From Pseudomonadota bacterium (GTDB lineage: Bacteria > Pseudomonadota > Alphaproteobacteria > Acetobacterales > Acetobacteraceae): a stretch of DNA of 64,000 bases. Where the stretch lies: contig JAJZBM010000002.1 in NCBI GenBank assembly GCA_021798915.1, positions 1 through 64,000 on the forward strand, written 5' to 3'. The notes beneath the pieces are model-generated. The model saw only the letters and a program-made list of their open reading frames with translations. It did no database searches and was not told the DNA's origin. Position numbers and translations under genes: made by a program. The number at the start of each line of letters is the position of its first letter. Position 1 is the first letter of the stretch. This document shows, piece by piece, positions 1 through 64,000 of the stretch.

Positions 1-127
1 GACAATCGGCAAGCTCAAGCGTTTCAAACGCGTCGCCATGCGCTGCGAGAAGACCGACATCAGTTACTCAGCCATTATCAGTTTTGCGTGCGGCCTGATG
101 CTGATCAAATCCGTCCACACGGCCTAG
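1..127 (+). mobile_element. IS5-like transposase, C-terminal end (cut by window edge)
   Basis: Frame 2 is open from the first base and ends at TAG 125-127, giving 41 residues that begin TIGKLKRFKRVAMRCEK and end LIKSVHTA. The sequence K-L-K-R-F-K-R-V-A-x-R-x-E-K followed by a small hydrophobic stretch is the usual C-terminus of IS5/IS1182-type DDE transposases, which catalyse insertion sequence movement. Only the end is visible, so the catalytic residues, the length and whether the gene is intact cannot be judged. The element's terminal inverted repeat should lie within the next 100 bases but cannot be set without the other end. Identification rests on family resemblance alone. Confidence 0.65.
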
Positions 128-228
128 CGTGACGGAGGTTTGTGCCTCTTGCGGCACGGCCAAAACGGGCTTGCCCTCGGTCCCCATCCGGGGGGATGAT
201 AGGGTTTTGATGAGCCCGTTATCACGCC

Positions 229-1308
229 ATGGCGCCGCCCGCATCTTTCCCCGCCTCTGTCTCGCGGCCTTCGGCCGGCGAGCCGCCGGCGTTCGGCCAT
301 GCCTATGCTGCGCTCGATCTCGGGACCAATAATTGCCGCCTTCTGGTCGCGGCGCCGGCTCGTGGCGGGTTTCGCGTGGTCGACAGCTATAGCCGCATCG
401 TGCGCCTCGGCGAGGGGCTCGATCATTCCGGCCGCCTCTGTCCGGAGGCGATGACGCGGGCGCTCGCCGCACTCCGGGTCTGCGCCGCGCGGCTCGCCCG
501 GCGCGATCTCCGGGGGGTGCGCGCCGTCGCCACCGAAGCCTGCCGCCGGGCGAGCAATGGCGCCGCCTTTCTCGCCGAGGTGCGCCGCGAAACCGGGCTC
601 GCGATCGACATCATCTCGACCCGCGAAGAGGCGGAGCTGGCGCTGGAAAGCTGCGCCTCGCTGCTGGCGCGCGGCGGGCGGCGGGTTTTGCTGTTCGATA
701 TCGGCGGCGGCTCGACCGAGATCGCCTGGGTGCGTCTTTCGGAGGCGGGCGCGCGGCCGGAATTGATCGGCTATTTCTCCATCCCCTATGGCGTCGTGAC
801 GCTCGCCGAGCGGCTGGGCCCGGCCTGCTTCACCGCGGCAGGATTCCAGGCCGCGGTGGACGAGGTCACGGACCGGCTGGATGTGTTCGAGCGCGTCCAT
901 TGCATCGCCAAGGAGATCGCCCAGGGGGGCGTGCAATTGCTCGGCACCAGCGGCACCGCGACCACGCTCGCCGGGGTCGCGCTCGGCCTGCCGCGCTACC
1001 AGCGGCCACGGATCGACGGCGCCGTGCTCTCCGGCGCCGCATGTGAGACGGCGCTCGCGACGCTCCGCGCCCTCGGCCGCGACGGGCTCGCCGCCCATCC
1101 CTGCATCGGGCCGGAACGCGCCGATTTCGTTCTGCCGGGCTGCGCCGTCTTCGCCGCCATCCGCCGGTTATGGCCGGCCGATCGGGTCGTGGTCGCCGAT
1201 CGCGGCCTGCGCGAAGGCATTCTGCTCCGCCTGATGCGGCACGATAACACCGCGCCGCACCGCCGCTGGCCACGTGCCAGGCGCGGGCGTGGGGGCGCCG
1301 GCGCATGA
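229..1308 (+). CDS. Ppx/GppA-family exopolyphosphatase / pppGpp phosphohydrolase
   Basis: The 359-residue protein is an actin-fold (ASKHA) phosphatase acting on polyphosphate or pppGpp. The first phosphate loop is D30-LGTNNCRLL, the conserved STREEAE segment with the likely catalytic Glu is near 129-135, and the second phosphate motif DIGGGSTEI is at 156-164. It is much shorter than E. coli Ppx (about 510 aa) and lacks the C-terminal HD-like domains; this compact form is normal in alphaproteobacteria. ATG 229 has no good ribosome binding site and adds about 27 poorly conserved residues, so the true start could be further in. The stop overlaps the rlmE start (ATGA, 1305-1308), so the two genes are translationally coupled. 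Ppx and GppA cannot be told apart here. Confidence 0.85.
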   Translation: MAPPASFPASVSRPSAGEPPAFGHAYAALDLGTNNCRLLVAAPARGGFRVVDSYSRIVRLGEGLDHSGRLCPEAMTRALAALRVCAARLARRDLRGVRAVATEACRRASNGAAFLAEVRRETGLAIDIISTREEAELALESCASLLARGGRRVLLFDIGGGSTEIAWVRLSEAGARPELIGYFSIPYGVVTLAERLGPACFTAAGFQAAVDEVTDRLDVFERVHCIAKEIAQGGVQLLGTSGTATTLAGVALGLPRYQRPRIDGAVLSGAACETALATLRALGRDGLAAHPCIGPERADFVLPGCAVFAAIRRLWPADRVVVADRGLREGILLRLMRHDNTAPHRRWPRARRGRGGAGA

Positions 1309-1985
1309 GCCGCCCGCCCCGCCCCCCCGCCAATGGCGGCGCGCGCGCGGAAAGCGTCGTCCTGCGCAGCGCGCGCGGGCGGAGCGTCGCCTCACAGCGC
1401 TGGCTGACCCGTCAGCTCAACGACCCCTACGTGCAGGCGGCGCAGCGCGAGGGCTGGCGTTCGCGCGCGGCGTTCAAGCTGATCGAACTCGATGCCCGGT
1501 TTCACCTCCTGAAGCCTGGGGCGCGGATCGTCGATCTCGGTGCGGCACCGGGCGGGTGGACGCAGGTCGCGGTGCAGCGCGGCGCGGCGCGGGTGGTGGC
1601 GCTCGATCTCCTGCCGGTCGCACCGATCGCCGGCGCGGTCCTGCTCGCCGGGGATTTCACCGACCCCGCGATGCCGGCGCGGCTCGCCGAGGCGCTCGGC
1701 GGTCCCGCCGATCTCGTGCTCTCGGACATGGCGCCGAACACCACCGGGCACGCCGCGACCGACCATCTCCGCATCGTCGCGCTCGCCGAACAGGCGCTCG
1801 CCTTCGCGCGGGAGGTGCTCGCCCCCGGCGGGGCCTTCGTCGCCAAGGTGTTCCAGGGCGGCGCCGAGCGGGAATTGCTGGTGCCGATGAAGCAGGCCTT
1901 TCGCAGCGTCCGCCACGCCAAGCCGCCGGCGAGCCGGGCGCAATCGGCGGAGCTGTACGTGATCGCTCAGGGCTATCGGTCTTGA
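1305..1985 (+). CDS. rlmE: 23S rRNA (uridine-2552 2'-O)-methyltransferase
   Basis: RlmE (FtsJ/RrmJ) methylates U2552 in the A-loop of 23S rRNA with S-adenosylmethionine, late in large-subunit assembly. The 226-residue protein has the SAM-binding motif VDLGAAPGGWTQ near 77-88. The full catalytic tetrad is visible as K58 (AAFKL), D141 (SDMAPN), K180 (FVAKVF) and E215 (AELY), spaced like K38-D124-K164-E199 of the E. coli enzyme. The roughly 25-residue basic N-terminal extension is typical of alphaproteobacterial forms. It starts inside the stop of the upstream phosphatase gene (ATGA), an arrangement I believe is common in this group. The gene is followed by a run of hairpins. Confidence 0.95.
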   Translation: MSRPPRPPANGGARAESVVLRSARGRSVASQRWLTRQLNDPYVQAAQREGWRSRAAFKLIELDARFHLLKPGARIVDLGAAPGGWTQVAVQRGAARVVALDLLPVAPIAGAVLLAGDFTDPAMPARLAEALGGPADLVLSDMAPNTTGHAATDHLRIVALAEQALAFAREVLAPGGAFVAKVFQGGAERELLVPMKQAFRSVRHAKPPASRAQSAELYVIAQGYRS

Positions 1986-2002
1986 TTTGGTCAAGCAAAG
2001 CC

Positions 2003-2120
2003 GTTCTTTTTTGAAAAAAAGAACCAAAAAACTTTTTATCCATTGGGCAGTGCCTGCGGCACTGCCACTCCGAGAAACGGAGAGAAAGTCTTTTTGCTTC
2101 TTTTTCTTCAGAAAAAGAAG
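2003..2120 (+). repeat. Composite intergenic palindrome cluster, copy 1 of a dispersed repeat
   Basis: Starting 17 bases after the rlmE stop there are four hairpins in a row: GTTCTTTTTT/AAAAAAGAAC at 2003-2024; GGCAGTGCC/GGCACTGCC at 2046-2066 (9-bp perfect stem, 3-nt loop); CTCCG/CGGAG at 2068-2082; and CTTCTTTTTC/GAAAAAGAAG at 2097-2120. The first hairpin and its tail CCAAAAAACTTTT recur at about 31218 and 53045, also just after plus-strand stops. It probably acts in termination or mRNA 3' end formation for rlmE. The other copies lack hairpins 2-4. Confidence 0.8.
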
Positions 2121-2136
2121 AATCTTTTTTCTTTGA

Positions 2137-3762
<1,626 letters not shown>

Positions 3763-3839
3763 TCTCGCCGGGATTGATCCCGCCGGGAATGCTGGCCAAT
3801 GTTGCGGCTCGCGAGTGTCACCGCCGAGGAGCCGCGCCG

Positions 3840-5162
3840 ATGACTGATACCCCCCCGCCCGATGCCGCAACGCTGCGCCGCGCGGTGGTCGCGTCGGTGA
3901 TCGGCAACGGCTTGGAATGGTTCGATTTTCTTGTCTACGGATTTTTCGCCGCGGTGATCGCCGAGGTGTTCTTCCCGGCGCACGACCCGGAACTCTCGCT
4001 GATCCTGACCTTCGCGACCTTCGGCGTCGGCTTCGTCGTGCGTCCGCTCGGCGGTATTCTGATCGGCATGTATGCCGATCACGCCGGGCGGCAGATGGCG
4101 TTGTCGATGCTGATCGCGGTGATGGCGCTCGGCACGGTGATGCTGGGGATCACCCCGGGCTATGCCCAGATCGGCCTCGCCGCGCCGATCCTGGTGGTCG
4201 CCGCGCGGGTGTTGCAGGGGCTTTCCGTGGGCGGCGAATTCGCCTCCTCGACCGCGCTCCTGGTCGAATACGCGCCGCCGGGGCGGCGGCATTATTTCGG
4301 CGCCTTCCAGATGGTCGCGCAATCCTTCGCGGTCGCGCTCGCCGCCGGCATGGGGTTCGTGCTCACCACCTGGCTCTCGCCACAGGCGCTCCACGCTTGG
4401 GGCTGGCGGGTGCCGTTCCTGCTCGGTGGGCTGGTCGGGCCGGTCGGGTTCTATATCCGCCGGCGGGTCGCCGATGCGCCGGAATTTCTGGAAGCCCGCC
4501 GGCAGGCGAAGGCACGCGCCGAGCGCGCGCCGCTCATGCTGGTGCTCGCCGATTATCGTGGCCCGCTGCTCTGCGCCATCGGCACCATCGTTTGCGGCAC
4601 CGCTGCGACCTATCTCTGGAACAGCTATCTCCCCGTCTATGTGGTGCGCACGCTGCATCTGCCGCTCGCCGCCCCCTTGGCCGGCATCGCGGTGTGCGGG
4701 CTGATCAACATGGTGGTCAACCCGGCCGCCGGCGCGCTTGCCGACCGGATCGGCCCCTATCGGGTGTTTTTTCCCGCCGTGATCGCCTCCGGCCTGCTGA
4801 CCTATCCGCTATTCGCATTCGTCATCGCCCATCCCAGCCGGCTCGGCCTGTTTGGCGTCCAGGTGATCGCAACCCTTCTCCTCGGTGTCACTGCCGGGCC
4901 GATCCCCGGCCTGCTCGGCGGGTTTTTTCCGGCCCGCGTGCGCTCGACCGGGCTTTCGATCAGCTATAATCTCTCGGTCACCCTGTTCGGCGGCCTGGCG
5001 CCGCTCACCGTCACCTGGATCTCCGGGCTGACCAGCAGCCGTTTCGTTCCGGCTTTCTATCTCGTCGCTTCGGCGGTGCTCTCGCTGGTTCTGGTCGCCG
5101 GTTTCCGTCCGCGCCCGCGCCGCGAAGTGATCGGCGTTATTTCCCCATCGGCGCCGGGCTGA
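3840..5162 (+). CDS. MFS transporter, metabolite:H+ symporter type
   Basis: A 440-residue protein of the major facilitator superfamily with about 12 membrane helices. The N-terminus VIGNGLEWFDFLVYGF is the hallmark of the MHS group (ProP, ShiA, KgtP, citrate carriers), which couples uptake of organic acids, betaines or shikimate to protons. The inter-helix 2-3 loop GMYADHAGRQMAL and the motif RVLQGLSVGGEF agree. ATG 3840 is preceded by GAGGAG at a good distance; an earlier in-frame start at 3759 lies inside the guaB end and is unlikely. The last 26 bases overlap the convergent lipoprotein gene. The substrate cannot be told from sequence. Confidence 0.9.
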   Translation: MTDTPPPDAATLRRAVVASVIGNGLEWFDFLVYGFFAAVIAEVFFPAHDPELSLILTFATFGVGFVVRPLGGILIGMYADHAGRQMALSMLIAVMALGTVMLGITPGYAQIGLAAPILVVAARVLQGLSVGGEFASSTALLVEYAPPGRRHYFGAFQMVAQSFAVALAAGMGFVLTTWLSPQALHAWGWRVPFLLGGLVGPVGFYIRRRVADAPEFLEARRQAKARAERAPLMLVLADYRGPLLCAIGTIVCGTAATYLWNSYLPVYVVRTLHLPLAAPLAGIAVCGLINMVVNPAAGALADRIGPYRVFFPAVIASGLLTYPLFAFVIAHPSRLGLFGVQVIATLLLGVTAGPIPGLLGGFFPARVRSTGLSISYNLSVTLFGGLAPLTVTWISGLTSSRFVPAFYLVASAVLSLVLVAGFRPRPRREVIGVISPSAPG

Positions 5163-5850
5163 TCCAGCCCTCGGCGGCGAATGACGCGCGGAGCCTGGCT
5201 GCGAGCCGCAAGGCGAGGCGCCGGGCTTGGGCTGCGACCTCGCGGGTGCGGGAATCGGCGCGCTCGGGTGCGAGATAGGTGAGCGGCGCGCCGCTGGCCG
5301 GGCTGGTCCCGGCGAATGTTTGCATCTCCTCCGGGGCGGCGGGCGTCACCGGCGCGTTGGTGATGAAATCCTGCCACGGGCGCGGCGCCTGGCCGGCGAG
5401 CTGGTAAAAAACTACACTCCGCGTGTTCACCTGGCTCGCCGGCTCGCCGATGGCGAAGGTCGCGAGGTCGCTCGGGATCGCCTCGGTGATGTTGGTGACA
5501 TCGCCGGAGATGATGAGGGTATTTTCGCGCGTGTCTGGCGGCGGCGGGGTCGCGGCGACGGCGAATCCCATATCGCGCAGCGCGGTGAGCAGCGTCGCAC
5601 GGATCGCCGCCTGCGCCGCGGCGGCGTCGGCCTGGCGGGCGCGGGCGTCGCGTGGCATGGCGAACCCTTCCATCACGTAGCTGAACTGATTGGTATCCAC
5701 CAGAACGGCGGCCGCCGGGGCCTGAAAATCCTCGACATAGACGCGCTCGGGGCGGGGCAGACGGGCGGTCGCGGGAATCCTCTCCGCGGCGCATCCGGCG
5801 AGGGCCGGGCCGGCGAGGCAGAGGGCGAAAAACCGGCGCCGCGCATGCAT
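5137..5850 (-). CDS. DUF4410-like lipoprotein
   Basis: About 237 residues. The N-terminus MHARRRFFALCLAGPALAGC is a clear lipoprotein signal with lipobox LAGC, so Cys20 should be lipidated and the protein anchored at the outer or inner membrane. The segment after it (PERVYVEDFQAP, then VVF and GDVTNI patches in a mixed alpha/beta pattern) resembles DUF4410 proteins of unknown role. ATG 5850 lies 6 nt after GGAGG. An in-frame ATG at 5856 overlaps the upstream stop as ATGA, but its Shine-Dalgarno would touch the codon. It is coupled to the membrane-protein gene upstream, and its 3' end overlaps the convergent MFS gene. Confidence 0.7.
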   Translation of the reverse strand: MHARRRFFALCLAGPALAGCAAERIPATARLPRPERVYVEDFQAPAAAVLVDTNQFSYVMEGFAMPRDARARQADAAAAQAAIRATLLTALRDMGFAVAATPPPPDTRENTLIISGDVTNITEAIPSDLATFAIGEPASQVNTRSVVFYQLAGQAPRPWQDFITNAPVTPAAPEEMQTFAGTSPASGAPLTYLAPERADSRTREVAAQARRLALRLAARLRASFAAEGWISPAPMGK

Positions 5851-5852
5851 CC

Positions 5853-7313
5853 TCATCCTCCCGGGCCACCAGCCAGCGCGAGCGACAGGGCGCCGATCGC
5901 GCCCCAGGCGAGTAGCAGCGCGGCGGCGGCGAAACCGGCGTTCCAGACCGTGCTCACCCGCCACGGCGAGACATGGAGCCAGCGCGCGGTGGTGATCGCG
6001 CTCGCCGACATCGGCGTCACCGAGACCGCGAGCGCCCAGCCCAGCATGCAGGCGAAAGCGAGGGCGGCGGGGGCGATGCCGAGGGCCGCCGGCGCCGGGA
6101 TCGCGGCGCCGATCAGGGCGACGACGGCGATCGGGTTGAGCCCGATCTGGCCGGTCAGCATGAGAAGCGGCGGCACCGCGAGCGGGATCACGAGCGGCGG
6201 CACGCCGCCGAGATGCGGCGCCAGTCCGCTCCCCGGCAAGGCGCCGCCGAGTGCCACCCCCATGAAGCCGGAGGCGCCGAGCACCAGGGCTTCGGCGCGA
6301 AACGCCGGCGCGCGGGCGATGAAACGCCGCCCGCGACGCAACAGCCAGGCCGGCAAGGCGGGCGCGCCGGGAAGCGGGCCGAGCCGCGCGATGCCGCCGC
6401 GTGTCTGCACCCCGACCCAGATCAGCGCCACCAGCGGCACCACCAGTGTCACCGCCGTGATCAACCCGCCGCCGAGAACGGCATTGGCGGCCTCGGCCAG
6501 CCCCATGACCAGCCCGACCAGGCCGATCAGCCGCAAAGGCCCCGCCCAGCCGCCGGCCGCGACCGGCAGCGCCGCCGGCACCGCCTCCCGCCGCCAGCGC
6601 CAGCGATCCTCCGCCCAGCCGAGCGCCAGCATCATCAGCGCAACCCCGAAGCCGAGCGGCATCAATAAGCGCATCGGCGCCGCCGGCACCGCCGTGGTCA
6701 CCACCGCGGTCATCACGTTGAGCGGATTCCAGGTATTCACCGTGCAGAATCCGCGATTGATCGCAAGCATCATGCGCCGCGCGCGAAGCATCCCCGCCGG
6801 CCCCTCGGCACGCGATCGGCTGACCATGGCGCCGAGCAGATCGATCGCGCCATAGGAGAGAATGAGACCGAAGAGATGGCCGCCGATGGTCAGCGCGGCA
6901 TAACGCCGCCCCGGCGGCTGCGCGAGCAGTAGCCGCCCGCAGCGGCGAAAGAGCGGGCTGGTTTCGGCCGCGTCCCGCAGGGCGCCGAGCGCGAAATAGA
7001 ACGCCGCCAGCGCCGCGCCGCGCCGCCAGCCGACGATAAACACGCCGAGCGGCGCGACCCCATGGCGGGCGGCGAGCGCGATGCCAACCCCGCCTGCGGC
7101 CGAAAACCCGAGCAGCACGAGGCGGGCATAGCGGCGCTGGCGCGGCCATTCGAGGATGAGAAACAACAGCAGGAACAGCCCCGCGGCGTCACCGGCGAGA
7201 GGAAACCCGGCGATCTCGGCGGCCAGCGTTCCGAGCCAGACCAAAGCATAGCAAACGCCGCTCGGCGGCAGGGCAGCGCGCGCGGCGGCAAAAGCCGGTG
7301 GCGCGGCGCCCAT
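5853..7313 (-). CDS. Polytopic inner-membrane protein of unknown substrate
   Basis: About 486 residues, almost entirely hydrophobic, with roughly 11-13 predicted membrane helices. Recognisable patches are GGHLFGLILSYGAIDLLGAM, the Asn/Thr-rich NTWNPLNVMTAVVTT and the late GQIGLNPIAVVALIGAAIP. Paired N-P turns inside helices recall the ion-transporter superfamily (ArsB/NhaD/DASS carriers); that is inference from pattern, not a firm family call. ATG 7355 is also in frame but sits in the arm of a perfect 12-bp hairpin, so 7313 is preferred, although neither has a good ribosome binding site. It overlaps or abuts the downstream lipoprotein gene, so the two likely form one unit. Confidence 0.6.
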   Translation of the reverse strand: MGAAPPAFAAARAALPPSGVCYALVWLGTLAAEIAGFPLAGDAAGLFLLLFLILEWPRQRRYARLVLLGFSAAGGVGIALAARHGVAPLGVFIVGWRRGAALAAFYFALGALRDAAETSPLFRRCGRLLLAQPPGRRYAALTIGGHLFGLILSYGAIDLLGAMVSRSRAEGPAGMLRARRMMLAINRGFCTVNTWNPLNVMTAVVTTAVPAAPMRLLMPLGFGVALMMLALGWAEDRWRWRREAVPAALPVAAGGWAGPLRLIGLVGLVMGLAEAANAVLGGGLITAVTLVVPLVALIWVGVQTRGGIARLGPLPGAPALPAWLLRRGRRFIARAPAFRAEALVLGASGFMGVALGGALPGSGLAPHLGGVPPLVIPLAVPPLLMLTGQIGLNPIAVVALIGAAIPAPAALGIAPAALAFACMLGWALAVSVTPMSASAITTARWLHVSPWRVSTVWNAGFAAAALLLAWGAIGALSLALAGGPGG

Positions 7314-7327
7314 CAGCGGGGGCGGCG

Positions 7328-7358
7328 GCGATGCCGGGGAGAGCCCCCCCGGCATCGC
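7328..7358 (-). terminator. Strong hairpin after bdhA
   Basis: GCGATGCCGGGG (7328-7339) and CCCCGGCATCGC (7347-7358) form a perfect 12-bp stem with a 7-nt loop, 32 bases past the bdhA stop. No T-run follows on the minus strand, so it may be a Rho-type or pausing signal. It overlaps the alternative ATG (7355) of the membrane protein. Confidence 0.55.
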
Positions 7359-7389
7359 TCACGCGCCCTTCGTCGTTCGCGTCCGGGGC

Positions 7390-8175
7390 TCAGTGCGCGA
7401 CCCAGCCGCCATCGATCGGCAGCGGCACGCCGGTGATGGTCTTCGCCCCCTCCGAGCACAGGAATACGGCCAGCGCGCCGATCTCCTCGGGGGTCGAGAA
7501 GGTCAGCATCGGCTGGGTCTCGACGAGCATCGCCTTTTTTTCCTGCTCGACGGTGGTGCCTTTTTCCTTGGCACGATCCTCCAATTGCTTCTGCACCAGC
7601 GGCGTCAGCACCCAGCCCGGGCAGATGGCATTGACGGTGACGCCATTATTGGCGGCCTCGATCGCGACCACTTTGGTGAGGCCGACGATGCCATGCTTGG
7701 CCGCGACATAGGCCGCCTTGTGCGGGCTCGCGACCAGGCCATGGGCAGAGGCGATGTTGATGATCCGCCCCCAGCCTTTCTGCTTCATCGCCGGCAGCGC
7801 CGCACTGATCGCGTGAAACGCCGCCGAGAGATTGATCGCGATGATCGCGTCCCATTTCTCGGCCGGAAATTCCTCCACCGCGGCGACGAACTGGATCCCG
7901 GCATTGTTGACCAGGATGTCGAGCCCGCCGAGGGTTTTTTGCGCATCGGCGACCATGCCGCGGATTTCCGCCGGCTTGGTCATATCGGCGCCGGAAAAGG
8001 CGGTTTTGACCGAGAATTCCGCCGCCGTGTCGCGCACCAGCTTGTCGATCGCGGTGCGATCGCCGAGGCCGTTGAACAGGATATGTGCGCCGTCCGCGGC
8101 CAGCGCGCGCGCGATGCCGAGACCGATCCCGCTGGTCGAGCCGGTGACCAGCGCCACCTTACCTTTGAGACTCAT
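7390..8175 (-). CDS. bdhA: 3-hydroxybutyrate dehydrogenase
   Basis: A 261-residue short-chain dehydrogenase that interconverts D-3-hydroxybutyrate and acetoacetate with NAD(H), a step in poly-hydroxybutyrate and ketone-body use. The nucleotide loop TGSTSGIG is at 11-18, NNAG at 90-93, and the catalytic set S143, Y156, K160 (YVAAK) is intact. The segment VTVNAICPGWVLTPLVQKQ is characteristic of BdhA rather than of acetoacetyl-CoA reductases. It follows the acetoacetate decarboxylase gene by 54 nt on the same strand, so both act on acetoacetate. A strong hairpin ends the unit. Confidence 0.93.
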   Translation of the reverse strand: MSLKGKVALVTGSTSGIGLGIARALAADGAHILFNGLGDRTAIDKLVRDTAAEFSVKTAFSGADMTKPAEIRGMVADAQKTLGGLDILVNNAGIQFVAAVEEFPAEKWDAIIAINLSAAFHAISAALPAMKQKGWGRIINIASAHGLVASPHKAAYVAAKHGIVGLTKVVAIEAANNGVTVNAICPGWVLTPLVQKQLEDRAKEKGTTVEQEKKAMLVETQPMLTFSTPEEIGALAVFLCSEGAKTITGVPLPIDGGWVAH

Positions 8176-8229
8176 GCGATTGTTTCTCCCTGGAGTTGAA
8201 CGAATGGGGGATTTCGAACCTGGATGGGC

Positions 8230-8973
8230 TCAGCGTGCGAGATAATCGTGCAGAACCTTGCCGTAGGGCAAGGTGAGGTCGGCGACCAGATGGCGGCCGT
8301 AAAGGACTTTCCGCACCGGCAGATCGGCGACCCGGCAATTGACATGGGGGACGAGATCGAGCCGCGCCGGCCCGCCCCAGGCCCCCTTCACGGTGATCTC
8401 CGAGAGGTGATAGCCGATCAGTTCGGCGATCCGTGGCGTGCCATCGATATGGGGGATGAATTTGAGATTGACGTTGAGCTTCGCCATCTCCGCTTTCACC
8501 TTCTCGTGATCGAGCCCGAGATCGGGGTATTTATAGGCCATGGTGCCCATGGCGACGCGGATATCGTCGTAATGCAGGGTACCGGTCAGGGTGTCGTGGA
8601 TGATGCGGAGATCGGGCTGGCCGATTTTTTTCGGAAACCCCCAGATTTCGCGCCCGCCGGTGGTCGGCGCCTCGTCATCCAGATACATCTGGGCGCTAAA
8701 ATTGCAGGGGGTTCCGTTCCATTTCGCGGCGATGCCGCAGCCGCTTTCCTGGTAACTCCCGAAACCGGACGAATCCGGCATCTTCATCCATTCGAAAAAC
8801 ACGTGGTTGCCATCCGGCTCCAGCGGCTCGGGCAGCACGGCGCGAATGGCCTCCGGGTCGCTTTCGTAATGGATGACCAGATATTCGCGGTTGATGAAAC
8901 GATAGGGCCCTTTGGGATAGCTCGGGCTCATGAGCGGCATGGAGGAAGAGGCGAGAATTTCGTCGCGGGTCAT
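8230..8973 (-). CDS. adc: Acetoacetate decarboxylase
   Basis: A 247-residue enzyme converting acetoacetate to acetone and CO2 through a Schiff base. The motif GREIWGFPKK places the active-site lysines at 115-116, the same positions as in the Clostridium acetobutylicum enzyme, and E61 of FFEWMK fits the conserved acidic patch. ATG 8973 has AAGGAG 6-7 nt upstream; the in-frame start at 9003 has none. It is the first gene of an adc-bdhA unit. Together they would channel 3-hydroxybutyrate to acetone, or keep acetoacetate low. No CoA-transferase accompanies them. Confidence 0.92.
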   Translation of the reverse strand: MTRDEILASSSMPLMSPSYPKGPYRFINREYLVIHYESDPEAIRAVLPEPLEPDGNHVFFEWMKMPDSSGFGSYQESGCGIAAKWNGTPCNFSAQMYLDDEAPTTGGREIWGFPKKIGQPDLRIIHDTLTGTLHYDDIRVAMGTMAYKYPDLGLDHEKVKAEMAKLNVNLKFIPHIDGTPRIAELIGYHLSEITVKGAWGGPARLDLVPHVNCRVADLPVRKVLYGRHLVADLTLPYGKVLHDYLAR

Positions 8974-9056
8974 ATCGGCTCCTTCGGAAATGATCCCCCG
9001 CAATAAAGGCCTTTTGCGCCGCCATGACAGCCGGGGAAGGCGAAATTCCGCTCACA

Positions 9057-9815
9057 TTACGGCGAGGGCGCCGATGACGGCGCCGGCTTCCAGGCGGCGA
9101 GCAGGTAATTGATCGCGACATCGCGGCTCAGGCGAAACCGCTGGCGGAGCGGATCGAAGCGCATCCCGGTGAGGTCGAAGACGCCGAGCCCGACTGCGCC
9201 GAGCCCGTCCTCGATCTCCGCCGGCGTCAGAAAGCGCCGCCAGTCATGTGTCCCCGGCGGCACCCAGCCGAGCAGGTATTCGGCGGCGAATTTGCCGAGC
9301 AACAGCGACCGCTTGGTGCGGTTGAGCGTCGACAGCACGAGAATCCCGCCCGGGGCGAGGAGGGCTGCGATCTCGGCCAGGAAGCGGCGCGGCTCGGGCA
9401 CGTGCTCGATCACCTCGAAGGCGGTGATGGCGTCGAAAACCTCGCCTTCGGCAACGAGCGTGGCGAGGCTGCCGAGACGATAGCGGAGCGCGAGATTCCG
9501 CCCCTCGGCGTGGCGGCGCGCGGCGGTGAGGACCGCTTCGCTGGCATCGAGCCCGGTGACGTCGTGGTTGGCACCGGCCAGCGCCTCGGCGGCGAGCCCG
9601 GCGCCACAGCCGACATCGAGGACGCGAAGGGTGCGCCCGCCGCATCGCTCGCGCAGCCGCGCCAGCGCCCAGGCAACGCGGATCCCGTTCATCCGGTGCA
9701 GCGCCCGCATCGGCCCGGCCGGATCCCACCAGGTCTCGGCGAGGGCGGCAAAGCGCGCGATCTCGGCAGGCGAGACGTTGTCCGCTTGGGGCTGGCCGGT
9801 TTCTTCGCTCTGCAT
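9057..9815 (-). CDS. ubiG: Ubiquinone biosynthesis O-methyltransferase
   Basis: A 252-residue SAM-dependent methyltransferase performing both O-methylations of ubiquinone synthesis, peripheral at the inner membrane. The N-terminal FAALAETWWDPAGPMRALHRMN is the classic UbiG signature, followed by VLDVGCGAGLAAE (65-77), FEVIEHV and the post-II motif GGILVLSTLNRT. ATG 9815 is preceded by GAGGAG; longer in-frame extensions are not conserved. It is divergent from lysC across 94 nt, a gene order widely kept in alphaproteobacteria. Confidence 0.95.
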   Translation of the reverse strand: MQSEETGQPQADNVSPAEIARFAALAETWWDPAGPMRALHRMNGIRVAWALARLRERCGGRTLRVLDVGCGAGLAAEALAGANHDVTGLDASEAVLTAARRHAEGRNLALRYRLGSLATLVAEGEVFDAITAFEVIEHVPEPRRFLAEIAALLAPGGILVLSTLNRTKRSLLLGKFAAEYLLGWVPPGTHDWRRFLTPAEIEDGLGAVGLGVFDLTGMRFDPLRQRFRLSRDVAINYLLAAWKPAPSSAPSP

Positions 9816-9909
9816 GTTGCCTCTCCTCGGTGAGGGCTTTATGTGATCCCCGTCGAGACGGCAAACCGCGCGCCGCGTTTGAGCCGGCCGGCCGTTCCCC
9901 GGGGGAGAG

Positions 9910-11130
9910 ATGGCTCGCATCGTCATGAAGTTCGGCGGCACCTCGGTCGCCGATCCGGAGCGCATTCGCAATGTCGCCGCCCGCGTCAAGCGCGAGGTCG
10001 AGGCCGGCAACGAGGTCGCGGTCGTGGTCTCGGCGATGGCCGGCGCAACCAATCAGCTCGTCGCCTGGTGTCAGGAACTCTCGCCGCTGCATGACGCCCG
10101 CGAATACGATACCGTGGTCGCGACCGGCGAGCAGGTGACGAGCGGCCTTCTCGCCATCGCCCTGCAGCATATCGGTATCGAGGCGCGCTCCTGGCAGGGC
10201 TGGCAGATTCCGATCAGAACCGATGGCGCGCATGGCAAGGCGCGGATCGATGCGATCGCCGGCGCCGAACTGATCCGGCGGATGCGCGAGTTGCGCCAGG
10301 TCGCGGTGGTCACCGGATTTCAGGGGCTGGGGCCGGATCATCGCGTCACCACCCTCGGGCGCGGCGGCTCGGACACTTCGGCGGTCGCGCTCGCCGCGGC
10401 GCTGGCGGCCGATCGCTGTGACATCTATACCGATGTCGAGGGAGTCTTCACCACCGATCCGCGCATCGTGCCAAAAGCCCGCAAGCTCGATAAAATCGCC
10501 TATGAGGAGATGCTGGAACTCGCCTCCGTCGGCGCCAAGGTGCTGCAAACGCGGAGCGTCGAACTGGCGATGAAGGAAAAAGTCCGGGTGCGGGTGCTCT
10601 CCAGCTTCACCGACGCGCCCGGAACCCTGGTCGTGGATGAGGACGAAATCGTGGAAAAAGCATTGGTCGCCGGCATCGCCTATTCGCGCGACGAGGCCAA
10701 GATCACCGTCCGCCGGGTGCCCGATCGGCCGGGCATCGCGGCGGCGATCTTCGGCCCGCTCGCCGCTTCCGCGATCAATGTCGACATGATCGTCCAAAAC
10801 GTCGCCGCCGACGGCACCACCGACATGACGTTCACGGTGCCCAAGGCCGATCTGCCGCGCGCCGAGGCAACCCTCGCCGAAATCAAGGACGCGATCGGCT
10901 ATGCCGAAATCACCGCCGATCGCGATGTCGCCAAGGTCAGCGTGGTCGGGGTCGGCATGCGGAGCCATGCCGGTGTTGCCAGCACCATGTTCCGCACGTT
11001 CGCCGAAAAAGGGATCAACATCCAGGTGATCTCGACCAGCGAAATCAAGGTGAGCGTCTTAATCGGCGCGGAATACATCGAACTCGCCGTCCGTGCCCTC
11101 CACACCGCCTATGGCCTCGATGCCGCCTGA
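9910..11130 (+). CDS. lysC: Aspartate kinase
   Basis: The 406-residue enzyme phosphorylates aspartate, opening lysine, methionine and threonine synthesis. The kinase motif KFGGTSVAD is at 7-15, VVVSAMAGATN follows, and RGGSDTSAVALAAAL binds aspartate and ATP. Two C-terminal ACT domains (about 265-335 and 345-402, with ITVRRVPDRPGIAAAIF and VSVVGVGMRSHAGVASTMF) make feedback inhibition by lysine and/or threonine likely. The single-chain length fits alphaproteobacterial LysC; an internal beta-subunit start cannot be excluded. The start of the next gene lies inside its last codons. Confidence 0.96.
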   Translation: MARIVMKFGGTSVADPERIRNVAARVKREVEAGNEVAVVVSAMAGATNQLVAWCQELSPLHDAREYDTVVATGEQVTSGLLAIALQHIGIEARSWQGWQIPIRTDGAHGKARIDAIAGAELIRRMRELRQVAVVTGFQGLGPDHRVTTLGRGGSDTSAVALAAALAADRCDIYTDVEGVFTTDPRIVPKARKLDKIAYEEMLELASVGAKVLQTRSVELAMKEKVRVRVLSSFTDAPGTLVVDEDEIVEKALVAGIAYSRDEAKITVRRVPDRPGIAAAIFGPLAASAINVDMIVQNVAADGTTDMTFTVPKADLPRAEATLAEIKDAIGYAEITADRDVAKVSVVGVGMRSHAGVASTMFRTFAEKGINIQVISTSEIKVSVLIGAEYIELAVRALHTAYGLDAA

Positions 11131-12184
11131 CATCACCCTCCCGGATCCCGCATCCGCCGAACTCGCCCGGCTGTTTGCGCGCGGCGCCGCGTTTCTCGGC
11201 GCGCGCGTCCCCATTCTCGGCGGCGCGATGAGCTGGGTGAGCGAGCGCCATCTGGTCGCCGCGATCTCCAATGCCGGCGGCTTCGGCGTCATCGCCTGCG
11301 GCGCCATGGGGCCCGATCTGCTCGCCGCCGAAATCGCGGCAACACAGGCGCTGACCGCCAAGCCCTTCGGTGTCAACCTGATCACCATGCACCCGGCGCT
11401 CGACGACTTGATCGCGGTGACGCTGGCCGCCGGCGTCAAGCATGTCGTGCTCGCCGGCGGCATTCCGCCTCGGGGGGCGATCGGCGCGATCAAGGCGGGT
11501 GGGGCGCGGGCGATTTGTTTCGCGCCGGCCTTGTCGCTGGCGCGCCGCCTGGTGCGCCTCGGCGCGGATGCGCTGGTGATCGAGGGGTCGGAGGCCGGCG
11601 GCCATATCGGCCCGGTCTCGCTCACCGTTCTGGCGCAGGAAATCCTTCCCCATATCCATGAGGTGCCGGTCTTCGTCGCCGGCGGGATCGGCCGGGGCGA
11701 GGCGATCCTCGCCTATCTCGAAATGGGCGCCGCCGGCGCGCAGCTCGGCACCCGCTTCGTCGCCAGCGTCGAATCGATCGCCCATCCGCGCTTCAAGGAG
11801 GCGTTCCTCCGCGCCAATGCCCGCGATGCGGTGCCCTCGGTGCAGCTCGACGAGCGTTTTCCGGTGATCCCGGTGCGCGGCCTGGTCAATGAAGGCACGC
11901 GGCGCTTTCTCGCCCATCAGATCACGGTTCGCGACCGTTTTCTCGCCGGCGAACTCACCCGCGAGGCGGCGCAGCTCGAGATCGAGCATTTCTGGGCCGG
12001 CGCCCTCCGGCGCGCGGTGATCGAGGGCGATGTCGAGACCGGGTCGGTGATGGCCGGCCAGTCGGTCGGCATGGTCGACGCCATCCAGCCGATCGCCGCG
12101 ATCATCGCCGAACTCGAAACCGAGGCCACGGCCGCGCTCGCCGCGCGCCTGGCGCGTGCGGCCCCGTCGCCGCCGGGCGAATGA
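11111..12184 (+). CDS. NAD(P)H-dependent flavin oxidoreductase, nitronate monooxygenase family
   Basis: About 357 residues forming an FMN TIM barrel of the 2-nitropropane dioxygenase/nitronate monooxygenase family. Supporting patches are PILGGAMSWVS at the N-terminus, NAGGFGVIACG, the KPFGVNL strand, IEGSEAGGHIGP (phosphate/FMN loop) and VFVAGGIGRGEAILAYLEMGAAGAQLG split over two strands. Bacterial members oxidise nitronates or act on enoyl substrates; the substrate here is open. Possible starts are GTG 11093, ATG 11111 and ATG 11120, all within the lysC end; none has a clear ribosome binding site, so translation is probably coupled to lysC. Confidence 0.85.
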   Translation: MASMPPDITLPDPASAELARLFARGAAFLGARVPILGGAMSWVSERHLVAAISNAGGFGVIACGAMGPDLLAAEIAATQALTAKPFGVNLITMHPALDDLIAVTLAAGVKHVVLAGGIPPRGAIGAIKAGGARAICFAPALSLARRLVRLGADALVIEGSEAGGHIGPVSLTVLAQEILPHIHEVPVFVAGGIGRGEAILAYLEMGAAGAQLGTRFVASVESIAHPRFKEAFLRANARDAVPSVQLDERFPVIPVRGLVNEGTRRFLAHQITVRDRFLAGELTREAAQLEIEHFWAGALRRAVIEGDVETGSVMAGQSVGMVDAIQPIAAIIAELETEATAALAARLARAAPSPPGE

Positions 12185-12206
12185 ACTGGCGCCGGACATC
12201 CGGCCC

Positions 12207-14450
12207 ATGACCGCCGGCACCATCAGCCGGCGCCTGCTTGCGCGGCTCCGCGAATTGATGGCCCAGAGCGCGGTGCCGCTCTCTGAGCTTGCCGCCGTCA
12301 TCGCCGCCGAGATGGTGAGCGAGGTGTGTTCGATCTACGCCCTTCGCCCCGGCGAGGTGCTGCAACTGGTCGCAACCCACGGGTTGCGTCCGGAGGCGGT
12401 GGGGCGGACGCGGCTCCGCATCGGCGAAGGGCTGGTCGGGCTCTCGGCGGCGACCGGCGAGATTCTCAACCTTCCGGACGCACAGAACCACCCCGCCTTC
12501 GCCTATCGCCCGGAAACCGGCGAGGAGCCCTTCGCCGCCCTGCTCGCGGTGCCGGTGCGGCGGGCCGGGCGGATGCTCGGCGTCGTCGTGGTGCAGAACC
12601 GGGCGGCACGGCTCTATGCCGAGGACGAGGCGGAAACCCTGGAAACGGTCGCCATGCTGCTCGCCGAGCCGCTCGCCGCGATGACCGCGGGCGAGCCCGG
12701 GGGCGAGGATCTGGCAACCACGCTGCCGCGCCATTTCGTCGCCACACCCCTGGTCGCCGGCCTCGCCATCGGCACGGTGGTGGTGCATGGCCTGCGCCCG
12801 GCACCGATGCGGCTGCTCGCCGACGATCCGGCGCGGGAACAGGCGCGGCTCGCGCAAGCGGTGGCGCGGATGCGCCGCGGGATCGACCAGCTGATCGCCG
12901 CATCCGGCGATCTTCCGGCCGCGGCGACGACGCGCGACGTCCTCGAGGCATATCGGCTGGTCGCCGAGGATGCCGGCTGGCTGCGGCGGGTCGCCGAGCG
13001 CATCGCCGCCGGTCTCACGGCGGAAGCGGCGGTCGAGCGCGCGGCGAGCGAGGTGCGCGAGCGCATGCGCCGTATCAATGATCCTTACCTGCGCGAGCGG
13101 GTCGCCGATATCGAGGATCTCGCCGAGCGGCTGCTCGCCGCCCTCGATGCCGGAGCCCCCGAGGGGGTGCCCCCGGCACCGGTGCCGCCGGGGGCGATTT
13201 TGCTGGCGCGGCGGCTGGGGCCGGCGCATCTGCTCGACTGGCACGGGCGCGGTATCGCCGGCGTGGTGGTCGAGGAGGCGAGCGCTGCCGGCCATGCGGC
13301 GATCATCGCCCGGGCGCTGGCGCTTCCCATGCTCGGTGGGGTGCGCGATGCGCTGGCGGCGGCCGAGCCGGGCGATCTCGCGATCCTTGACGGCGATGAG
13401 GGGCAATTGATCCTGCGCCCGGCCGAGGATCTGCGTCATGCCTATCTGCGCGCCGCCCATGACCGCGCGGCGCGTGCCCTGGCCTGGGCCGGCCTCGCCG
13501 GGGCGCCGTCACGAAGCCGCGACGGGACACCGCTCCGGCTGATGATCAATGCCGGCCTCACGCAGGAACTGGCGGCGCTCGATCGCGTCGGTGCCGAGGG
13601 GATCGGCCTCTTTCGCACCGAGATCGCAATGCTGGCGCGCGGTCGCTTGCTCGACGTCGCCGAACAGGCGGCGCTTTACGCCCGGGTTTTGGACGCCGCG
13701 GCGGGGCGGCCGGTGTTGTTTCGCACCCTCGATCTCGGCGGCGACAAGCTGTTGCCCGATGCCGACGCGGAGGCCGCCGAAAATCCGGCGATGGGCTGGC
13801 GCTCGCTCCGCGTCGGGCTGGATCGCCCGGCCCTGCTCCGGCGGCAATTGCGGGCGCTGCTGCTCGCCGCTTCGGGACGGCCGCTTTCGGTGATGTTCCC
13901 GATGGTTGCGACGGTCGCCGAATTCACCGCCGCCAAGGCGCTGCTGCTCGCCGAGCGGGAGCGCGTGCGCCCGGCGCCGGCACGGCTTTCGATCGGCAGC
14001 ATGATCGAGGTGCCGGCGCTTCTGTGGCAGATCGACGGCCTGCTGGCGGCGGCGGATTTCGTCTCCATCGGCTCGAACGATCTGATGCAGTTCCTGTTCG
14101 CCGCCGATCGTGGGGCGCCGGCCCTCGCGGGGCGCTATGACATTCTCTCATCCCCGGTTTTGACCCTCCTCGAAGCGCTGGCACGCCGTGCGGCCGCCGC
14201 GCTCGTGCCGCTGTCGCTCTGCGGCGAGGCCGCCGGCGAGCCGCTGGTGGCGCTGGTGCTGGCGGCGCTCGGGATCACCACGCTGTCGATGAACGCCGCC
14301 GCGGTTCTGCCGGTGAAAGCGGCGCTGGCGGCGGTGGATCTGGTGGCGTTCCGCGCCGTTCTGGAGACGCTGCGCCGCCAGGCCGGGGATGTCGCGAGCC
14401 TGCGCGGCCCGCTCGACGCCTGGGCGCGGGAACATGACGTGCCGATCTGA
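12207..14450 (+). CDS. ptsP: Phosphoenolpyruvate-protein phosphotransferase, nitrogen PTS enzyme I
   Basis: A 747-residue EI-Ntr that transfers phosphate from PEP to NPr at the head of the regulatory nitrogen PTS. It has an N-terminal GAF domain (about 15-160), the PEP-utiliser N domain, the phosphohistidine loop with H363 (SAAGHAAIIARA), and the PEP-binding barrel with GIGLFRTEI, the metal/PEP motif SIGSNDLMQF and the catalytic Cys in LCGEAAG. It is about full length for PtsP. Its position after lysC is conserved in alphaproteobacteria. It begins 22 nt past the oxidoreductase gene and ends in a likely intrinsic terminator. Confidence 0.94.
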   Translation: MTAGTISRRLLARLRELMAQSAVPLSELAAVIAAEMVSEVCSIYALRPGEVLQLVATHGLRPEAVGRTRLRIGEGLVGLSAATGEILNLPDAQNHPAFAYRPETGEEPFAALLAVPVRRAGRMLGVVVVQNRAARLYAEDEAETLETVAMLLAEPLAAMTAGEPGGEDLATTLPRHFVATPLVAGLAIGTVVVHGLRPAPMRLLADDPAREQARLAQAVARMRRGIDQLIAASGDLPAAATTRDVLEAYRLVAEDAGWLRRVAERIAAGLTAEAAVERAASEVRERMRRINDPYLRERVADIEDLAERLLAALDAGAPEGVPPAPVPPGAILLARRLGPAHLLDWHGRGIAGVVVEEASAAGHAAIIARALALPMLGGVRDALAAAEPGDLAILDGDEGQLILRPAEDLRHAYLRAAHDRAARALAWAGLAGAPSRSRDGTPLRLMINAGLTQELAALDRVGAEGIGLFRTEIAMLARGRLLDVAEQAALYARVLDAAAGRPVLFRTLDLGGDKLLPDADAEAAENPAMGWRSLRVGLDRPALLRRQLRALLLAASGRPLSVMFPMVATVAEFTAAKALLLAERERVRPAPARLSIGSMIEVPALLWQIDGLLAAADFVSIGSNDLMQFLFAADRGAPALAGRYDILSSPVLTLLEALARRAAAALVPLSLCGEAAGEPLVALVLAALGITTLSMNAAAVLPVKAALAAVDLVAFRAVLETLRRQAGDVASLRGPLDAWAREHDVPI

Positions 14451-14453
14451 CCG

Positions 14454-14501
14454 ACCTTGGCAGGCATGGACCGGCAGGCAGGCCAGCCAAGGTGATTTTT
14501 T
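14454..14501 (+). terminator. Intrinsic terminator of the lysC-ptsP unit
   Basis: ACCTTGGC (14454-14461) pairs with GCCAAGGT (14486-14493) across a 24-nt GC-rich loop, followed by GATTTTTT. The gene ends at 14450, so this is the expected place. The long loop makes it less certain than a compact hairpin. Confidence 0.6.
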
Positions 14502-14766
14502 GGCGGAAAATGCCGACTCTCTGCAACGCATGATTGATTCGACGTCGGCGCGCAATTGCGGCATGATGAGAACCGAGATCTTGGTGGTCCTGATGATGAC
14601 GGCCCGGCTTGGCGACGTTCGCGCGGCCCGACAGCCGCCGCGAAAGCCACGTCACATCCGCGATGATGATGTCACCACCACCAGACGGAAGGTGAACAGA
14701 GGAAGGTGAGGCTTTGGGTAGCGTGCAGTGGGATCGCGAAACCGGGCGCGTGATGGAAACCGCGCC
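14502..14766. other. Intergenic stretch before rodZ
   Basis: Together with the terminator this gap is 316 bases. I see no convincing coding sequence on either strand and no clear -35/-10 pair. It probably carries the promoter of the rodZ-ispG unit, since a terminator lies on its left. A GTG at 14728 is an alternative rodZ start. Confidence 0.4.
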
Positions 14767-16011
14767 ATGACCGGCTCGGAGAGTGACGGGGTGACGGTCA
14801 TCGAACATTCTTCTCCCGGCGTCGGGTCGCGGCTGGCGGCGGCACGGGAGCGAATGGGCTGGGCGCTGCCCGATGTCGCGGCGACGCTCCGCATTCGCGA
14901 GCCGCATTTGCGGGCCATCGAGGCCGGACATAGCGCGGAACTGCCGGCCCCCGCCTATGCGATCGGCTTCGTTCGCAGCTACGCGACCCTGCTCGGTCTC
15001 GATCCCGATGACATGGCGCGGCGCTATCGCGCCGAACTTGGCGGCGAACACCGCAATACCGATCTGCAATTCCCCGCCCCGGTGCCGGCACGCGGGGTTC
15101 CGGCCGGCGCGGTGGTGCTGCTCGGTGCGGTGATCGCGGTCGGCGCCTATATCGGCTGGTACCGGCTTTCCGGTGAGCGCCCAGCGCCTGAGCCGGTCAT
15201 CGCCGCGCCCGATCGTCCGGTCACGCCGGCGATCATCCCACCGGCCGCGGCACCCTCTCCGCCTTCCGGCGCGACCGCCAGCACGACGATGGGTAGCTTC
15301 CCGCCGGGCGCGGACGCTGCCGCCCCGCCGCCGACCTCTCCCATGACCGCGCGCCAGACCACGCCACCCACGACCACGCCACCCACGACCACGCCACCCA
15401 CGGCCACGCCGGCGCCCCCGCCGCGGATGGCGGCCGCAACGCCCGATACCGCGCCCTCCGTTGGCACACCATCGCCGGCGGCGAACACGGGCACGACAAC
15501 GGGCACGACAACGGCAGCCATCCCGCCCACCAGCCCAGAGAGCGCTCCAGCCGTGCCCCATACCACGGCCACAACCACGCCCTCCTCCACGCCTATGCCT
15601 GCGCCCGCACCTATGCCCACGCCGGCACCCGCTCTGGCGTCAGCGTCGCCGGCTGGTCCCGAGCCCGGCTCGTCCAACGCCGCCACGACGGAGGATGCGC
15701 ATATCCTGCTCCGTGCCCGTGCCGATTCCTGGGTCGAGGTGCATGACCGCAAGGGCCATGTCCTCCTGAACCGCATCCTCCACAGCGGCGAGACCTGGCC
15801 GGTGCCGAACCAGCCCGAAGGTGCGCCGCAATTGCTGCTCACCACCGGCAATGCCGGCGGCACCGAGATCGTCGTCGATGGCACGCCGGCGCCGCCTTTG
15901 GGCGCGGTCGGAAAAGTGCGGCGGAACGTCCCGCTCGGTGCGGCACTGATGTCGGGCGGCGCGCCGGCGCCGGCAAATTCCGGCCCACACTCTTCCAGCC
16001 CGGCGCAATAA
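14767..16011 (+). CDS. rodZ: RodZ-like helix-turn-helix membrane protein
   Basis: A 414-residue protein with RodZ architecture. A cytoplasmic HTH (about 15-80; R-E-R-M-G-W then LRIREPHLRAIEAGH and GFVRSYATLLGLD) binds MreB in known members; one membrane helix follows at about 105-125 (AVVLLGAVIAVGAYIGW); a long Pro/Thr/Ala periplasmic linker with short tandem repeats leads to a C-terminal DUF4115 domain (ILLRARADSWVEVHDRKG, about 310-385). Bacterial RodZ supports rod shape through the elongasome. It lies directly before ispG, as in many alphaproteobacteria. ATG 14767 is preferred over GTG 14728. Confidence 0.85.
   Translation: MTGSESDGVTVIEHSSPGVGSRLAAARERMGWALPDVAATLRIREPHLRAIEAGHSAELPAPAYAIGFVRSYATLLGLDPDDMARRYRAELGGEHRNTDLQFPAPVPARGVPAGAVVLLGAVIAVGAYIGWYRLSGERPAPEPVIAAPDRPVTPAIIPPAAAPSPPSGATASTTMGSFPPGADAAAPPPTSPMTARQTTPPTTTPPTTTPPTATPAPPPRMAAATPDTAPSVGTPSPAANTGTTTGTTTAAIPPTSPESAPAVPHTTATTTPSSTPMPAPAPMPTPAPALASASPAGPEPGSSNAATTEDAHILLRARADSWVEVHDRKGHVLLNRILHSGETWPVPNQPEGAPQLLLTTGNAGGTEIVVDGTPAPPLGAVGKVRRNVPLGAALMSGGAPAPANSGPHSSSPAQ
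15358..15402 (+). repeat. Three 15-bp tandem repeats in the RodZ linker
   Basis: Unit ACCACGCCACCCACG repeated three times (15358, 15373, 15388), coding for TTPPT repeats. The Pro/Thr-rich periplasmic linker probably varies in length between strains by slippage; that is inference. Confidence 0.85.
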
Positions 16012-16086
16012 CGGCCATATCCCGATCGGGCACCGCTCCCGCCGCGCGGCGGAGGCAGTGCGCGACGACAGAACCGGAGCCCCGCG

Positions 16087-17202
16087 ATGAGCTATCGACC
16101 CTATCAGCAGATCACCCGCCGCCACTCGCGCCAGATCCATGTCGGGTCGGTCGCGGTGGGTGGCGACGCGCCGATCAGCGTCCAGACCATGACCAACACC
16201 CCGACCACCGATGTCGCGGCAACGGTCGCGCAAATCCAGCGTGCCGAGCGCGCCGGCGTCGATATCGTGCGGGTTTCCTGTCCCGACGCCGAAAGCACCG
16301 CAGCGCTGGCCGCGATCGTCCGCGCCGTTTCGGTGCCGGTGGTTGCCGATATCCATTTCCACTACAAGCGCGCGATCGAGGCGGCGCAAGCGGGGGCGGC
16401 GTGTCTGCGTATCAATCCCGGCAATATCGGCAGCGCCGAGCGGGTGCGCGACGTGATCAAGGCGGCGCGGGATCATGGCTGCTCGATGCGGATCGGCGTC
16501 AATGCCGGCTCGCTGGAGAAGCATCTTCTGGAGAAATACGGCGAGCCCAACCCCGAGGCGCTGGTCGAAAGCGCGCTCGAACATGCGAAGATCCTGCAAG
16601 ACCACGATTTTCATGAGTTCAAGATCAGCGTGAAGGCCTCCGACGTGTTCCTCGCCGTCGCCGCCTATCAGCAACTCGCCGAAATCTGCGACCATCCGCT
16701 CCATATCGGCATCACCGAGGCCGGCGGGCGGCGGACGGGGACGGTGAAATCGGCGATCGGGCTCGGAAGCCTGCTCTGGGCCGGGATCGGCGACACGGTC
16801 CGCGTCTCGCTCTCCGCCGAGCCCGAGGAGGAAGTGTTGGTGGGGTGGGAAATTTTGAAATCGCTCGGCCTGCGTCATCGCGGCGTGCGGGTGATTTCCT
16901 GCCCCTCCTGCGCCCGCCAGGGTTTTAACGTTATCGAGACGGTGGCGAAGCTGGAGGAGCGCCTCGCCCATATCGAAACCCCGCTCACGCTTTCGATCAT
17001 CGGTTGCGTCGTCAACGGGCCGGGAGAAGCGTTGATGACCGATCTCGGCATCACCGGCGGCGGCAATGGCCGGCACATGGTCTATCACGCCGGCAAGACC
17101 GACCACACCATCGCCGCCGAGGGCATGATCGACCACATCGTCGATCTGGTCGAGGCCAAGGCCGCTGCGCTGGCGGCAGCGCCGAAACAGGCGGCGGAAT
17201 AA
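16087..17202 (+). CDS. ispG: 4-hydroxy-3-methylbut-2-enyl diphosphate synthase (flavodoxin)
   Basis: The 371-residue IspG (GcpE) reductively converts MEcPP to HMBPP in the MEP isoprenoid pathway using a [4Fe-4S] cluster. [26 protein letters not shown] and LRINPGNIG are diagnostic. The cluster ligands lie in [10 protein letters not shown] and [12 protein letters not shown], the latter also holding the conserved Glu. The length fits the single-barrel bacterial form without the TIM-insert domain. It follows rodZ by 75 nt. In relatives hisS comes next; here a NYN gene with its own control region is inserted between them. Confidence 0.97.
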
Positions 17203-17215
17203 GTGCGAACCAAAC

Positions 17216-17244
17216 TTGACAAATCAGCGGTTTATTGCTACCTG
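17216..17244 (+). promoter_or_regulatory. Likely sigma-70 promoter upstream of the NYN gene
   Basis: A consensus -35 TTGACA at 17216-17221, a 17-nt spacer, and an extended -10 TGC-TACCTG with the hexamer at 17239-17244. It starts 13 bases after the ispG stop. The perfect -35 and spacing are the main support; the -10 hexamer is weak apart from its TA start. Confidence 0.6.
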
Positions 17245-17250
17245 AAAGAT

Positions 17251-17315
17251 TAGTTCCGCTACGCCCGTAGGCGGGCATGTGTTAAGCACCCCGCGCCTTT
17301 GGCGCGGGGTTTTTA
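17251..17315 (+). ncRNA. Predicted short structured RNA (leader or independent transcript) before the NYN gene
   Basis: Between the promoter and the terminator a transcript of about 65 nt can fold into three elements: CCGC-TAC / GTA-G-GCGG (17256-17274, GCCC loop, one bulged G), a small GTG/CAC hairpin with loop TTAAG (17279-17289), and the terminator stem. No open reading frame is visible in it. It may be an attenuator for the NYN gene or an independent RNA partner; I know of no family to assign it to. Confidence 0.45.
17289..17314 (+). terminator. Perfect intrinsic terminator between ispG and the NYN gene
   Basis: CCCCGCGCC (17289-17297), TTT loop, GGCGCGGGG (17301-17309), then TTTTTATT. 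It is a textbook Rho-independent terminator 18 bases before the NYN start codon. Expression of the gene behind it needs read-through or anti-termination. Confidence 0.88.
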
Positions 17316-17331
17316 TTAGGGGTCGAGATTC

Positions 17332-17916
17332 ATGAAAAAAGTGGCCATCCTCATAGATGGCGGCCACACGAGAATTCTCGTGCGTAAAGCCAATAAAAAA
17401 TATGATCCAAATTACATCGAACAACTGGCGCGAGCGGCCATTGACAAGGAGGAAGAAGACATCGTCCGTATTCTGTATTATGATTGTCCGCCTTATAATG
17501 GGCGGCTCAAACTTCCCGTCAGCGGCGGGATGAAGGAATATAACGATAGCGGTTCCTGGCTTGATGACCTCGCGGAGCGGGACTTATTCGCGGTTCGGCG
17601 CGGTATCCTCAAATTTCGTGGCTTCATGCCGCGCAAGGTTCCGGTCGCTCGGGAAGCACTGACGGATGATGATTTTAAGCCTCGTTTCGAGCAGAAGGGC
17701 GTAGACATGCGCATCGGGCTGGATATCGCCACCTATGCGGATAACCGCTCGATCGACCGCTTCGTCATTTTTACCGCCGACACTGATTGCATCCCTGCGT
17801 TCAAGCATGCACGGAAACTTGGCTTACAGATCGTCCTTGTCGATCTCCCGGACGGCAATCTGGTCGGCGAGTTGCGCCAGCGCGCCGATTACGTTCGCCG
17901 TGTCGAATTTCCTTGA
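17332..17916 (+). CDS. NYN-domain (PIN-like) putative ribonuclease
   Basis: A 194-residue NYN/LabA-type protein (DUF88), a PIN-like fold that usually cuts RNA with metal-binding acidic residues. The acidic set is visible: D9 in ILIDGG, D125 and D131 in GVDMRIGLD, and D150/D152 in [11 protein letters not shown]. The end ([29 protein letters not shown]) completes the Rossmann-like core. AGGGG lies 9 nt before ATG 17332. The gene sits in the ispG-hisS housekeeping unit yet is visibly AT-richer, with codons such as ata, aaa and aat uncommon in its neighbours, which suggests transfer. It lies directly behind a promoter, a structured RNA and a terminator. Target RNA is unknown. Confidence 0.85.
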
Positions 17917-17933
17917 AAGACCGGGATTTTTTC

Positions 17934-19208
17934 ATGTCGAAATCAGCCGCCACCCGTTTGCAGCCGCCGCGTGGCACCCATGATCTGATCGGCGACGAAC
18001 AGCGCCGGCACCGCTTCGTCGCCGACACCGCGCGCGACGTCGCCGGGCGTTACGGGTTCGAGGAATGGGCGACGCCGATTTTCGAGAAAACCGAGATTTT
18101 CGCCCGCACCCTCGGCGAGACCTCCGATGTCGTGACCAAGGAAATGTATACTTTCGCCGATCGCGGCGGCGAGAATCTCACCCTGCGCCCGGAGGGCACT
18201 GCCGGCGTGTGCCGGGCGCTGGTCTCGAACGGCCTGACCCAGACCCTGCCGCAGCGGGTGTTTTATGCCGGGCCGATGTTCCGCTATGAGCGCCCGCAAA
18301 AAGGGCGGTTTCGCCAGTTTCATCAGATCGGCGTCGAATTGCTCGGGCCGCATAATCCGGTTGCCGATGCCGAGGTGATCGCCTGCGGCCATCACATTCT
18401 GCGCGCCCTCGGCATCGCCGAGGGGGTGCGCCTCGAGATCAACACGCTCGGCGATGACGAAAGCCGGGCGCGCTATCGCGAGGCGCTGGTGGCCTATTTT
18501 GGCAAATTCGCGGGCGATCTCTCAGCCGAGAGCCAAACGCGGCTGGAAAAAAACCCGCTGCGGATCCTCGACAGCAAGGATGCGAAAGACCGCGCGATCA
18601 TCGCCGATGCCCCGCGGATCGGCGATCATCTGAGCGACTTTGCCCTTCATTTCCATGAAGGGGTCAAAAATGCCCTGGCCGCGGCTCGCGTGCCCTTCGT
18701 CGAAAATCCACGCATCGTGCGCGGCCTCGATTATTACAGCCTGACGGCATTCGAATTCATCACCGAGCATCTCGGCGCGCAAGGCACGGTGATGGCCGGC
18801 GGGCATTATGAATCGCTGGTGAAGGAGATGGGCGGGCCGGAGATCACCGGCGTTGGCTTCGCCGCCGGAATCGAACGCCTCGCGATGCTGCTGGCCGCGC
18901 CGCCACCGGCCCTGGTGCCGGTTTTTGTCCTCCATGCCGAAGATTCTTTCACCGATGATGCATTCGCCGTCGCCCAGACGCTGCGCAACGCCGGGATCGT
19001 GACGGAGTTTTATTATTATCCCGTCCTCAAACGGGGTCTGGAGCGCGCCAATAGGATCGCGGCGCCGGTCGCGGTTTTACTGGGCAGCGACGAGGTGGAG
19101 AAAAATGCCTTCGTCGTTCGCGACCTTCGCCGGCGCGAACAGACCACGCATCACACGCTCGACGATGTCATCATGCGCGTAAAAACCCTACTCGCAGGCG
19201 GCGCTTGA
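17934..19208 (+). CDS. hisS: Histidine-tRNA ligase
   Basis: HisRS (424 residues) charges tRNA-His. The class II core is complete: motif 1 region with [11 protein letters not shown], motif 2 [17 protein letters not shown], the histidine motifs [13 protein letters not shown] and GGHYESLV, and motif 3 [13 protein letters not shown]; the C-terminal anticodon-binding domain follows from about 325. ATG 17934 comes 17 nt after the NYN stop with only a weak ribosome binding site, so coupling to upstream translation is likely. The stop overlaps the prfA start. Confidence 0.96.
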
Positions 19209-20257
19209 GTCTCGACCCGAAACTCGACCGCATCGAGGCGCGGGCCGAGGAGCTGCGGGCGGCGCTGAGTGCCGGGCTCGGCGGCGAGGCATTCGGCCAG
19301 GCATCGAAAGAACTCGCCGAGCTGGCGCCGCTGGTCGGCCGCATCGCCGAGCTTCGTGCCAGTGAGCGGGCGCGCGCCGAGGCCGCGGCCTTGCGCGCCG
19401 ATCCCGAACTCGCCCCGCTCGCCGAGGCCGAACTCGCCGCCCTCGATGCCCGCATCCCGGTGCTGTTGCGTGAAATCCAGATCGCGTTATTGCCGCGCGA
19501 CGAAGCCGATGAGCGCGCCGCCATCCTCGAAATCCGCCCCGCCGCCGGCGGCGACGAAGCCGCCCTCTTCGCCGCCGAACTTTTCACCGCCTATCAGCGC
19601 CATGCCGAGGGACGGGGCTGGCGCTTCGAGATTCTCGATTACAATGCGACCGAACTCGGCGGCCTCAAGGAAGGCATCGCCGAGATCACCGGGCGTTCGG
19701 TGTTCGCGCGGCTCAAATACGAATCCGGCGTCCATCGTGTCCAGCGCGTGCCGGCGACCGAGAGCCAGGGGCGCATCCACACCTCGACCGTCACCGTCGC
19801 CGTTCTTCCCGAGGCCGAGGAGGTCGATGTCGCGATCAACGATGCCGATCTCCGCGTCGACGTCTATCGCGCTTCCGGCGCCGGCGGCCAGCATGTCAAC
19901 AAAACCGAAAGCGCTGTCCGCATCACACATCTGCCGAGCGGCATCGTGGTCACCATGCAGGACGAGAAGAGCCAGCACAAGAACCGCGCCAAGGCGATGA
20001 AAATCCTCCGCGCCCGGCTTTACGAGCAGCAGCGCGCCCGCGCCCACGCGACCCGCGCCGCCGATCGCCGCGCCCAGGTCGGCACCGGCGACCGCAGCGA
20101 ACGCATCCGCACCTATAATTTCCCGCAAGGCCGCGTCACCGACCATCGCATCAATCTCACGCTGCACAAGATCGACCGGGTCATGGCTGGCGAGTTCGAC
20201 GAGATCATCGACGCGCTCGCCGCCGAGGATCAGGCGGCACGGCTCGCCGAGACATAG
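19205..20257 (+). CDS. prfA: Peptide chain release factor 1
   Basis: RF1 (350 residues) ends translation at UAA and UAG. The codon-recognition tripeptide PAT occurs in [14 protein letters not shown], and the catalytic GGQ in [19 protein letters not shown], followed by [15 protein letters not shown]. The start is a TTG at 19205 that overlaps the hisS stop (TTGA); the N-terminus [20 protein letters not shown] matches the family, so the rare start is credible and implies coupling. prmC, the methyltransferase for the GGQ glutamine that usually follows prfA, is not next here. Confidence 0.95.
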
Positions 20258-20321
20258 ACTCGCCGGCGAACGCGGCGCGCGCCAGAATGGCGGGATAAGT
20301 AAGACCGCAGGGAATGAAACG

Positions 20322-21878
20322 ATGACATGGCAACCGGAACTCGACGAATTGGGCCGTCGCGAGGCTTTCGCGCGGGCGCTGGGCGGGGCGGACAAAGTCG
20401 CGCGCCAGCACGAAGCCGGGCGCCTCGATGTGCGCGAGCGGATCGAGGCCTGTCTCGACCCCGGCAGTTTTCATGAAATCGGCGCGATCGCCGGGCGCGC
20501 GCGCTATGATCGGCATAACGAACTCACCGGCTTCACGCCGTCGAACTGCGTTTTCGGCCGCGGCACCGTCGCCGGCCGCCCGGTGGTCATCGTCGGCGAT
20601 GATTTCACCGTGCGCGGCGGCTCGGCGGATGCGACGATCCGCGAGAAGCCGCAAATGGCCGAGCGCATGGCGATGGAATTCCGCCTGCCGATCATCCGCC
20701 TGATCGAGGGCTCGGGCGGCGGCGGCTCGGTCAAGACGATCGAGACCACGGGCCGCGCCAATCTCCCGGGCGGGGTGAATTCGGCTTACGGATTTTATCT
20801 GACGACGGCGAGCCTCGCGGTGGTGCCTGTCGTGGCGCTCGGGCTCGGCTCGGTCGCCGGGCTCGGGGCGGCGCGGGTCGCGGCCAGCCATTATTCGGTG
20901 ATGACGACGTCTTCCGCCATGTTCGTCGCCGGCCCGCCGGTGGTCGCGCGGCTCGGGCAGACTCTGGACAAAGCGGAGCTCGGCGGCGCCGATATCCAGA
21001 CGCGGAGCGGCGCCGTTGATGACGCGGTCGCGACCGAGGCGGAAGCCTTCGCGCGCGCCCGGCGATTCCTGTCCTATCTGCCGAACTCGGTGTTCGAACT
21101 GCCGCCGGTGGTGGCGAGCGAAGACGATCCGGCGCGCCGCGACGAGAGCCTGCTTTCGGTCATTCCGCGTGATCCGCGCAAAGTCTACAAAATGCGCCCG
21201 ATCATCGAAACACTGTTCGATCGCGGCAGTTTCTTCGAGATTGGGGCGCATTTCGGGCGCCCGATCATCACCGGCCTCGCGCGGCTCGAAGGGCGGCCGG
21301 TCGCGCTGCTGGCGAGCGATCCGTTCCATTACGGCGGCTCGTGGACGGCGGCGGCGTGCCAGAAAATCACCCGTCTCGTCGATCTCGCCGAGGTCTTTCA
21401 CCTGCCGGTCGTGCATCTCGTCGATTGCCCCGGCTTCATGATCGGGCTGGAGGCCGAGAAGACGGCGACGATCCGCCATGGCGTGCGCGCGATGGCGGCG
21501 ATCAACCAATGCACCGTGCCGTGGTGCAGCATCATTCTGCGCAATGTCTTTGGCGTCGCCGGCGCCATTCATCAGCCGGCCGGGCGGCTCGCGCTGCGCT
21601 ACGCCTGGCCTTCGGCGCGTTGGGGCTCGTTGCCGCTCGAGGGCGGGATCGAGGCCGCCTATCGCGCCGATCTCGACGCGGCACCCGACCGCGAAGCAGC
21701 GCTTCACGATATCGAGGCGCGGCTGAATGCGCTCCGCTCGCCGTTTCGCACCGCCGAGGCGTTCTGGGTCGAGGAGATCATCGACCCGCGCGCGACACGC
21801 CCCTTGCTCTGCGAATTTTCCCGCCTCGCCGGCCCGCTGCTCGCGCCGGGTGTGGCGCGTTTCGCCATCCGGCCTTAG
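20322..21878 (+). CDS. Acyl-CoA carboxylase carboxyltransferase subunit
   Basis: A 518-residue protein of the crotonase-like carboxyltransferase family (propionyl-/methylcrotonyl-/acetyl-CoA carboxylase beta type), moving CO2 from carboxybiotin to an acyl-CoA. Both halves are present: the N-domain with VVIVGDDFTVRGGSAD and LIEGSGGGGSVKT, and the C-domain with DCPGFMIGLEAEKTATIRHG and FGVAGAIHQPAGR. A small biotin carrier follows 11 nt later, but no biotin carboxylase is near, so that subunit must come from elsewhere. The usual propionyl-CoA signature is altered, so the substrate is unclear. Confidence 0.82.
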   Translation: MTWQPELDELGRREAFARALGGADKVARQHEAGRLDVRERIEACLDPGSFHEIGAIAGRARYDRHNELTGFTPSNCVFGRGTVAGRPVVIVGDDFTVRGGSADATIREKPQMAERMAMEFRLPIIRLIEGSGGGGSVKTIETTGRANLPGGVNSAYGFYLTTASLAVVPVVALGLGSVAGLGAARVAASHYSVMTTSSAMFVAGPPVVARLGQTLDKAELGGADIQTRSGAVDDAVATEAEAFARARRFLSYLPNSVFELPPVVASEDDPARRDESLLSVIPRDPRKVYKMRPIIETLFDRGSFFEIGAHFGRPIITGLARLEGRPVALLASDPFHYGGSWTAAACQKITRLVDLAEVFHLPVVHLVDCPGFMIGLEAEKTATIRHGVRAMAAINQCTVPWCSIILRNVFGVAGAIHQPAGRLALRYAWPSARWGSLPLEGGIEAAYRADLDAAPDREAALHDIEARLNALRSPFRTAEAFWVEEIIDPRATRPLLCEFSRLAGPLLAPGVARFAIRP

Positions 21879-21889
21879 GAGAATTGCCG

Positions 21890-22114
21890 ATGTCCGCAGT
21901 CAAACTCTGCTCGGAACTCGATGCGGTGGTTTTTCGCATCGTTGTCGCCGAAGGTGATCGGGTCGCCGCCGGCGAGACGTTGTTGTTGCTCGAATCGATG
22001 AAGATGGAAATTCCGGTGGCAGCGCCTGCGGCGGGCCGGGTCGCCGCGATTCTGGTGCATGAAGCGGATCTGGTGGGCGAGGGCGATACGCTGATGCTGT
22101 TCGTATCCGACTGA
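21890..22114 (+). CDS. Free biotin carrier domain protein
   Basis: A 74-residue single biotinyl domain with the biotinylation motif ESMKMEI (K38), flanked by the usual EGDRVAAGETLLLLE and VAAPAAGRVAAILV strands. It carries CO2 between a biotin carboxylase and the carboxyltransferase just upstream. GGAG lies 7 nt before ATG 21890. Free carriers this short occur next to three-component acyl-CoA or oxaloacetate-type carboxylases. It almost certainly works with the preceding gene. Confidence 0.88.
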   Translation: MSAVKLCSELDAVVFRIVVAEGDRVAAGETLLLLESMKMEIPVAAPAAGRVAAILVHEADLVGEGDTLMLFVSD

Positions 22115-22295
22115 GTGCGGGCCGGTCGCAGCGCGGGTCATCACCATGGCGTGATCACGCCGCGCGCGGGTGATCGTCCCCCAGCATAGACCCATGCGGC
22201 GGGTGGCGGCGTCTTGCCAATCTGGCGGTTTACGTGTCTTGTAAAGAGAGAAGAGAAGCCGGCCATGGGACCGGCGCGTCAGGGGGAAACGGTCA

Positions 22296-23576
22296 ATGAC
22301 AGATCTTCACAGCGCGCGTTTTGTCGGGGCGAGCCGCATCGGGCGGCGCGCGGTCATCAGGGCCGGTGCCGCCATCGGGCTCGCGCAACTCGCTTCCCCC
22401 TTCATTCTGCGCGGCGCCCGCGGCGACACGCCGCTGCGGATCGGCATGATCGATCCGTTGACCGGCGCCTATGCCGCGCCGGCGCGAAACGAGGTGATGG
22501 GCGCGCAGCTCGCGGTTTCGCGCCTCAATGCGGCGGGCGGGGTATTGGGGCGGCCGCTTGAACTTCTGGTTGAAGATTCGGCGAATGATGTCGGCACCGG
22601 GGTGCAAAAAGCGCGCAAGCTGGTCGAGCGCGATCATGTCGATTTCCTGATCGGCGACGTGAACTCGGCGGTCGCGCAGGCGATCGCGCAGGTGGCGATG
22701 GAGAACAAGATTCTTCACATCGTCTCCGGCGGCCATACCGACACCATCACCGGCACGGATTGCAAGTGGAACGTCTATCGCGTCTGCAACACGACGCGCA
22801 TGGAATCGAACGCCGTTTCCGACATTCTGTTCAAGAAATATGGCAAGAAATGGCACTTCATCACGCCGGACTATACGTTCGGCCACACCTTGCAGGCGGC
22901 GCTCGAGGTCAATCTCAAGCGTCTCGGCGGCATCGAGACCGGCGCCGAGCTGACGCCGCTCGGCACCACCGATTTCTCCGCCTATCTGATCAAGGCGCGC
23001 GCCGCCAATCCCGATGTGATCATTCTGCTCGTGCAAGGCCAGGACATGGTCAATTGCCTGAAGCAGATCGTTCAGTTCGGCATCAACAAGGAAGTTCCGA
23101 TCGCCGGGACGCAGCAGGAATTGGAATCGCTGGAGGGCCTGCCTTCGGAGGCGCGCATCGGCACCTGGATGTTCGAATGGTACTGGAATCAGCCGGGCGT
23201 TCCCCATCTGCCGGAATTCATCGCCGATATCCGCAAGGTCAATAAGGGGCGCGTGCCGACCGCGCGCCACTGGTTCGGCTTCACCTCGGTGATGACCATG
23301 GGGCTGGTCGCGGCGCAGGAGAAAACCACCGACGCGGTGAAGCTCGCGCACGCGCTCAGTGATTTCGAGCTGCCGCCGGAGGTGAAGCTGCAGCCGAACA
23401 AGGTCTATTACCGCGCCGGCGACCATCAGCTCATGCTCTCGGCCTTCATCGGCCAGGCGCAGGCAAAGGGAAAAGACGACCCGGACGATCTGTTCGCGGT
23501 CGATCAGGTCGTCGCCGGCGATGCCGTCGCGCCGCCGGTCGCCGATACCGGCTGCACGCTGCACTGGCCGGCGTGA
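22296..23576 (+). CDS. ABC transporter substrate-binding protein, branched-chain amino acid type
   Basis: A 426-residue periplasmic binding protein (Peripla_BP_6, LivJ-like). The N-terminus SRIGRRAVIRAGAAIGLAQL looks like a twin-arginine signal, so export in folded form is likely. The mature part starts near LRIGMIDPLTGAYAAPARNE, and the family patches RLNAAGGVLGRPLELLVEDS and VSGGHTDTITG follow. It heads a complete five-gene LivJHMGF-type cassette. The ligand could be an amino acid, amide or a related small molecule; a ureidoglycolate lyase gene at the other end of the cassette hints at a purine-nitrogen role, but weakly. Confidence 0.88.
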   Translation: MTDLHSARFVGASRIGRRAVIRAGAAIGLAQLASPFILRGARGDTPLRIGMIDPLTGAYAAPARNEVMGAQLAVSRLNAAGGVLGRPLELLVEDSANDVGTGVQKARKLVERDHVDFLIGDVNSAVAQAIAQVAMENKILHIVSGGHTDTITGTDCKWNVYRVCNTTRMESNAVSDILFKKYGKKWHFITPDYTFGHTLQAALEVNLKRLGGIETGAELTPLGTTDFSAYLIKARAANPDVIILLVQGQDMVNCLKQIVQFGINKEVPIAGTQQELESLEGLPSEARIGTWMFEWYWNQPGVPHLPEFIADIRKVNKGRVPTARHWFGFTSVMTMGLVAAQEKTTDAVKLAHALSDFELPPEVKLQPNKVYYRAGDHQLMLSAFIGQAQAKGKDDPDDLFAVDQVVAGDAVAPPVADTGCTLHWPA

Positions 23577-23610
23577 CGCGGGCCGACGGCGAAGGACGGT
23601 TACGGCGCCC

Positions 23611-24480
23611 ATGCTCCAATTATTGCTGTTCAATGTCACCAACGGCCTGATCATCGGCGCGTTCTACGTGCTGATGGCGCTCGGGCTGTCGCTCATTCTC
23701 AACCTTTCCGGGGTGATCAATTTCGCGCATGGCGGGTTTCTCGTGCTCGGCGGCTATCTCGCTTATACGCTGACGCCATTTCTCGGCTTCTGGGGCGCGC
23801 TGATCGTCGCCCCGCTGCTCACCGCCGCGATCGGCATGGCCATCGAGCAGACGCTGATCCGCCGGCTCTACGGGCGCGATCCACTCTACAGCCTGCTGCT
23901 GACCTTCGGCCTCGCGTATATTTTCGAGGATGTCACGCGCTATGTCTGGGGCGCGCAGGGTCTGCCGGTGACGATCCCCGCCTTTCTCGGCCGGCCGGTG
24001 AGCCCGGCATTTTTCTTCATCACCTATTATCGCCTGTTCATGGTGGCGGTCGCGGCGGCGGTGGTGCTGTTTTTGTTTCTGCTGCTGCGTCATAGTCGGG
24101 TCGGCGTTCGTATCCGCGCCGGCACCCTCGATCTCGAAACGGTCTCGACACTCGGCGTCAATGTCGGGCGGTTGCGCGCGTTCAATTTCGCGCTCGGCAT
24201 CTTCCTCGCCGGGCTTTCGGGGGTTCTGGCCGGGGGACAGCTCGGGCTCGACCCGACGATGGGCGCCGGACTCTTGATGCCGAGCTTCATCGCCATCATC
24301 ATCGGCGGGGTCGGCAGCCTGCCCGGAACCCTGGTCGGCGGCCTGCTGATCGGGGTCGCCTCCGGGGTCACGGCGGTATTCTTCCCCTCGGCAAGCGAAG
24401 CCGTGATGTATGTCCTGATGGCGCTCGTCCTGCTCGCCCGGCCGCGCGGGCTGATGGGCGAGGAAGGGCTGTTGACATGA
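23611..24480 (+). CDS. livH: Branched-chain-type ABC transporter permease LivH
   Basis: 289 residues with about eight membrane helices. LSLILNLSGVINFAHG, MAIEQTLIRRLYGRDPLYSLLLTFGLA and the EAA-like loop GTLDLETVSTLGVNVGRLRAFNFALG are typical of LivH. ATG 23611 is chosen from the family N-terminus; there is only a weak ribosome binding site. It overlaps livM by four bases. With LivM it forms the membrane channel. Confidence 0.92.
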   Translation: MLQLLLFNVTNGLIIGAFYVLMALGLSLILNLSGVINFAHGGFLVLGGYLAYTLTPFLGFWGALIVAPLLTAAIGMAIEQTLIRRLYGRDPLYSLLLTFGLAYIFEDVTRYVWGAQGLPVTIPAFLGRPVSPAFFFITYYRLFMVAVAAAVVLFLFLLLRHSRVGVRIRAGTLDLETVSTLGVNVGRLRAFNFALGIFLAGLSGVLAGGQLGLDPTMGAGLLMPSFIAIIIGGVGSLPGTLVGGLLIGVASGVTAVFFPSASEAVMYVLMALVLLARPRGLMGEEGLLT

Positions 24481-25433
24481 GGGAAAGCGGCCGGACGCAT
24501 CCGGCGGTGCTCGTCGCGATCTGGATGGTGCTGCTGCTCGCCCCCGCCTGGCTCGGCCTCGTCGGCGGCTACACGGCGCTCGGCGCGCGTGTCCTGGTGC
24601 TCGGCCTCGCCGCGATGTCGCTCAACTTCCTGCTCGGCTTCACCGGCGTTCTTTCCTTCGGCCATGCCGCCTGGTTCGGGCTTGGCGCCTATGGCACCGG
24701 CCTCACGCTGAAATTTGTTGCCGCCAGCACGCCGCTTGCGCTGCTCGCGGGGACGCTGCTCGGCGGCGTGCTCGGCGCGGCGCTCGGCGCCCTGATCGCC
24801 CATCGGCGGGGCATCTATTTCGCCATGGTGACGATCGCCTTCGGACAGGTGTTCTATTACATCGCCTATCGCTGGAACGCGCTGACCGGCGGCGATGACG
24901 GCCTGCGCGGCTTCTCGCGCCAGAATCTCGCGATCGGGCCGTGGTCGGTCGATATCGTCGCGAATGGTGTCGCCTTCTATTATTTCGTGCTGATCTGTTT
25001 CGCCGCCATCGTCGCCATCATGGCGCTGCTCCTCCGTTCGCCGTTCGGCCATACGCTGGTCGCGATCCGCGAAAACGAGCGGCGGGCGCGGTTTCTCGGC
25101 ATCCCGGTCGAGTTCCATATCTGGGCGGCGTTCGCGCTCTCCTGCGTCTTCATCAGCTTCGCCGGCGGGCTTTATGCGCTGCTCAATAATTTCGCCGATC
25201 CCAACAACCTCCATTACAGCCTCTCCGGCGATCTCGTGATCATGGCGGTTCTGGGCGGCATGCGGAGCTTCTGGGGGCCGCTGCTCGGTGCGGCGGTATT
25301 CGTCGTGCTGCAGGATTACGTCTCCAGCCTGACCACCAACTGGATGTCCTTCGTCGGCCTCCTGTTCGTCTTGGTGGTGCTGTTTTTCCCGCGTGGGCTG
25401 CTTGGCGTTTTGCGCGGGAAGTCACCGGCGTGA
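24477..25433 (+). CDS. livM: Branched-chain-type ABC transporter permease LivM
   Basis: 318 residues, about nine to ten membrane helices, with the LivM hallmarks LNFLLGFTGVLSFGHAAWFG, YFAMVTIAFGQVFYYIA, TGGDDGLRGF and the loop IRENERRARFLGIPVEFH. The start lies in the livH stop (ATGA). The stop is shared with the next start (GTGA). Confidence 0.92.
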   Translation: MRESGRTHPAVLVAIWMVLLLAPAWLGLVGGYTALGARVLVLGLAAMSLNFLLGFTGVLSFGHAAWFGLGAYGTGLTLKFVAASTPLALLAGTLLGGVLGAALGALIAHRRGIYFAMVTIAFGQVFYYIAYRWNALTGGDDGLRGFSRQNLAIGPWSVDIVANGVAFYYFVLICFAAIVAIMALLLRSPFGHTLVAIRENERRARFLGIPVEFHIWAAFALSCVFISFAGGLYALLNNFADPNNLHYSLSGDLVIMAVLGGMRSFWGPLLGAAVFVVLQDYVSSLTTNWMSFVGLLFVLVVLFFPRGLLGVLRGKSPA

Positions 25434-26235
25434 GCCTTCTCGAAGTGCGCGCGGCGAGCAAGAGCTTCGGCAGCCTTGCCGCGGTGCGCGCCGTCTCGCT
25501 CCGCGTCGCGGCGGGCGAATTGCGCGCCGTGATCGGCCCGAACGGCGCCGGCAAGACGACGTTCTTCAATCTGATCACCGGCGCGCTCCGCCCGACCGCC
25601 GGCGCGATCCTGTTCGACGGGCGCGATATCACCGCGATTCCGGCCTGGCGGCGGGTGGTGCTCGGCATGGCGCGGACCTTCCAGATCACCGAGATTTTTC
25701 CCGAACTCACGCTCGCCGAAAATCTCCGCGTCGCGGTCGAGACCGCCGCCGGCCTGCGGCTTCGCCCGTGGATCAGCCGCGGGGCGGCGGCTTCGGTCCG
25801 CCGGCAGGTGGAGGAGATGCTCGCGCTTGCCGGCCTCGCGCCGAAAGCCGGGCGGCTGGTCGGCGAATTGTCGCATGGCGATCAGCGTGCTGCCGAGATC
25901 GCCATGGCGCTGGCGCTGCGCCCACGCCTTCTCCTCCTCGACGAGCCGACCGCGGGGATGGGCGAGCAGGAAACCTATGACGTGACCCAGCTCGTGCGCC
26001 GCCTGCATCGCGATTGCAACCTCACTATCGTACTGATCGAGCATGACATGCGGGTCGTTTTCCACCTCGCCGACCGCATCGCGGTGCTCGACCAGGGCGC
26101 CCTGATCGCCGACGGCACGCCCGACGAGATCGCCGCCGACAGAACCGTGCAGGCGGCCTATCTCGGTCAAGCCGCTGAAGCAGGGGCCGCTGACGCAGGG
26201 GCCGCTGAAGCAGGGGCCGCCGAAGCGGGGGCAGC

Positions 26236-26239
<4 letters not shown>
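25430..26239 (+). CDS. livG: Branched-chain-type ABC transporter ATPase LivG
   Basis: 269 residues. Walker A GPNGAGKTTF, the switch Q-loop in ARTFQITEIFPELT, the signature LSHGDQRAAEIAMAL (LSHGD in place of the classic LSGGQ), Walker B LLLLDEPTAGMG and the H-loop IEHDM are all present. The start is GTG 25430 inside the livM stop. The C-terminus carries an extra repetitive tail (AAEAG x4) not part of the fold. It pairs with LivF. Confidence 0.93.
26171..26230 (+). repeat. Four 15-bp tandem repeats at the 3' end of livG
   Basis: Units of GCCGCTGAAGCAGGG (26171, 26186, 26201, 26216; the second and fourth vary by one or two bases) code for AAEAG/AADAG and run up to the livF start. The tail length may vary by slippage without changing either gene's frame. 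Confidence 0.88.
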
Positions 26240-26985
<746 letters not shown>

Positions 26986-26991
26986 GGCGGT

Positions 26992-27462
26992 TCAGGCGGC
27001 GATGGTCAGCGTCACGAGAGGGGCAAAAAACTCGGTATCGCCGTCATCGCCGGCCCGGAAGGTGAGGATCGCGAAAAAACCCGGCGCGTCGAGCGCGGTC
27101 AACGGATGGTGCCAGACGCCGCGGCGATAGGTGACCGCCTGATCACCGCTGGCGGCGAAGGCCTGCGCCGCCGCGAGATCGGGGGCGCCGCCCGGATCGG
27201 CGGGGGCGACGAGGATCAGCGCGCGCGTCACGGCAAGCGGGATGAAGCTCTGTGAATTGCCCGGATGGCGCTCGAACAGCTTCGCCGCGAGCGGGAGCGG
27301 GCGCAGTGCCGCGGTGGTGAAATCGACATGCAGCCGTGCCGCCGCCCGCACATTCTCGATCTCCGCGACCAGCCGAATCGGGTCGGCACCAGGGGTAAGG
27401 GTGGTGACGGTGCCGAAGGGGGCGAAGGCTTCGGGGGTGAGGGGGCGGAGGGTGAGAGTCAT
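26992..27462 (-). CDS. allA: Ureidoglycolate lyase
   Basis: A 156-residue cupin-fold enzyme of the AllA family that splits ureidoglycolate into glyoxylate and urea, the end of purine/allantoin breakdown. LTPEAFAPFGTV at the N-terminus, RHPGNSQSFIPL in the middle and YRRGVWHHPLTAL near 117-129 are the diagnostic blocks. ATG 27462 has AGGAG 6 nt upstream. No other allantoin gene is near. It converges on livF with a 6-base gap. Confidence 0.88.
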   Translation of the reverse strand: MTLTLRPLTPEAFAPFGTVTTLTPGADPIRLVAEIENVRAAARLHVDFTTAALRPLPLAAKLFERHPGNSQSFIPLAVTRALILVAPADPGGAPDLAAAQAFAASGDQAVTYRRGVWHHPLTALDAPGFFAILTFRAGDDGDTEFFAPLVTLTIAA

Positions 27463-27584
27463 GTCGGTCTCCTGGTGCCGGAAAGGCGACGATGACGAAA
27501 ACAGCCGGCAAGGATTCCCTGCCGGCCATTCCGGATCGCCTTGGCGGATATCGTCACGCAGCCCAGGACGATAGCCTAGCAAAC

Positions 27585-27612
27585 ACCCCCGAGGAAAGCC
27601 GTCCTCGGGGGT
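27585..27612 (-). terminator. Hairpin downstream of the first PEP-CTERM gene
   Basis: ACCCCCGAGGA (27585-27595) pairs perfectly with TCCTCGGGGGT (27602-27612), 6-nt loop. On the minus strand it is followed by GTTT, a weak T-tract. It lies 26 bases past the stop at 27638 and probably ends that transcript. Confidence 0.65.
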
Positions 27613-27619
27613 ATCCGTG

Positions 27620-27636
27620 TGTTCAGTTTTCCGACA
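27620..27636 (-). promoter_or_regulatory. Third copy of the TGTYMAGTTTTCCGAC motif, without a working promoter
   Basis: TGTTCAGTTTTCCGACA, same strand sense as the copies at 28377 and 29325. At the 60-nt distance where those two face sigma-54 promoters, positions 27543-27559 show only a decayed match (the GC and YCGT parts remain). It may be the relic of a lost third unit. Confidence 0.5.
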
Positions 27637-27637
27637 C

Positions 27638-28246
27638 TCAGGCCTTGTTGCGCCGGCGCCGGGCGAGACCGAGGCCGATCAGGCCGCTGCCGAGCAGCGC
27701 GAGCGAGGCCGGCTCGGGGACGGTGTCCGGGCTAGGTGGCGAAGCGAGCGTGCTGCTTCCCGAGTAGGAAATATTGCCGTTGACGGAGGTTTCGGTGTAG
27801 GCGAAAGTTTCGCTCGCCGGACCAGCGGTATAAGTCGGCGTCAACGATCCCGCCGGCGTGAAAGTTCCGAGGGCATAGAGCGCCAGGGTGAAGGAGGTCG
27901 AGTTGTTCCCGCCCGGAGTGACGCTTTCGATGGTCCCGCTGAAAGAGCCGACGCTGCTCGTCCAGCTTACGGTTTCCCCATCCCTCGCTATCAAGGTGAA
28001 ATCCGACACCGGCGTGCCAGAAGTCACCGTACTGAAACCACCGCTTCCGGTCCCGAAGAAGTTAGAGGCATTGTTGATGGTCGCGTCGTAGGTAAGATTG
28101 CTCCCTGTGGGCGATGTCCCGACGGAAACGTCACTCATGGAAATCGAACCACTAATGGCCCCCGCCTGGGCTTTGCCCGGGGCGATGGCCAGCGCTGCCA
28201 CGGCGAGGCCGAGGAAGGCGGCGGTGGAAAGAAGTTTGGTTTTCAT
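27638..28246 (-). CDS. PEP-CTERM surface protein A
   Basis: A 202-residue exported protein. A signal peptide covers about residues 1-28 (hydrophobic TAAFLGLAVAALAIA, cleavage near KAQA-GA). The middle is Ser/Thr/Gly-rich, as in beta-rich surface proteins. It ends with VPEPASLALLGSGLIGLGLA and RRRR (from V176), the PEP-CTERM tripartite sorting tag cut by an exosortase. AAGGA precedes the ATG. The function of the body is unknown. It lies in tandem behind a second PEP-CTERM gene and has its own sigma-54 promoter 54 nt upstream. Confidence 0.9.
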   Translation of the reverse strand: MKTKLLSTAAFLGLAVAALAIAPGKAQAGAISGSISMSDVSVGTSPTGSNLTYDATINNASNFFGTGSGGFSTVTSGTPVSDFTLIARDGETVSWTSSVGSFSGTIESVTPGGNNSTSFTLALYALGTFTPAGSLTPTYTAGPASETFAYTETSVNGNISYSGSSTLASPPSPDTVPEPASLALLGSGLIGLGLARRRRNKA

Positions 28247-28299
28247 CTCGGGCGATCCTTCGTCGAGAGGTTAAGATTATCTAAACATCCAATCCTTTA

Positions 28300-28316
28300 A
28301 GCAGAAACCATGCCAG
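28300..28316 (-). promoter_or_regulatory. Sigma-54 promoter of PEP-CTERM gene A
   Basis: Read on the minus strand: CTGGCATGGTTTCTGCT, against the consensus YTGGCACGRNNNTTGCW, with only two mismatches and the invariant GG and GC exactly 10 nt apart. Transcription would begin near 28288, leaving a leader of about 42 nt. RpoN and an enhancer-binding activator would be required. Confidence 0.78.
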
Positions 28317-28376
28317 ATTAATAAATACAATTAAATCAATTGATTAAATTCAGGCCAAGCCTTGCCGCAAGCCGAG

Positions 28377-28392
28377 TGTTCAGTTTTCCGAC
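28377..28392 (-). promoter_or_regulatory. Candidate upstream activator site for PEP-CTERM gene A
   Basis: TGTTCAGTTTTCCGAC on the plus strand, ending 60 nt from the -24 edge of the promoter at 28300-28316. It also overlaps the stop codon of the upstream PEP-CTERM gene. The same word in the same sense and distance serves the next gene. Confidence 0.7.
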
Positions 28393-29117
28393 GATCCGGC
28401 CGGGTTTGCGCGCCGGCGGCGGGCAAAGGCGAGGCCGGCGAGGCTTGCGCCAAGCAGGCTGAGGGACGCCGGCTCCGGCACCGGATTGGTCTCGGAGAAT
28501 GAGAGGGTGTTATCCAAAAAAAACCCCGTACCGGTCGAAAGGGTGACGGCGGCCTGCAATGCATCGAGATTGGCGCCATTGCCGGTGATACTGCCGGCGA
28601 AGCTGCTGTCGACCGAGGAAAAAGAGAGCCCGCCATCGACCGGGGTATAGGTCACGCCGTTATCGGTGCTCGCCGAGAACGCCGCCGAAATCGCGCTGAG
28701 GGCGCCACCATTGGCGCCGGCGATCGTGCCGATGACCGGGCTGCCCCAGCCGGGCAGCGAAAGCCCGGTATCGCTGAGGGTAATGGTCAGGCTGCCGGCG
28801 CCAAAGCTATAGAAATAGCCGCCTGTCGTCGTCGTTAAAGAGAACCCCGGCAGGGCGGTTTGCGGCCCGATGGTGCCGGTTTCGGTCGAAAGCGTGCCCG
28901 AGAGAAAGAAATTATTGCCAGTGAAACCGAAATCATAAACGCCGGGCGTCGTGGTCGCGATCAGTCCGTTGCCCACGGTATCGGTGGCCGTAGCGGTCCT
29001 TCCGCCGGTATCCGCCTCGCTGAAGCTCAGGGTCAAAGCGGCCCGCGCCGGCGACGCCACGGCCAGAACCGCGGCGCCGACCAGCCATCCGAATTTCTTT
29101 CCGTGCATGAACGCCAT
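28380..29117 (-). CDS. PEP-CTERM surface protein B
   Basis: A 245-residue exported protein. Signal peptide about 1-26 (KKFGWLVGAAVLAVASPARA-A), a Gly/Ser/Thr-rich body, and a C-terminal tag VPEPASLSLLGASLAGLAFA then RRRR followed by a short tail PAGSSEN. ATG 29117 has GGAGG 8 nt upstream; the in-frame start further out (29198) does not. Its stop codon lies inside the activator motif of gene A. It has its own sigma-54 promoter with a leader of about 120 nt. The body has no recognisable domain. Confidence 0.88.
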   Translation of the reverse strand: MAFMHGKKFGWLVGAAVLAVASPARAALTLSFSEADTGGRTATATDTVGNGLIATTTPGVYDFGFTGNNFFLSGTLSTETGTIGPQTALPGFSLTTTTGGYFYSFGAGSLTITLSDTGLSLPGWGSPVIGTIAGANGGALSAISAAFSASTDNGVTYTPVDGGLSFSSVDSSFAGSITGNGANLDALQAAVTLSTGTGFFLDNTLSFSETNPVPEPASLSLLGASLAGLAFARRRRANPAGSSEN

Positions 29118-29247
29118 TTTCGCGCCCTCCGGCCATGCAACCGAAAAATCGCCTTGTGGCGTGACCCATGCCGCGGATGGCAAAGCTTTCCGCGGCAATC
29201 ACACCACGAAAGCGCGATTGCAGGAACATAGTCAGCGGAAATGACTA

Positions 29248-29264
29248 AGCAAAAATCGCGCCAG
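29248..29264 (-). promoter_or_regulatory. Sigma-54 promoter of PEP-CTERM gene B
   Basis: Minus strand CTGGCGCGATTTTTGCT matches YTGGCACGRNNNTTGCW at all but one position, with correct 10-nt GG-GC spacing. It is the best sigma-54 site in the window. Start of transcription is predicted near 29236. Confidence 0.82.
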
Positions 29265-29324
29265 AATAAAATGCCCGGCCTTTCCAATTCGTTAATATTA
29301 TGGTATCGATATAAAATCCAGAGG

Positions 29325-29340
29325 TGTCAAGTTTTCCGAC
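29325..29340 (-). promoter_or_regulatory. Candidate upstream activator site for PEP-CTERM gene B
   Basis: TGTCAAGTTTTCCGAC. The gap to the edge of the promoter at 29248-29264 is 60 nt, identical to gene A. It lies 16 bases past the stop of the GNAT gene. Roughly palindromic ends (TGTC...GAC) suit a dimeric activator. Confidence 0.7.
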
Positions 29341-29356
29341 GGTTTCCGCCGGCGCA

Positions 29357-30403
29357 TCAACGTCCCAGCCAGCCACCCATCACCACCCAGTGCATCGGCC
29401 GCGCCGCGTCGGCGAGGCTGGTTTTGTAGCGCGCCGCGCCGGCCAAAAAATCATAGCGCGTCGCCCCCAAGGTGGCGTAATGCTCGATCGCCAGATGATG
29501 CGCGGTGAGGCCCGGTTTTTCATGCGGCCCGGCAGCGACGAAGTCGAATCCGCTCTGATAGCTGGCAACCGCGCCGCGCCAGAGGAAATTATAGAGATAG
29601 CCGAGCACCGTCCCGCCCGCCGAGACGCGCAGCAGGTCGATCTCGCCGCGTGGATGCCCGCGCGCGATCAGCTCTCGATGAAAGCGCAGAAAACACGGAT
29701 TGGCGAAGGCGCCGGGCTTGCCGCGCCCGGTCCAGCTCCGCTGATGCAGGACGGCGAGCGCGTCGAGAAACGCCGCGGCCTCGGCGGCATCGGCGGCGCG
29801 TCGCACGGTCAAATCCCCCCGCGCCGCATAACTCCGCGCCGAGCGCCGCAATTGATAGCGGGTATTGGCGCTGCGCCCGGCGAGAAATCCGCCCCCGGCC
29901 GCCCGCGTCTTGGCGAGATCGACGAAAGGCGCGGTCCGCGTCTCGCGTGCGTAGCCGCCGCGCCGCGCCGCCGCCGCGAGATGCCTTGCGTCCACCCCGC
30001 TCAAAATCACCCGCTGCCCGCCGAGCGCCGCGAGGCCAGCGGCGATCACCGTGCCGTCATCGGCGACGTCGCGCGCCAGCAGCAGCCCGTTTTCCTCAAC
30101 GAAGATCGCATCCCAGGCCGGATTGCCGCTCTCTCCGAGGAACCATCGCGCCCCCCCCCACCAGGCGCGGCGGCGATTGAAGAGGCCGAGCGCGATCTCC
30201 CGCCCATCCGCCGTCACGCGGAGCAGCCACGGGTCAGGAAACCGTGCCGCGGCGAGGCAGCCGATCCAGGTCCAGCTTTGAAAGAACGATCCCGCCGCTG
30301 TCGCCTCGAACGCCCGCCATCGCGCCCCGAGCGCGGCGAAATCACTGACCGGATCCCGCCAGGATTCCAACCTGTGCGGGTTCGTCGCCGGATCTTCCGT
30401 CAT
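29357..30403 (-). CDS. CelD/BcsL-type GNAT acetyltransferase
   Basis: About 348 residues, with the double-GNAT layout of acetyltransferases linked to cellulose and exopolysaccharide synthesis (CelD/BcsL, FemAB-like). Typical features are FFQSWTWIGCLAA near the start, RYQLRRSARSYAARGDLTVRRA in the middle, FHRELIARGHPRGEIDLL, and the C-terminal YLYNFLWRGAVASYQSGFD and HHLAIEHYATLGATRYDFLAG. Such genes often sit near exosortase/EPS loci. ATG 30403 is chosen because the sequence upstream is not conserved-looking; in-frame starts exist up to 30514. The acceptor sugar or lipid is unknown. Confidence 0.82.
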   Translation of the reverse strand: MTEDPATNPHRLESWRDPVSDFAALGARWRAFEATAAGSFFQSWTWIGCLAAARFPDPWLLRVTADGREIALGLFNRRRAWWGGARWFLGESGNPAWDAIFVEENGLLLARDVADDGTVIAAGLAALGGQRVILSGVDARHLAAAARRGGYARETRTAPFVDLAKTRAAGGGFLAGRSANTRYQLRRSARSYAARGDLTVRRAADAAEAAAFLDALAVLHQRSWTGRGKPGAFANPCFLRFHRELIARGHPRGEIDLLRVSAGGTVLGYLYNFLWRGAVASYQSGFDFVAAGPHEKPGLTAHHLAIEHYATLGATRYDFLAGAARYKTSLADAARPMHWVVMGGWLGR

Positions 30404-30494
30404 CGGGTGCAACCTGGGATATTTCCTCACGGGATGAAGTTTACAGTTAAAATTCTTGTCATTCGGTTGTTTTGTAATCATACAAACCTGTGCC

Positions 30495-31202
30495 ATGAGC
30501 TGCATATTGAGCATTGATTCGCAAGGCGCGAGAGAACGGCGTCACGTTTCGCGCCGCGCGCTCGCCCTTTTGGCGCTCGCCCTCTTGGCGCTCGCCAGCT
30601 CGGTGGCGCCGCTGCGGGCAGCACCCATCGCCAGTTTCAATACCGGGCTCGCCGCCGATCAGAATTTTCTCTGGGGCCCCTCCGATGGCGGCTGGCTCTA
30701 CAAACCGGCCACGAGTTACGGCCTCGCCGGGATCGCCACCAGCTTCGCGGTGTTCGGCACGGCGCCGCATGATGTCGTCGTCGGGCTCTATGACGCGCTG
30801 CCTTCCGTCGGCGGCCATCTGCTCGGCAGTTTTTCGCTGGCCACCAATACCGGCCAAGGCGTCTGGGTGAGCGGCGATTTCGCCGCCGCCATCGCCTTGA
30901 CCGCCGGCAAGACGTATTTCCTCGACTTCTCTCATCTCGATGCCTTGAACATCGCAGCCCCCCCGGCCGGCGCCGGGCCGGTGAGCTTCAACCCCGCCGG
31001 CACCGCGCTCTCGCCGTTTTATTTCGATCAGTTGACCGCGACCCCGGGGATGGACCCCAACCTCGATATCTTCAGCGAGCCGCTGCTGCAATTCCTGCCC
31101 GCAACGACGTCCAACGCCGAGGGGGTTCCCGAGCCGGCGCCGCTGGCCATGCTCGCGAGCGGGCTTCTGATCCTTGCCCGGTTTCGTCGCCGGGCCGTGT
31201 GA
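30495..31202 (+). CDS. PEP-CTERM protein C
   Basis: About 235 residues. A basic stretch (GARERRHVSRR) leads into a hydrophobic signal (ALALLALALLALASSVAPLRA-A). The body (FLWGPSDGGWLYKPA, VVVGLYDALPSVGGHLLGSF) looks like a beta-sandwich, and the protein ends VPEPAPLAMLASGLLILARF-RRR, a PEP-CTERM tag. The start is uncertain: ATG 30495 gives a long pre-signal region and a TTG lies a few codons later. It is divergent from the GNAT gene. No sigma-54 site or activator motif lies upstream, unlike genes A and B. A dispersed palindrome follows the stop. Confidence 0.8.
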   Translation: MSCILSIDSQGARERRHVSRRALALLALALLALASSVAPLRAAPIASFNTGLAADQNFLWGPSDGGWLYKPATSYGLAGIATSFAVFGTAPHDVVVGLYDALPSVGGHLLGSFSLATNTGQGVWVSGDFAAAIALTAGKTYFLDFSHLDALNIAAPPAGAGPVSFNPAGTALSPFYFDQLTATPGMDPNLDIFSEPLLQFLPATTSNAEGVPEPAPLAMLASGLLILARFRRRAV

Positions 31203-31217
31203 TAGAGAAAAAAAATC

Positions 31218-31255
31218 GTTCTTTTTTGAAAAAAAGAACCAAAAAACTTTTATCC
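31218..31255 (+). repeat. Dispersed palindrome, copy 2
   Basis: GTTCTTTTTT/AAAAAAGAAC with the tail CCAAAAAACTTTTATCC, 16 bases after the stop of PEP-CTERM gene C. Same orientation and placement as copies 1 and 3. A terminator role is plausible. Confidence 0.85.
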
Positions 31256-31274
31256 GTTCAGGGTGGAGGCGTGG

Positions 31275-31679
31275 CTATTCCTGCGCCGGGGCGCCGAGGA
31301 CGGCGTCCTCATGGCGGATGATGCGGCGGGCGAGGCGGAGCGCCTGATAGCAATCATCGGCCTCGGCGGCGAGCATGGCGCGATCGAGAATTTCGCGGGC
31401 GAGCTGCGAGGTGGTGGCCTCCTTGAACGCCTCGATCAACTGTTTCGCCTCGGCGAGCCCCTGCCGGCGTTCCTCCTCGGTGCCGATATAGGCGGTCTGC
31501 AAGGCGAAATAGACGCGCCGCGCTGGGGAATTGGCCTCGTTCGGCGCCATGATCTGCTTGCCGAACAGAAAACGCGCGCGCGCCGCAAGCTCGATGCGGG
31601 TTTTGTTGCGAAAGCGGATCGCGGCACCGTTGACGATCATCATCTCGCCTTGCCGCAATTCCAGAATCAGGTTCGACAT
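31275..31679 (-). CDS. flbT: Flagellar biosynthesis regulator FlbT
   Basis: A 134-residue FlbT homologue. In Caulobacter FlbT binds the fliC-type flagellin mRNA leader and promotes its decay, linking flagellin synthesis to hook-basal-body assembly. LELRQGEMMIVNGAAI, GKQIMAPNEANSPARRVYFALQ and the C-terminal YQALRLARRIIRHED match the family block by block. No flaF, flagellin or other flagellar gene is in the window, so it is detached from its usual cluster. It follows the Hint-domain gene by 75 nt on the same strand, which may be chance. Confidence 0.87.
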   Translation of the reverse strand: MSNLILELRQGEMMIVNGAAIRFRNKTRIELAARARFLFGKQIMAPNEANSPARRVYFALQTAYIGTEEERRQGLAEAKQLIEAFKEATTSQLAREILDRAMLAAEADDCYQALRLARRIIRHEDAVLGAPAQE

Positions 31680-31754
31680 GCGCCGTTCTGCGGCCTCCCG
31701 GTTGACGCCGACGGAAGGCTTGGAAATCTGCGCCGATACCCGCCTATTTTGCGG

Positions 31755-34349
31755 TCATCCGCGCAGCCAAACCGCCCGGCCCGGCCTTGCCCGCGCCCCG
31801 TTCTGGAACGTGGTTGCGCCATCATTACCGGGATCGCTTAATCTCTGATGAACGCGGCGCGCCGGCGGCGGGCGAAAACCCGGCTCGGCGTCGAGGACGA
31901 CGAGATCCAAAACCGAGGGTCGCGGCCGCGCCGGCAGCGACAGCCGGCCAGCGCCGTTGGTCCAGCGCCAGAGCCGCGCGCCATCCCATTCCGGCGCATG
32001 AAACCCCGCCCCGAGCGCCGGGCCGTCGAGCGGCACCGGCCGCGCATCGAGGACAATGGCGCCGAGCCGCACACCGAGCCGTCGGAAATCGAGCCGCGCT
32101 GGCACCGTGCCGCCCGGCACTCCGCTCCGGGAGAGGATTTCGACGGACTCGCTGCCGCCCATCCGCGCGCTCGGCGGCAATAGGAAGCGATGCAGCGTCC
32201 CGTGCGTCGCCGCTGGGCGCAAGATCGCCTGGCCAAAGCGAAGATGAAGATCGGCGCCGGTCTCGCGCCGCCAGCCGAGGATTTCGGCGCGGGCGATAAG
32301 GCGCCGCCGTATCCGGGCCACCGCTTCGCCGCCGAGGCAAAGCGGCGCGCAGGCATTTTCCCAGCCGGTGAGCGGGGTGAAATCCGGATAGAGGGTCGTG
32401 AGCACCCCGCCATTGGCGAAGTCACCGCGGTTGCCGGTGTCGAGATAGCTCTCCACCGTCAGCCCCTCGGCGAGCAGGATGTCGTGCCGGGGCAGTTCGA
32501 CATGGAAGTAAGACGCCCGCGCCGCATCCTCCTGGACGATCGTCGCGCCATTGAGCAGGCATTTCACCGGCACCAGCCGATGGCGATGCGCCGCCCCCGG
32601 CCCGGCGGCGAAGGCGATGGCGTGGTCCGGCGAGAGGCGGAGATCGCGCCGCGGGATGCCAGGGGCGAACGCGCCGGCAAGGATGCGGACCGGCTGCACC
32701 AGCTCCGGCCGGAGATGGCGGCGGCAATCGACGCGGCGCTGGCCGATCCAGATGATCGGCGCCAGCCCCCCCGAGACCGTCCGCACCCGCATGCCGGGGC
32801 GGAGATCCTCGACCGCGACCTCGCCCCTCGCGGTCGCGATGCGGGTGCCGGCGAGGAAACAGGCCAGCGGCGGGTCCTGGGCGACGGCCAGCACCGGCGC
32901 CTGCCCGGGCGGGTCGATCTCGATCCAGCCTTGGCCGCCGACCGCGCCGAGATTTGGCGCCGGCGCATCAGCGGGCAAAACCAGATCGAGCGTCGCGCCG
33001 GGATCGACGATCAGGCTGCCGTCATTGGCGAAAGCGTCGGTGGTGACGGTGAGGGTGCCGGCGGCGACGATCAGAGTGCCGTCATTGACGACATCGCCGG
33101 CGGTGATCCGGCTGTTTCCGGTCGCGGTCGCGGTCTCGTCGGCGCCGAGGGTCAGCGTGCCGCCCGCCGGCCCGTCCAGCGCGCCGCCGGCGAGGCTGAG
33201 CGCCGACGGGGTGAGCGTCTCGCTATCGAGGAGTTGCAGAGTATCGGCGCCGATCGCGAGCGAGCCGCCGGTGACGACGAGCCCCTGCGCGATGGCGAGC
33301 GTCACCGGGGCGCCGGCGCCGAGCGTCGGCAAAGCGAGCGTGCCGATATAGGTGACGCCGTCGAACGTCCCGCCCTGGACGATGAGATCGCCGTGATTGG
33401 CGATGGTGCCGCGGGCGATGGTGCCGGTGAGATCGGTGGTGCTGCCGGCATCGAGCGCGAGCGTGCCGCCGGCGAGCGAAACGGTGCCGCCGATTTGCAG
33501 CCTCCCGGCCTGGTTCTCGAAGGCGCCGAGGCCGAGCGGCACCGTCCCGGAGGTCAGCGCCAGCGTCGCTCCGCTCGCGATCAGGACGCTGCCGGTATTC
33601 TCGACGCCGCCGGTGGTGGTGAGGGCGAAGTTGCCGCCGAGCGCGATCTCACCCGCATTGGTGAAATCCTGAAAATTGCCGACCACCTGCCCGGCGGTCA
33701 CGTCGATCGTGCCGTCATTGACGAAATCGGCGCGGCCATCGGGGTTGATGCTCGCCGTGCCGGGGGTCGCGAAGACCAGCGCGCCGTCATTCACCATCGC
33801 CCCGCTCAGGGCGTCACCACTGCCATCGGCGGTGATCTGTCCGTCAAGGGTGAGCGTGCCGGCGCCGGCGACCAGCGTCGCCTGATCGCCGAGGGTGAGG
33901 GCGACGCCGGTGAGGCGCGCGCTCGTCTCCGTCTCGATCACCGCGAAACGGGCGGTGATCGCGCCGCCGCTGGCGCTGAGATCGCCGCCGAGAGCGAGCA
34001 CCGCCGGGGTGATGACGGTGGTCGCCGGAATTCCGGGGAGCGCGCCGGCGAAACCGCTGGCGAGGGTCGTCTCGCCGCCGGCCAGCGCCAGGGTGCCGGC
34101 GGCGAGATCGAGCCCGCCGGTGACCGCGAGGGTGACCCCGGCGAACGGGGCGGCAGGTGCGACGAGAAGGGTCGCGCCGCTATCGGCGAGGGTGAGATCG
34201 GCCAGCGTCGCGGATTGCTGCACGGCGACGACATAGTCGCCGGGGAGACCGATGATCGCATCGGTTGTGGAACCGGGCACGGATTCGGGGGACCAGTTGG
34301 TCCCGACCGTCCATACCCCACCCGATGGGTTGTTCCACGCAGAGGTCAT
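31755..34349 (-). CDS. Large Hint-domain protein with repetitive beta passenger
   Basis: 864 residues in two parts. Residues about 1-490 are a repetitive, Gly/Ala/Thr-rich run of short strands (units such as GGTLALAGG, NDGTLIV, VNDGALVF), reading as a beta-helix like autotransporter passengers. Residues about 495-650 are a Hint_2 domain: Cys497 in CFLAGTRIATARGEVAVEDL, RPGMRVRT, the SPDHAIAF block and VKCLLNGATIV. Hint domains self-cleave at the Cys. A roughly 200-residue C-terminal region follows. There is no classical signal peptide; the start MTSAWNNPSGGVW resembles other Hint_2 proteins of Acetobacteraceae, which may use type I export. Role unknown. Confidence 0.85.
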   Translation of the reverse strand: MTSAWNNPSGGVWTVGTNWSPESVPGSTTDAIIGLPGDYVVAVQQSATLADLTLADSGATLLVAPAAPFAGVTLAVTGGLDLAAGTLALAGGETTLASGFAGALPGIPATTVITPAVLALGGDLSASGGAITARFAVIETETSARLTGVALTLGDQATLVAGAGTLTLDGQITADGSGDALSGAMVNDGALVFATPGTASINPDGRADFVNDGTIDVTAGQVVGNFQDFTNAGEIALGGNFALTTTGGVENTGSVLIASGATLALTSGTVPLGLGAFENQAGRLQIGGTVSLAGGTLALDAGSTTDLTGTIARGTIANHGDLIVQGGTFDGVTYIGTLALPTLGAGAPVTLAIAQGLVVTGGSLAIGADTLQLLDSETLTPSALSLAGGALDGPAGGTLTLGADETATATGNSRITAGDVVNDGTLIVAAGTLTVTTDAFANDGSLIVDPGATLDLVLPADAPAPNLGAVGGQGWIEIDPPGQAPVLAVAQDPPLACFLAGTRIATARGEVAVEDLRPGMRVRTVSGGLAPIIWIGQRRVDCRRHLRPELVQPVRILAGAFAPGIPRRDLRLSPDHAIAFAAGPGAAHRHRLVPVKCLLNGATIVQEDAARASYFHVELPRHDILLAEGLTVESYLDTGNRGDFANGGVLTTLYPDFTPLTGWENACAPLCLGGEAVARIRRRLIARAEILGWRRETGADLHLRFGQAILRPAATHGTLHRFLLPPSARMGGSESVEILSRSGVPGGTVPARLDFRRLGVRLGAIVLDARPVPLDGPALGAGFHAPEWDGARLWRWTNGAGRLSLPARPRPSVLDLVVLDAEPGFRPPPARRVHQRLSDPGNDGATTFQNGARARPGRAVWLRG

Positions 34350-34400
34350 GTAACCCGCGGTTTTAAAAGAGATAGAAATCTCGTAAAAAGAGACTTACAT

Positions 34401-34444
34401 CGGCCGAAAGATAATTTCTAGTTAATTTTGCGCCCTTTCGGCCG
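34401..34444. promoter_or_regulatory. Perfect inverted repeat between divergent genes
   Basis: CGGCCGAAAG (34401-34410) and CTTTCGGCCG (34435-34444) with a 24-nt AT-rich spacer, 52 bases upstream of the Hint gene start and 145 upstream of the hydrolase start. The location suggests an operator or cruciform; no regulator is known. Confidence 0.5.
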
Positions 34445-34588
34445 AATGTTCGAGAAAAATTAATCATCGCCCTGAAGGGCCATCCACCTCTCCGCCTCCC
34501 ATCTCTCCGCGTCATGCCCCTTGGCCGGACGTGTTGTTTGGCGCGATATTTCTCCGCGCTCGGCTCTCCTCCCCGCCAAGGCACCGCG

Positions 34589-35524
34589 ATGTTCTGTCCC
34601 TGCTGTCCGCCCCGCCTGACCCGCCGCCGGCTGCTGGCGAGCGCCGCCCTGCTGGCGACGGCCGGCGCTGCGCCGGATTTTCCGATGCAGGAGGTTGCGC
34701 CCGGGGTGTTCGTCCGCCGCGGCGAGGATGCCGATGCCTCGGCGGAAAACGCCGACGCCATCGCCAATATCGGCTTCGTGATCGGGCGCGATGCGGTCGC
34801 GGTGATCGATCCCGGCGGCAGCGGCGCCGATGGCCTGCGTTTGCGCGCCGCCATTCGTGCCCGGACCGCGCGGCCGATCCGCTATGTGATCGAAACCCAT
34901 ATCCATCTCGACCATATTTTCGGCGCCAGTGCTTTCGCCGCCGACCACCCCTCGGTGATCGGCCATGTCCGGCTGCCGGCGGCGCTGGCGGCGCGGCAGG
35001 ATTTCTATCGCCGCCGCCTCGTCGATTTGCTCGGCCCGGAGGCGGCCGGCACGGCGCTGGCGCCGACCCAGCTCGTCACCGACCGGCAGGTGATCGATCT
35101 CGGCGGCCGTGTCCTCGAGATCACCGCCCATGCTCCGGCCCATACCGACACCGACCTCACCGTGTTCGATACCGCGACCGGCACGCTCTGGGCCGCCGAT
35201 CTGCTGTTCGTCGGGCGCATCCCGGTGCTGGATGGCAGCCTCACCGGCTGGCAGGCCGCACTCGCCACACTCAAGCGGCGGGCGGCGGCGCGCGCCGTGC
35301 CGGGGCATGGGCCGGTCTCCGTCCCCTGGCCGGCGGCGGCGGCGGATGAGGAACGCTACCTCGCGACCCTTGCGCGGGACGTTCGCGCGCTTATCCTCAA
35401 AGGGGTCGATATCGACGCGGCGAGCCGCCTCGCGGGGCAAGACGAGCGCGGCCAGTGGCGGCTATTCGACGATTATAATGGCCGCAACGTGCTCGAAGCC
35501 TATAAGGAATTGGAATGGGAATAG
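34589..35524 (+). CDS. Quinoprotein relay system zinc metallohydrolase (type 2)
   Basis: About 311 residues, metallo-beta-lactamase fold. The motif ETHIHLDHIFGA gives H104, H106, D108 and H109, with a further metal His in HAPAHTDTDLT and in AVPGHGPVS. A twin-arginine-like leader RLTRRRLLASAALLATAGA points to periplasmic export. The family (SoxH-related, described as quinoprotein relay hydrolase 2) is found next to SoxYZ-like carriers and PQQ-type dehydrogenases, as here with the following gene. ATG 34589 follows AAGG; a longer start at 34514 is possible but lies before the leader. The true substrate is not known. Confidence 0.82.
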   Translation: MFCPCCPPRLTRRRLLASAALLATAGAAPDFPMQEVAPGVFVRRGEDADASAENADAIANIGFVIGRDAVAVIDPGGSGADGLRLRAAIRARTARPIRYVIETHIHLDHIFGASAFAADHPSVIGHVRLPAALAARQDFYRRRLVDLLGPEAAGTALAPTQLVTDRQVIDLGGRVLEITAHAPAHTDTDLTVFDTATGTLWAADLLFVGRIPVLDGSLTGWQAALATLKRRAAARAVPGHGPVSVPWPAAAADEERYLATLARDVRALILKGVDIDAASRLAGQDERGQWRLFDDYNGRNVLEAYKELEWE

Positions 35525-35569
35525 GCGCGGTCATGAGCCGCCCCCGATTGTGAGAGGAAACGCAACGCC

Positions 35570-36367
35570 ATGAAATCCCTGCTGCTGGCTCTGGGTCTGG
35601 TTCTGTTCGCGTCTCTGCCGGCGCGAGCCGCCGAGGATGAGGCGGCGCGGGCGGCGCGATGGGACAATCTCCGCCATGTCGTGTTCGGCGACCGCGTGCT
35701 CCATGATGGCAGTGGCGTGATCGCGCTCGAAGCCCCGACGCGGGCGATGGATGCGGCGTTGGTGCCGGTCTCGATCACGCTGAGCGGCGCTCAAACGGTC
35801 AAAGCAGTCTATCTGATGGTGGACGGCAACCCATCCCCGCTTGCCGGCACCTTCCATTTCGGCCCGGCGATCGACCCCCATCTCCTGAAAACCCGTGTCC
35901 GCGTCGAGCAATATACGCTGATGCACGCCGTCGCCGAGACCACCGATGGCACGTTGTTCGTCGCCGAACGCTTCGTCAAGGCGGCCGGCGGCTGCTCGGC
36001 GCCGGCGGGCAGCGATCAGGATCTGGCGCTCAAGCAGATCGGGCGGATGAAACTCACGCTCACCGGCGACCCCGTCCCTGGCCAGCCGGAACTTGCCGAA
36101 CTGCTGATCCGCCATCCCAATAATAACGGCATGCAGATGGACCAGCTCACCCGGAATTATATCCCGGCGCGCTACATCCAAACCATCCATGTCACCTATA
36201 ATGACCGGCTGGTTTTCGATTTCGACGCCGACATCTCCTTGAGCGAGGATCCGGCGCTGACCTTCGCCTTCATCCCCGATGGCCCCGGCCAATTGCACGT
36301 GAAAGTGGAGGATACGAAGAAGGCGGTGTTCACCCGTAGCTTCGATGTCGCCGCTGGACGAAGCTAA
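35570..36367 (+). CDS. Quinoprotein dehydrogenase-associated SoxYZ-like carrier
   Basis: 265 residues with a signal peptide (KSLLLALGLVLFASLPARA-A, cleavage about 20). The first half is SoxY-like and ends in VKAAGGCSAPAG, where Cys142 should be the carrier thiol; the second half is SoxZ-like (RHPNNNGMQMD, then FDFDADISLSEDPALTFAF). This fused form accompanies quinoprotein dehydrogenases and the hydrolase just upstream (45-nt gap). No PQQ dehydrogenase is in the window, so the partner enzyme lies elsewhere. The link to lanthanide/methanol-type metabolism is inferred from family context. Confidence 0.85.
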   Translation: MKSLLLALGLVLFASLPARAAEDEAARAARWDNLRHVVFGDRVLHDGSGVIALEAPTRAMDAALVPVSITLSGAQTVKAVYLMVDGNPSPLAGTFHFGPAIDPHLLKTRVRVEQYTLMHAVAETTDGTLFVAERFVKAAGGCSAPAGSDQDLALKQIGRMKLTLTGDPVPGQPELAELLIRHPNNNGMQMDQLTRNYIPARYIQTIHVTYNDRLVFDFDADISLSEDPALTFAFIPDGPGQLHVKVEDTKKAVFTRSFDVAAGRS

Positions 36368-36442
36368 AAGCGGCCAAAAAAACCTGCCGATCGCCTCTCT
36401 CCTCGTGTAACATCACGAAAATTGCCGAAGGGGAGAGAGACG

Positions 36443-38077
36443 ATGCAAGGATTGATGCAGCGCACGCCGCTGCTGCTGTCTTCGCTGATCACGCATGCCG
36501 CGGCGAACCATGCCGGCACCGAGATCGTCAGCCAAACCGTCGAGGGCCCGATCGCGCGGAGTACCTGGGGTGAGGTCGCCGAGCGGGCCGGGAAGCTCGC
36601 CGGCGCGCTGCGGCGATTGGGGGTCGGCGAAGGCGATCGCGTCGCAACTCTCGCCTGGAACACGTCGCGCCATCTCGAACTCTATTTCGGCGTCACCGGC
36701 ATCGGCGCCGTGCTCCACACCGTCAATCCGCGCCTGTTTCTGCCGCAGATCGAATACATGCTGCGCCACGCCGAGGACAGCTACGTCTTTTTCGATATCG
36801 GCTTCGCCGAGATCATCGCCGAGGTGGCCCCGAACGTGCCATCGCTGCGCGGCCTCATCGCGCTCACCGATCGCGCCCATATGCCCAGCCTCGCTCTCCC
36901 CAATCTGCTTTGCTACGAGGATCTTCTCGGGGCGGAGAGCGATGCCCATCCCTGGCCCACTCTCGACGAAAACGCCGCCTCCATCCTTTGTTACACCTCC
37001 GGCACCACCGGTAATCCCAAGGGCGTGCTCTACAGCCATCGCGCGCTATTGCTGCACTCCTTCTGCGCTGCCGCCGCCGATGGTCTCGCCGTCTCCTGTC
37101 TCGATAGCGGGCTTTTGGTGGTGCCGCTATTTCACGCCAATGCCTGGGGCGTGCCATTTGCCGCGGCAATGGTCGGGGCCAAGCTGGTCCTGCCCGGGCC
37201 GCGCCTCGATGGCGCCAGCCTGTTCTCGCTCATGCAGACCGAGCGCTGCACCTTCGCCGCCGGCGTGCCGACGGTGTGGTTCGGATTTTTCGACTATATC
37301 GATCGCAACCGCGCCGCTCTCGACCTCACCACGATCCGCCTCGATCGTGTCCTCTGCGGCGGCTCGGCGGCGCCGCGGGCGCTGATCAAGCGCTTCGACG
37401 AGGAATTCGGCGCTTTCCTCCTCCATGCCTGGGGCATGACCGAGACCAGCCCGATCGCGACTCTGGGCCGGCTCCTGCCCAAGCATATCGGCCTCGACCG
37501 CGAGGCGCGCTACGACATCCAGGCGAAACAGGGGCGGCCGGTCTATGGCGTCGAGATCCGCGTCGTCGATGCCGAGGGGCGGCCATTGCCGCGTGATGGC
37601 CGCTCGGTCGGGGCGCTGATGGTGCGTGGGCCGTGGGTGACGGCGGGGTATTTCAAGGGCGAGGGCGGCGTCGTGATCGATGCTGAGCACTGGTTCAACA
37701 CCGGCGATGTCGCGACCATGGACGAAGATGGCTATGTCACGCTGACCGACCGTGCCAAGGACATCATCAAATCCGGCGGCGAGTGGATTTCCTCGATCGA
37801 GTTGGAAAACGCCGCCGTCGGCCACCCCGACGTTCTGGAGGCGGCGGCGATCGGTGTTGCCCACCCGAAATGGGTCGAACGCCCCTTATTGCTCATCCGC
37901 TGCAAGGAAGGCGCCGTCCTCGACAAGGCCACGATGCTCGATTTTCTCGCCGATAAAGTGGCGCGCTGGTGGCTCCCCGATGATGTCATCGTGGTCGAGG
38001 AATTGCCGCACACCGCAACCGGCAAGCTCTCGAAAGTGACTTTGCGCAAGGCCTACGCCAACCATCTGGCGCCATAA
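36443..38077 (+). CDS. Long-chain fatty-acid-CoA ligase-like AMP-forming enzyme
   Basis: 544 residues of the ANL superfamily. The P-loop [16 protein letters not shown], the A5 motif [11 protein letters not shown]7 [21 protein letters not shown] and the catalytic Lys near the end in [12 protein letters not shown] are all intact. It resembles medium/long-chain acyl-CoA synthetases (FadD/AlkK type) rather than acetyl-CoA synthetase. GGGGAGAG precedes ATG 36443. The exact acid is not predictable; it may serve beta-oxidation or lipid synthesis. It follows the SoxYZ-like gene by 75 nt but need not share its role. Confidence 0.88.
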
Positions 38078-38163
38078 CCCCGCCGGCCAAGGCGGGCGCG
38101 AGCACCATGGCGCCGCGGCTACGGGTGGTTTATATTTTTATAAATACAGCGAGCGAGGAGCCG

Positions 38164-38673
38164 ATGATCCGAACACTGAAGCGCCTGGCGCCGGTTGCGT
38201 TGTTCCTGTTCGCGCTGGTCATCTCCGCTGGAATCGCGCGGCGGGCACTCGCCGATGATCCCGCCGCCCTCACCATCACGCTTGCCGGCGGCAAGAGTAT
38301 CACCGTCACCGCCGCCGCGCTCGCCACGCTCCCGATGACCACGGCGGAGATCTCTTTCGAGACCAGCCACGGCGCACAACACGCGGTTTTCGCCGGCCCG
38401 CTGCTCTGGACCGTGCTGGAACGAAACGGCGCCCTCGCCGGAATCACGCCGCGCGATCAGGGCGGGCGGGTCGTCATCGTCAGCAGCCGCGACGGCTACC
38501 GGGCGGCGCTCGCGCTCGGCGAAATTTCTCCCGAATTCGAGGGGAAACCGGTGCTGCTCGCCGAACGCATGAATGGTGCTGCGCTCGGCGAAGGCCATCT
38601 GCGTCTGATCGTGCCCGGCGATCACCGCGGCGGGCGCGATGTGCGCGACATCGTCGGGATCACGCTACCCTGA
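38164..38673 (+). CDS. Small periplasmic molybdopterin-binding-fold protein
   Basis: 169 residues with a signal peptide (PVALFLFALVISAGIARRALA-D, split by a few residues). The body (LTITLAGGKSITVTAAALATLPM, then FAGPLLWTVLERNG and VVIVSSRDGYRAALALGEI) matches the small sulfite-oxidase-fold proteins similar to COG3915. These lack the cysteine that binds molybdenum in real sulfite oxidases; no such Cys is seen here, so cofactor binding is doubtful. GAGGAG precedes ATG 38164. Function unknown. Confidence 0.7.
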   Translation: MIRTLKRLAPVALFLFALVISAGIARRALADDPAALTITLAGGKSITVTAAALATLPMTTAEISFETSHGAQHAVFAGPLLWTVLERNGALAGITPRDQGGRVVIVSSRDGYRAALALGEISPEFEGKPVLLAERMNGAALGEGHLRLIVPGDHRGGRDVRDIVGITLP

Positions 38674-38704
38674 CCACGTCTTCGGGGCGCCCTTATCCCC
38701 GCGT

Positions 38705-39154
38705 CTATTCGACATAGATGCGGATTTCGCGCGCCGTCACGCCTTTTTCGGTCCGCGCCGAGGTGCGGATATCGTCGCCGGCGACGCCGTCATTGGTCAT
38801 CGCGTCCTCGAGCCGGCGCACATCATAGCGGCCGTTCTCGATGGCGCGGCTGTCCTTGTCGGGATCGCCGCTAGCCGGCACCACCGTCACGACCCGGTAT
38901 TTCGCGTCCGGGCGGCGGGTTTGCGCCATTTCCAGCACGGATTTGAGCTGTGCGTCATAGTTGAACGGGGTGCCGTCGAAGCGGATCGTCATCAGCGGCA
39001 GCTTGCTTCCGGGCTTCAGCGCCTCGGCGACGAAATCCGGCGCCGGCGCCACCGGCTTGGCGCCGAAAGTCGTCTGGTCGATGATTTTGCAGCCGCCGAG
39101 CAGCACGACCGCTGCGAGGGCGACGCCTGGGCGGAAGGATCGAGGACCGGGCAC
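38705..39154 (-). CDS. Small lipoprotein of unknown function
   Basis: 149 residues from GTG 39154. The N-terminus RPGVALAAVVLLGGCK has lipobox LGGC (Cys near 18). The rest is a compact domain with a charged middle (ENGRYDVRRLEDAMTNDG) and end (SARTEKGVTAREIRIYVE). I do not recognise the family. It starts 7 nt after the glycosyltransferase stop, so translation is probably coupled to it. Confidence 0.65.
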   Translation of the reverse strand: MPGPRSFRPGVALAAVVLLGGCKIIDQTTFGAKPVAPAPDFVAEALKPGSKLPLMTIRFDGTPFNYDAQLKSVLEMAQTRRPDAKYRVVTVVPASGDPDKDSRAIENGRYDVRRLEDAMTNDGVAGDDIRTSARTEKGVTAREIRIYVE

Positions 39155-39161
39155 CGCGGAT

Positions 39162-39953
39162 TTATCCCAGATCGGCGGCGGGTTTGGCAAGCGCCGGTCG
39201 TGGCCGCGCCCGGCGGCGCGGCGGCAAGGCGGGCGGCGCGGCGGCGGGTGGGACGAGGCCGAGGGCGACGCGCATCGCTTCCCCGGCGATGCGCGGGTGA
39301 TAGAGCGATCGCACCCGGGTTTGGCCGCGTGCGCCGATCGCCCGCGCCGCCTCGGGGTGGGTGTGGATGCGGCGCATCGCCCGCGCCGCTTCCTCGACAT
39401 CCGGATCGGCCCAATCCTGCCCCTCGGCGCCGGGATAATCCTCGACCGCGACCGGCACCCTCTGATAGCCGACGAGGAACGCCGTCTCGTGGTCGGCGAA
39501 ATCGCTGGTGCCGGAGTAATCGGTCGAGATCACCGGCTTGCCGAGCCACATCGCCTCGGCCGGGCCGCGCCCGAAGCCTTCGGCGCGGTGCAGCGAGACG
39601 AAGGCATCGGCGGCTTCGATCAGGGCGATGACCTCGGCGCGATCGATTTTGGCATCGCGGATTTCGATGCGCGGATCGAGGCAGAGATCGCCGAGGCGGC
39701 GCCAATCCTCCGGCGCGTGCTCGCCGCCCTGGGTCTTGATCAGCAGCCGGACCTTTTCCTCGCCGGCCGGGAAGGCGGCGCAAAACGCCTCCACCACCGC
39801 TTCCGGGTTTTTGCGCCGGACGTGGGAGAGGAAATCGAACATGAAGAGGAAAACGGTTTCGTCCTCGGCAAGGCCGGGTGCGGCGCGGTCTGGCCGGAGC
39901 CGGTCTTCGGGCAGGTGGACCACCGACGGCACCAAGCCTAGCGAACTTGACAT
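39162..39953 (-). pseudogene. Glycosyltransferase family 4, N-terminal half missing
   Basis: 263 residues covering only the C-terminal Rossmann half of a GT4 enzyme: FLFMFDFLSHVRRKNPEAVVEAF, LIKTQGGEHAPEDW, and the donor-sugar motif AEGFGRGPAEAMWLGKPVI with E-x7-E. Full GT4 enzymes have about 350-400 residues; the acceptor-binding half would lie upstream, but there the sequence turns AT-rich at about 39955 and codes another protein. The gene was probably cut by insertion or rearrangement at the island edge. A short ATG (39953) exists, so a truncated product could be made, but it should lack acceptor binding. Confidence 0.75.
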
Positions 39954-39978
39954 TGCTCGTCAACGCTGTCCAGATCGC

Positions 39979-40704
39979 CTACGGTTCCATGAAAATAAAT
40001 CTAGACACAACAAAAATTAAGAGCACAAAATAAAAAACGAAAGGCGGCTCCGGAATTGGATCGCTTCCCCCCGAAATATTCTGGCCAATGACTGTTACCT
40101 GACCAAATTCAAATGAAGGCACCCCGCTTGAAGCTATCATCTCGTTAAATTCGCCGCCGTTAACTCCAGAAACATTTAAATAAAAAGTTCCACCAAAAAC
40201 CTGAGATCCAACATAGAAATTTTCTACGTTACTCGCCAAAGCTATAAGTTCGGCTCCGCTTATTTGACCAATCAATGATCCATTATTATAAAAAGTTAAC
40301 AAATTTCCGTTTGTCTCTGTGTCAACTGACCCCCACAGTATCCCAATATAAAATTGCTCATAATAAAAATTAAAAACTATAGAACCCGTTTCTGTTGAAT
40401 AGTAATTATCAGAATAAGCATTACCATTTGAAAGTATTGGAGCGGCGTAACCGCCTCCTATAGCATAATTATTTGTCCCATTTACAACATGACTGCCATT
40501 ATCGAATGTTAAACTGGCAATTCCAGGGAACGTGATGGCAGAATAGCCCGTTGACGTTGGAATGAGTTGTTCAGCAGCCCGCCCGGCAGGAGGAGTCGCG
40601 GCCCCTTCTTGCGTCGAGACATAATATAGCAAGGATGGCCCAGCATCCGCGCGCGGGCAAATAAGGCAAATCGCTAGAAAAATGTATGCCGCAAACGTTC
40701 GCAT
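39979..40704 (-). CDS. PEP-CTERM-like exported protein D with atypical tail
   Basis: 241 residues. Signal peptide about 1-21 (FAAYIFLAICLICPRADA-G). The body is Asn/Tyr/Gly-rich (SLTFDNGSHVVNGTNNYAI, YYEQFYIGILWGSVDT), resembling exosortase-dependent surface proteins with a carbohydrate-binding-like fold. It ends IPEPPFVFYFVLLIFVVSRF-IFMEP: PEP and a hydrophobic helix, but only one Arg instead of a basic cluster. The stop lies about 25 bases from the broken glycosyltransferase, so the tail may have been altered at the junction. AT-rich codons. Confidence 0.7.
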   Translation of the reverse strand: MRTFAAYIFLAICLICPRADAGPSLLYYVSTQEGAATPPAGRAAEQLIPTSTGYSAITFPGIASLTFDNGSHVVNGTNNYAIGGGYAAPILSNGNAYSDNYYSTETGSIVFNFYYEQFYIGILWGSVDTETNGNLLTFYNNGSLIGQISGAELIALASNVENFYVGSQVFGGTFYLNVSGVNGGEFNEMIASSGVPSFEFGQVTVIGQNISGGSDPIPEPPFVFYFVLLIFVVSRFIFMEP

Positions 40705-40924
40705 CGTAGCCGCCCCCGCACTGCATACGAAAGGATACGAATCGGATTACTCCGAACAGGGGGAGTGGAACAACCGACAAACAAGGGTAAATTTCCGTTT
40801 GTCGCTCAACCAGGGCGTGAACGCCGAGGCATCGTCTCGAATAAAATCATTGACAAACTGACGGTGGGTATGCCGAAATATAAATAATGTTAGGTTCAAT
40901 CTCTATGTTACGGGGCAGAAAATT

Positions 40925-41134
40925 ATGAAAGGCAGACAAAACTCAGAGGATATATGGCGGTTGGCAATAATGATGATCGAAAAACACGCTGATAACGCGG
41001 CCGATTACGCTATGGGTCACGCATTGGAGATGCGCGGCCGGGGAGACGTTAATGGCGAAATTGTTTGGCTTAAAGTGTTTGATAGCATACGAGCACTAAA
41101 ATACAAAAACTCTGAGAACAAAATCCTGCATTGA
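40925..41134 (+). CDS. Small DUF6961-like protein
   Basis: 69 residues, soluble and mostly helical. The pattern EDIWRLAIMMIEKHADNAADY then GDVNGEIVWLKVFDSIRAL matches the short alphaproteobacterial DUF6961 family of unknown function (from memory, not searched). A TTGACA at 40850 may be its -35, but no -10 falls at the right distance. It is the only plus-strand gene in the island. Confidence 0.6.
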   Translation: MKGRQNSEDIWRLAIMMIEKHADNAADYAMGHALEMRGRGDVNGEIVWLKVFDSIRALKYKNSENKILH

Positions 41135-41154
41135 GTCCGATCCGTGTCGTAGAA

Positions 41155-42078
41155 TTAAATCTTCGCTTGGTGTCTTGATTTATTTGTGAGTCGCACGAAC
41201 GACCACAGTCCAAGCGCACCAAGCCCGAATAAAAGGCCTAACGGTGGTTCAGGCACGGCGCTTCCCGCCTGGATGGTTTCTGTTACCGACGATTGGAGAC
41301 TAAGTGTATATGTTACTCCATTATCTAACCTAGGAGTAACGATAGAGTAGGTTCCGCTGCTAGAATACGGGGAGCTGCCCGTGCCATTCGAAGAACTAAC
41401 TGCCACCTGCCCGTTGATTCCGAACGGAAATGCGGAGAATGAGGTACCGTTACTGCCGTTGAGAACCAAGGCGTTTAGGGCACTTGCAGACGCCGACTCA
41501 CCTAAAAAGCCAGAAGATGCGCCTGCCGTAGTGGCCACAAGCTCGGTTGTTTCTTGGAAAATTATATCAAGGGGATAGCCAGCGCCAGAAAACGTAAAGT
41601 TAATATAGGCAACATTTGCCGCTGAAGAACTCCCTAATGCATTCCCATAAGCTTCAGCGACATTCGAAACAGAGCTGCCCCCCATAACTCCTGGCCCGGG
41701 CGCAACCAGCGCCCCGATCACCGCGTCTGCACGAGCACCAATCATGTTGCCTGGGCCAACGGCGGTGAAGCTTGCTGGGGGCGTCGAAGACAATGGACCT
41801 GAAAACGCTTGCGGAATGCTTAGGGCCGAATTAATTGCCCCACTGCCTTGGTATCCGGAAATTCCATATCCGTCATATTGAGCGCTATCGCTGATAGCTT
41901 CCTGGCTTCCTGAATTCAAAGGAATAGACACCAATTCGCCTGTGTCGGAATTTTCGACCTGAAGATTGGTGATTTGATCCGAGGCAAAGGCATAAGGATA
42001 GATCGCTGTCGCATGCGCTGCGATGGGGGCAGCTACAGCTAACATGCTGATCGTCAGAGCAAAATAGCGCCTTCTCAT
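41155..42078 (-). CDS. PEP-CTERM surface protein E
   Basis: 307 residues. Signal peptide about 1-24 (FALTISMLAVAAPIAAHA-T), a long Ser/Gly/Asn-rich body (SSSAANVAYINFTFSGAGY, SSNGTGSSPYSSSGTYSIV) and the tag VPEPPLGLLFGLGALGLWSF followed by V-R-L-T-N-K-S-R, a weak basic end. ATG 42078 has GGGAGG 8 nt upstream. Codon use is intermediate between the island and the core genome. No sigma-54 site was found upstream. Confidence 0.82.
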   Translation of the reverse strand: MRRRYFALTISMLAVAAPIAAHATAIYPYAFASDQITNLQVENSDTGELVSIPLNSGSQEAISDSAQYDGYGISGYQGSGAINSALSIPQAFSGPLSSTPPASFTAVGPGNMIGARADAVIGALVAPGPGVMGGSSVSNVAEAYGNALGSSSAANVAYINFTFSGAGYPLDIIFQETTELVATTAGASSGFLGESASASALNALVLNGSNGTSFSAFPFGINGQVAVSSSNGTGSSPYSSSGTYSIVTPRLDNGVTYTLSLQSSVTETIQAGSAVPEPPLGLLFGLGALGLWSFVRLTNKSRHQAKI

Positions 42079-42230
42079 GGTCCGGCCTCCCAATTGCGGG
42101 CCGCATTATCACTCTTTTGGGCAGGCCCAGGCAACCGGAAAATTAACACAATGCGGCTACCCGCAGCCGGCTAGCGGGCGTTAATCATTTTGCTAACATT
42201 TCAAGATTAGGAAATTTTATGAAATTCAGC

Positions 42231-42929
42231 TTAAAGCCGCTCCGCAAGAGACCGAAAATTACCAGCGCCAGACACGAGTAAAGAAAGAACTACATTGTCT
42301 TTTTTATATAATTTACCTTCCTCAAGAATTTTAAATCCAAAGCGGGTATAGAAATTCACATGTTGCGTTCGAACGGAAATTATAACTATATCTGCGCCTA
42401 AATTGAAAATTTTTTCTTTTATAAATCTATAAATAGATAGAAGAATTGGAATTCTATCATGCTTTTCTGATAGGCTAGCAAGTTTTGATATTTCAATTAT
42501 TTTCAAGTTATTCTGAATCAGGCAAAGTTTTTTTAATATATTTTTAGTTGTGTAATTAAATTGTGTGGCGCTCGGAAGTGCATCGTAGATATTGTTCATA
42601 ACTGAAGAATCAAAAAAACACAATCTTATTGTGGCAGTTGGAACTCCGCATTTGAATAGCACAGCTATTCTCGTAGAATGTACATTGTCAAATTCATCCT
42701 CCCAAGACTGTGTGTCTTTTTTTAAGATATATCCTCGCGCCGCATATGCCCTATAACGTATACGATACGCATCCGCCTTGAGCGAATTGGCGGTCACAAA
42801 TTGAACTGAAATATCATTAAATCTTAATTTGTAAAAATTAGATATATTTGATGGTGAATTTGGCGGGCTGACCCAGCCTAAATGGCGGTTAACACGCGAG
42901 TTATTTATTAACCAAATATTTGATAACAT
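42231..42929 (-). CDS. FeeM-like N-acyl amino acid synthase, PEP-CTERM/exosortase-associated
   Basis: 232 residues of the FeeM/autoinducer-synthase-like GNAT group. Known members join an acyl chain from acyl-ACP to an amino acid; a subset is linked to exosortase loci. Supporting segments are LKADAYRIRYRAYAARGYI (the R-Y-R-x-Y entry), a long loop, IRLCFFDSS, then IIEISKLASLSEKHDR and the late IVIISVRTQHVNFYTRFGFKIL acetyl-CoA/pantetheine-like fold. It is strongly AT-rich. It lies 152 nt upstream of PEP-CTERM gene E on the same strand. Substrate and product are not known. Confidence 0.75.
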   Translation of the reverse strand: MLSNIWLINNSRVNRHLGWVSPPNSPSNISNFYKLRFNDISVQFVTANSLKADAYRIRYRAYAARGYILKKDTQSWEDEFDNVHSTRIAVLFKCGVPTATIRLCFFDSSVMNNIYDALPSATQFNYTTKNILKKLCLIQNNLKIIEISKLASLSEKHDRIPILLSIYRFIKEKIFNLGADIVIISVRTQHVNFYTRFGFKILEEGKLYKKDNVVLSLLVSGAGNFRSLAERL

Positions 42930-43219
42930 AGTCTGTTATAATAATCTATTGTTTACTTCATTGTTTTCGGAATAAAGAATATTTTTTATACATTTTTCGA
43001 CATAGGCGCTTTTTGTAACATCATTTAAATCGGCAAAAACGTTCCGACATTCCCATAACATGTGCAAAACTATTGCGAATGTCTCTTTGTCGCGGTAATC
43101 TGATTGCATTTCTGGCTACCCCCATCAACCTTTGGTTGCTATATCATTGCTACGAATGAAAAACAACAGGGCAAAGGGAGAATCCGGAAAAATTCAATGT
43201 TTTGCATGAAATTACCGCG

Positions 43220-45034
43220 TCATTCCCCGGAGAGGTCGCGCCGGCGCCGGTCAAGCTCCTCGCTATAGCGGCGGAGCGCGTATTGTTCGGTAAGCAGGCC
43301 GATGACGCGGCCGCTTTCATGGCTGTCCACCACCGCCAGGGCGTCGCTCTCGGCCTGCTCGAAGGCACTGATCGCATCCTTGACGCTCATTTGCGGCAGC
43401 AGCGCCCGGTCGGCGTGATGGAGGATATCGGCGAGCCTGGCCGTGCCGTCCACGGCATGGGCCTCGGCGACCAGGACGATGCCGGCATAGCGGCCGGCCT
43501 GATCGACGATGATCACGCGCTGCTCCGAGCCGAGCGGAAAATCGCGGCGGAAATTGACGAGTGGCGTATCGACGCGAATGGTCCGCACCTCGCGGCGCAT
43601 CATCCGCCCGACGGTGAGATTGCGCATCCAGCCGACATCGACGGCGCTGCGGATCGCCTCGCCGCGCAGATGGAAACGCCAGGTGGCGAAGGAATAGCCG
43701 AAGGTGCGGCGCACGGTGAGCGCCGAGATCACCGAGGCGGCGAGCACGGCGATAGTGAGCGGCAGGCTGCCTGTGCTCTCAAGGGCCAGAAACGCCATCG
43801 TCAGCGGGCCGCCGACGATCGCGGTCGCAAGGCCGCTCATGCCGACGACGGCGCAGACCACGCCGGGCAGCAAGGTTTTCACCGTCAGCGCCGCGAGCAC
43901 GGCGGCGAACAGCTTGCCGAGCATGGCGCCGAGGAAGAGCGAGGCGAAGAACAACCCACCGCGAAAGCCCGAGCCGATCGAAATCGCCGAGGCGGCGGCC
44001 TTGAGCAGCACCAGCAGGATGAGAAACGGCAGCGAATAGGGGGCATTGATGCCGAGATGCAGCGCCGCGTGGCCGGAAGAGAGCACTTGCGGCGTCACCA
44101 GGGCCATGATCCCGACCGCGAGCCCGCCGATCGCCGGGCGCAGCCAGGCCGGCACGCCGCTGTGGCGGAACACCTCCTCGGTCAGTGTCACCGCGCGCAT
44201 GATGGCGATTCCGAACAGCGCGCACACCATGCCGAGCGCCAGCACCGGGATATAGTCGAAGGGCGGGATGGTGCTGGGCAGGATCATCTCGAAGCCGCCC
44301 GGATCGCCGAGCAGCCAGCGATCGACGGCGATCGCCGAGATCGAGGCGACCACCACCGGCGCCAGCGTCACCAGCGAATAGGTGCCGATCACCAGCTCGA
44401 ACGCATAGAATGCGCCGGTGAGCGGGGCATTGAACGCCGCCCCGATCGCGCCCGCCGCGCCGCAGCCGACCAGGAGGCGGAGATCATTCCGCCGCACCCG
44501 GAAGTTCCGCCCGAGCCGCGAGCCGAGCGCAGCGCCAATCTGGCTGTAGCCGGCTTCCAGCCCGACCGAGGCGCCGACGCCATTGGAAAAAATGGTTTGC
44601 AGCATGACGATCAGACTGTCGTTCAGCGACATGCGCCCGCCATAGAGGGCGTTGGCCTCGATCGGGTCGACCGCGCGGCGCGGCCAGAAACGCGCGATCG
44701 CAAGGCCGGCGAGGCCGAGCGTGAGGCCGCCGATGCTCGGCACCAGGAGCGAGCGGCCGCGATCGAGCCTCGCCATGCCGCTCAATCGCTCATGTCCGTA
44801 GATCAGAAACAGCGCGTGATGCATCTCCAGCGTCACGATATTCATCAGAACGACGCAGAGCCCGGCGCCGCAGCCGACCAGCGCGGCCAGCGCCACCAGC
44901 CAGATTTCGTCGGCGCGCACCAGGGCGCGCAGCGTCTGCGGCACATGGAGGACAAATTCACCGAGCGGCCGCCGTGGCCGGAGCGGCAGCGGCCGTTCGC
45001 GCCGCACCGCCGAGAGGGGGGAGAAAACGCTCAT
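43220..45034 (-). CDS. ClC-family chloride channel/antiporter with CBS domains
   Basis: 604 residues: about ten ClC helices in residues 40-450, then two CBS domains (about 470-595; VGRMMRREVRTIRVDTPL and LLPQMSVKDAISAFEQAESDALAVVDS). The gating glutamate is in NGVGASVGLEAGYSQIG, and GCGAAGAIGAAFNAPLTGAFYAFE and GSGFRGGLFFASLFLGAMLG mark the other pore loops. Usual full length for ClC-CBS fusions. CBS domains suggest adenine-nucleotide control. It ends at the island border; the gene itself is intact. Confidence 0.93.
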   Translation of the reverse strand: MSVFSPLSAVRRERPLPLRPRRPLGEFVLHVPQTLRALVRADEIWLVALAALVGCGAGLCVVLMNIVTLEMHHALFLIYGHERLSGMARLDRGRSLLVPSIGGLTLGLAGLAIARFWPRRAVDPIEANALYGGRMSLNDSLIVMLQTIFSNGVGASVGLEAGYSQIGAALGSRLGRNFRVRRNDLRLLVGCGAAGAIGAAFNAPLTGAFYAFELVIGTYSLVTLAPVVVASISAIAVDRWLLGDPGGFEMILPSTIPPFDYIPVLALGMVCALFGIAIMRAVTLTEEVFRHSGVPAWLRPAIGGLAVGIMALVTPQVLSSGHAALHLGINAPYSLPFLILLVLLKAAASAISIGSGFRGGLFFASLFLGAMLGKLFAAVLAALTVKTLLPGVVCAVVGMSGLATAIVGGPLTMAFLALESTGSLPLTIAVLAASVISALTVRRTFGYSFATWRFHLRGEAIRSAVDVGWMRNLTVGRMMRREVRTIRVDTPLVNFRRDFPLGSEQRVIIVDQAGRYAGIVLVAEAHAVDGTARLADILHHADRALLPQMSVKDAISAFEQAESDALAVVDSHESGRVIGLLTEQYALRRYSEELDRRRRDLSGE

Positions 45035-45282
45035 CCCCGCGCCCCCGGGCCGGCGCCGGCGATCACGCGGACAGGGAGCGGGCGTGGTGAAAAAAAACGC
45101 CCATCCCCGAACCCTGTCAAAGCCGGCTGCATCCTACGGAAATCTCTGGAAAGAGGGCATCAACGCCAAGCAGTCTACAGTCAATATGGTGAATAGGGCG
45201 TTTTCATGACCGCCTTTTTCACCAATATTTGGTCGGGCGCGACAGGTCCAGAGGGGCAAACCGCGAGCGTGAGCGTGAAAGC

Positions 45283-46578
45283 CTATTCCGCCGGCGCCGG
45301 AGGGGCCTCCTCCAGCGCCCGGTCATGCGGCAGAAGCAGGACGATGATCAGCGCGACCACGGCGGCGCCGGCGATAACGAACAGCCCGCTCGTGAAGGTG
45401 CCGGTGTAATCGCGCAAGGCGCCCATGACATAAGGTCCGGCGAAGCCGGAGAGATTGCCGATCGAGTTGATCACCGCGATGCCGCTCGCCGCCGCGGTGC
45501 CGGAAAGGAAGGCGGTCGGGAAAGTCCAGAACACCGAGATCGCCGCGAAGATGCCGAAGCCGGCGACGGAGAGCACGACCATTTTGGCGAGCGGATCGCT
45601 GAGCACGGCGGAGGCCGCGAGCCCGGCGGCGGCGGCGATCAGGGCGATCGCCATATGTCCCTTGCGCTCGCCGAGCCGGTCCGAACGCCGCCCCCAATAG
45701 ACCATGCCGATGGTGCCGATGACATAGGGAATGGCGGTGACGAAGCCGGTTTGTGCGTTATTCAACCCGAATGCCTTGACGATCTGCGGCAGCCAGAAAG
45801 TGAAGCCATAATTGGCCGCGACGGCGCCGAAATAGATCAGCGCGATCGCCAGCACCCGGGGATCGATCAGCGATTCCAGGATGGTGTAGGTGCGCGCCCG
45901 CTCCCGCACCGCCCGCTCGGCGGCCATGCGCTCGGCGAGCCATTGGCGCTCCTCCGGCGCGAGCCAGGCGGCGTGGGCCGGGTGATCGGTGAGATAGAAC
46001 CAGCACACGAAGCCGAGCAGTATCGCCGGCACCGCCTCGATGATGAACAGCCACTGCCAGCCGCGCAGGCCGAGAAAGCCGTCGGCATAGAGGACGAGCC
46101 CGGAGACCGGCGCGCCGATCACCGAGGAGAGCGGGATCGCGGCCATGAAATAGCTCACCACTCGGGCACGATAGACCCCTGGAAACCAGAGCGTGAGATA
46201 GAAGATGATGCCAGGAAAGAACCCCGCCTCGGCGGCGCCGAGCAGGGTGCGAACGACATAGAAACTGGTCTCGCCGGAGACCAGCGCCATCGCCCCCGAA
46301 AGAACGCCCCAGGTGAGCATGATGCGCGCGATCCAGCGGCTCGCCCCGAAACGGTCGAGCGCGAGATTCGAGGGCACCTCGAACACGAAATAGGCGAGAA
46401 AGAAGATGCCGGCGCCGAATCCGAAGGCGGTTTTGCTGAGATGCAGATCGGGGATCATGGTGAGGGCGGCGAAGCCGACATTCACCCGGTCGAGATAGGC
46501 CGCGAAGTAACAGAGGATGAGGAACGGCACCAGCCGGCGCATCACCTTGGCCATCGTTCTCGCTTCAATCTCGTCCAC
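45283..46578 (-). CDS. MFS transporter, anion:cation symporter (ACS) type
   Basis: About 431 residues, 12 helices. FLILCYFAAYLDRVNVGFAAL is the ACS signature, with GAAEAGFFPGIIFYLTLWFP and GWQWLFIIEAVPAILLG supporting it. Relatives carry glucarate, phthalate, 4-hydroxyphenylacetate or tartrate. GTG 46578 has GGAGG 7 nt before it and starts VDEIEARTMAKVMRR; ATG 46554 is the alternative. It stands alone; the substrate is unknown. Confidence 0.88.
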   Translation of the reverse strand: MDEIEARTMAKVMRRLVPFLILCYFAAYLDRVNVGFAALTMIPDLHLSKTAFGFGAGIFFLAYFVFEVPSNLALDRFGASRWIARIMLTWGVLSGAMALVSGETSFYVVRTLLGAAEAGFFPGIIFYLTLWFPGVYRARVVSYFMAAIPLSSVIGAPVSGLVLYADGFLGLRGWQWLFIIEAVPAILLGFVCWFYLTDHPAHAAWLAPEERQWLAERMAAERAVRERARTYTILESLIDPRVLAIALIYFGAVAANYGFTFWLPQIVKAFGLNNAQTGFVTAIPYVIGTIGMVYWGRRSDRLGERKGHMAIALIAAAAGLAASAVLSDPLAKMVVLSVAGFGIFAAISVFWTFPTAFLSGTAAASGIAVINSIGNLSGFAGPYVMGALRDYTGTFTSGLFVIAGAAVVALIIVLLLPHDRALEEAPPAPAE

Positions 46579-46653
46579 GCCGGTTTCCTCCCTGTTTTTG
46601 CCGCTGTTCCACAACGCCATACTTCGCCGCCGCCGGCAAGCCTTCGCCGCCGC

Positions 46654-47112
46654 TCAGTCGCGGCGGGCGGCGAAAAACGCGCGCAAGAGTGCTGCGCATT
46701 CGCCCTCGCGCACTCCGCCCACCACCTCCGGGCGGTGGTGGCAGGAACTGGCCGCGAATACCCGCGCGCCATGCTCGACGCCGCCCCCCTTGGGGTCATA
46801 GGCGCCGAAGATCAGCCGGCGGATGCGAAAGAAACTCGCCGCCTGGGCACACATCGGGCAGGGTTCCAGCGTCACCACGAGGTCGCAATCGGGGAGCCGC
46901 GCCGCCCCGCGCCGCGCCGCCGCCGCCCGGAGCGCCAGCATCTCGGCATGCGCGGAGGCATCGGCACGGGCCTCGGTCTCATTGCCCGCCAGCGCGAGCA
47001 CGCTGCCATCGGCGGCAACGACCGCCGCACCCACCGGCACCTCGCCACGCGCGCCGGCTGCCCGCGCCGCGGCCAGGGCTTGCGCCATCGGGCCGCTCGC
47101 CGCCCGTTTCAT
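46654..47112 (-). CDS. tadA: tRNA-specific adenosine deaminase
   Basis: TadA (152 residues) deaminates A34 of tRNA-Arg(ACG) to inosine. The zinc site is complete: H55-A-E57 (catalytic Glu) and P-C85-P-M-C88. VGAAVV, LAGNET and GAYDPKGGGVEHG are family patches. ATG 47112 fits the usual N-terminus. It is divergent from the amidotransferase gene over 39 nt. Confidence 0.94.
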   Translation of the reverse strand: MKRAASGPMAQALAAARAAGARGEVPVGAAVVAADGSVLALAGNETEARADASAHAEMLALRAAAARRGAARLPDCDLVVTLEPCPMCAQAASFFRIRRLIFGAYDPKGGGVEHGARVFAASSCHHRPEVVGGVREGECAALLRAFFAARRD

Positions 47113-47151
47113 CGCTTGCCCCCATCTCGTGGGACGTCTAGCAGAGCAGCC

Positions 47152-47856
47152 ATGAAATCCTCCCGCCCCGTCATTGGCCTCACCCTCGATGCCGAGCCGC
47201 CCGGCGGCTATTCGCGCTGGCCGTGGTATGCGCTGCGTGCCAACTATGCCAGCGCCATCGCCGAGGCAGGCGGCTTGCCGTTCGCGCTGCCGCATCTCGC
47301 CACCCTCGCCGATGCGATGCTGGCGCGGCTCGACGGGCTGATCGTCACCGGCGGCGCCTTCGATGTCGATCCGGCGCTTTATGGCGACGCCGCCGCGCAT
47401 CCCAGCGTCACCCTCAAATCCGCCCGCACCGAGGCCGAAATGGCGCTGCTGGCCGGTGCCCTGGCGGCCGATAAGCCCATTCTCGGCATTTGCGGCGGCG
47501 AGCAAGTGCTCGCCGTCATGCTCGGCGGCAGTTTGATCCAGCATATCCCGGATGAAATCCCCAACGCCCTCCCCCATGAGGGGCATGAGCCGGGTCACCC
47601 CGTCACCATCGCGCCGGACACGCTTCTCGCCCGCGCGACCGGGGCGCGCGCGATGCGGGTCAATTCCTCACACCATCAAGCGGTGCGGATGCCGGGCCAG
47701 GGGGTGATCGTCAATGCCCGCGCCCCGGACGGCGTGATCGAAGGGATCGAGGATCCGCGGCGGCGGTTCTGCCTCGGCGTGCAATGGCATCCCGAGTTCC
47801 TCACCGACCCCGGCGATGCGAGCTTGCTCGCCGCCTTCGTCGCCGCGTGCCGATGA
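47152..47856 (+). CDS. Class I glutamine amidotransferase-like hydrolase (peptidase C26, PuuD-like)
   Basis: 234 residues. The catalytic triad is C114 in GICGGEQ, H213 and E215 in VQWHPEF. The opening PVIGLTLD and the TGGAFDVDPALYG block match gamma-glutamyl-gamma-aminobutyrate hydrolases (PuuD, putrescine degradation) and related C26 enzymes. No putrescine genes are near, so the substrate is unsure. Its stop overlaps the rluB start (ATGATG). Confidence 0.87.
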   Translation: MKSSRPVIGLTLDAEPPGGYSRWPWYALRANYASAIAEAGGLPFALPHLATLADAMLARLDGLIVTGGAFDVDPALYGDAAAHPSVTLKSARTEAEMALLAGALAADKPILGICGGEQVLAVMLGGSLIQHIPDEIPNALPHEGHEPGHPVTIAPDTLLARATGARAMRVNSSHHQAVRMPGQGVIVNARAPDGVIEGIEDPRRRFCLGVQWHPEFLTDPGDASLLAAFVAACR

Positions 47857-48617
47857 TGGCGGAGGAAAACGAAATCACCGCGGATGACGGCGCCCGCACC
47901 GGCGAGCGCATCGCGAAATTCCTCGCTCGCGCCGGTATCAGCAGCCGCCGCGCCGCCGAAGCGATGATCGCCGCCGGCAGGATCGTCCATAACGGCAAAC
48001 CGGTTTCGCATCCCGCGACCTTCGTCGCGCCCGGCGATGTCGTCCTCGTCGATGGGCGGGCGGTCGCGGCGCCGGAACGGACCCGGCTCTGGCGCTATCA
48101 CAAACCCTCCGGCCTCGTCACCACCCATCGCGACCCCGAAGGCCGGCCGACGGTGTTCGAGAAGCTGCCCGCCGCCCTGCCACGGGTGATCAGCGTCGGC
48201 CGGCTCGATCTCACCAGCGAGGGGCTTTTGCTGCTCACCAATGATGGCGCTCTCGCGCGGCTGCTCGAATTGCCGACCACCGGCTGGATCCGCCGCTACC
48301 GGGTGCGTGTCCATGGCGCCGTCGATCCCGCCGCGCTGGCGGCACTGGCGCGCGGCACGACCATCGAGGGCGTGCGCTACGGCCCGATCGAGGCCGGGCT
48401 CGATCAGCGTAAGGGTGAGAATGCCTGGCTTTCCATCGCGCTGCGCGAGGGGCGCAACCGCGAAGTGCGCAAGGTGATGGCCTCTCTGGGCCTCGCCGTC
48501 ACGCGGCTGATCCGGATCAGCTACGGCCCGTTCCAGCTCGGCCTCCTGCCGCGCGGCGCGGTCGAGGAAATCCCCGCCCGCGTGCTCCGCGAGCAACTGC
48601 CGAAACCCGCCGCCTGA
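47853..48617 (+). CDS. rluB: 23S rRNA pseudouridine synthase, RluB/RsuA family
   Basis: 254 residues: an N-terminal S4 RNA-binding domain (RIAKFLARAGISSRRAAEAMIAAG, split by normal turns) and the pseudouridine synthase core with catalytic D119 in GRLDLTSEGLLLLTN, plus REGRNREVRKVM. It probably modifies 23S rRNA U2605, as RluB. RsuA/RluE/RluF relatives are close, so the exact site is inferred. Two starts (47853 and 47856) abut. The stop overlaps rsmD (TGATG). Confidence 0.88.
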   Translation: MMAEENEITADDGARTGERIAKFLARAGISSRRAAEAMIAAGRIVHNGKPVSHPATFVAPGDVVLVDGRAVAAPERTRLWRYHKPSGLVTTHRDPEGRPTVFEKLPAALPRVISVGRLDLTSEGLLLLTNDGALARLLELPTTGWIRRYRVRVHGAVDPAALAALARGTTIEGVRYGPIEAGLDQRKGENAWLSIALREGRNREVRKVMASLGLAVTRLIRISYGPFQLGLLPRGAVEEIPARVLREQLPKPAA

Positions 48618-49162
48618 TGCGGATCATCGCCGGCAGCCAGCGCGGCCGCCGTCTGCTGGCGCCCGTCGGGGCGGCGACGAGACCGACCGCCGATCGGGTT
48701 CGCCAGGCGCTGTTCGACATGCTGGCGCATGCGCCCTGGGCGGAGAATGCGCTGGCCGGGGGGGCAGTGCTCGATGTCTTCGCCGGCAGCGGCGCGCTCG
48801 GCCTCGAAGCCCTCTCACGCGGCGCCGCCAACGCGGTGTTCATCGAGACCAGCCGCGCCGCCCGCGAAGCCCTGGAAGCCAATATCGCTGCCTGCGGGAT
48901 GAACACCCGCGCCCGCGTGCTCGCCGCCGACGCGACCCGCCCGCCACCGGGCACGCCGCAAACCCTGATTCTGCTCGACCCGCCTTATGGCCAGGGGCTT
49001 CTCGCCCCGACGCTCGCCGCCCTCGAAGCCGCCGGGTGGTTGGCGCCCGGGTGTTTGATCGCCGCCGAACTCGGCCGCGCCGACCCATTACCGCCGGAAC
49101 TCGGCCCGCCGCTCGCCGATCGCGGCCACGGCGCCGCCCGGCTCGCGGTCTGGCGGCGCTGA
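48617..49162 (+). CDS. rsmD: 16S rRNA (guanine-966 N2)-methyltransferase
   Basis: 181 residues. RIIAGSQRGRRLLAP at the N-terminus, TRPTADRVRQALFDML, the SAM motif VLDVFAGSGALGLEALSRGA and the catalytic DPPY (121-124) identify RsmD, which methylates G966 of 16S rRNA in the small subunit. Its start uses the last base of the rluB stop. The rluB-rsmD pair is common in alphaproteobacteria. Confidence 0.94.
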   Translation: MRIIAGSQRGRRLLAPVGAATRPTADRVRQALFDMLAHAPWAENALAGGAVLDVFAGSGALGLEALSRGAANAVFIETSRAAREALEANIAACGMNTRARVLAADATRPPPGTPQTLILLDPPYGQGLLAPTLAALEAAGWLAPGCLIAAELGRADPLPPELGPPLADRGHGAARLAVWRR

Positions 49163-49175
49163 CCGGCGCGCCGGC

Positions 49176-50576
49176 TCATGCCGCCGCGAGATGGCCGAGC
49201 AGGCGGATATGGGCGCGCAGACCATGCTCGAAACAGGCGATCTCGAATTTCTCGCCGGGGCTGTGGATCTGGTCGTCATCGAGGCCGAACCCCATCAGAA
49301 GGGTTTCGAGGCCGAGCACGCGCCTGAAGCTTTCGACCACCGGGATCGAGGCGCCGCAACCGATCAGCACCGGCGGTTTGGCATATTCCTCGGCCAAAGC
49401 GGTGCGGGCGGCGGCGACGACGGGGAGGTCGGTCGCGACCGCGATCCCCGGGGCGGCGCCGAACAGCGCGTAGTCGAGCTTGAGATCGGGATGCACGCGG
49501 GCGGCGAGAAAGCGTTTGAGCCCGGCGAGGATGGCCTCTGGATTTTGGCCAGGGACGAGGCGAAAGGAAAGCTTGGCGCCGGCCTCGGCCGGGATCACGG
49601 TTTTCGCCCCCGGCCCCGCGTAACCGCCCCAGATCCCGTTGAGATCGGCGGTCGGGCGGGCCCAGAGCCGCTCCAGCACGCCGCGCCCGCTCTCGCCGGC
49701 CGGCGTCGTCAGCCCGACATCGCCGAGAAACGCCGCCTCATCGAAGCCGAGCGCCGCCCAGGCGGCTTCCTGCTCGGCGCTGAGTGGGGCGACCCCATCA
49801 TAAAACCCGGGGATCAAAACCCGCCCCGCCTCGTCGCGCAGCCCGCCGAGCGCGCGGGTGAGTTCGTTGATCGGGTTGCAGGCGACGCCGCCGAAGAGGC
49901 CGGAATGGAGATCGCGTGACGCGGCAGTGGCGCGGATCTCGACATAGAGCAGGCCACGGAGACTGGTGGTGATCGCCGGCGTCGTGAAATCCCAGAGATT
50001 GGTGTCCGAGATCACCACGGCATCGGCGGCGAGCTGCGCCCGCGCGGTGGTGAGGAACGTCTCGAGATGCGGGCTGCCGATCTCCTCCTCGCCTTCGAGC
50101 AGCACGGTGAGCCGGACCGGGAGCGTGCCGGTCGCGGCATGCCAGGCGGCGAAGGCGCCGAGCCAGGCGGCGACCTGGCCCTTGTCGTCGACGGCGCCGC
50201 GCGCCACCATCCGCCGGCCGCGCGGCCCATCGACGATGGTGGGGGTGAAGGGCGGGCTCGGCCAGAGGTCGAGCGGCTCGGGCGGCTGGACGTCGTAATG
50301 GCCGTAATAGAGGAGATGCGGGACATCGGCGCCCAGGGCGGGGCCGGGATGGGTCGCGAGCACCGCCGGATGGCCCCCGGTCTCGTGGAGGCTGGCTGCG
50401 AAGCCGAGCCCGGCCAGCCGGGCGCACGCCCATTCGGCGGCGCGGCGGCAATCGCCGGCGTGATCGGGCTGGGCGCTGATCGAGGGGATGCGGAGGAAAT
50501 CTGACCAGCCGGCGATGGCCTCCGGCATCAAGACCGCCGCCTTTGCCAAAACCGTATCGGTCGCCGCACCGGTCAT
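49176..50576 (-). CDS. M20-family dipeptidase / acylase
   Basis: 466 residues. Zinc-binding and catalytic residues appear in order: YYGHYDVQPPEPLDLW (H, D), RGAVDDKGQ (bridging D), LEGEEEIGSP (catalytic EE), DTNLWDF (D) and a late H in the LDDDQIHSPGEKFE block. The dimerisation lid with TSLRGLLYVEI lies between. This matches PepV/carnosinase-like M20 dipeptidases. The start overlaps the TetR stop (ATGA), so it is co-expressed with that regulator; what the regulator senses might be a substrate of this enzyme, but that is speculative. Confidence 0.88.
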   Translation of the reverse strand: MTGAATDTVLAKAAVLMPEAIAGWSDFLRIPSISAQPDHAGDCRRAAEWACARLAGLGFAASLHETGGHPAVLATHPGPALGADVPHLLYYGHYDVQPPEPLDLWPSPPFTPTIVDGPRGRRMVARGAVDDKGQVAAWLGAFAAWHAATGTLPVRLTVLLEGEEEIGSPHLETFLTTARAQLAADAVVISDTNLWDFTTPAITTSLRGLLYVEIRATAASRDLHSGLFGGVACNPINELTRALGGLRDEAGRVLIPGFYDGVAPLSAEQEAAWAALGFDEAAFLGDVGLTTPAGESGRGVLERLWARPTADLNGIWGGYAGPGAKTVIPAEAGAKLSFRLVPGQNPEAILAGLKRFLAARVHPDLKLDYALFGAAPGIAVATDLPVVAAARTALAEEYAKPPVLIGCGASIPVVESFRRVLGLETLLMGFGLDDDQIHSPGEKFEIACFEHGLRAHIRLLGHLAAA

Positions 50577-51190
50577 GATTTCACTCCGTAGGTGTTGAGA
50601 AACATCCGCACCGCCGCCGCGACCACCTCGGCGATCCCCGCCTCGGCCGGGCCGCGCTGGAGATTAAGCTTATAGCGGAGCCAGAGCCGGGCCTGGCAGA
50701 GGCAAAAAAACTGTTCGGCGGCGAAGCCCGGATCGGCGACGGCGAGCTTCCCCTCCTCGGTGCGCGCGGCGAGCCAGCGCGCCATCTCGCCGGTCGCCCG
50801 CGCCGGCCCGGCTTGATAGAAGGCGCTGGCGAGTTCGGGGAATTTCTTCGCCTCGGCCACCACCACGCGGTAGATGGTGAGGCCGAGATCGGAGAGCATC
50901 ATCTCGACCATCCGCCGCCCGATCCGCTCGAGCGCCGCGGTGAGGTCGAGATCCTCGTCGGAGGCGGCGAAAACCTGGCAGAGATTGCGTTCGCAGGCGG
51001 CTTCGACATAGGCGGTGAAGAGATGCGCCTTGCTCTCGAAATGGTTGTAGAGCGTGCCCTTGGAGACATTGGCAACGGCGGCGATGCGCGACATACTGGC
51101 GCCCTCATAGCCGTCCTGCGCGAAGACCGCCGCCGCCCCTTCGAGGATGCGGGCCCGTTTTTCGGGCGACAGGGCATCGGCGGCCAGCAT
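50573..51190 (-). CDS. TetR/AcrR-family repressor of the adjacent efflux operon
   Basis: 205 residues. The N-terminal HTH reads RARILEGAAAVFAQDGYEGASMSRIAAVANVSKGTLYNHFESK, clearly TetR (given here in the order seen, as two adjoining segments of about 20 residues each). The C-terminal ligand domain is of the AefR-like type. It is divergent from the RND efflux operon, with a candidate operator between them, so local repression of efflux and of its own gene is likely. It overlaps the M20 gene downstream. Confidence 0.9.
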   Translation of the reverse strand: MLAADALSPEKRARILEGAAAVFAQDGYEGASMSRIAAVANVSKGTLYNHFESKAHLFTAYVEAACERNLCQVFAASDEDLDLTAALERIGRRMVEMMLSDLGLTIYRVVVAEAKKFPELASAFYQAGPARATGEMARWLAARTEEGKLAVADPGFAAEQFFCLCQARLWLRYKLNLQRGPAEAGIAEVVAAAVRMFLNTYGVKS

Positions 51191-51264
51191 CGAGGCATTC
51201 CTTCTTGACTTTGTCGTGACTTTACGGATTGACGATGCCCCGGGATGGGTGCATTTGTCAAAAT

Positions 51265-51283
51265 TGACTGAACCGGTCGGTCA
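51265..51283. promoter_or_regulatory. Candidate TetR operator
   Basis: TGACTGAACCGGTCGGTCA, an imperfect palindrome (TGACTGAAC/GGTCGGTCA) in the 165-nt gap between the divergent tetR and efflux genes. A minus-strand TTGACA (51256-51261) and a plus-strand TTGACT (51264) touch it, so binding could block both directions. The half-site fits known TetR operators. Confidence 0.6.
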
Positions 51284-51355
51284 GGCGGGGGTGGCGCCAC
51301 GGCGCCAGGGTCTGAAGGATCAGGACTTGGAGGCCAGGACTTGGAGGGTAGGGTC

Positions 51356-53005
51356 ATGCAGGGTTCGGGACGCGATCTGGCGTGGCGGCATTTGGGCCGC
51401 GCCGTGGTTCTGGCTCTCCCTCTGCTCGGCGCATGCACCGTCGGCCCCGATTTCACCCCCGAAAAACCCTGGTGGCAGCCCTCATCCTGGTCGAGCACGA
51501 AACCGACGGCGCCGGTCGAGAAGGCAAGCCTGGTCGATACCCGGCCGCTCGATCCGAAATGGTGGGACCAGTTCCAGGATCCCGAGCTTTCCAAGCTGGA
51601 ACAGCGTGTCGCCGGGGAAAATCTCGATATCAGGATCGCCGATATGCGGCTCGGCGAATCGCGGAGCCAGCTCGGCGTCACCCAGGCCAGCCAATATCCG
51701 ATCCTCAACGCCGATGGCTCCTATTCGCACCAATATCTGAGCCCCAACGGCGTGGTCGGCCTGTTCCCGCCGGCCGGCGCGACCAGCACTGGCGGCGGCT
51801 TCGGCGGCATCGCGCCAGGGACGACCGGCACCAGCTTCGGCAGCACCGGCAGCTCGGCGAGCGGCAGCGCCGGCACCCTCGGCGCCATCCCACTCCAGGG
51901 CAGCACAATCCCGCCCTTCAATCTCTATCAATATGGCTTCGATGCCGCCTGGGAGATCGATTTCTGGGGCCAGATCCGTCGCCAGGTGGAAGCGGCCAAA
52001 GCCATGGTCCAGGCGACCGAGGATCAGCGGCGCGACGCCCTGGTCTCGATCGAAGCGGAACTGGCGCGCGATTACATCAATCTCCGCGGCACCCAGCGCA
52101 CCCGCGCGATCACCGAGGAAAACCTCGCGAGCGCCAATCAGAGCCTCGATCTGACCCGCCAGCGCGCCAGCGGCGGCCTTACCACCGACCTCGACGTCGC
52201 CAATGCCGAGGCCCAGGCCGACACCATCGCCGCACAACTGCCGCCCCTCCGCCAGCAGGAAAACGAGCTGATCAACGCCATCAGCCAGTTGCTCGGGCAT
52301 GAGCCGGGCGCGCTCAAAGCGGAACTGGCGGAGGCCAAGCCGATCCCGCCAGTGCCGCCGAAAGTGCCGATGGGGCTGCCCTCCGAACTCGCCCGCCGCC
52401 GCCCCGATATCCGCGCCGCCGAGGCCAGCCTGCACGCCGCGACCGCGCAGATCGGCGTCGCGATCTCGAATTTCTTCCCCAATGTCTCGCTCACCGGCAG
52501 TTTCGGCATCGCCGCCCTCAACGCCTATCAATTGGGCAGCCTGCGCTCGATGCAATATGGCGTCGGGCCGACCGTCAACCTGCCGATCTTCCAGGGCGGG
52601 CAACTCGTCTCCACCTTGTCGCTGCGCAAGCAGCAGCAGAAAGAGGCGGCGCTGACCTACCAGAAAACCGTCTTGCAGGCGTTGAACGACGTCGATAACG
52701 CGCTGACCGCCTACAACACCGAACAGCAGCGCGAGGAAGCGCTGACCAAGACCGTGACCGCGGCCCGCCGCGCCCTCGACCTCGCCCGTCAGCGCTACGT
52801 GCAGGGGGTCGCGACCTTTCTCGACGTGCTGACCGCGCAAAGTGTTCTGCTCGGCGCCGAAATCCAGCTCGCCCAGAGCACGACGCTGGTCTCGACCAAT
52901 CTGGTGTTGCTTTACAAGGCGCTCGGCGGCGGCTGGGAACAGACCTATCCCGACCCGCCGGTCGAGGCAAAAACCGCCCAGAAAACTAGCCAATCCAGCC
53001 TCTAA
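51356..53005 (+). CDS. RND efflux outer-membrane channel (NodT/OprM family)
   Basis: About 549 residues. Lipoprotein signal LALPLLGAC (lipobox LGAC), then GPDF.P.. WW as in NodT proteins. Two OEP repeats follow, with FDAAWEIDFWGQIRR, the ELARDYINLRGTQ helix and ARRRPDIRAAEASLHAATAQIG. A Gly/Ser/Thr-rich insert near 125-185 (TSTGGGFGGIAPGTTGTSFG) is longer than usual. It starts at ATG 51356 after GGAGGG; the 13-bp segment CAGGACTTGGAGG is duplicated just upstream (51321, 51335). It is the first gene of the operon, ahead of adaptor and pump, an unusual but known order. Confidence 0.9.
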   Translation: MQGSGRDLAWRHLGRAVVLALPLLGACTVGPDFTPEKPWWQPSSWSSTKPTAPVEKASLVDTRPLDPKWWDQFQDPELSKLEQRVAGENLDIRIADMRLGESRSQLGVTQASQYPILNADGSYSHQYLSPNGVVGLFPPAGATSTGGGFGGIAPGTTGTSFGSTGSSASGSAGTLGAIPLQGSTIPPFNLYQYGFDAAWEIDFWGQIRRQVEAAKAMVQATEDQRRDALVSIEAELARDYINLRGTQRTRAITEENLASANQSLDLTRQRASGGLTTDLDVANAEAQADTIAAQLPPLRQQENELINAISQLLGHEPGALKAELAEAKPIPPVPPKVPMGLPSELARRRPDIRAAEASLHAATAQIGVAISNFFPNVSLTGSFGIAALNAYQLGSLRSMQYGVGPTVNLPIFQGGQLVSTLSLRKQQQKEAALTYQKTVLQALNDVDNALTAYNTEQQREEALTKTVTAARRALDLARQRYVQGVATFLDVLTAQSVLLGAEIQLAQSTTLVSTNLVLLYKALGGGWEQTYPDPPVEAKTAQKTSQSSL

Positions 53006-53044
53006 TCGATGATCTGGGAAAACGGCCGGGAAAGAATTAAGCGC

Positions 53045-53083
53045 GTTCTTTTTTGAAAAAAAGAACCAAAAAACTTTATGTCC
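53045..53083 (+). repeat. Dispersed palindrome, copy 3
   Basis: GTTCTTTTTT/AAAAAAGAAC with tail CCAAAAAACTTTATGTCC, 40 bases after the outer-membrane channel stop. Same sense as copies 1 and 2. If it terminates transcription it would split the channel gene from the adaptor-pump pair, which start 150 nt later. Confidence 0.85.
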
Positions 53084-53236
53084 GTCGGGCTCGTATGGCT
53101 GATTTTGCTGTGCGGTGAAAATCGGCGAATGGATTTTTGAAAATTCAGAGAAGGCCGTTTTTATTCTTGCCTTGCCGAAGACGCTTCATATTTCCTAAGC
53201 TGACCAACCGCCTCCAAACATGACAAGGACTGCCTG

Positions 53237-54427
53237 ATGCCGTTTCGTAAAGCTGCGCTGTTGCTTGTCGTTCTCGTTTTTGCTGGCGCGTCTCCGGCCT
53301 TGGCGCAATTCGGCCCCGGCGGGCCACCAGCGGTCGGCGTCGTGCGTGCCGAACCGCACGCGGTGACCGAAACCAGCGAGTTCGTCGGCCGCATCCAGGC
53401 AACCGACCGGGTCAATCTCGTCGCCCGCGTCACCGCCTATCTCGAACAGATGACCTTCACCGAGGGGGCGGAGGTCAAAAAGGGCGATCTCCTCTATCGC
53501 CTGGAGCAGCCGCCGTTCGAGGCCGATGTGCAAGCCAAGGCGGCAACCATCGCGCAGATGCAGGCGCAGTTGCAAAACGCCGCGATCACGCTGCATCGCG
53601 CCGAAACCCTTCTCCACACCCCGGCCGGCCAGCAATCGACGGTCGATGATTCACGCGCCAACCAGCTTTCCTATCAGGCGCAACTGATGCAGGCGGAGGC
53701 CAATCTCCGCCTTTCGCGGATCAATCTCGGCTATACCGAAATCCGCGCCCCGATCGATGGCAAGATCGGCCGCACCGCGGTCACCATCGGCAACGTCGTC
53801 AGCCCCTCATCCGGCACCCTCGCGACGATCGTGAGCCAGGATCCGATGTATGTGGTGTTCCCGGTCTCGGTGCGCGCCGCCCTCGATCTTCGCCAGCGCT
53901 ATCAGAACAAGGGTGGTCTCAACGCGGTCGTCATCCGTGTCCGCCTCCCCGATGGCCGGCTCTATGACCAGGTCGGCAAGGTCGATTTCGTCGACAACAC
54001 CATCTCCGCCAACACCGATACCATCATCCTGCGCGGCGTGATCTCGAACCCCGCCGCGCCCGGCACCGATCAGGCGCGGCTTGCCACGCGCCAATTGACC
54101 GATGGCGAATTCGTCACCGTCCTCCTCGAAGGGGTCGAGCCGATCACGGCGCTGACCGTGCCGCGCGCCGCCGTCCTGTCCGACCAGTCGGGGGATTACG
54201 TCTATGTCGTTGGCGCCGGCAATAAAATCGAGCAGCGGCGCCTTCAGCTCGGCCAGTCGACGCCGACCGAGGCGGTGGTGCTGAAAGGGCTCGACGCCGG
54301 CGCGATGGTGGTGGTGGAGGGCGTGCAGCGCGCCCGCCCCGGCCTCGTCGTCGCCCCCGGCCCCGCAACGCCGCCGCCCGGCGCCGCCAAAACGGCGGCC
54401 GCGCCACCCGCCGCGAAGCAGGATTGA
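53237..54427 (+). CDS. RND efflux periplasmic adaptor (membrane fusion protein)
   Basis: 396 residues. A signal peptide ([19 protein letters not shown]), then the lipoyl halves ([20 protein letters not shown] and [15 protein letters not shown]) around an alpha-hairpin (about 95-150), the [13 protein letters not shown] strand and beta-barrel. This is the MexA/AcrA/BepF type; it lacks a lipobox. It bridges pump and outer-membrane channel. Four bases separate it from the pump gene. Confidence 0.93.
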
Positions 54428-54431
54428 ACCG

Positions 54432-57400
54432 ATGATCTCGGCAGTTTTCGTCGATCGCCCACGCCTTGCGATGGTGATCGCGATCGTCACCACGCTCGCC
54501 GGCATCCTCGCCATGCTGCGCATTCCGGTGGCGCAATTCCCCGATATCGTGCCACCGCAGGTGACGGTGACGGCGAGCTATCCCGGCGCCTCGGCCGATG
54601 TCGTGGAAACCAATATCGCCCAGCCGATCGAAAGCCAGGTGGTCGGCGTCGATCGCATGCTGTACATGAAATCGAACAGCGGCAATGACGGCAGCTACAC
54701 GCTGAACACCAGCTTCTCGCTCGACACCAACCCCGATATCGACGTCGTCAACGTCAACAACCGGGTGCAGACGGCGATGTCGCAGTTGCCCGCCGAAGTG
54801 CAGCAGGAAGGGCTGGTGGTGCAGAAGAAATCCGCCGCCGTGCTGCAGTTCGTCATCCTCTACAGCGAGAACGGCAAGCAGGATCCGTTGTTCATCACTA
54901 ATTATGTGATCATCAACGTCCTCGACAAGATCTCGCGCACGCCGGGGGTCGGGCAAGCGTCGCTGTTTGCCAAGATGAATTATTCGATGCGCATCTGGTT
55001 CGATGTCCAGCGCCTCGTCAGCCTCAACCTCTCGCCCTCCGACGTCATCGCCGCGATCCAGGCGCAAAACGTCCAGGCGCCGGTCGGGCGTGTCGGCGCG
55101 CGGCCGATCGGCCCCGATCAGCAATTCCAGCTCAACGTCCAGACCCAGGGGCAGCTCAAGACCCCGAAGCAGTTCGGCGAAATCGTGCTGCGTGCCTTCC
55201 CCGATGGCTCGGTGTTGCGGGTGCGCGATGTCGCGCGGGTCGAGATGGGGGCGCAGAACGAGGACAGCGAGAGCCGCATCGATGGCCGCCCCGGCGTTCC
55301 GATCGGCATCTATCTCTCCCCCGGCGCCAACGCCGTCGCCACCGCCGCGGCGGTGAACCAGACCCTCGCCGATCTCAGCAAGCGCTTTCCCGAGGGGCTG
55401 AAGGCGCGGGTGATGTATGACAGCACCACCTTCGTCTCGGACACCATCCATGAGGTGATCCGCACCCTCACCGAGGCGTTTTTGCTGGTCGTGCTCGTCG
55501 TCTATCTCTTCCTCGGCAATTTCCGCGCGACCATCATCCCGACGGTCGCGGTGCCGGTCAGCCTGATCGGCACCTTCGCCGCCCTGCTTGCGCTCGGCTA
55601 TTCCGCCAATACCGTCTCGCTGCTCGCCATGGTGCTCGCGATCGGCATCGTCGTCGATGACGCGATCGTCGTCGTCGAGAATGTCGAGCGGGTGATGGAG
55701 GAGGAGCCGGAAATCTCCCCGGCCGAAGCGACCAAGAAAGCGATGCGCCAGATCACCGCGCCGATCATCGCCATCACCCTGGTTCTGCTTTCGGTGTTCG
55801 TGCCGATCGCCTTCATCCCCGGGCTTTCGGGGACGTTGTTTCGCCAGTTCGCGGTCACCATCAGTTCGGCGATGCTGATTTCGGCGATCAACGCGCTGAC
55901 CCTCTCGCCCGCGCTCTGCGCCGTTTTCCTCCGCCATACCGGCAAAAAGCGTGGCCCGATCGGCCAGATGCTGCGCGGCATCGATTTCCTGCGTGATGGC
56001 TACGCCGCGATCGTGCGCCGTCTTCTGCGCGTCTCGGTGCTGGCGCTGGTGCTGATCGCGGTTTTCGCGCTCGGCATCTGGGGATTGTCACGCCAAACGC
56101 CGACCGGATTCCTGCCCGAGGAGGATCAGGGCGCGTTCTTCATCGCCGTCCAATTGCCCGATGGCGCCTCGGTCGCGCGCACGTCGGCGACGACACGGGA
56201 AGTCGAGGCGATCCTCGCGAAAATGCCGGAGGTCGAGCATACGCTCTCGATCATCGGCTTCTCGCTGCTCGATTACGTCTCCGAGCCCAATGCCGCTTTC
56301 ATGGTCGCCCGTCTCAAGCCCTTCGCCGACCGCAAGGGGGCTGCGAGTTCGGCGCAGGCCCTGATCCGCAAGACCTTTGGGGCGGCGATGGGCATCCGCT
56401 CGGCGACCGTGTTTCCCTTCAACCTGCCGCCGATCATCGGGCTCTCCACCTCTGGCGGCTTCGAATACGAGTTGGAGGGGCTGGAGGGGCAGGATCCGGT
56501 GACCATGGGCAGCGTCATGAACGGCCTGCTCGCCGCCGCCAATCGCGACCCCCACCTGGCCCGAGTGTTCTCCACCTTCACCGCGAGCAACCCGTCGATC
56601 TATCTCGATATCGACCGCGAGAAGGCGCAGGCCCTCGGCCTCAACATCAGCGACGTCTTCACCGCCCTCCAAGCGACGCTGGGCGGCATCTACATCAATA
56701 ATTTCAGCCTCTACGGCCGCACCTGGCAGGTGAATATCGAGGGCGAGGCGACGAACCGGCGCGATTTCTCCGACATCTGGCAGATCTATGTGCGCAACAA
56801 TGTCGGCCAGATGGTGCCGCTCCGCTCGATCGCCGAACTGCGCATCGTGCAAGGGCCGCAGGTGATCATCCGCTACAATAATTACCGCGCCATCTCGATT
56901 CTCGGCAGCCCCGCGCCCGGTGCCTCCTCGGGGGACGCGCTGGCGGCGATGGCCTCGGTCTCGGCGAACACGCTGCCACCGGGCTATGCGTTCGAGTGGA
57001 CCGGCACCGCCTATCAGGAGCAGCTCGCCTCCGGGCGCACCGGGTTCATTCTCGCGCTCGCGGTGTTGTTCGCCTATCTGTTCCTGGTCGGGCTCTATGA
57101 AAGCTGGGTGATCCCGATCCCGGTTTTGCTTTCGGTCATCGTCGGCGTCACCGGCTCGTTCATCGCCCTTCTCGTCTCCGGCCTTTCGCTCGATCTCTAC
57201 GCCCAGATCGGCCTCGTCGTTCTGATCGCGCTCGCCGCCAAGAACGGCATCCTGATCGTCGAGTTCGCAAAAGAACGCCGCGAGGAGGGGCTGCCGATCC
57301 GCGAGGCGGCGGCACTTGGGGCGAAAACCCGGTTTCGCGCCGTGATGATGACCTCGGTCGCCTTCATCCTCGGCCTCGTGCCGCTGGTCTGGGCGGAGGG

Positions 57401-57584
57401 GGCGGCGATGCTGAGCCGGCGCGGCATCGGGACGGCGGTGTTCGGCGGCATGATCGCCGCGAGTTCGATCGGCATCTTTCTGATCCCGATGCTCTATGTC
57501 ATCTTCCAGACCCTTCGCGAGCGGGTGAAAGCGCGGTTCTCACGCAAGCGTGCGCATGCCCCCGCCGCAGCGGTGGGAGAATAG
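54432..57584 (+). CDS. RND multidrug efflux pump, HAE1 type
   Basis: 1050 residues, the usual AcrB/MexB length. [20 protein letters not shown] and the [20 protein letters not shown] porter segment open it; the proton-relay Asp pair lies in [19 protein letters not shown], with [16 protein letters not shown] in the second half and FLILPML-like C-terminal helices. It is a proton-driven exporter of drugs or other amphiphiles. With the adaptor and channel it makes a complete tripartite system probably under the divergent TetR gene. The substrate is unknown. Confidence 0.95.
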
Positions 57585-57671
57585 GCGCCGGCGCGGCGGG
57601 GGGCTTGGCCTCGGGCGCCGGGCGCGCCAATCTGTCACGAGGTTACAAACGGGAAGCGGAGAGCGAGAGCG

Positions 57672-60002
57672 ATGACCAAATTCGGCTTGGCCCAACCGGT
57701 GCGGCGGGTGGAAGACCCGCGCCTTCTCAAGGGGGATGGCCGCTATACCGACGATATCACCCCCCCCGGCACGCTGATCGGGGTGGTGCTGAGAAGCCCC
57801 CATGCCCATGCCGCCATCGCCCGGATCGATGTCACGCAGGCGCGGAAATGCCCCGGCGTGGTCGCGGTCTATACCCATACCGATCTCGCCGAGGATGGCA
57901 TCGGCACGCTGCCTTGCGCGATTCCGCTCAATAACCGCGACGGCAGCCCGCGTTTCGACCCGCCGCATCCGGTGCTGGCGGACGGTGCCGTGCGCCATGT
58001 CGGCGACCCGGTCGCCTTCATCGTCGCCGAGACCGCGCAGGCGGCGCGCGACGGCGCCGAGGCGGTCGAGATCGAATACGATGTCCTGCCGGCGACCACC
58101 GATCTCGCCCACGCGACCGAGGCAGGACAGCCGCTGGTCTGGGCGGGGGCGACGCGTAACATGTGTTTCGATTGGGAAACCGGCGACCGGGCCAAGACCG
58201 AGGCGCTATTCGCCAAGGCCGCCCATGTCACCCGCTTGACCATCATCAATAACCGTGTCGTCGTCAACAGCATGGAGGCGCGCGCGGCACTCGCCGAATT
58301 CGATACCGCCTCGGGGCGCTGGACGCTGACCACCAACACCCAGGGCGGCTGGGTTCTGAAGCAGTTGCTTGCCGATGCCCTCTTCAAGGTCGGCGCCGAC
58401 AAATTCCGTATCATCACCCCCGATGTCGGCGGCGGCTTCGGCATGAAGCTGTTCCTCTACGCCGAGCACGCCCTCACCTGTTATGCCGCGCGCAAGCTCG
58501 CGCGGCCGGTGAAATGGCGCTCCGAACGCAGCGAGGCGTTTCTCTCCGATACGCAGGGCCGCGCCAATGTCACCTTCGGTGAAATCGCCCTCGACGCCGA
58601 TCACCAATTTCTTGCCCTGCGCACCAAGAACTACGCCGATATGGGCGCCTATCTCTCGACCTTCGCGCCCTTCATCCCGACCGGCGCCGGCACCAAGGTT
58701 CTCGCCAGCGTCTATGGATTCCAGGCAATCTACGCCAATGTCATCGGGGTTTTCACCAACACCGTGCCGGTCGACGCCTATCGTGGTGCAGGAAGGCCGG
58801 AGAGCAATTACCTCGTCGAGCGGTTGATCGACGCTGCGGCGCGCGAACTCAAGCTCGACGCCATCGAACTCCGCAAGCGCAATCTCGTCCAGCCTGCCGC
58901 CATGCCCTACACCTCGGCGATGGGGCAGACCTATGACAGCGGCGATTTCGGCCGGGTGATGGAGGCGGCCCTCGGCAAAATCGATTACGCCGGCTTCCCC
59001 GCCCGCCAGGCAGAGGCGCTGCGGCGCGGCAGGCTGCGCGGCATCGGCCTCGCCTATTATCTCGAAGCGACCGGCGGCGCCCCGAGCGAGCGCGCCGAGA
59101 TCCGCTTCGCCGCCGATGGCGGCGTCGATCTCTATGTCGGCACGCAATCCACCGGCCAGGGGCATGAAACCGCCTATGTCATGCTGACCGCCAACCGCCT
59201 CGGCATCGATCCCGACAAAATCCGCGTCCGCCAGGGCGATACCGACGAAATCCCGACCGGCGGCGGCACCGGCGGCGCGCGCAGCCTCTACTCCGAAGGT
59301 CAGGCCATCCTCGCCACGGTCGCGACAGTGATCGAGAAGGGCAAGGCCGCCGCCGCCGAGATGCTGGAGGCGAGTGTCGCCGATATCGTCTTCGATGACG
59401 GCCAGTTCTCGATCGTCGGCACCGATCGCGGGGTGGACATTCTCGCTCTCGCCCGGCGGCAGCGGGAAAGCCGCGCTGCGGGGCGCGAGGTCGAATTGCT
59501 CGATACCGCCGAGGTCGCGCGCATCGACAGCCATACCTTCCCCAATGGCTGCCACATGGCGGAGGTCGAGGTCGATCCCGAGACCGGCGTCACGCGCGTC
59601 ATCCGCTACATCGTTTGCGACGATGTCGGCCGCGCGATCAACCCGATGATCGTGCGCGGCCAGGTGCATGGCGGCGTGGCGCAGGGCATCGGCCAGGCGC
59701 TCCTCGAAAACACCGTCTATGATCCGCAATCCGGGCAGTTGCTTGCCGGGAGCTTCATGGATTACGCGGTGCCGCGCGCCGATGACCTGCCCGAAATCGA
59801 GGTCGATCTGATCGAAGTGCCGTGCGGCACCAATCCGCTCGGCGTCAAGGGCGCGGGCGAAGCGGGCGCGGTCGGCAGCCCGCCGGCGGTGATCAACGCG
59901 CTGCTCAACGCGCTCGCCGCGCGCGGCGTCGCCGCGATCGACATGCCGGCAACCCCCGAGCGCGTCTGGCAGGCCCTGCACCAGGCCCGCCAAGCCGCCT
60001 GA
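57672..60002 (+). CDS. Molybdenum hydroxylase large subunit (xanthine dehydrogenase/CoxL family)
   Basis: 776 residues with the two molybdopterin domains of xanthine dehydrogenase/aldehyde oxidase type. The start RRVEDPRLLKGDGRYTDDI, the VGGGFGMKL block, VDAYRGAGRPE (the loop occupied by AYRCSFR in true CO dehydrogenase, so this is not form-I CoxL), and the catalytic Glu730 in KGAGEAGAVG are visible. The small [2Fe-2S] and FAD subunits are not next to it, so electron partners come from elsewhere. Substrate unknown; likely an aldehyde or heterocycle. Confidence 0.88.
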   Translation: MTKFGLAQPVRRVEDPRLLKGDGRYTDDITPPGTLIGVVLRSPHAHAAIARIDVTQARKCPGVVAVYTHTDLAEDGIGTLPCAIPLNNRDGSPRFDPPHPVLADGAVRHVGDPVAFIVAETAQAARDGAEAVEIEYDVLPATTDLAHATEAGQPLVWAGATRNMCFDWETGDRAKTEALFAKAAHVTRLTIINNRVVVNSMEARAALAEFDTASGRWTLTTNTQGGWVLKQLLADALFKVGADKFRIITPDVGGGFGMKLFLYAEHALTCYAARKLARPVKWRSERSEAFLSDTQGRANVTFGEIALDADHQFLALRTKNYADMGAYLSTFAPFIPTGAGTKVLASVYGFQAIYANVIGVFTNTVPVDAYRGAGRPESNYLVERLIDAAARELKLDAIELRKRNLVQPAAMPYTSAMGQTYDSGDFGRVMEAALGKIDYAGFPARQAEALRRGRLRGIGLAYYLEATGGAPSERAEIRFAADGGVDLYVGTQSTGQGHETAYVMLTANRLGIDPDKIRVRQGDTDEIPTGGGTGGARSLYSEGQAILATVATVIEKGKAAAAEMLEASVADIVFDDGQFSIVGTDRGVDILALARRQRESRAAGREVELLDTAEVARIDSHTFPNGCHMAEVEVDPETGVTRVIRYIVCDDVGRAINPMIVRGQVHGGVAQGIGQALLENTVYDPQSGQLLAGSFMDYAVPRADDLPEIEVDLIEVPCGTNPLGVKGAGEAGAVGSPPAVINALLNALAARGVAAIDMPATPERVWQALHQARQAA

Positions 60003-60020
60003 GCGATCCGCCGCGCGCCG

Positions 60021-60692
60021 TCAGTCGGGAAAGCCGATGAAGGTTGCAACTTCATCGAGCGGCGCGCGGTCGCTGCGGAGCGCATTGGCCGGGGCACTTT
60101 CATCGCCATGGCCAAGCGCGATCGCGGCGAACAGCACGTGCGCTTCGGGGATGGGGACGAAGCGGCGGACGATGCCGGGATAGCGTGACCAGCATTCCTG
60201 GGCGCAGCTTTGCAGCCCTTCGGCGAGCAGAAGCAGCATGACGCTTTGCATCCACATGCCGAGATCGGCCCATTGCGGCGGCCCCATGAAACGCGGCGTG
60301 TGGATGAACAAGGCCGCCGGGGCGCCGAAAAACTGATAATTCCGGCCCAGCCAACAGAGCCGCGCCGCCTTGTCTTCACGCGGGATGCCGAGGGCTGCGT
60401 ATAATTGCTCGCCATTCGCGAAGCGGCGGGTGCGGTAAGGCTCGGGGAGATGCGGGGGATAAATCGCGTATTCTGGCTCCGGCTCGACCGCGCCATAGCT
60501 CTCCGCCATCGCCCGCTTGAGTGCCGCGAGCGGCGCGCCGGCCACGGCGGTGATGTGCCAGGGCTGCACATTGCCGCCGGAGGGCGCACGATTGGCCACC
60601 GCCATCACCCGCCGCAGGATCGCGGGATCGACGGCCGTCGGCAGAAAACCACGCACCGACCGGCGCCCCATAACCGCCTCTCTGACATCCAT
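60021..60692 (-). CDS. Nitroreductase-family flavoprotein
   Basis: 223 residues. RRSVRGFLPTAVDPAILRRV and NRAPSGGNVQPWHI are the FMN-binding opening of the nitroreductase family; the middle FFGAPAALFIHTPRFMGPPQWADLGMWMQ and the late CAQECWSRYPGIVR fit. It would use NAD(P)H to reduce nitro compounds or quinones. ATG 60692 is preferred to a longer start at 60737. It converges on the hydroxylase gene. Confidence 0.87.
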   Translation of the reverse strand: MDVREAVMGRRSVRGFLPTAVDPAILRRVMAVANRAPSGGNVQPWHITAVAGAPLAALKRAMAESYGAVEPEPEYAIYPPHLPEPYRTRRFANGEQLYAALGIPREDKAARLCWLGRNYQFFGAPAALFIHTPRFMGPPQWADLGMWMQSVMLLLLAEGLQSCAQECWSRYPGIVRRFVPIPEAHVLFAAIALGHGDESAPANALRSDRAPLDEVATFIGFPD

Positions 60693-60774
60693 CTCGCCCG
60701 CGCACCTCCCAGCGTTTGATCGGAAAAATCCACGCAAGAAGAAATTTTTATCTTATTTGACCGGGGACCACGAG

Positions 60775-62256
60775 TCAGTGCGCACCAGCCGCCAACGCCG
60801 CTCCCGGCTTGTCATGCAGGGCCAATCGGTCCACCAAGGTTTGACTGGCCTCGTTCATGCCGATGATCTCGACGGGAACGCCATGATGGCGGAACTTCAG
60901 CACCACCCGGTCGAGCGCGTTGATCCCGGTAATGTCCCAGAAATGGGCCGCATGCACATCAAGGACGACGCCGCGCAGTTCCTCCCGGAAGTCGAACGCG
61001 TTGTGGAAGGCCTCCGCCGTGGCAAAGAAGATCTGACCCGTCACCCGATAGGTCCGGACGGCAAGGGTTGCATCCATAACCGAGGTCACATTGAAAAAAC
61101 GCGACACTTTCTGAGCGAAGAACAAGCCACTCAGGATCACGCCTGCCAGGACACCCATGGCGAGATCATGCGTCATGACGACGACAATGACGGTCACCAG
61201 CATCACCAGGCTGGAACTCTTGGGGTTGGTGGCGAGCGCCCGGGCGGACTTCCACTGGAACGTGTTAATCGAGACCATGATCATTACGGCCACCAGCGCC
61301 GCCATGGGAATCTGCTTCACCCAGGGGCCAAGGACAACGATCAGGAACAGAAGGAATATGCCTGCCCACAGGCATGACAGACGCCCCCGCCCCCCGGAGG
61401 AGACGTTGATGACGGACTGTCCAATCATCGCGCAACCCGCCATGCCTCCGAAGAAACCGGAGGTGATGTTGGCCAGCCCTTGCCCCGCGCATTCGCGGTT
61501 CTTGTTCGAGGTGGAATCGGTCATCTCGTCGATAATCGCTGCGGTCATCAAACTTTCCAGCAAGCCGACCATCGTGAGTGTCAATGCGTAGGGCAGGATG
61601 ATCCGCAGGGTCTCGAAGGTGAACGGCACCTGCGGCAAGGCGAAGGCCGGCAGTTCATGCGGCAAGCGCCCCATATCGCCGACCAAATGCAGCTTCAGTC
61701 CGGCGACCATGGAGAACGCGGTCAACAGAATGATGGCAACGAGAGGCGATGGGATCGCCTTGGTCAGGCGTGGCAACAGGTAAATGATCGCCAATCCGGC
61801 CGCGACCATGGCGTAGACTTGCCAGCCATGACCGATCAACTCGGGGAGTTGGGCGAGGAAGATGAGAATGGCCAGTGCGTTCACGAAGCCGGTCACGACC
61901 GAGCGTGAGACGAAACGCATCAGATCTCCGAGGCGCAGCGCGCTGGCCAGAAGCTGTAGGACGCCGGCCAGGATCGTTGCGGCAAAAAGATAGCCGACGC
62001 CGTGCTCCTTCACGAGCGTGACCATGACCAGCGCCGTCGCTCCGGTCGCGGCGGAGATCATCGCTGGCCGCCCGCCGGCGATAGCCGTGATGACGGCGAT
62101 ACAGAACGAGGCGTAGAGGCCCACTTTCGGATCGACCCCGGCGATGATGGAGAACGCGATAGCTTCCGGTATGAGCGCGAGAGCAACCACCGTGCCGGCC
62201 AGAAGGTCACGCGTGATATCTGGCACCCACTCGGCGCGCAATTTCGATAAGGTCAT
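60775..62256 (-). CDS. SulP-family anion transporter with STAS domain
   Basis: 493 residues. [20 protein letters not shown] is the SulP/SLC26 entry motif; about 12-14 helices follow, with [22 protein letters not shown] in the centre. A shortened STAS domain closes the protein (about 410-490; [24 protein letters not shown]). Members carry sulfate, bicarbonate or dicarboxylates; no partner gene reveals which. A fragment similar to this STAS region lies upstream. Confidence 0.93.
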
Positions 62257-62587
62257 GAAACACTTTCAATAGCCGACATCCGCGTCCGCGGATGGAGCAA
62301 TGGGGATGGTGGCAATTTCGCTGCCGGACCGGCAAGAAGCGGGTAACCGGCAGGAAGCGGGTAATAGGTGGAGAAGACGGGATTTATGGTGGCGTCGGCC
62401 GGCAAAGCGGCGAAATGCGATCCGTGATCATGCGCCTCTTATGGCAGGTGTTATGCTGCAATGCAACATGCTCGATGACTGACCTCCCCTGTTTCTTCGG
62501 ACCTTCCCCGCGGCACGGCTTCGGGCCACCCGCCCCCCATGCCCCGAGGATTCTTTCGTGTCTCAGCGAGAATGAGGGGATGCGTGA

Positions 62588-62674
62588 GGTGATGCCCCGG
62601 CAATGGGCCGAGTGGATATCAAAGACGGCACTCCACACTTCCGCCCGGAAGTCGAATGTGTCGCGGATCTGAAC
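62588..62674 (-). pseudogene. Fragment similar to the SulP STAS domain
   Basis: The minus-strand translation DTFDFRAEVWSAVFDIHSAH then C-R-G-I-T aligns with [20 protein letters not shown] then F-W-D-I-T of the adjacent SulP protein. The nucleotide context is also alike (CCGGAAGTCGAA in both). Flanking sequence does not continue the likeness in frame, so it is a degenerate partial duplicate or remnant of a related transporter. Confidence 0.6.
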
Positions 62675-62707
62675 CGTCCCGGCAAACCCAGAGCGGTTCA
62701 GATCCTC

Positions 62708-62763
62708 GATCGTCTCGGAACGATCGTCTCGGAACGATCGTCTCGAAACGAGCGTCTCGAAAC
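62708..62763 (+). repeat. Four 14-bp tandem repeats
   Basis: GATCGTCTCGGAAC at 62708 and 62722, then GATCGTCTCGAAAC at 62736 and GAGCGTCTCGAAAC at 62750. The graded divergence suggests growth by slippage. It lies in the decayed gap. Confidence 0.9.
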
Positions 62764-62818
62764 GAATCAGGAACGCCACCGCGCGTAACGATTCGCGGTG
62801 ACGTTCGGCTTTCGTCTC

Positions 62819-63145
62819 TCAGCGTACCGTCGAAAAACTAGTCGGCTGCAAGAAGCTGTTGGTGATCGAGGCGACGATCTGGCCGTCACGCTCGGTTTCG
62901 GCACGTTTGGCGATCCATTCCGGATCGGTCATGAAACCGTTCCAGATACGTTCGCGCTCGGCCATCGAATCCCAGGCGAGCAGATAGACCAGATCCTGAT
63001 TCGATTCCCCGACCAACACCGTCCAGAATCCCGCCTGGCGGATGCCGTGGCGCTTCCAGATCGCCAGCGTGATGGTCTCGAAGCGCTTGAGCAGCGCTGG
63101 CAGCCGCCCGGGCAGGCAGTGATAGACCCGCATCTCGTAGATCAT
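62819..63145 (-). CDS. NIPSNAP-family protein
   Basis: 108 residues. IYEMRVYHCLPGRLPALLKRFE, IRQAGFWTVLVGESNQDLVYLLAW and ERERIWNGFMTDPEW are typical of NIPSNAP ferredoxin-fold proteins, often linked to breakdown of aromatic or other small molecules; precise role unknown. ATG 63145 has AGAGGAAA upstream. The text above is given as separate short segments of the chain. Confidence 0.87.
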   Translation of the reverse strand: MIYEMRVYHCLPGRLPALLKRFETITLAIWKRHGIRQAGFWTVLVGESNQDLVYLLAWDSMAERERIWNGFMTDPEWIAKRAETERDGQIVASITNSFLQPTSFSTVR

Positions 63146-63318
63146 CGTTCGTTTCCTCTCTGCGCGCGGTCCAGAGCGCCGCGACGATGCGATCATGCGG
63201 GAATTGCATGACGGGGGGCAAGACAGCCGGGACGAAGCCGGGCAATATGGCGCTGTCCCAATATCCCCGCCGCGCGCATTCGGGCAGGCATCCGGCGGGC
63301 AAGAAGGAGTGCTGCGCC

Positions 63319-64000
63319 ATGACCGCGTTTCCCATCACCCGCGCCGCCACGCTGAAGGCGACGCCGCCCGATGCCAGCCTGAAATTCGGCACCGTATTCA
63401 CCGACCACATGTTCATGATGGAGTACGCGGAGGGACGCGGCTGGACCAATCCGCGCATCGAGCCCTATCACGCGCTCAGCCTCGATCCCGCGACCTGCGT
63501 GCTGCATTACGCGCAAGCGGTGTTCGACGGGCTGAAGGCGTTCCGCGGCGCCGATGGCGTGATCCGCATCTTCCGCCCCGACCGCCACGCCGCCCGGCTC
63601 AACCAATCCTGCGCGCGGCTCTGCATCCCCGCCCTCGATCCGGCCCTGGTCGAGCAATCCTTTCACGCTCTGGTCGGGTTGGAACAGCGCTGGGTGCCGA
63701 AACTGCCCGGCACCGCGCTCTATATCCGCCCGACGGTGATCGCGACCGAGCCTTTCCTCGGCGTCCGCCCGGCGACCACCTATCTCTATTACGTCATCCT
63801 GAGCCCGGTCGGCGCCTATTATCCGGAGGGGATGAACCCGGTGAAGATCCTCGCCAGCGACCGCCATGTCCGCGCTTTGCCCGGCGGCCTCGGCGCCGCC
63901 AAGACGGCGGGCAATTATGCGGCGAGCCTTTTCCCGGCCGAGGAGGCGCATCATCTCGGCTTCACCCAGGTGCTCTATCTCGACGGTGCCGAACACCGTT
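63319..64000 (+). CDS. ilvE: Branched-chain amino acid aminotransferase (runs off right edge)
   Basis: The first 227 residues of a class IV PLP aminotransferase that makes or degrades Leu, Ile and Val. KFGTVFTDHMFMMEYAEGRGW, LHYAQAVFDGLKAFRGADG and IRIFRPDRHAARLNQSCARL are BCAT signatures; the PLP lysine is K195 in GGLGAAKTAGNYAASL. AAGGAG lies upstream of ATG 63319. Open to the window end; typical members have about 360 residues, so roughly 130 are missing. Confidence 0.93.
   Translation, partial: MTAFPITRAATLKATPPDASLKFGTVFTDHMFMMEYAEGRGWTNPRIEPYHALSLDPATCVLHYAQAVFDGLKAFRGADGVIRIFRPDRHAARLNQSCARLCIPALDPALVEQSFHALVGLEQRWVPKLPGTALYIRPTVIATEPFLGVRPATTYLYYVILSPVGAYYPEGMNPVKILASDRHVRALPGGLGAAKTAGNYAASLFPAEEAHHLGFTQVLYLDGAEHR

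What the first reader, a model, noticed from the sequence alone, without database searches (positions are those of the whole stretch)
39954..43219. AT-rich island carrying PEP-CTERM proteins and a FeeM-like acyltransferase
A sharp base-composition drop with genes all tied to exosortase biology, inserted so that it cuts a glycosyltransferase. This suggests transfer of a surface-protein/acyl-amino-acid module without its exosortase. No integrase is visible.
Basis: partly seen in the sequence, partly recalled or inferred. Interest (0 to 1): 0.65.

Follow-up and report, generated by a model that had tools for sequence, protein, structure and literature searches.

The report
Swappable surface-protein and lipid gene cassette
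A short AT-rich block that replaced most of a sugar-transferase gene carries two surface proteins and an enzyme likely to make fatty-acid-linked amino acids; relatives hold different versions at the same spot, so the block is real and probably imported, but its gene partnership was already known.

Summary
Window 39944-43216 has 43.5% GC against 66.8% elsewhere, with sharp edges. It carries two PEP-CTERM-type proteins, a FeeM-type N-acyl amino acid synthase and two small ORFs. The ancestral order, an intact ~1270-aa glycosyltransferase beside a ClC channel, survives in one congener and in Acidicaldus; here only a 263-codon C-terminal stub remains.

"Without its exosortase" is wrong for the genome: XrtA lies on another contig, with 19 other PEP-CTERM matches above cut-off. 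"Transfer" needs refining: 5 of 6 genus genomes have an AT-rich block here, with differing contents (FeeM in two; a 30%-identical FeeM; PepA + TIGR03694 acyltransferase + ThiF-nitroreductase; no acyltransferase). Against G003, synonymous sites are saturated in the island but half-saturated in the flanks, so cassettes were probably exchanged or acquired more than once. FeeM and TIGR03694 are complementary, three genomes each. PEP2 relatives in three other genera sit beside TIGR03694 acyltransferases.

Most likely a biofilm-matrix cassette serving the resident XrtA system. The synthase/PEP-CTERM link is published (Craig 2011, known here from citations, not read); the exchange site is the new part.

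The parts
39944..43216 (.). AT-rich cassette; the left edge is where glycosyltransferase homology stops (39934-39935), the right edge lies a few bases from the ClC stop codon
   Evidence: GC 0.435 against 0.668; junction comparison with uncut and other islands
39162..39953 (-). C-terminal stub (263 codons) of a ~1270-aa glycosyltransferase; GT4-type domain only
   Evidence: Pfam Glyco_trans_1_4 5e-12; aligns from about residue 1040 of the intact gene of contig C16; intact 1273-aa gene in G004
39979..40704 (-). PEP1: Npun_F0296-type exosortase-dependent surface protein; C-terminus PEP motif + hydrophobic stretch, without a clear basic cluster
   Evidence: NCBIfam NF050191 31.8 bits, cut-off 29; 88% identical in G005, 59% in G003
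40925..41134 (+). sORF+: 69-aa conserved small protein, function unknown; found in all five genus islands, split across contigs in G005
   Evidence: alignment, profile hits, 27 of 299 family genomes; no Pfam or NCBIfam match
41155..42093 (-). PEP2: PEP-CTERM-type surface protein (ATG start probably 42078)
   Evidence: PEP-CTERM motif below cut-offs; relatives in three other genera beside TIGR03694 acyltransferases
42231..42929 (-). FeeM-type N-acyl amino acid synthase
   Evidence: Pfam PF21926 1.5e-19; alignment; fold like FeeM 2g0b, tied with LasI
42936..43109 (-). sORF-: 57-aa conserved small protein directly upstream of the FeeM-type gene, probably co-transcribed; function unknown
   Evidence: present in all five genus islands; no Pfam or NCBIfam match
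43220..45034 (-). Right flank: ClC-type chloride channel/antiporter, conserved anchor of the site
   Evidence: Pfam Voltage_CLC 5.9e-69; same place in all six genus genomes
38705..39145 (-). Left flank: conserved part of a small gene that follows the glycosyltransferase (start codon uncertain)
   Evidence: same order in the genus and in Acidicaldus

Best explanation
A chromosomal cassette site. In this genus a large glycosyltransferase gene between a ClC channel gene and a small conserved gene was broken and largely replaced by AT-rich cassettes, most of which pair exosortase-type surface proteins with an N-acyltransferase of the LuxI/FeeM superfamily. In this genome PEP1 and PEP2 would be exported by Sec, processed at the C-terminus by the resident XrtA exosortase encoded elsewhere, and built into the extracellular matrix. 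The FeeM-type enzyme, probably co-transcribed with sORF-, would join a long acyl chain from acyl-ACP to an amino acid, and the amphipathic product most likely acts in or on that matrix. SHOWN: the block and its ends, the uncut ancestral state, the gene families, an XrtA gene in trans, purifying selection on the three large genes against the sister genome, different cassettes in relatives. INFERRED: the enzyme's product, sorting of PEP1 and PEP2, the matrix role, and exchange of cassettes through the conserved flanks.
For: Uncut order in G004 and Acidicaldus. XrtA (277.7 bits, cut-off 208) beside a TIGR03087 XrtA-system glycosyltransferase on contig C1. PF21926 match and FeeM-like fold. dN/dS 0.21-0.25 for PEP1, PEP2 and FeeM against G005. 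Island composition unlike 19 other PEP-CTERM genes of the genome. G000 against G003: fourfold sites 0.91-1.15 of saturation in the island, 0.50-0.52 in the flanks; G000 against G005: 0.26-0.35 and 0.21-0.28. PEP2 relatives next to a TIGR03694 acyltransferase in 3 of 3 readable loci of other genera. In Methylomonas sp. [quoted passage not shown]
Against: No expression or product data. PEP1's tail lacks a clear basic cluster and PEP2 scores below the PEP-CTERM cut-offs. The fold model is middling (mean pLDDT 61) and LasI ties with FeeM. G002 has a block with both small ORFs but no acyltransferase in it, so the pair is not obligatory. G004 has 14 PEP-CTERM matches and a TIGR03694 gene but no detectable PF09721 exosortase. 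FeeM genes of five other family genomes show no PEP-CTERM-like ORF within about 1.5 kb (wider stretches of four of them, likewise). In the Methylomonas work mutants also failed to grow in the gradient, so the band effect may be indirect.
Confidence: 0.55

Rival explanations
1. Same genes, but the N-acyl amino acid is a diffusible signal or antibacterial compound; the surface proteins are neighbours or co-regulated targets rather than partners in a matrix.
For: The enzyme superfamily includes the AHL synthases; LasI ties with FeeM in the structure comparison. N-acyl tyrosines of Stieleria alter the species make-up of biofilms (PMC7293339, title and abstract start, passages).
Against: No LuxR-type or other recognised receptor or regulator in the block. 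Pairing of PEP2-type proteins with an acyltransferase recurs in other genera.
Confidence: 0.2
2. The N-acyl amino acid is consumed by the exosortase as nucleophile or lipid anchor, so that mature PEP2 carries it.
For: Pairing of surface protein and acyltransferase despite change of enzyme subfamily; anchoring of PEP-CTERM proteins is discussed but unproven (PMC12188702, passages).
Against: Only 3 of 6 genus genomes have FeeM and 3 have TIGR03694, against 11-19 PEP-CTERM matches in each; a general anchor would not need to sit beside one protein. No direct test.
Confidence: 0.12
3. On origin: one insertion in the ancestor of five species, followed by vertical descent and very fast evolution or gene loss, without exchange.
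For: Both small ORFs occur in all five islands; G000, G005 and G003 share order and orientation; the ClC tree does not contradict one gain.
Against: Saturated synonymous sites against G003 while flanks are about half-saturated, although island and flank rates are alike between G000 and G005; wholly different cargo in G001.
Confidence: 0.3
4. On function: decaying foreign DNA with no present role.
For: AT-rich; glycosyltransferase destroyed; sORF+ of G005 is split at a contig break with a weak IS66-like end (15.6 bits, cut-off 23.1); G002 lacks an acyltransferase here.
Against: Three large genes intact with dN/dS 0.21-0.25 between G000 and G005.
Confidence: 0.06

Closest known systems
[quoted passage not shown] not held; known from passages of PMC4897644, PMC8776678, PMC7293339 and PMC11072679)
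   Same: A synthase of this kind next to PEP-CTERM genes in a genome with an exosortase.
   Different: Here exosortase and polysaccharide genes are not beside the synthase; the pair sits in an AT-rich block whose content differs between congeners at one site.
FeeM, PDB 2g0b (Pfam PF21926)
   Same: Curated Pfam match; top fold match in both comparisons.
   Different: 18-19% identity; tied with LasI in Z (11.8 and 11.2); no acyl carrier protein gene recognised in the block.
PEP-CTERM/exosortase system-associated acyltransferase, NCBIfam TIGR03694
   Same: Same superfamily (the G001 and three other TIGR03694 proteins also pass Pfam FeeM); same kind of neighbour.
   Different: The window protein does not match TIGR03694; in the genus the two are found in different genomes.
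PepA (flocculation-associated PEP-CTERM protein) module, as in G001
   Same: Occupies the same site in G001 with a LuxI/FeeM-superfamily acyltransferase.
   Different: Other surface protein and acyltransferase, plus a ThiF-nitroreductase protein absent from the window's block; in G002 and G004 this module lies elsewhere.

Membership tests
FeeM N-acyl amino acid synthase (PF21926) | Curated Pfam score | tested here: met
   70.8 bits, cut-off 27
FeeM N-acyl amino acid synthase (PF21926) | GNAT/AHL-synthase-type fold closest to FeeM | tested here: inconclusive
   2g0b first by both programs, but LasI within 1 Z and model pLDDT 61
FeeM N-acyl amino acid synthase (PF21926) | Makes N-acyl amino acid from acyl-ACP | not testable with these tools
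   needs expression and mass spectrometry
TIGR03694 exosortase-associated acyltransferase | Curated NCBIfam score | tested here: not met
   no TIGR03694 match at E <= 1 for the window protein; none in G000
PEP-CTERM protein (PEP1) | PEP motif, hydrophobic stretch, basic C-terminus | tested here: inconclusive
   NCBIfam exosortase-dependent surface family above cut-off, but no PF07589 match and no clear basic cluster
PEP-CTERM protein (PEP2) | PEP-CTERM model score and tripartite tail | tested here: inconclusive
   below cut-off in Pfam and NCBIfam and at 19.6 bits against 20.7 in the genome search; tail visibly complete
XrtA exosortase system in this genome | Exosortase A gene present | tested here: met
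   TIGR03109 277.7 bits, cut-off 208, at G000:C1:34595-35335, with TIGR03087 beside it
Integrative mobile element | Integrase or transposase gene, tRNA target or flanking repeats | tested here: not met
   no such match among the block's ORFs tested, no tRNA in the window, no convincing flanking repeat

The most novel reading that the evidence does not exclude
The ClC-side site is a genus-wide exchange locus at which matched pairs of surface protein and N-acyltransferase, from different acyltransferase subfamilies, replace one another through the conserved flanks, much as capsule or O-antigen loci do; each surface protein would need the lipid made by its own partner, which would make that lipid part of exosortase sorting or display.
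Probability: 0.25. Interest if true: 0.65.

Novelty: new variant of a known kind. Interest (0 to 1): 0.42.

Why it matters
What N-acyl amino acid synthases do for the PEP-CTERM system is, to my knowledge, unsettled; [quoted passage not shown] A small natural cassette in which surface protein and acyltransferase lie together, two enzyme subfamilies distributed in complementary fashion within one genus, and uncut relatives for comparison offer a ready-made swap experiment: exchange the acyltransferase between partners and ask whether sorting or matrix formation follows the lipid.

Tried and rejected
Rejected: an orphan module in a genome without exosortase (XrtA found in trans). Rejected: a recent insertion confined to this strain (5 of 6 genus genomes have an AT-rich block here). 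Not relied on: contig C16 of the same assembly (3723 bp) holds a glycosyltransferase frame open from its start to the contig end, beside the ClC tail. Its ClC tail is 98.3-98.7% identical to G001 and about 87% to the window, so it looks like a stray contig of a G001-like organism. If so, that species would hold both the uncut and the replaced state; its provenance cannot be proved here, so I used it as a yardstick for glycosyltransferase homology and not as evidence on this genome.

Led nowhere: plasmid DNA search with the block (no match); phage tblastn with FeeM (no match); viral-contig scans with the sORF+ and FeeM alignments (no relative); phmmer of the FeeM-type protein against PDB (three ribosomal-protein sequences at E 0.042-0.2), after which a ten-member profile reached 2g0b at E 1.5e-4. 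A class-wide PEP2 profile search matched 13 of 385 genomes, this one included; the other 12 matched only over the C-terminal part. At most six candidates per genome were scored there (seven), so more distant full-length relatives are not excluded. Promoter- and terminator-like sites in the block are near the shuffled expectation (10 against a mean of 7.0, sd 2.3; 4 against 3.5, sd 1.8). Plasmid tblastn with FeeM gave three Acidiphilium plasmids at 24-26% identity over 62% of the query, too distant to name a donor. No donor was found.

Cautions on counts: the three-and-three complementarity of FeeM and TIGR03694 has probability 0.05 under random pairing with fixed margins, ignores relatedness, and rests partly on drafts (G002 86% and G003 90% complete). 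NG86 dS was undefined for PEP1 and PEP2 against G003, hence the fourfold-site measure; FeeM against G003 has only 21 usable fourfold sites. The invariant columns include the window protein by construction and were not mapped to FeeM's catalytic residues. The fourth PEP2 locus outside the genus (G134) runs into its contig end and was left out of the 3-of-3 count. PEP-CTERM loci L062 and L065 were not measured for GC. dN/dS of sORF- against G005 is 0.49, higher than for the large genes.
Full report
WHAT IS THERE. The block at 39944-43216 is real: GC 0.435 against 0.668 for the rest of the window, with the steepest steps at about 39988 and 43214; it holds all 25 of 634 sliding windows below 0.50. 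It encodes, on the minus strand except where noted, PEP1 (39979-40704), sORF+ (40925-41134, plus strand), PEP2 (41155-42093), a FeeM-type enzyme (42231-42929) and sORF- (42936-43109), between a glycosyltransferase stub and a ClC channel gene.

THE UNCUT SITE. In congener G004 the ClC gene is followed directly by an intact 1273-codon glycosyltransferase and then the small left-flank gene, without such a GC dip. The more distant Acidicaldus organivorans has the same order, with 232 N bases inside the glycosyltransferase. So I take the uncut order as ancestral. In the window, homology to the glycosyltransferase starts only near residue 1040: about 1030 residues are gone, not merely interrupted. 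In G003 and G002 N-terminal pieces of the gene survive on the ClC side of the block, so the lineages have different edges.

THE RELATIVES. Five of six genus genomes, this one included, carry an AT-rich block here. G005 has the same five parts as the window, split over two contigs inside sORF+, where a weak IS66-like end appears. G003 has the same order, with a FeeM of 30% identity. G002 has another surface protein (choice-of-anchor E domain; PEP-CTERM below cut-off) and both small ORFs, but no acyltransferase here. G001 has PepA, a TIGR03694 acyltransferase, a ThiF-nitroreductase protein and both small ORFs. Across the six, FeeM is found in G000, G003 and G005 and TIGR03694 in G001 at this site and in G002 and G004 elsewhere: none has both and none lacks both. 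With six genomes, two of them under or at 90% completeness, this is suggestive only.

EXCHANGE OR DESCENT. Fourfold-site differences, divided by the value expected at saturation for the base composition, are 0.26-0.35 in PEP1, PEP2 and FeeM and 0.21-0.28 in the flank genes for G000 against G005, so there the cassette was inherited with its surroundings. For G000 against G003 they are 0.91-1.15 in the island and 0.50-0.52 in the flanks. Island and flank therefore seem to have different histories, which points to separate acquisition or replacement of related cassettes; very fast evolution of AT-rich genes remains possible. The ClC tree joins G000 and G005 (99/99), places G001 and G002 with them (85/96) and leaves G003 and G004 outside; the left-flank tree is unresolved. 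The glycosyltransferase stub itself looks mosaic: 0.63 between G000 and G005, against 0.21 and 0.27 in its two neighbours.

FUNCTION. The FeeM-type protein passes the Pfam score, shares 15 invariant columns with nine relatives and is predicted to fold like FeeM, though the AHL synthase LasI ties with it and the model is middling. PEP1, PEP2 and FeeM show dN/dS 0.21-0.25 against G005 (ClC 0.13), as expected for working genes. The genome has an XrtA exosortase beside a TIGR03087 glycosyltransferase on contig C1 and 19 PEP-CTERM matches above cut-off, so PEP1 and PEP2 can be clients in trans. PEP2-type proteins are rare: 7 of 299 family genomes, this one included. In the three readable loci outside the genus all three lie beside a TIGR03694 acyltransferase, divergent in two and convergent in one. 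The pairing of this kind of surface protein with an N-acyltransferase thus holds although the enzyme subfamily differs. Against it: FeeM genes of five other family genomes show no PEP-CTERM-like ORF nearby (wider stretches of four of them), so FeeM itself is not always paired. Experimental support for a matrix role comes from Methylomonas sp. [quoted passage not shown] the mutant also failed to grow in that setting (PMC11072679, section 20). PepA is needed for floc formation in Aquincola (PMC9850573, title, passages).

EXOSORTASE ACROSS THE GENUS. PF09721 is found in 5 of 6 genomes, not in G004, although G004 has 14 PEP-CTERM matches. G004 is also the one without the island; with one genome this may be chance, a gap in the draft or another exosortase family.

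WHAT IS KNOWN. [quoted passage not shown] not held; known to me from passages of PMC4897644, PMC8776678, PMC7293339 and PMC11072679). PMC8776678 reports NasY homologues in its Acetobacteraceae set only in three Acidiphilium type strains (passage); the genus here is another member of that family. Searches for TIGR03694 (one paper) and for PEP-CTERM with genomic island, horizontal gene transfer and exosortase (five papers) listed nothing whose title or abstract start describes such an exchange site; that covers only the open-licence papers held.

ORGANISM. That the genus is Acidibrevibacterium is a guess from recall and genome size, not a result.

Noticed in passing
G000 contig C16, locus L011 1-3723: A 3.7-kb contig of the same assembly holds an uncut glycosyltransferase next to a ClC tail that is 98.3-98.7% identical to G001 and about 87% to the window; probably a stray contig of a related strain.
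   Followed up: partly
L011 about 240-295; at least 37 other places in G000: A terminator-like dispersed repeat of about 45 bp lies after the ClC stop in C16, G003 and G002 and is missing from the window; one search scored only 40 of 406 candidates, so 37 is a lower bound.
   Followed up: no
window 39162-39953: The glycosyltransferase stub diverges far more between G000 and G005 (0.63 of saturation) than its neighbours on either side (0.21 and 0.27), as if it had been swapped on its own.
   Followed up: no
L012 1-370 and L013 8570-8935 (G005 contigs C35 and C32): G005's copy of sORF+ is split at a contig break, with a weak IS66 transposase match (15.6 bits, cut-off 23.1) at the end of C32.
   Followed up: partly
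L077 and L078 (Acidiphilium plasmids): FeeM-like genes on plasmids, divergent from a gene for a protein with a winged-helix domain (tested in L077) and followed by a site-specific integrase gene.
   Followed up: partly
window 40925-41134 and 27 of 299 family genomes: sORF+ belongs to a wider family of small proteins, up to five matches in one genome (G292); one G292 copy matches DUF6961 weakly, below cut-off.
   Followed up: partly
window 27638-28246, 28380-29198 and about 31125: Three further PEP-CTERM matches in the same window, two above cut-off and the one near 31125 below it, with GC 0.63-0.64.
   Followed up: no
G004: Fourteen PEP-CTERM matches, a PepA/TIGR03694/ThiF module on contig C36, but no PF09721 exosortase found.
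   Followed up: no
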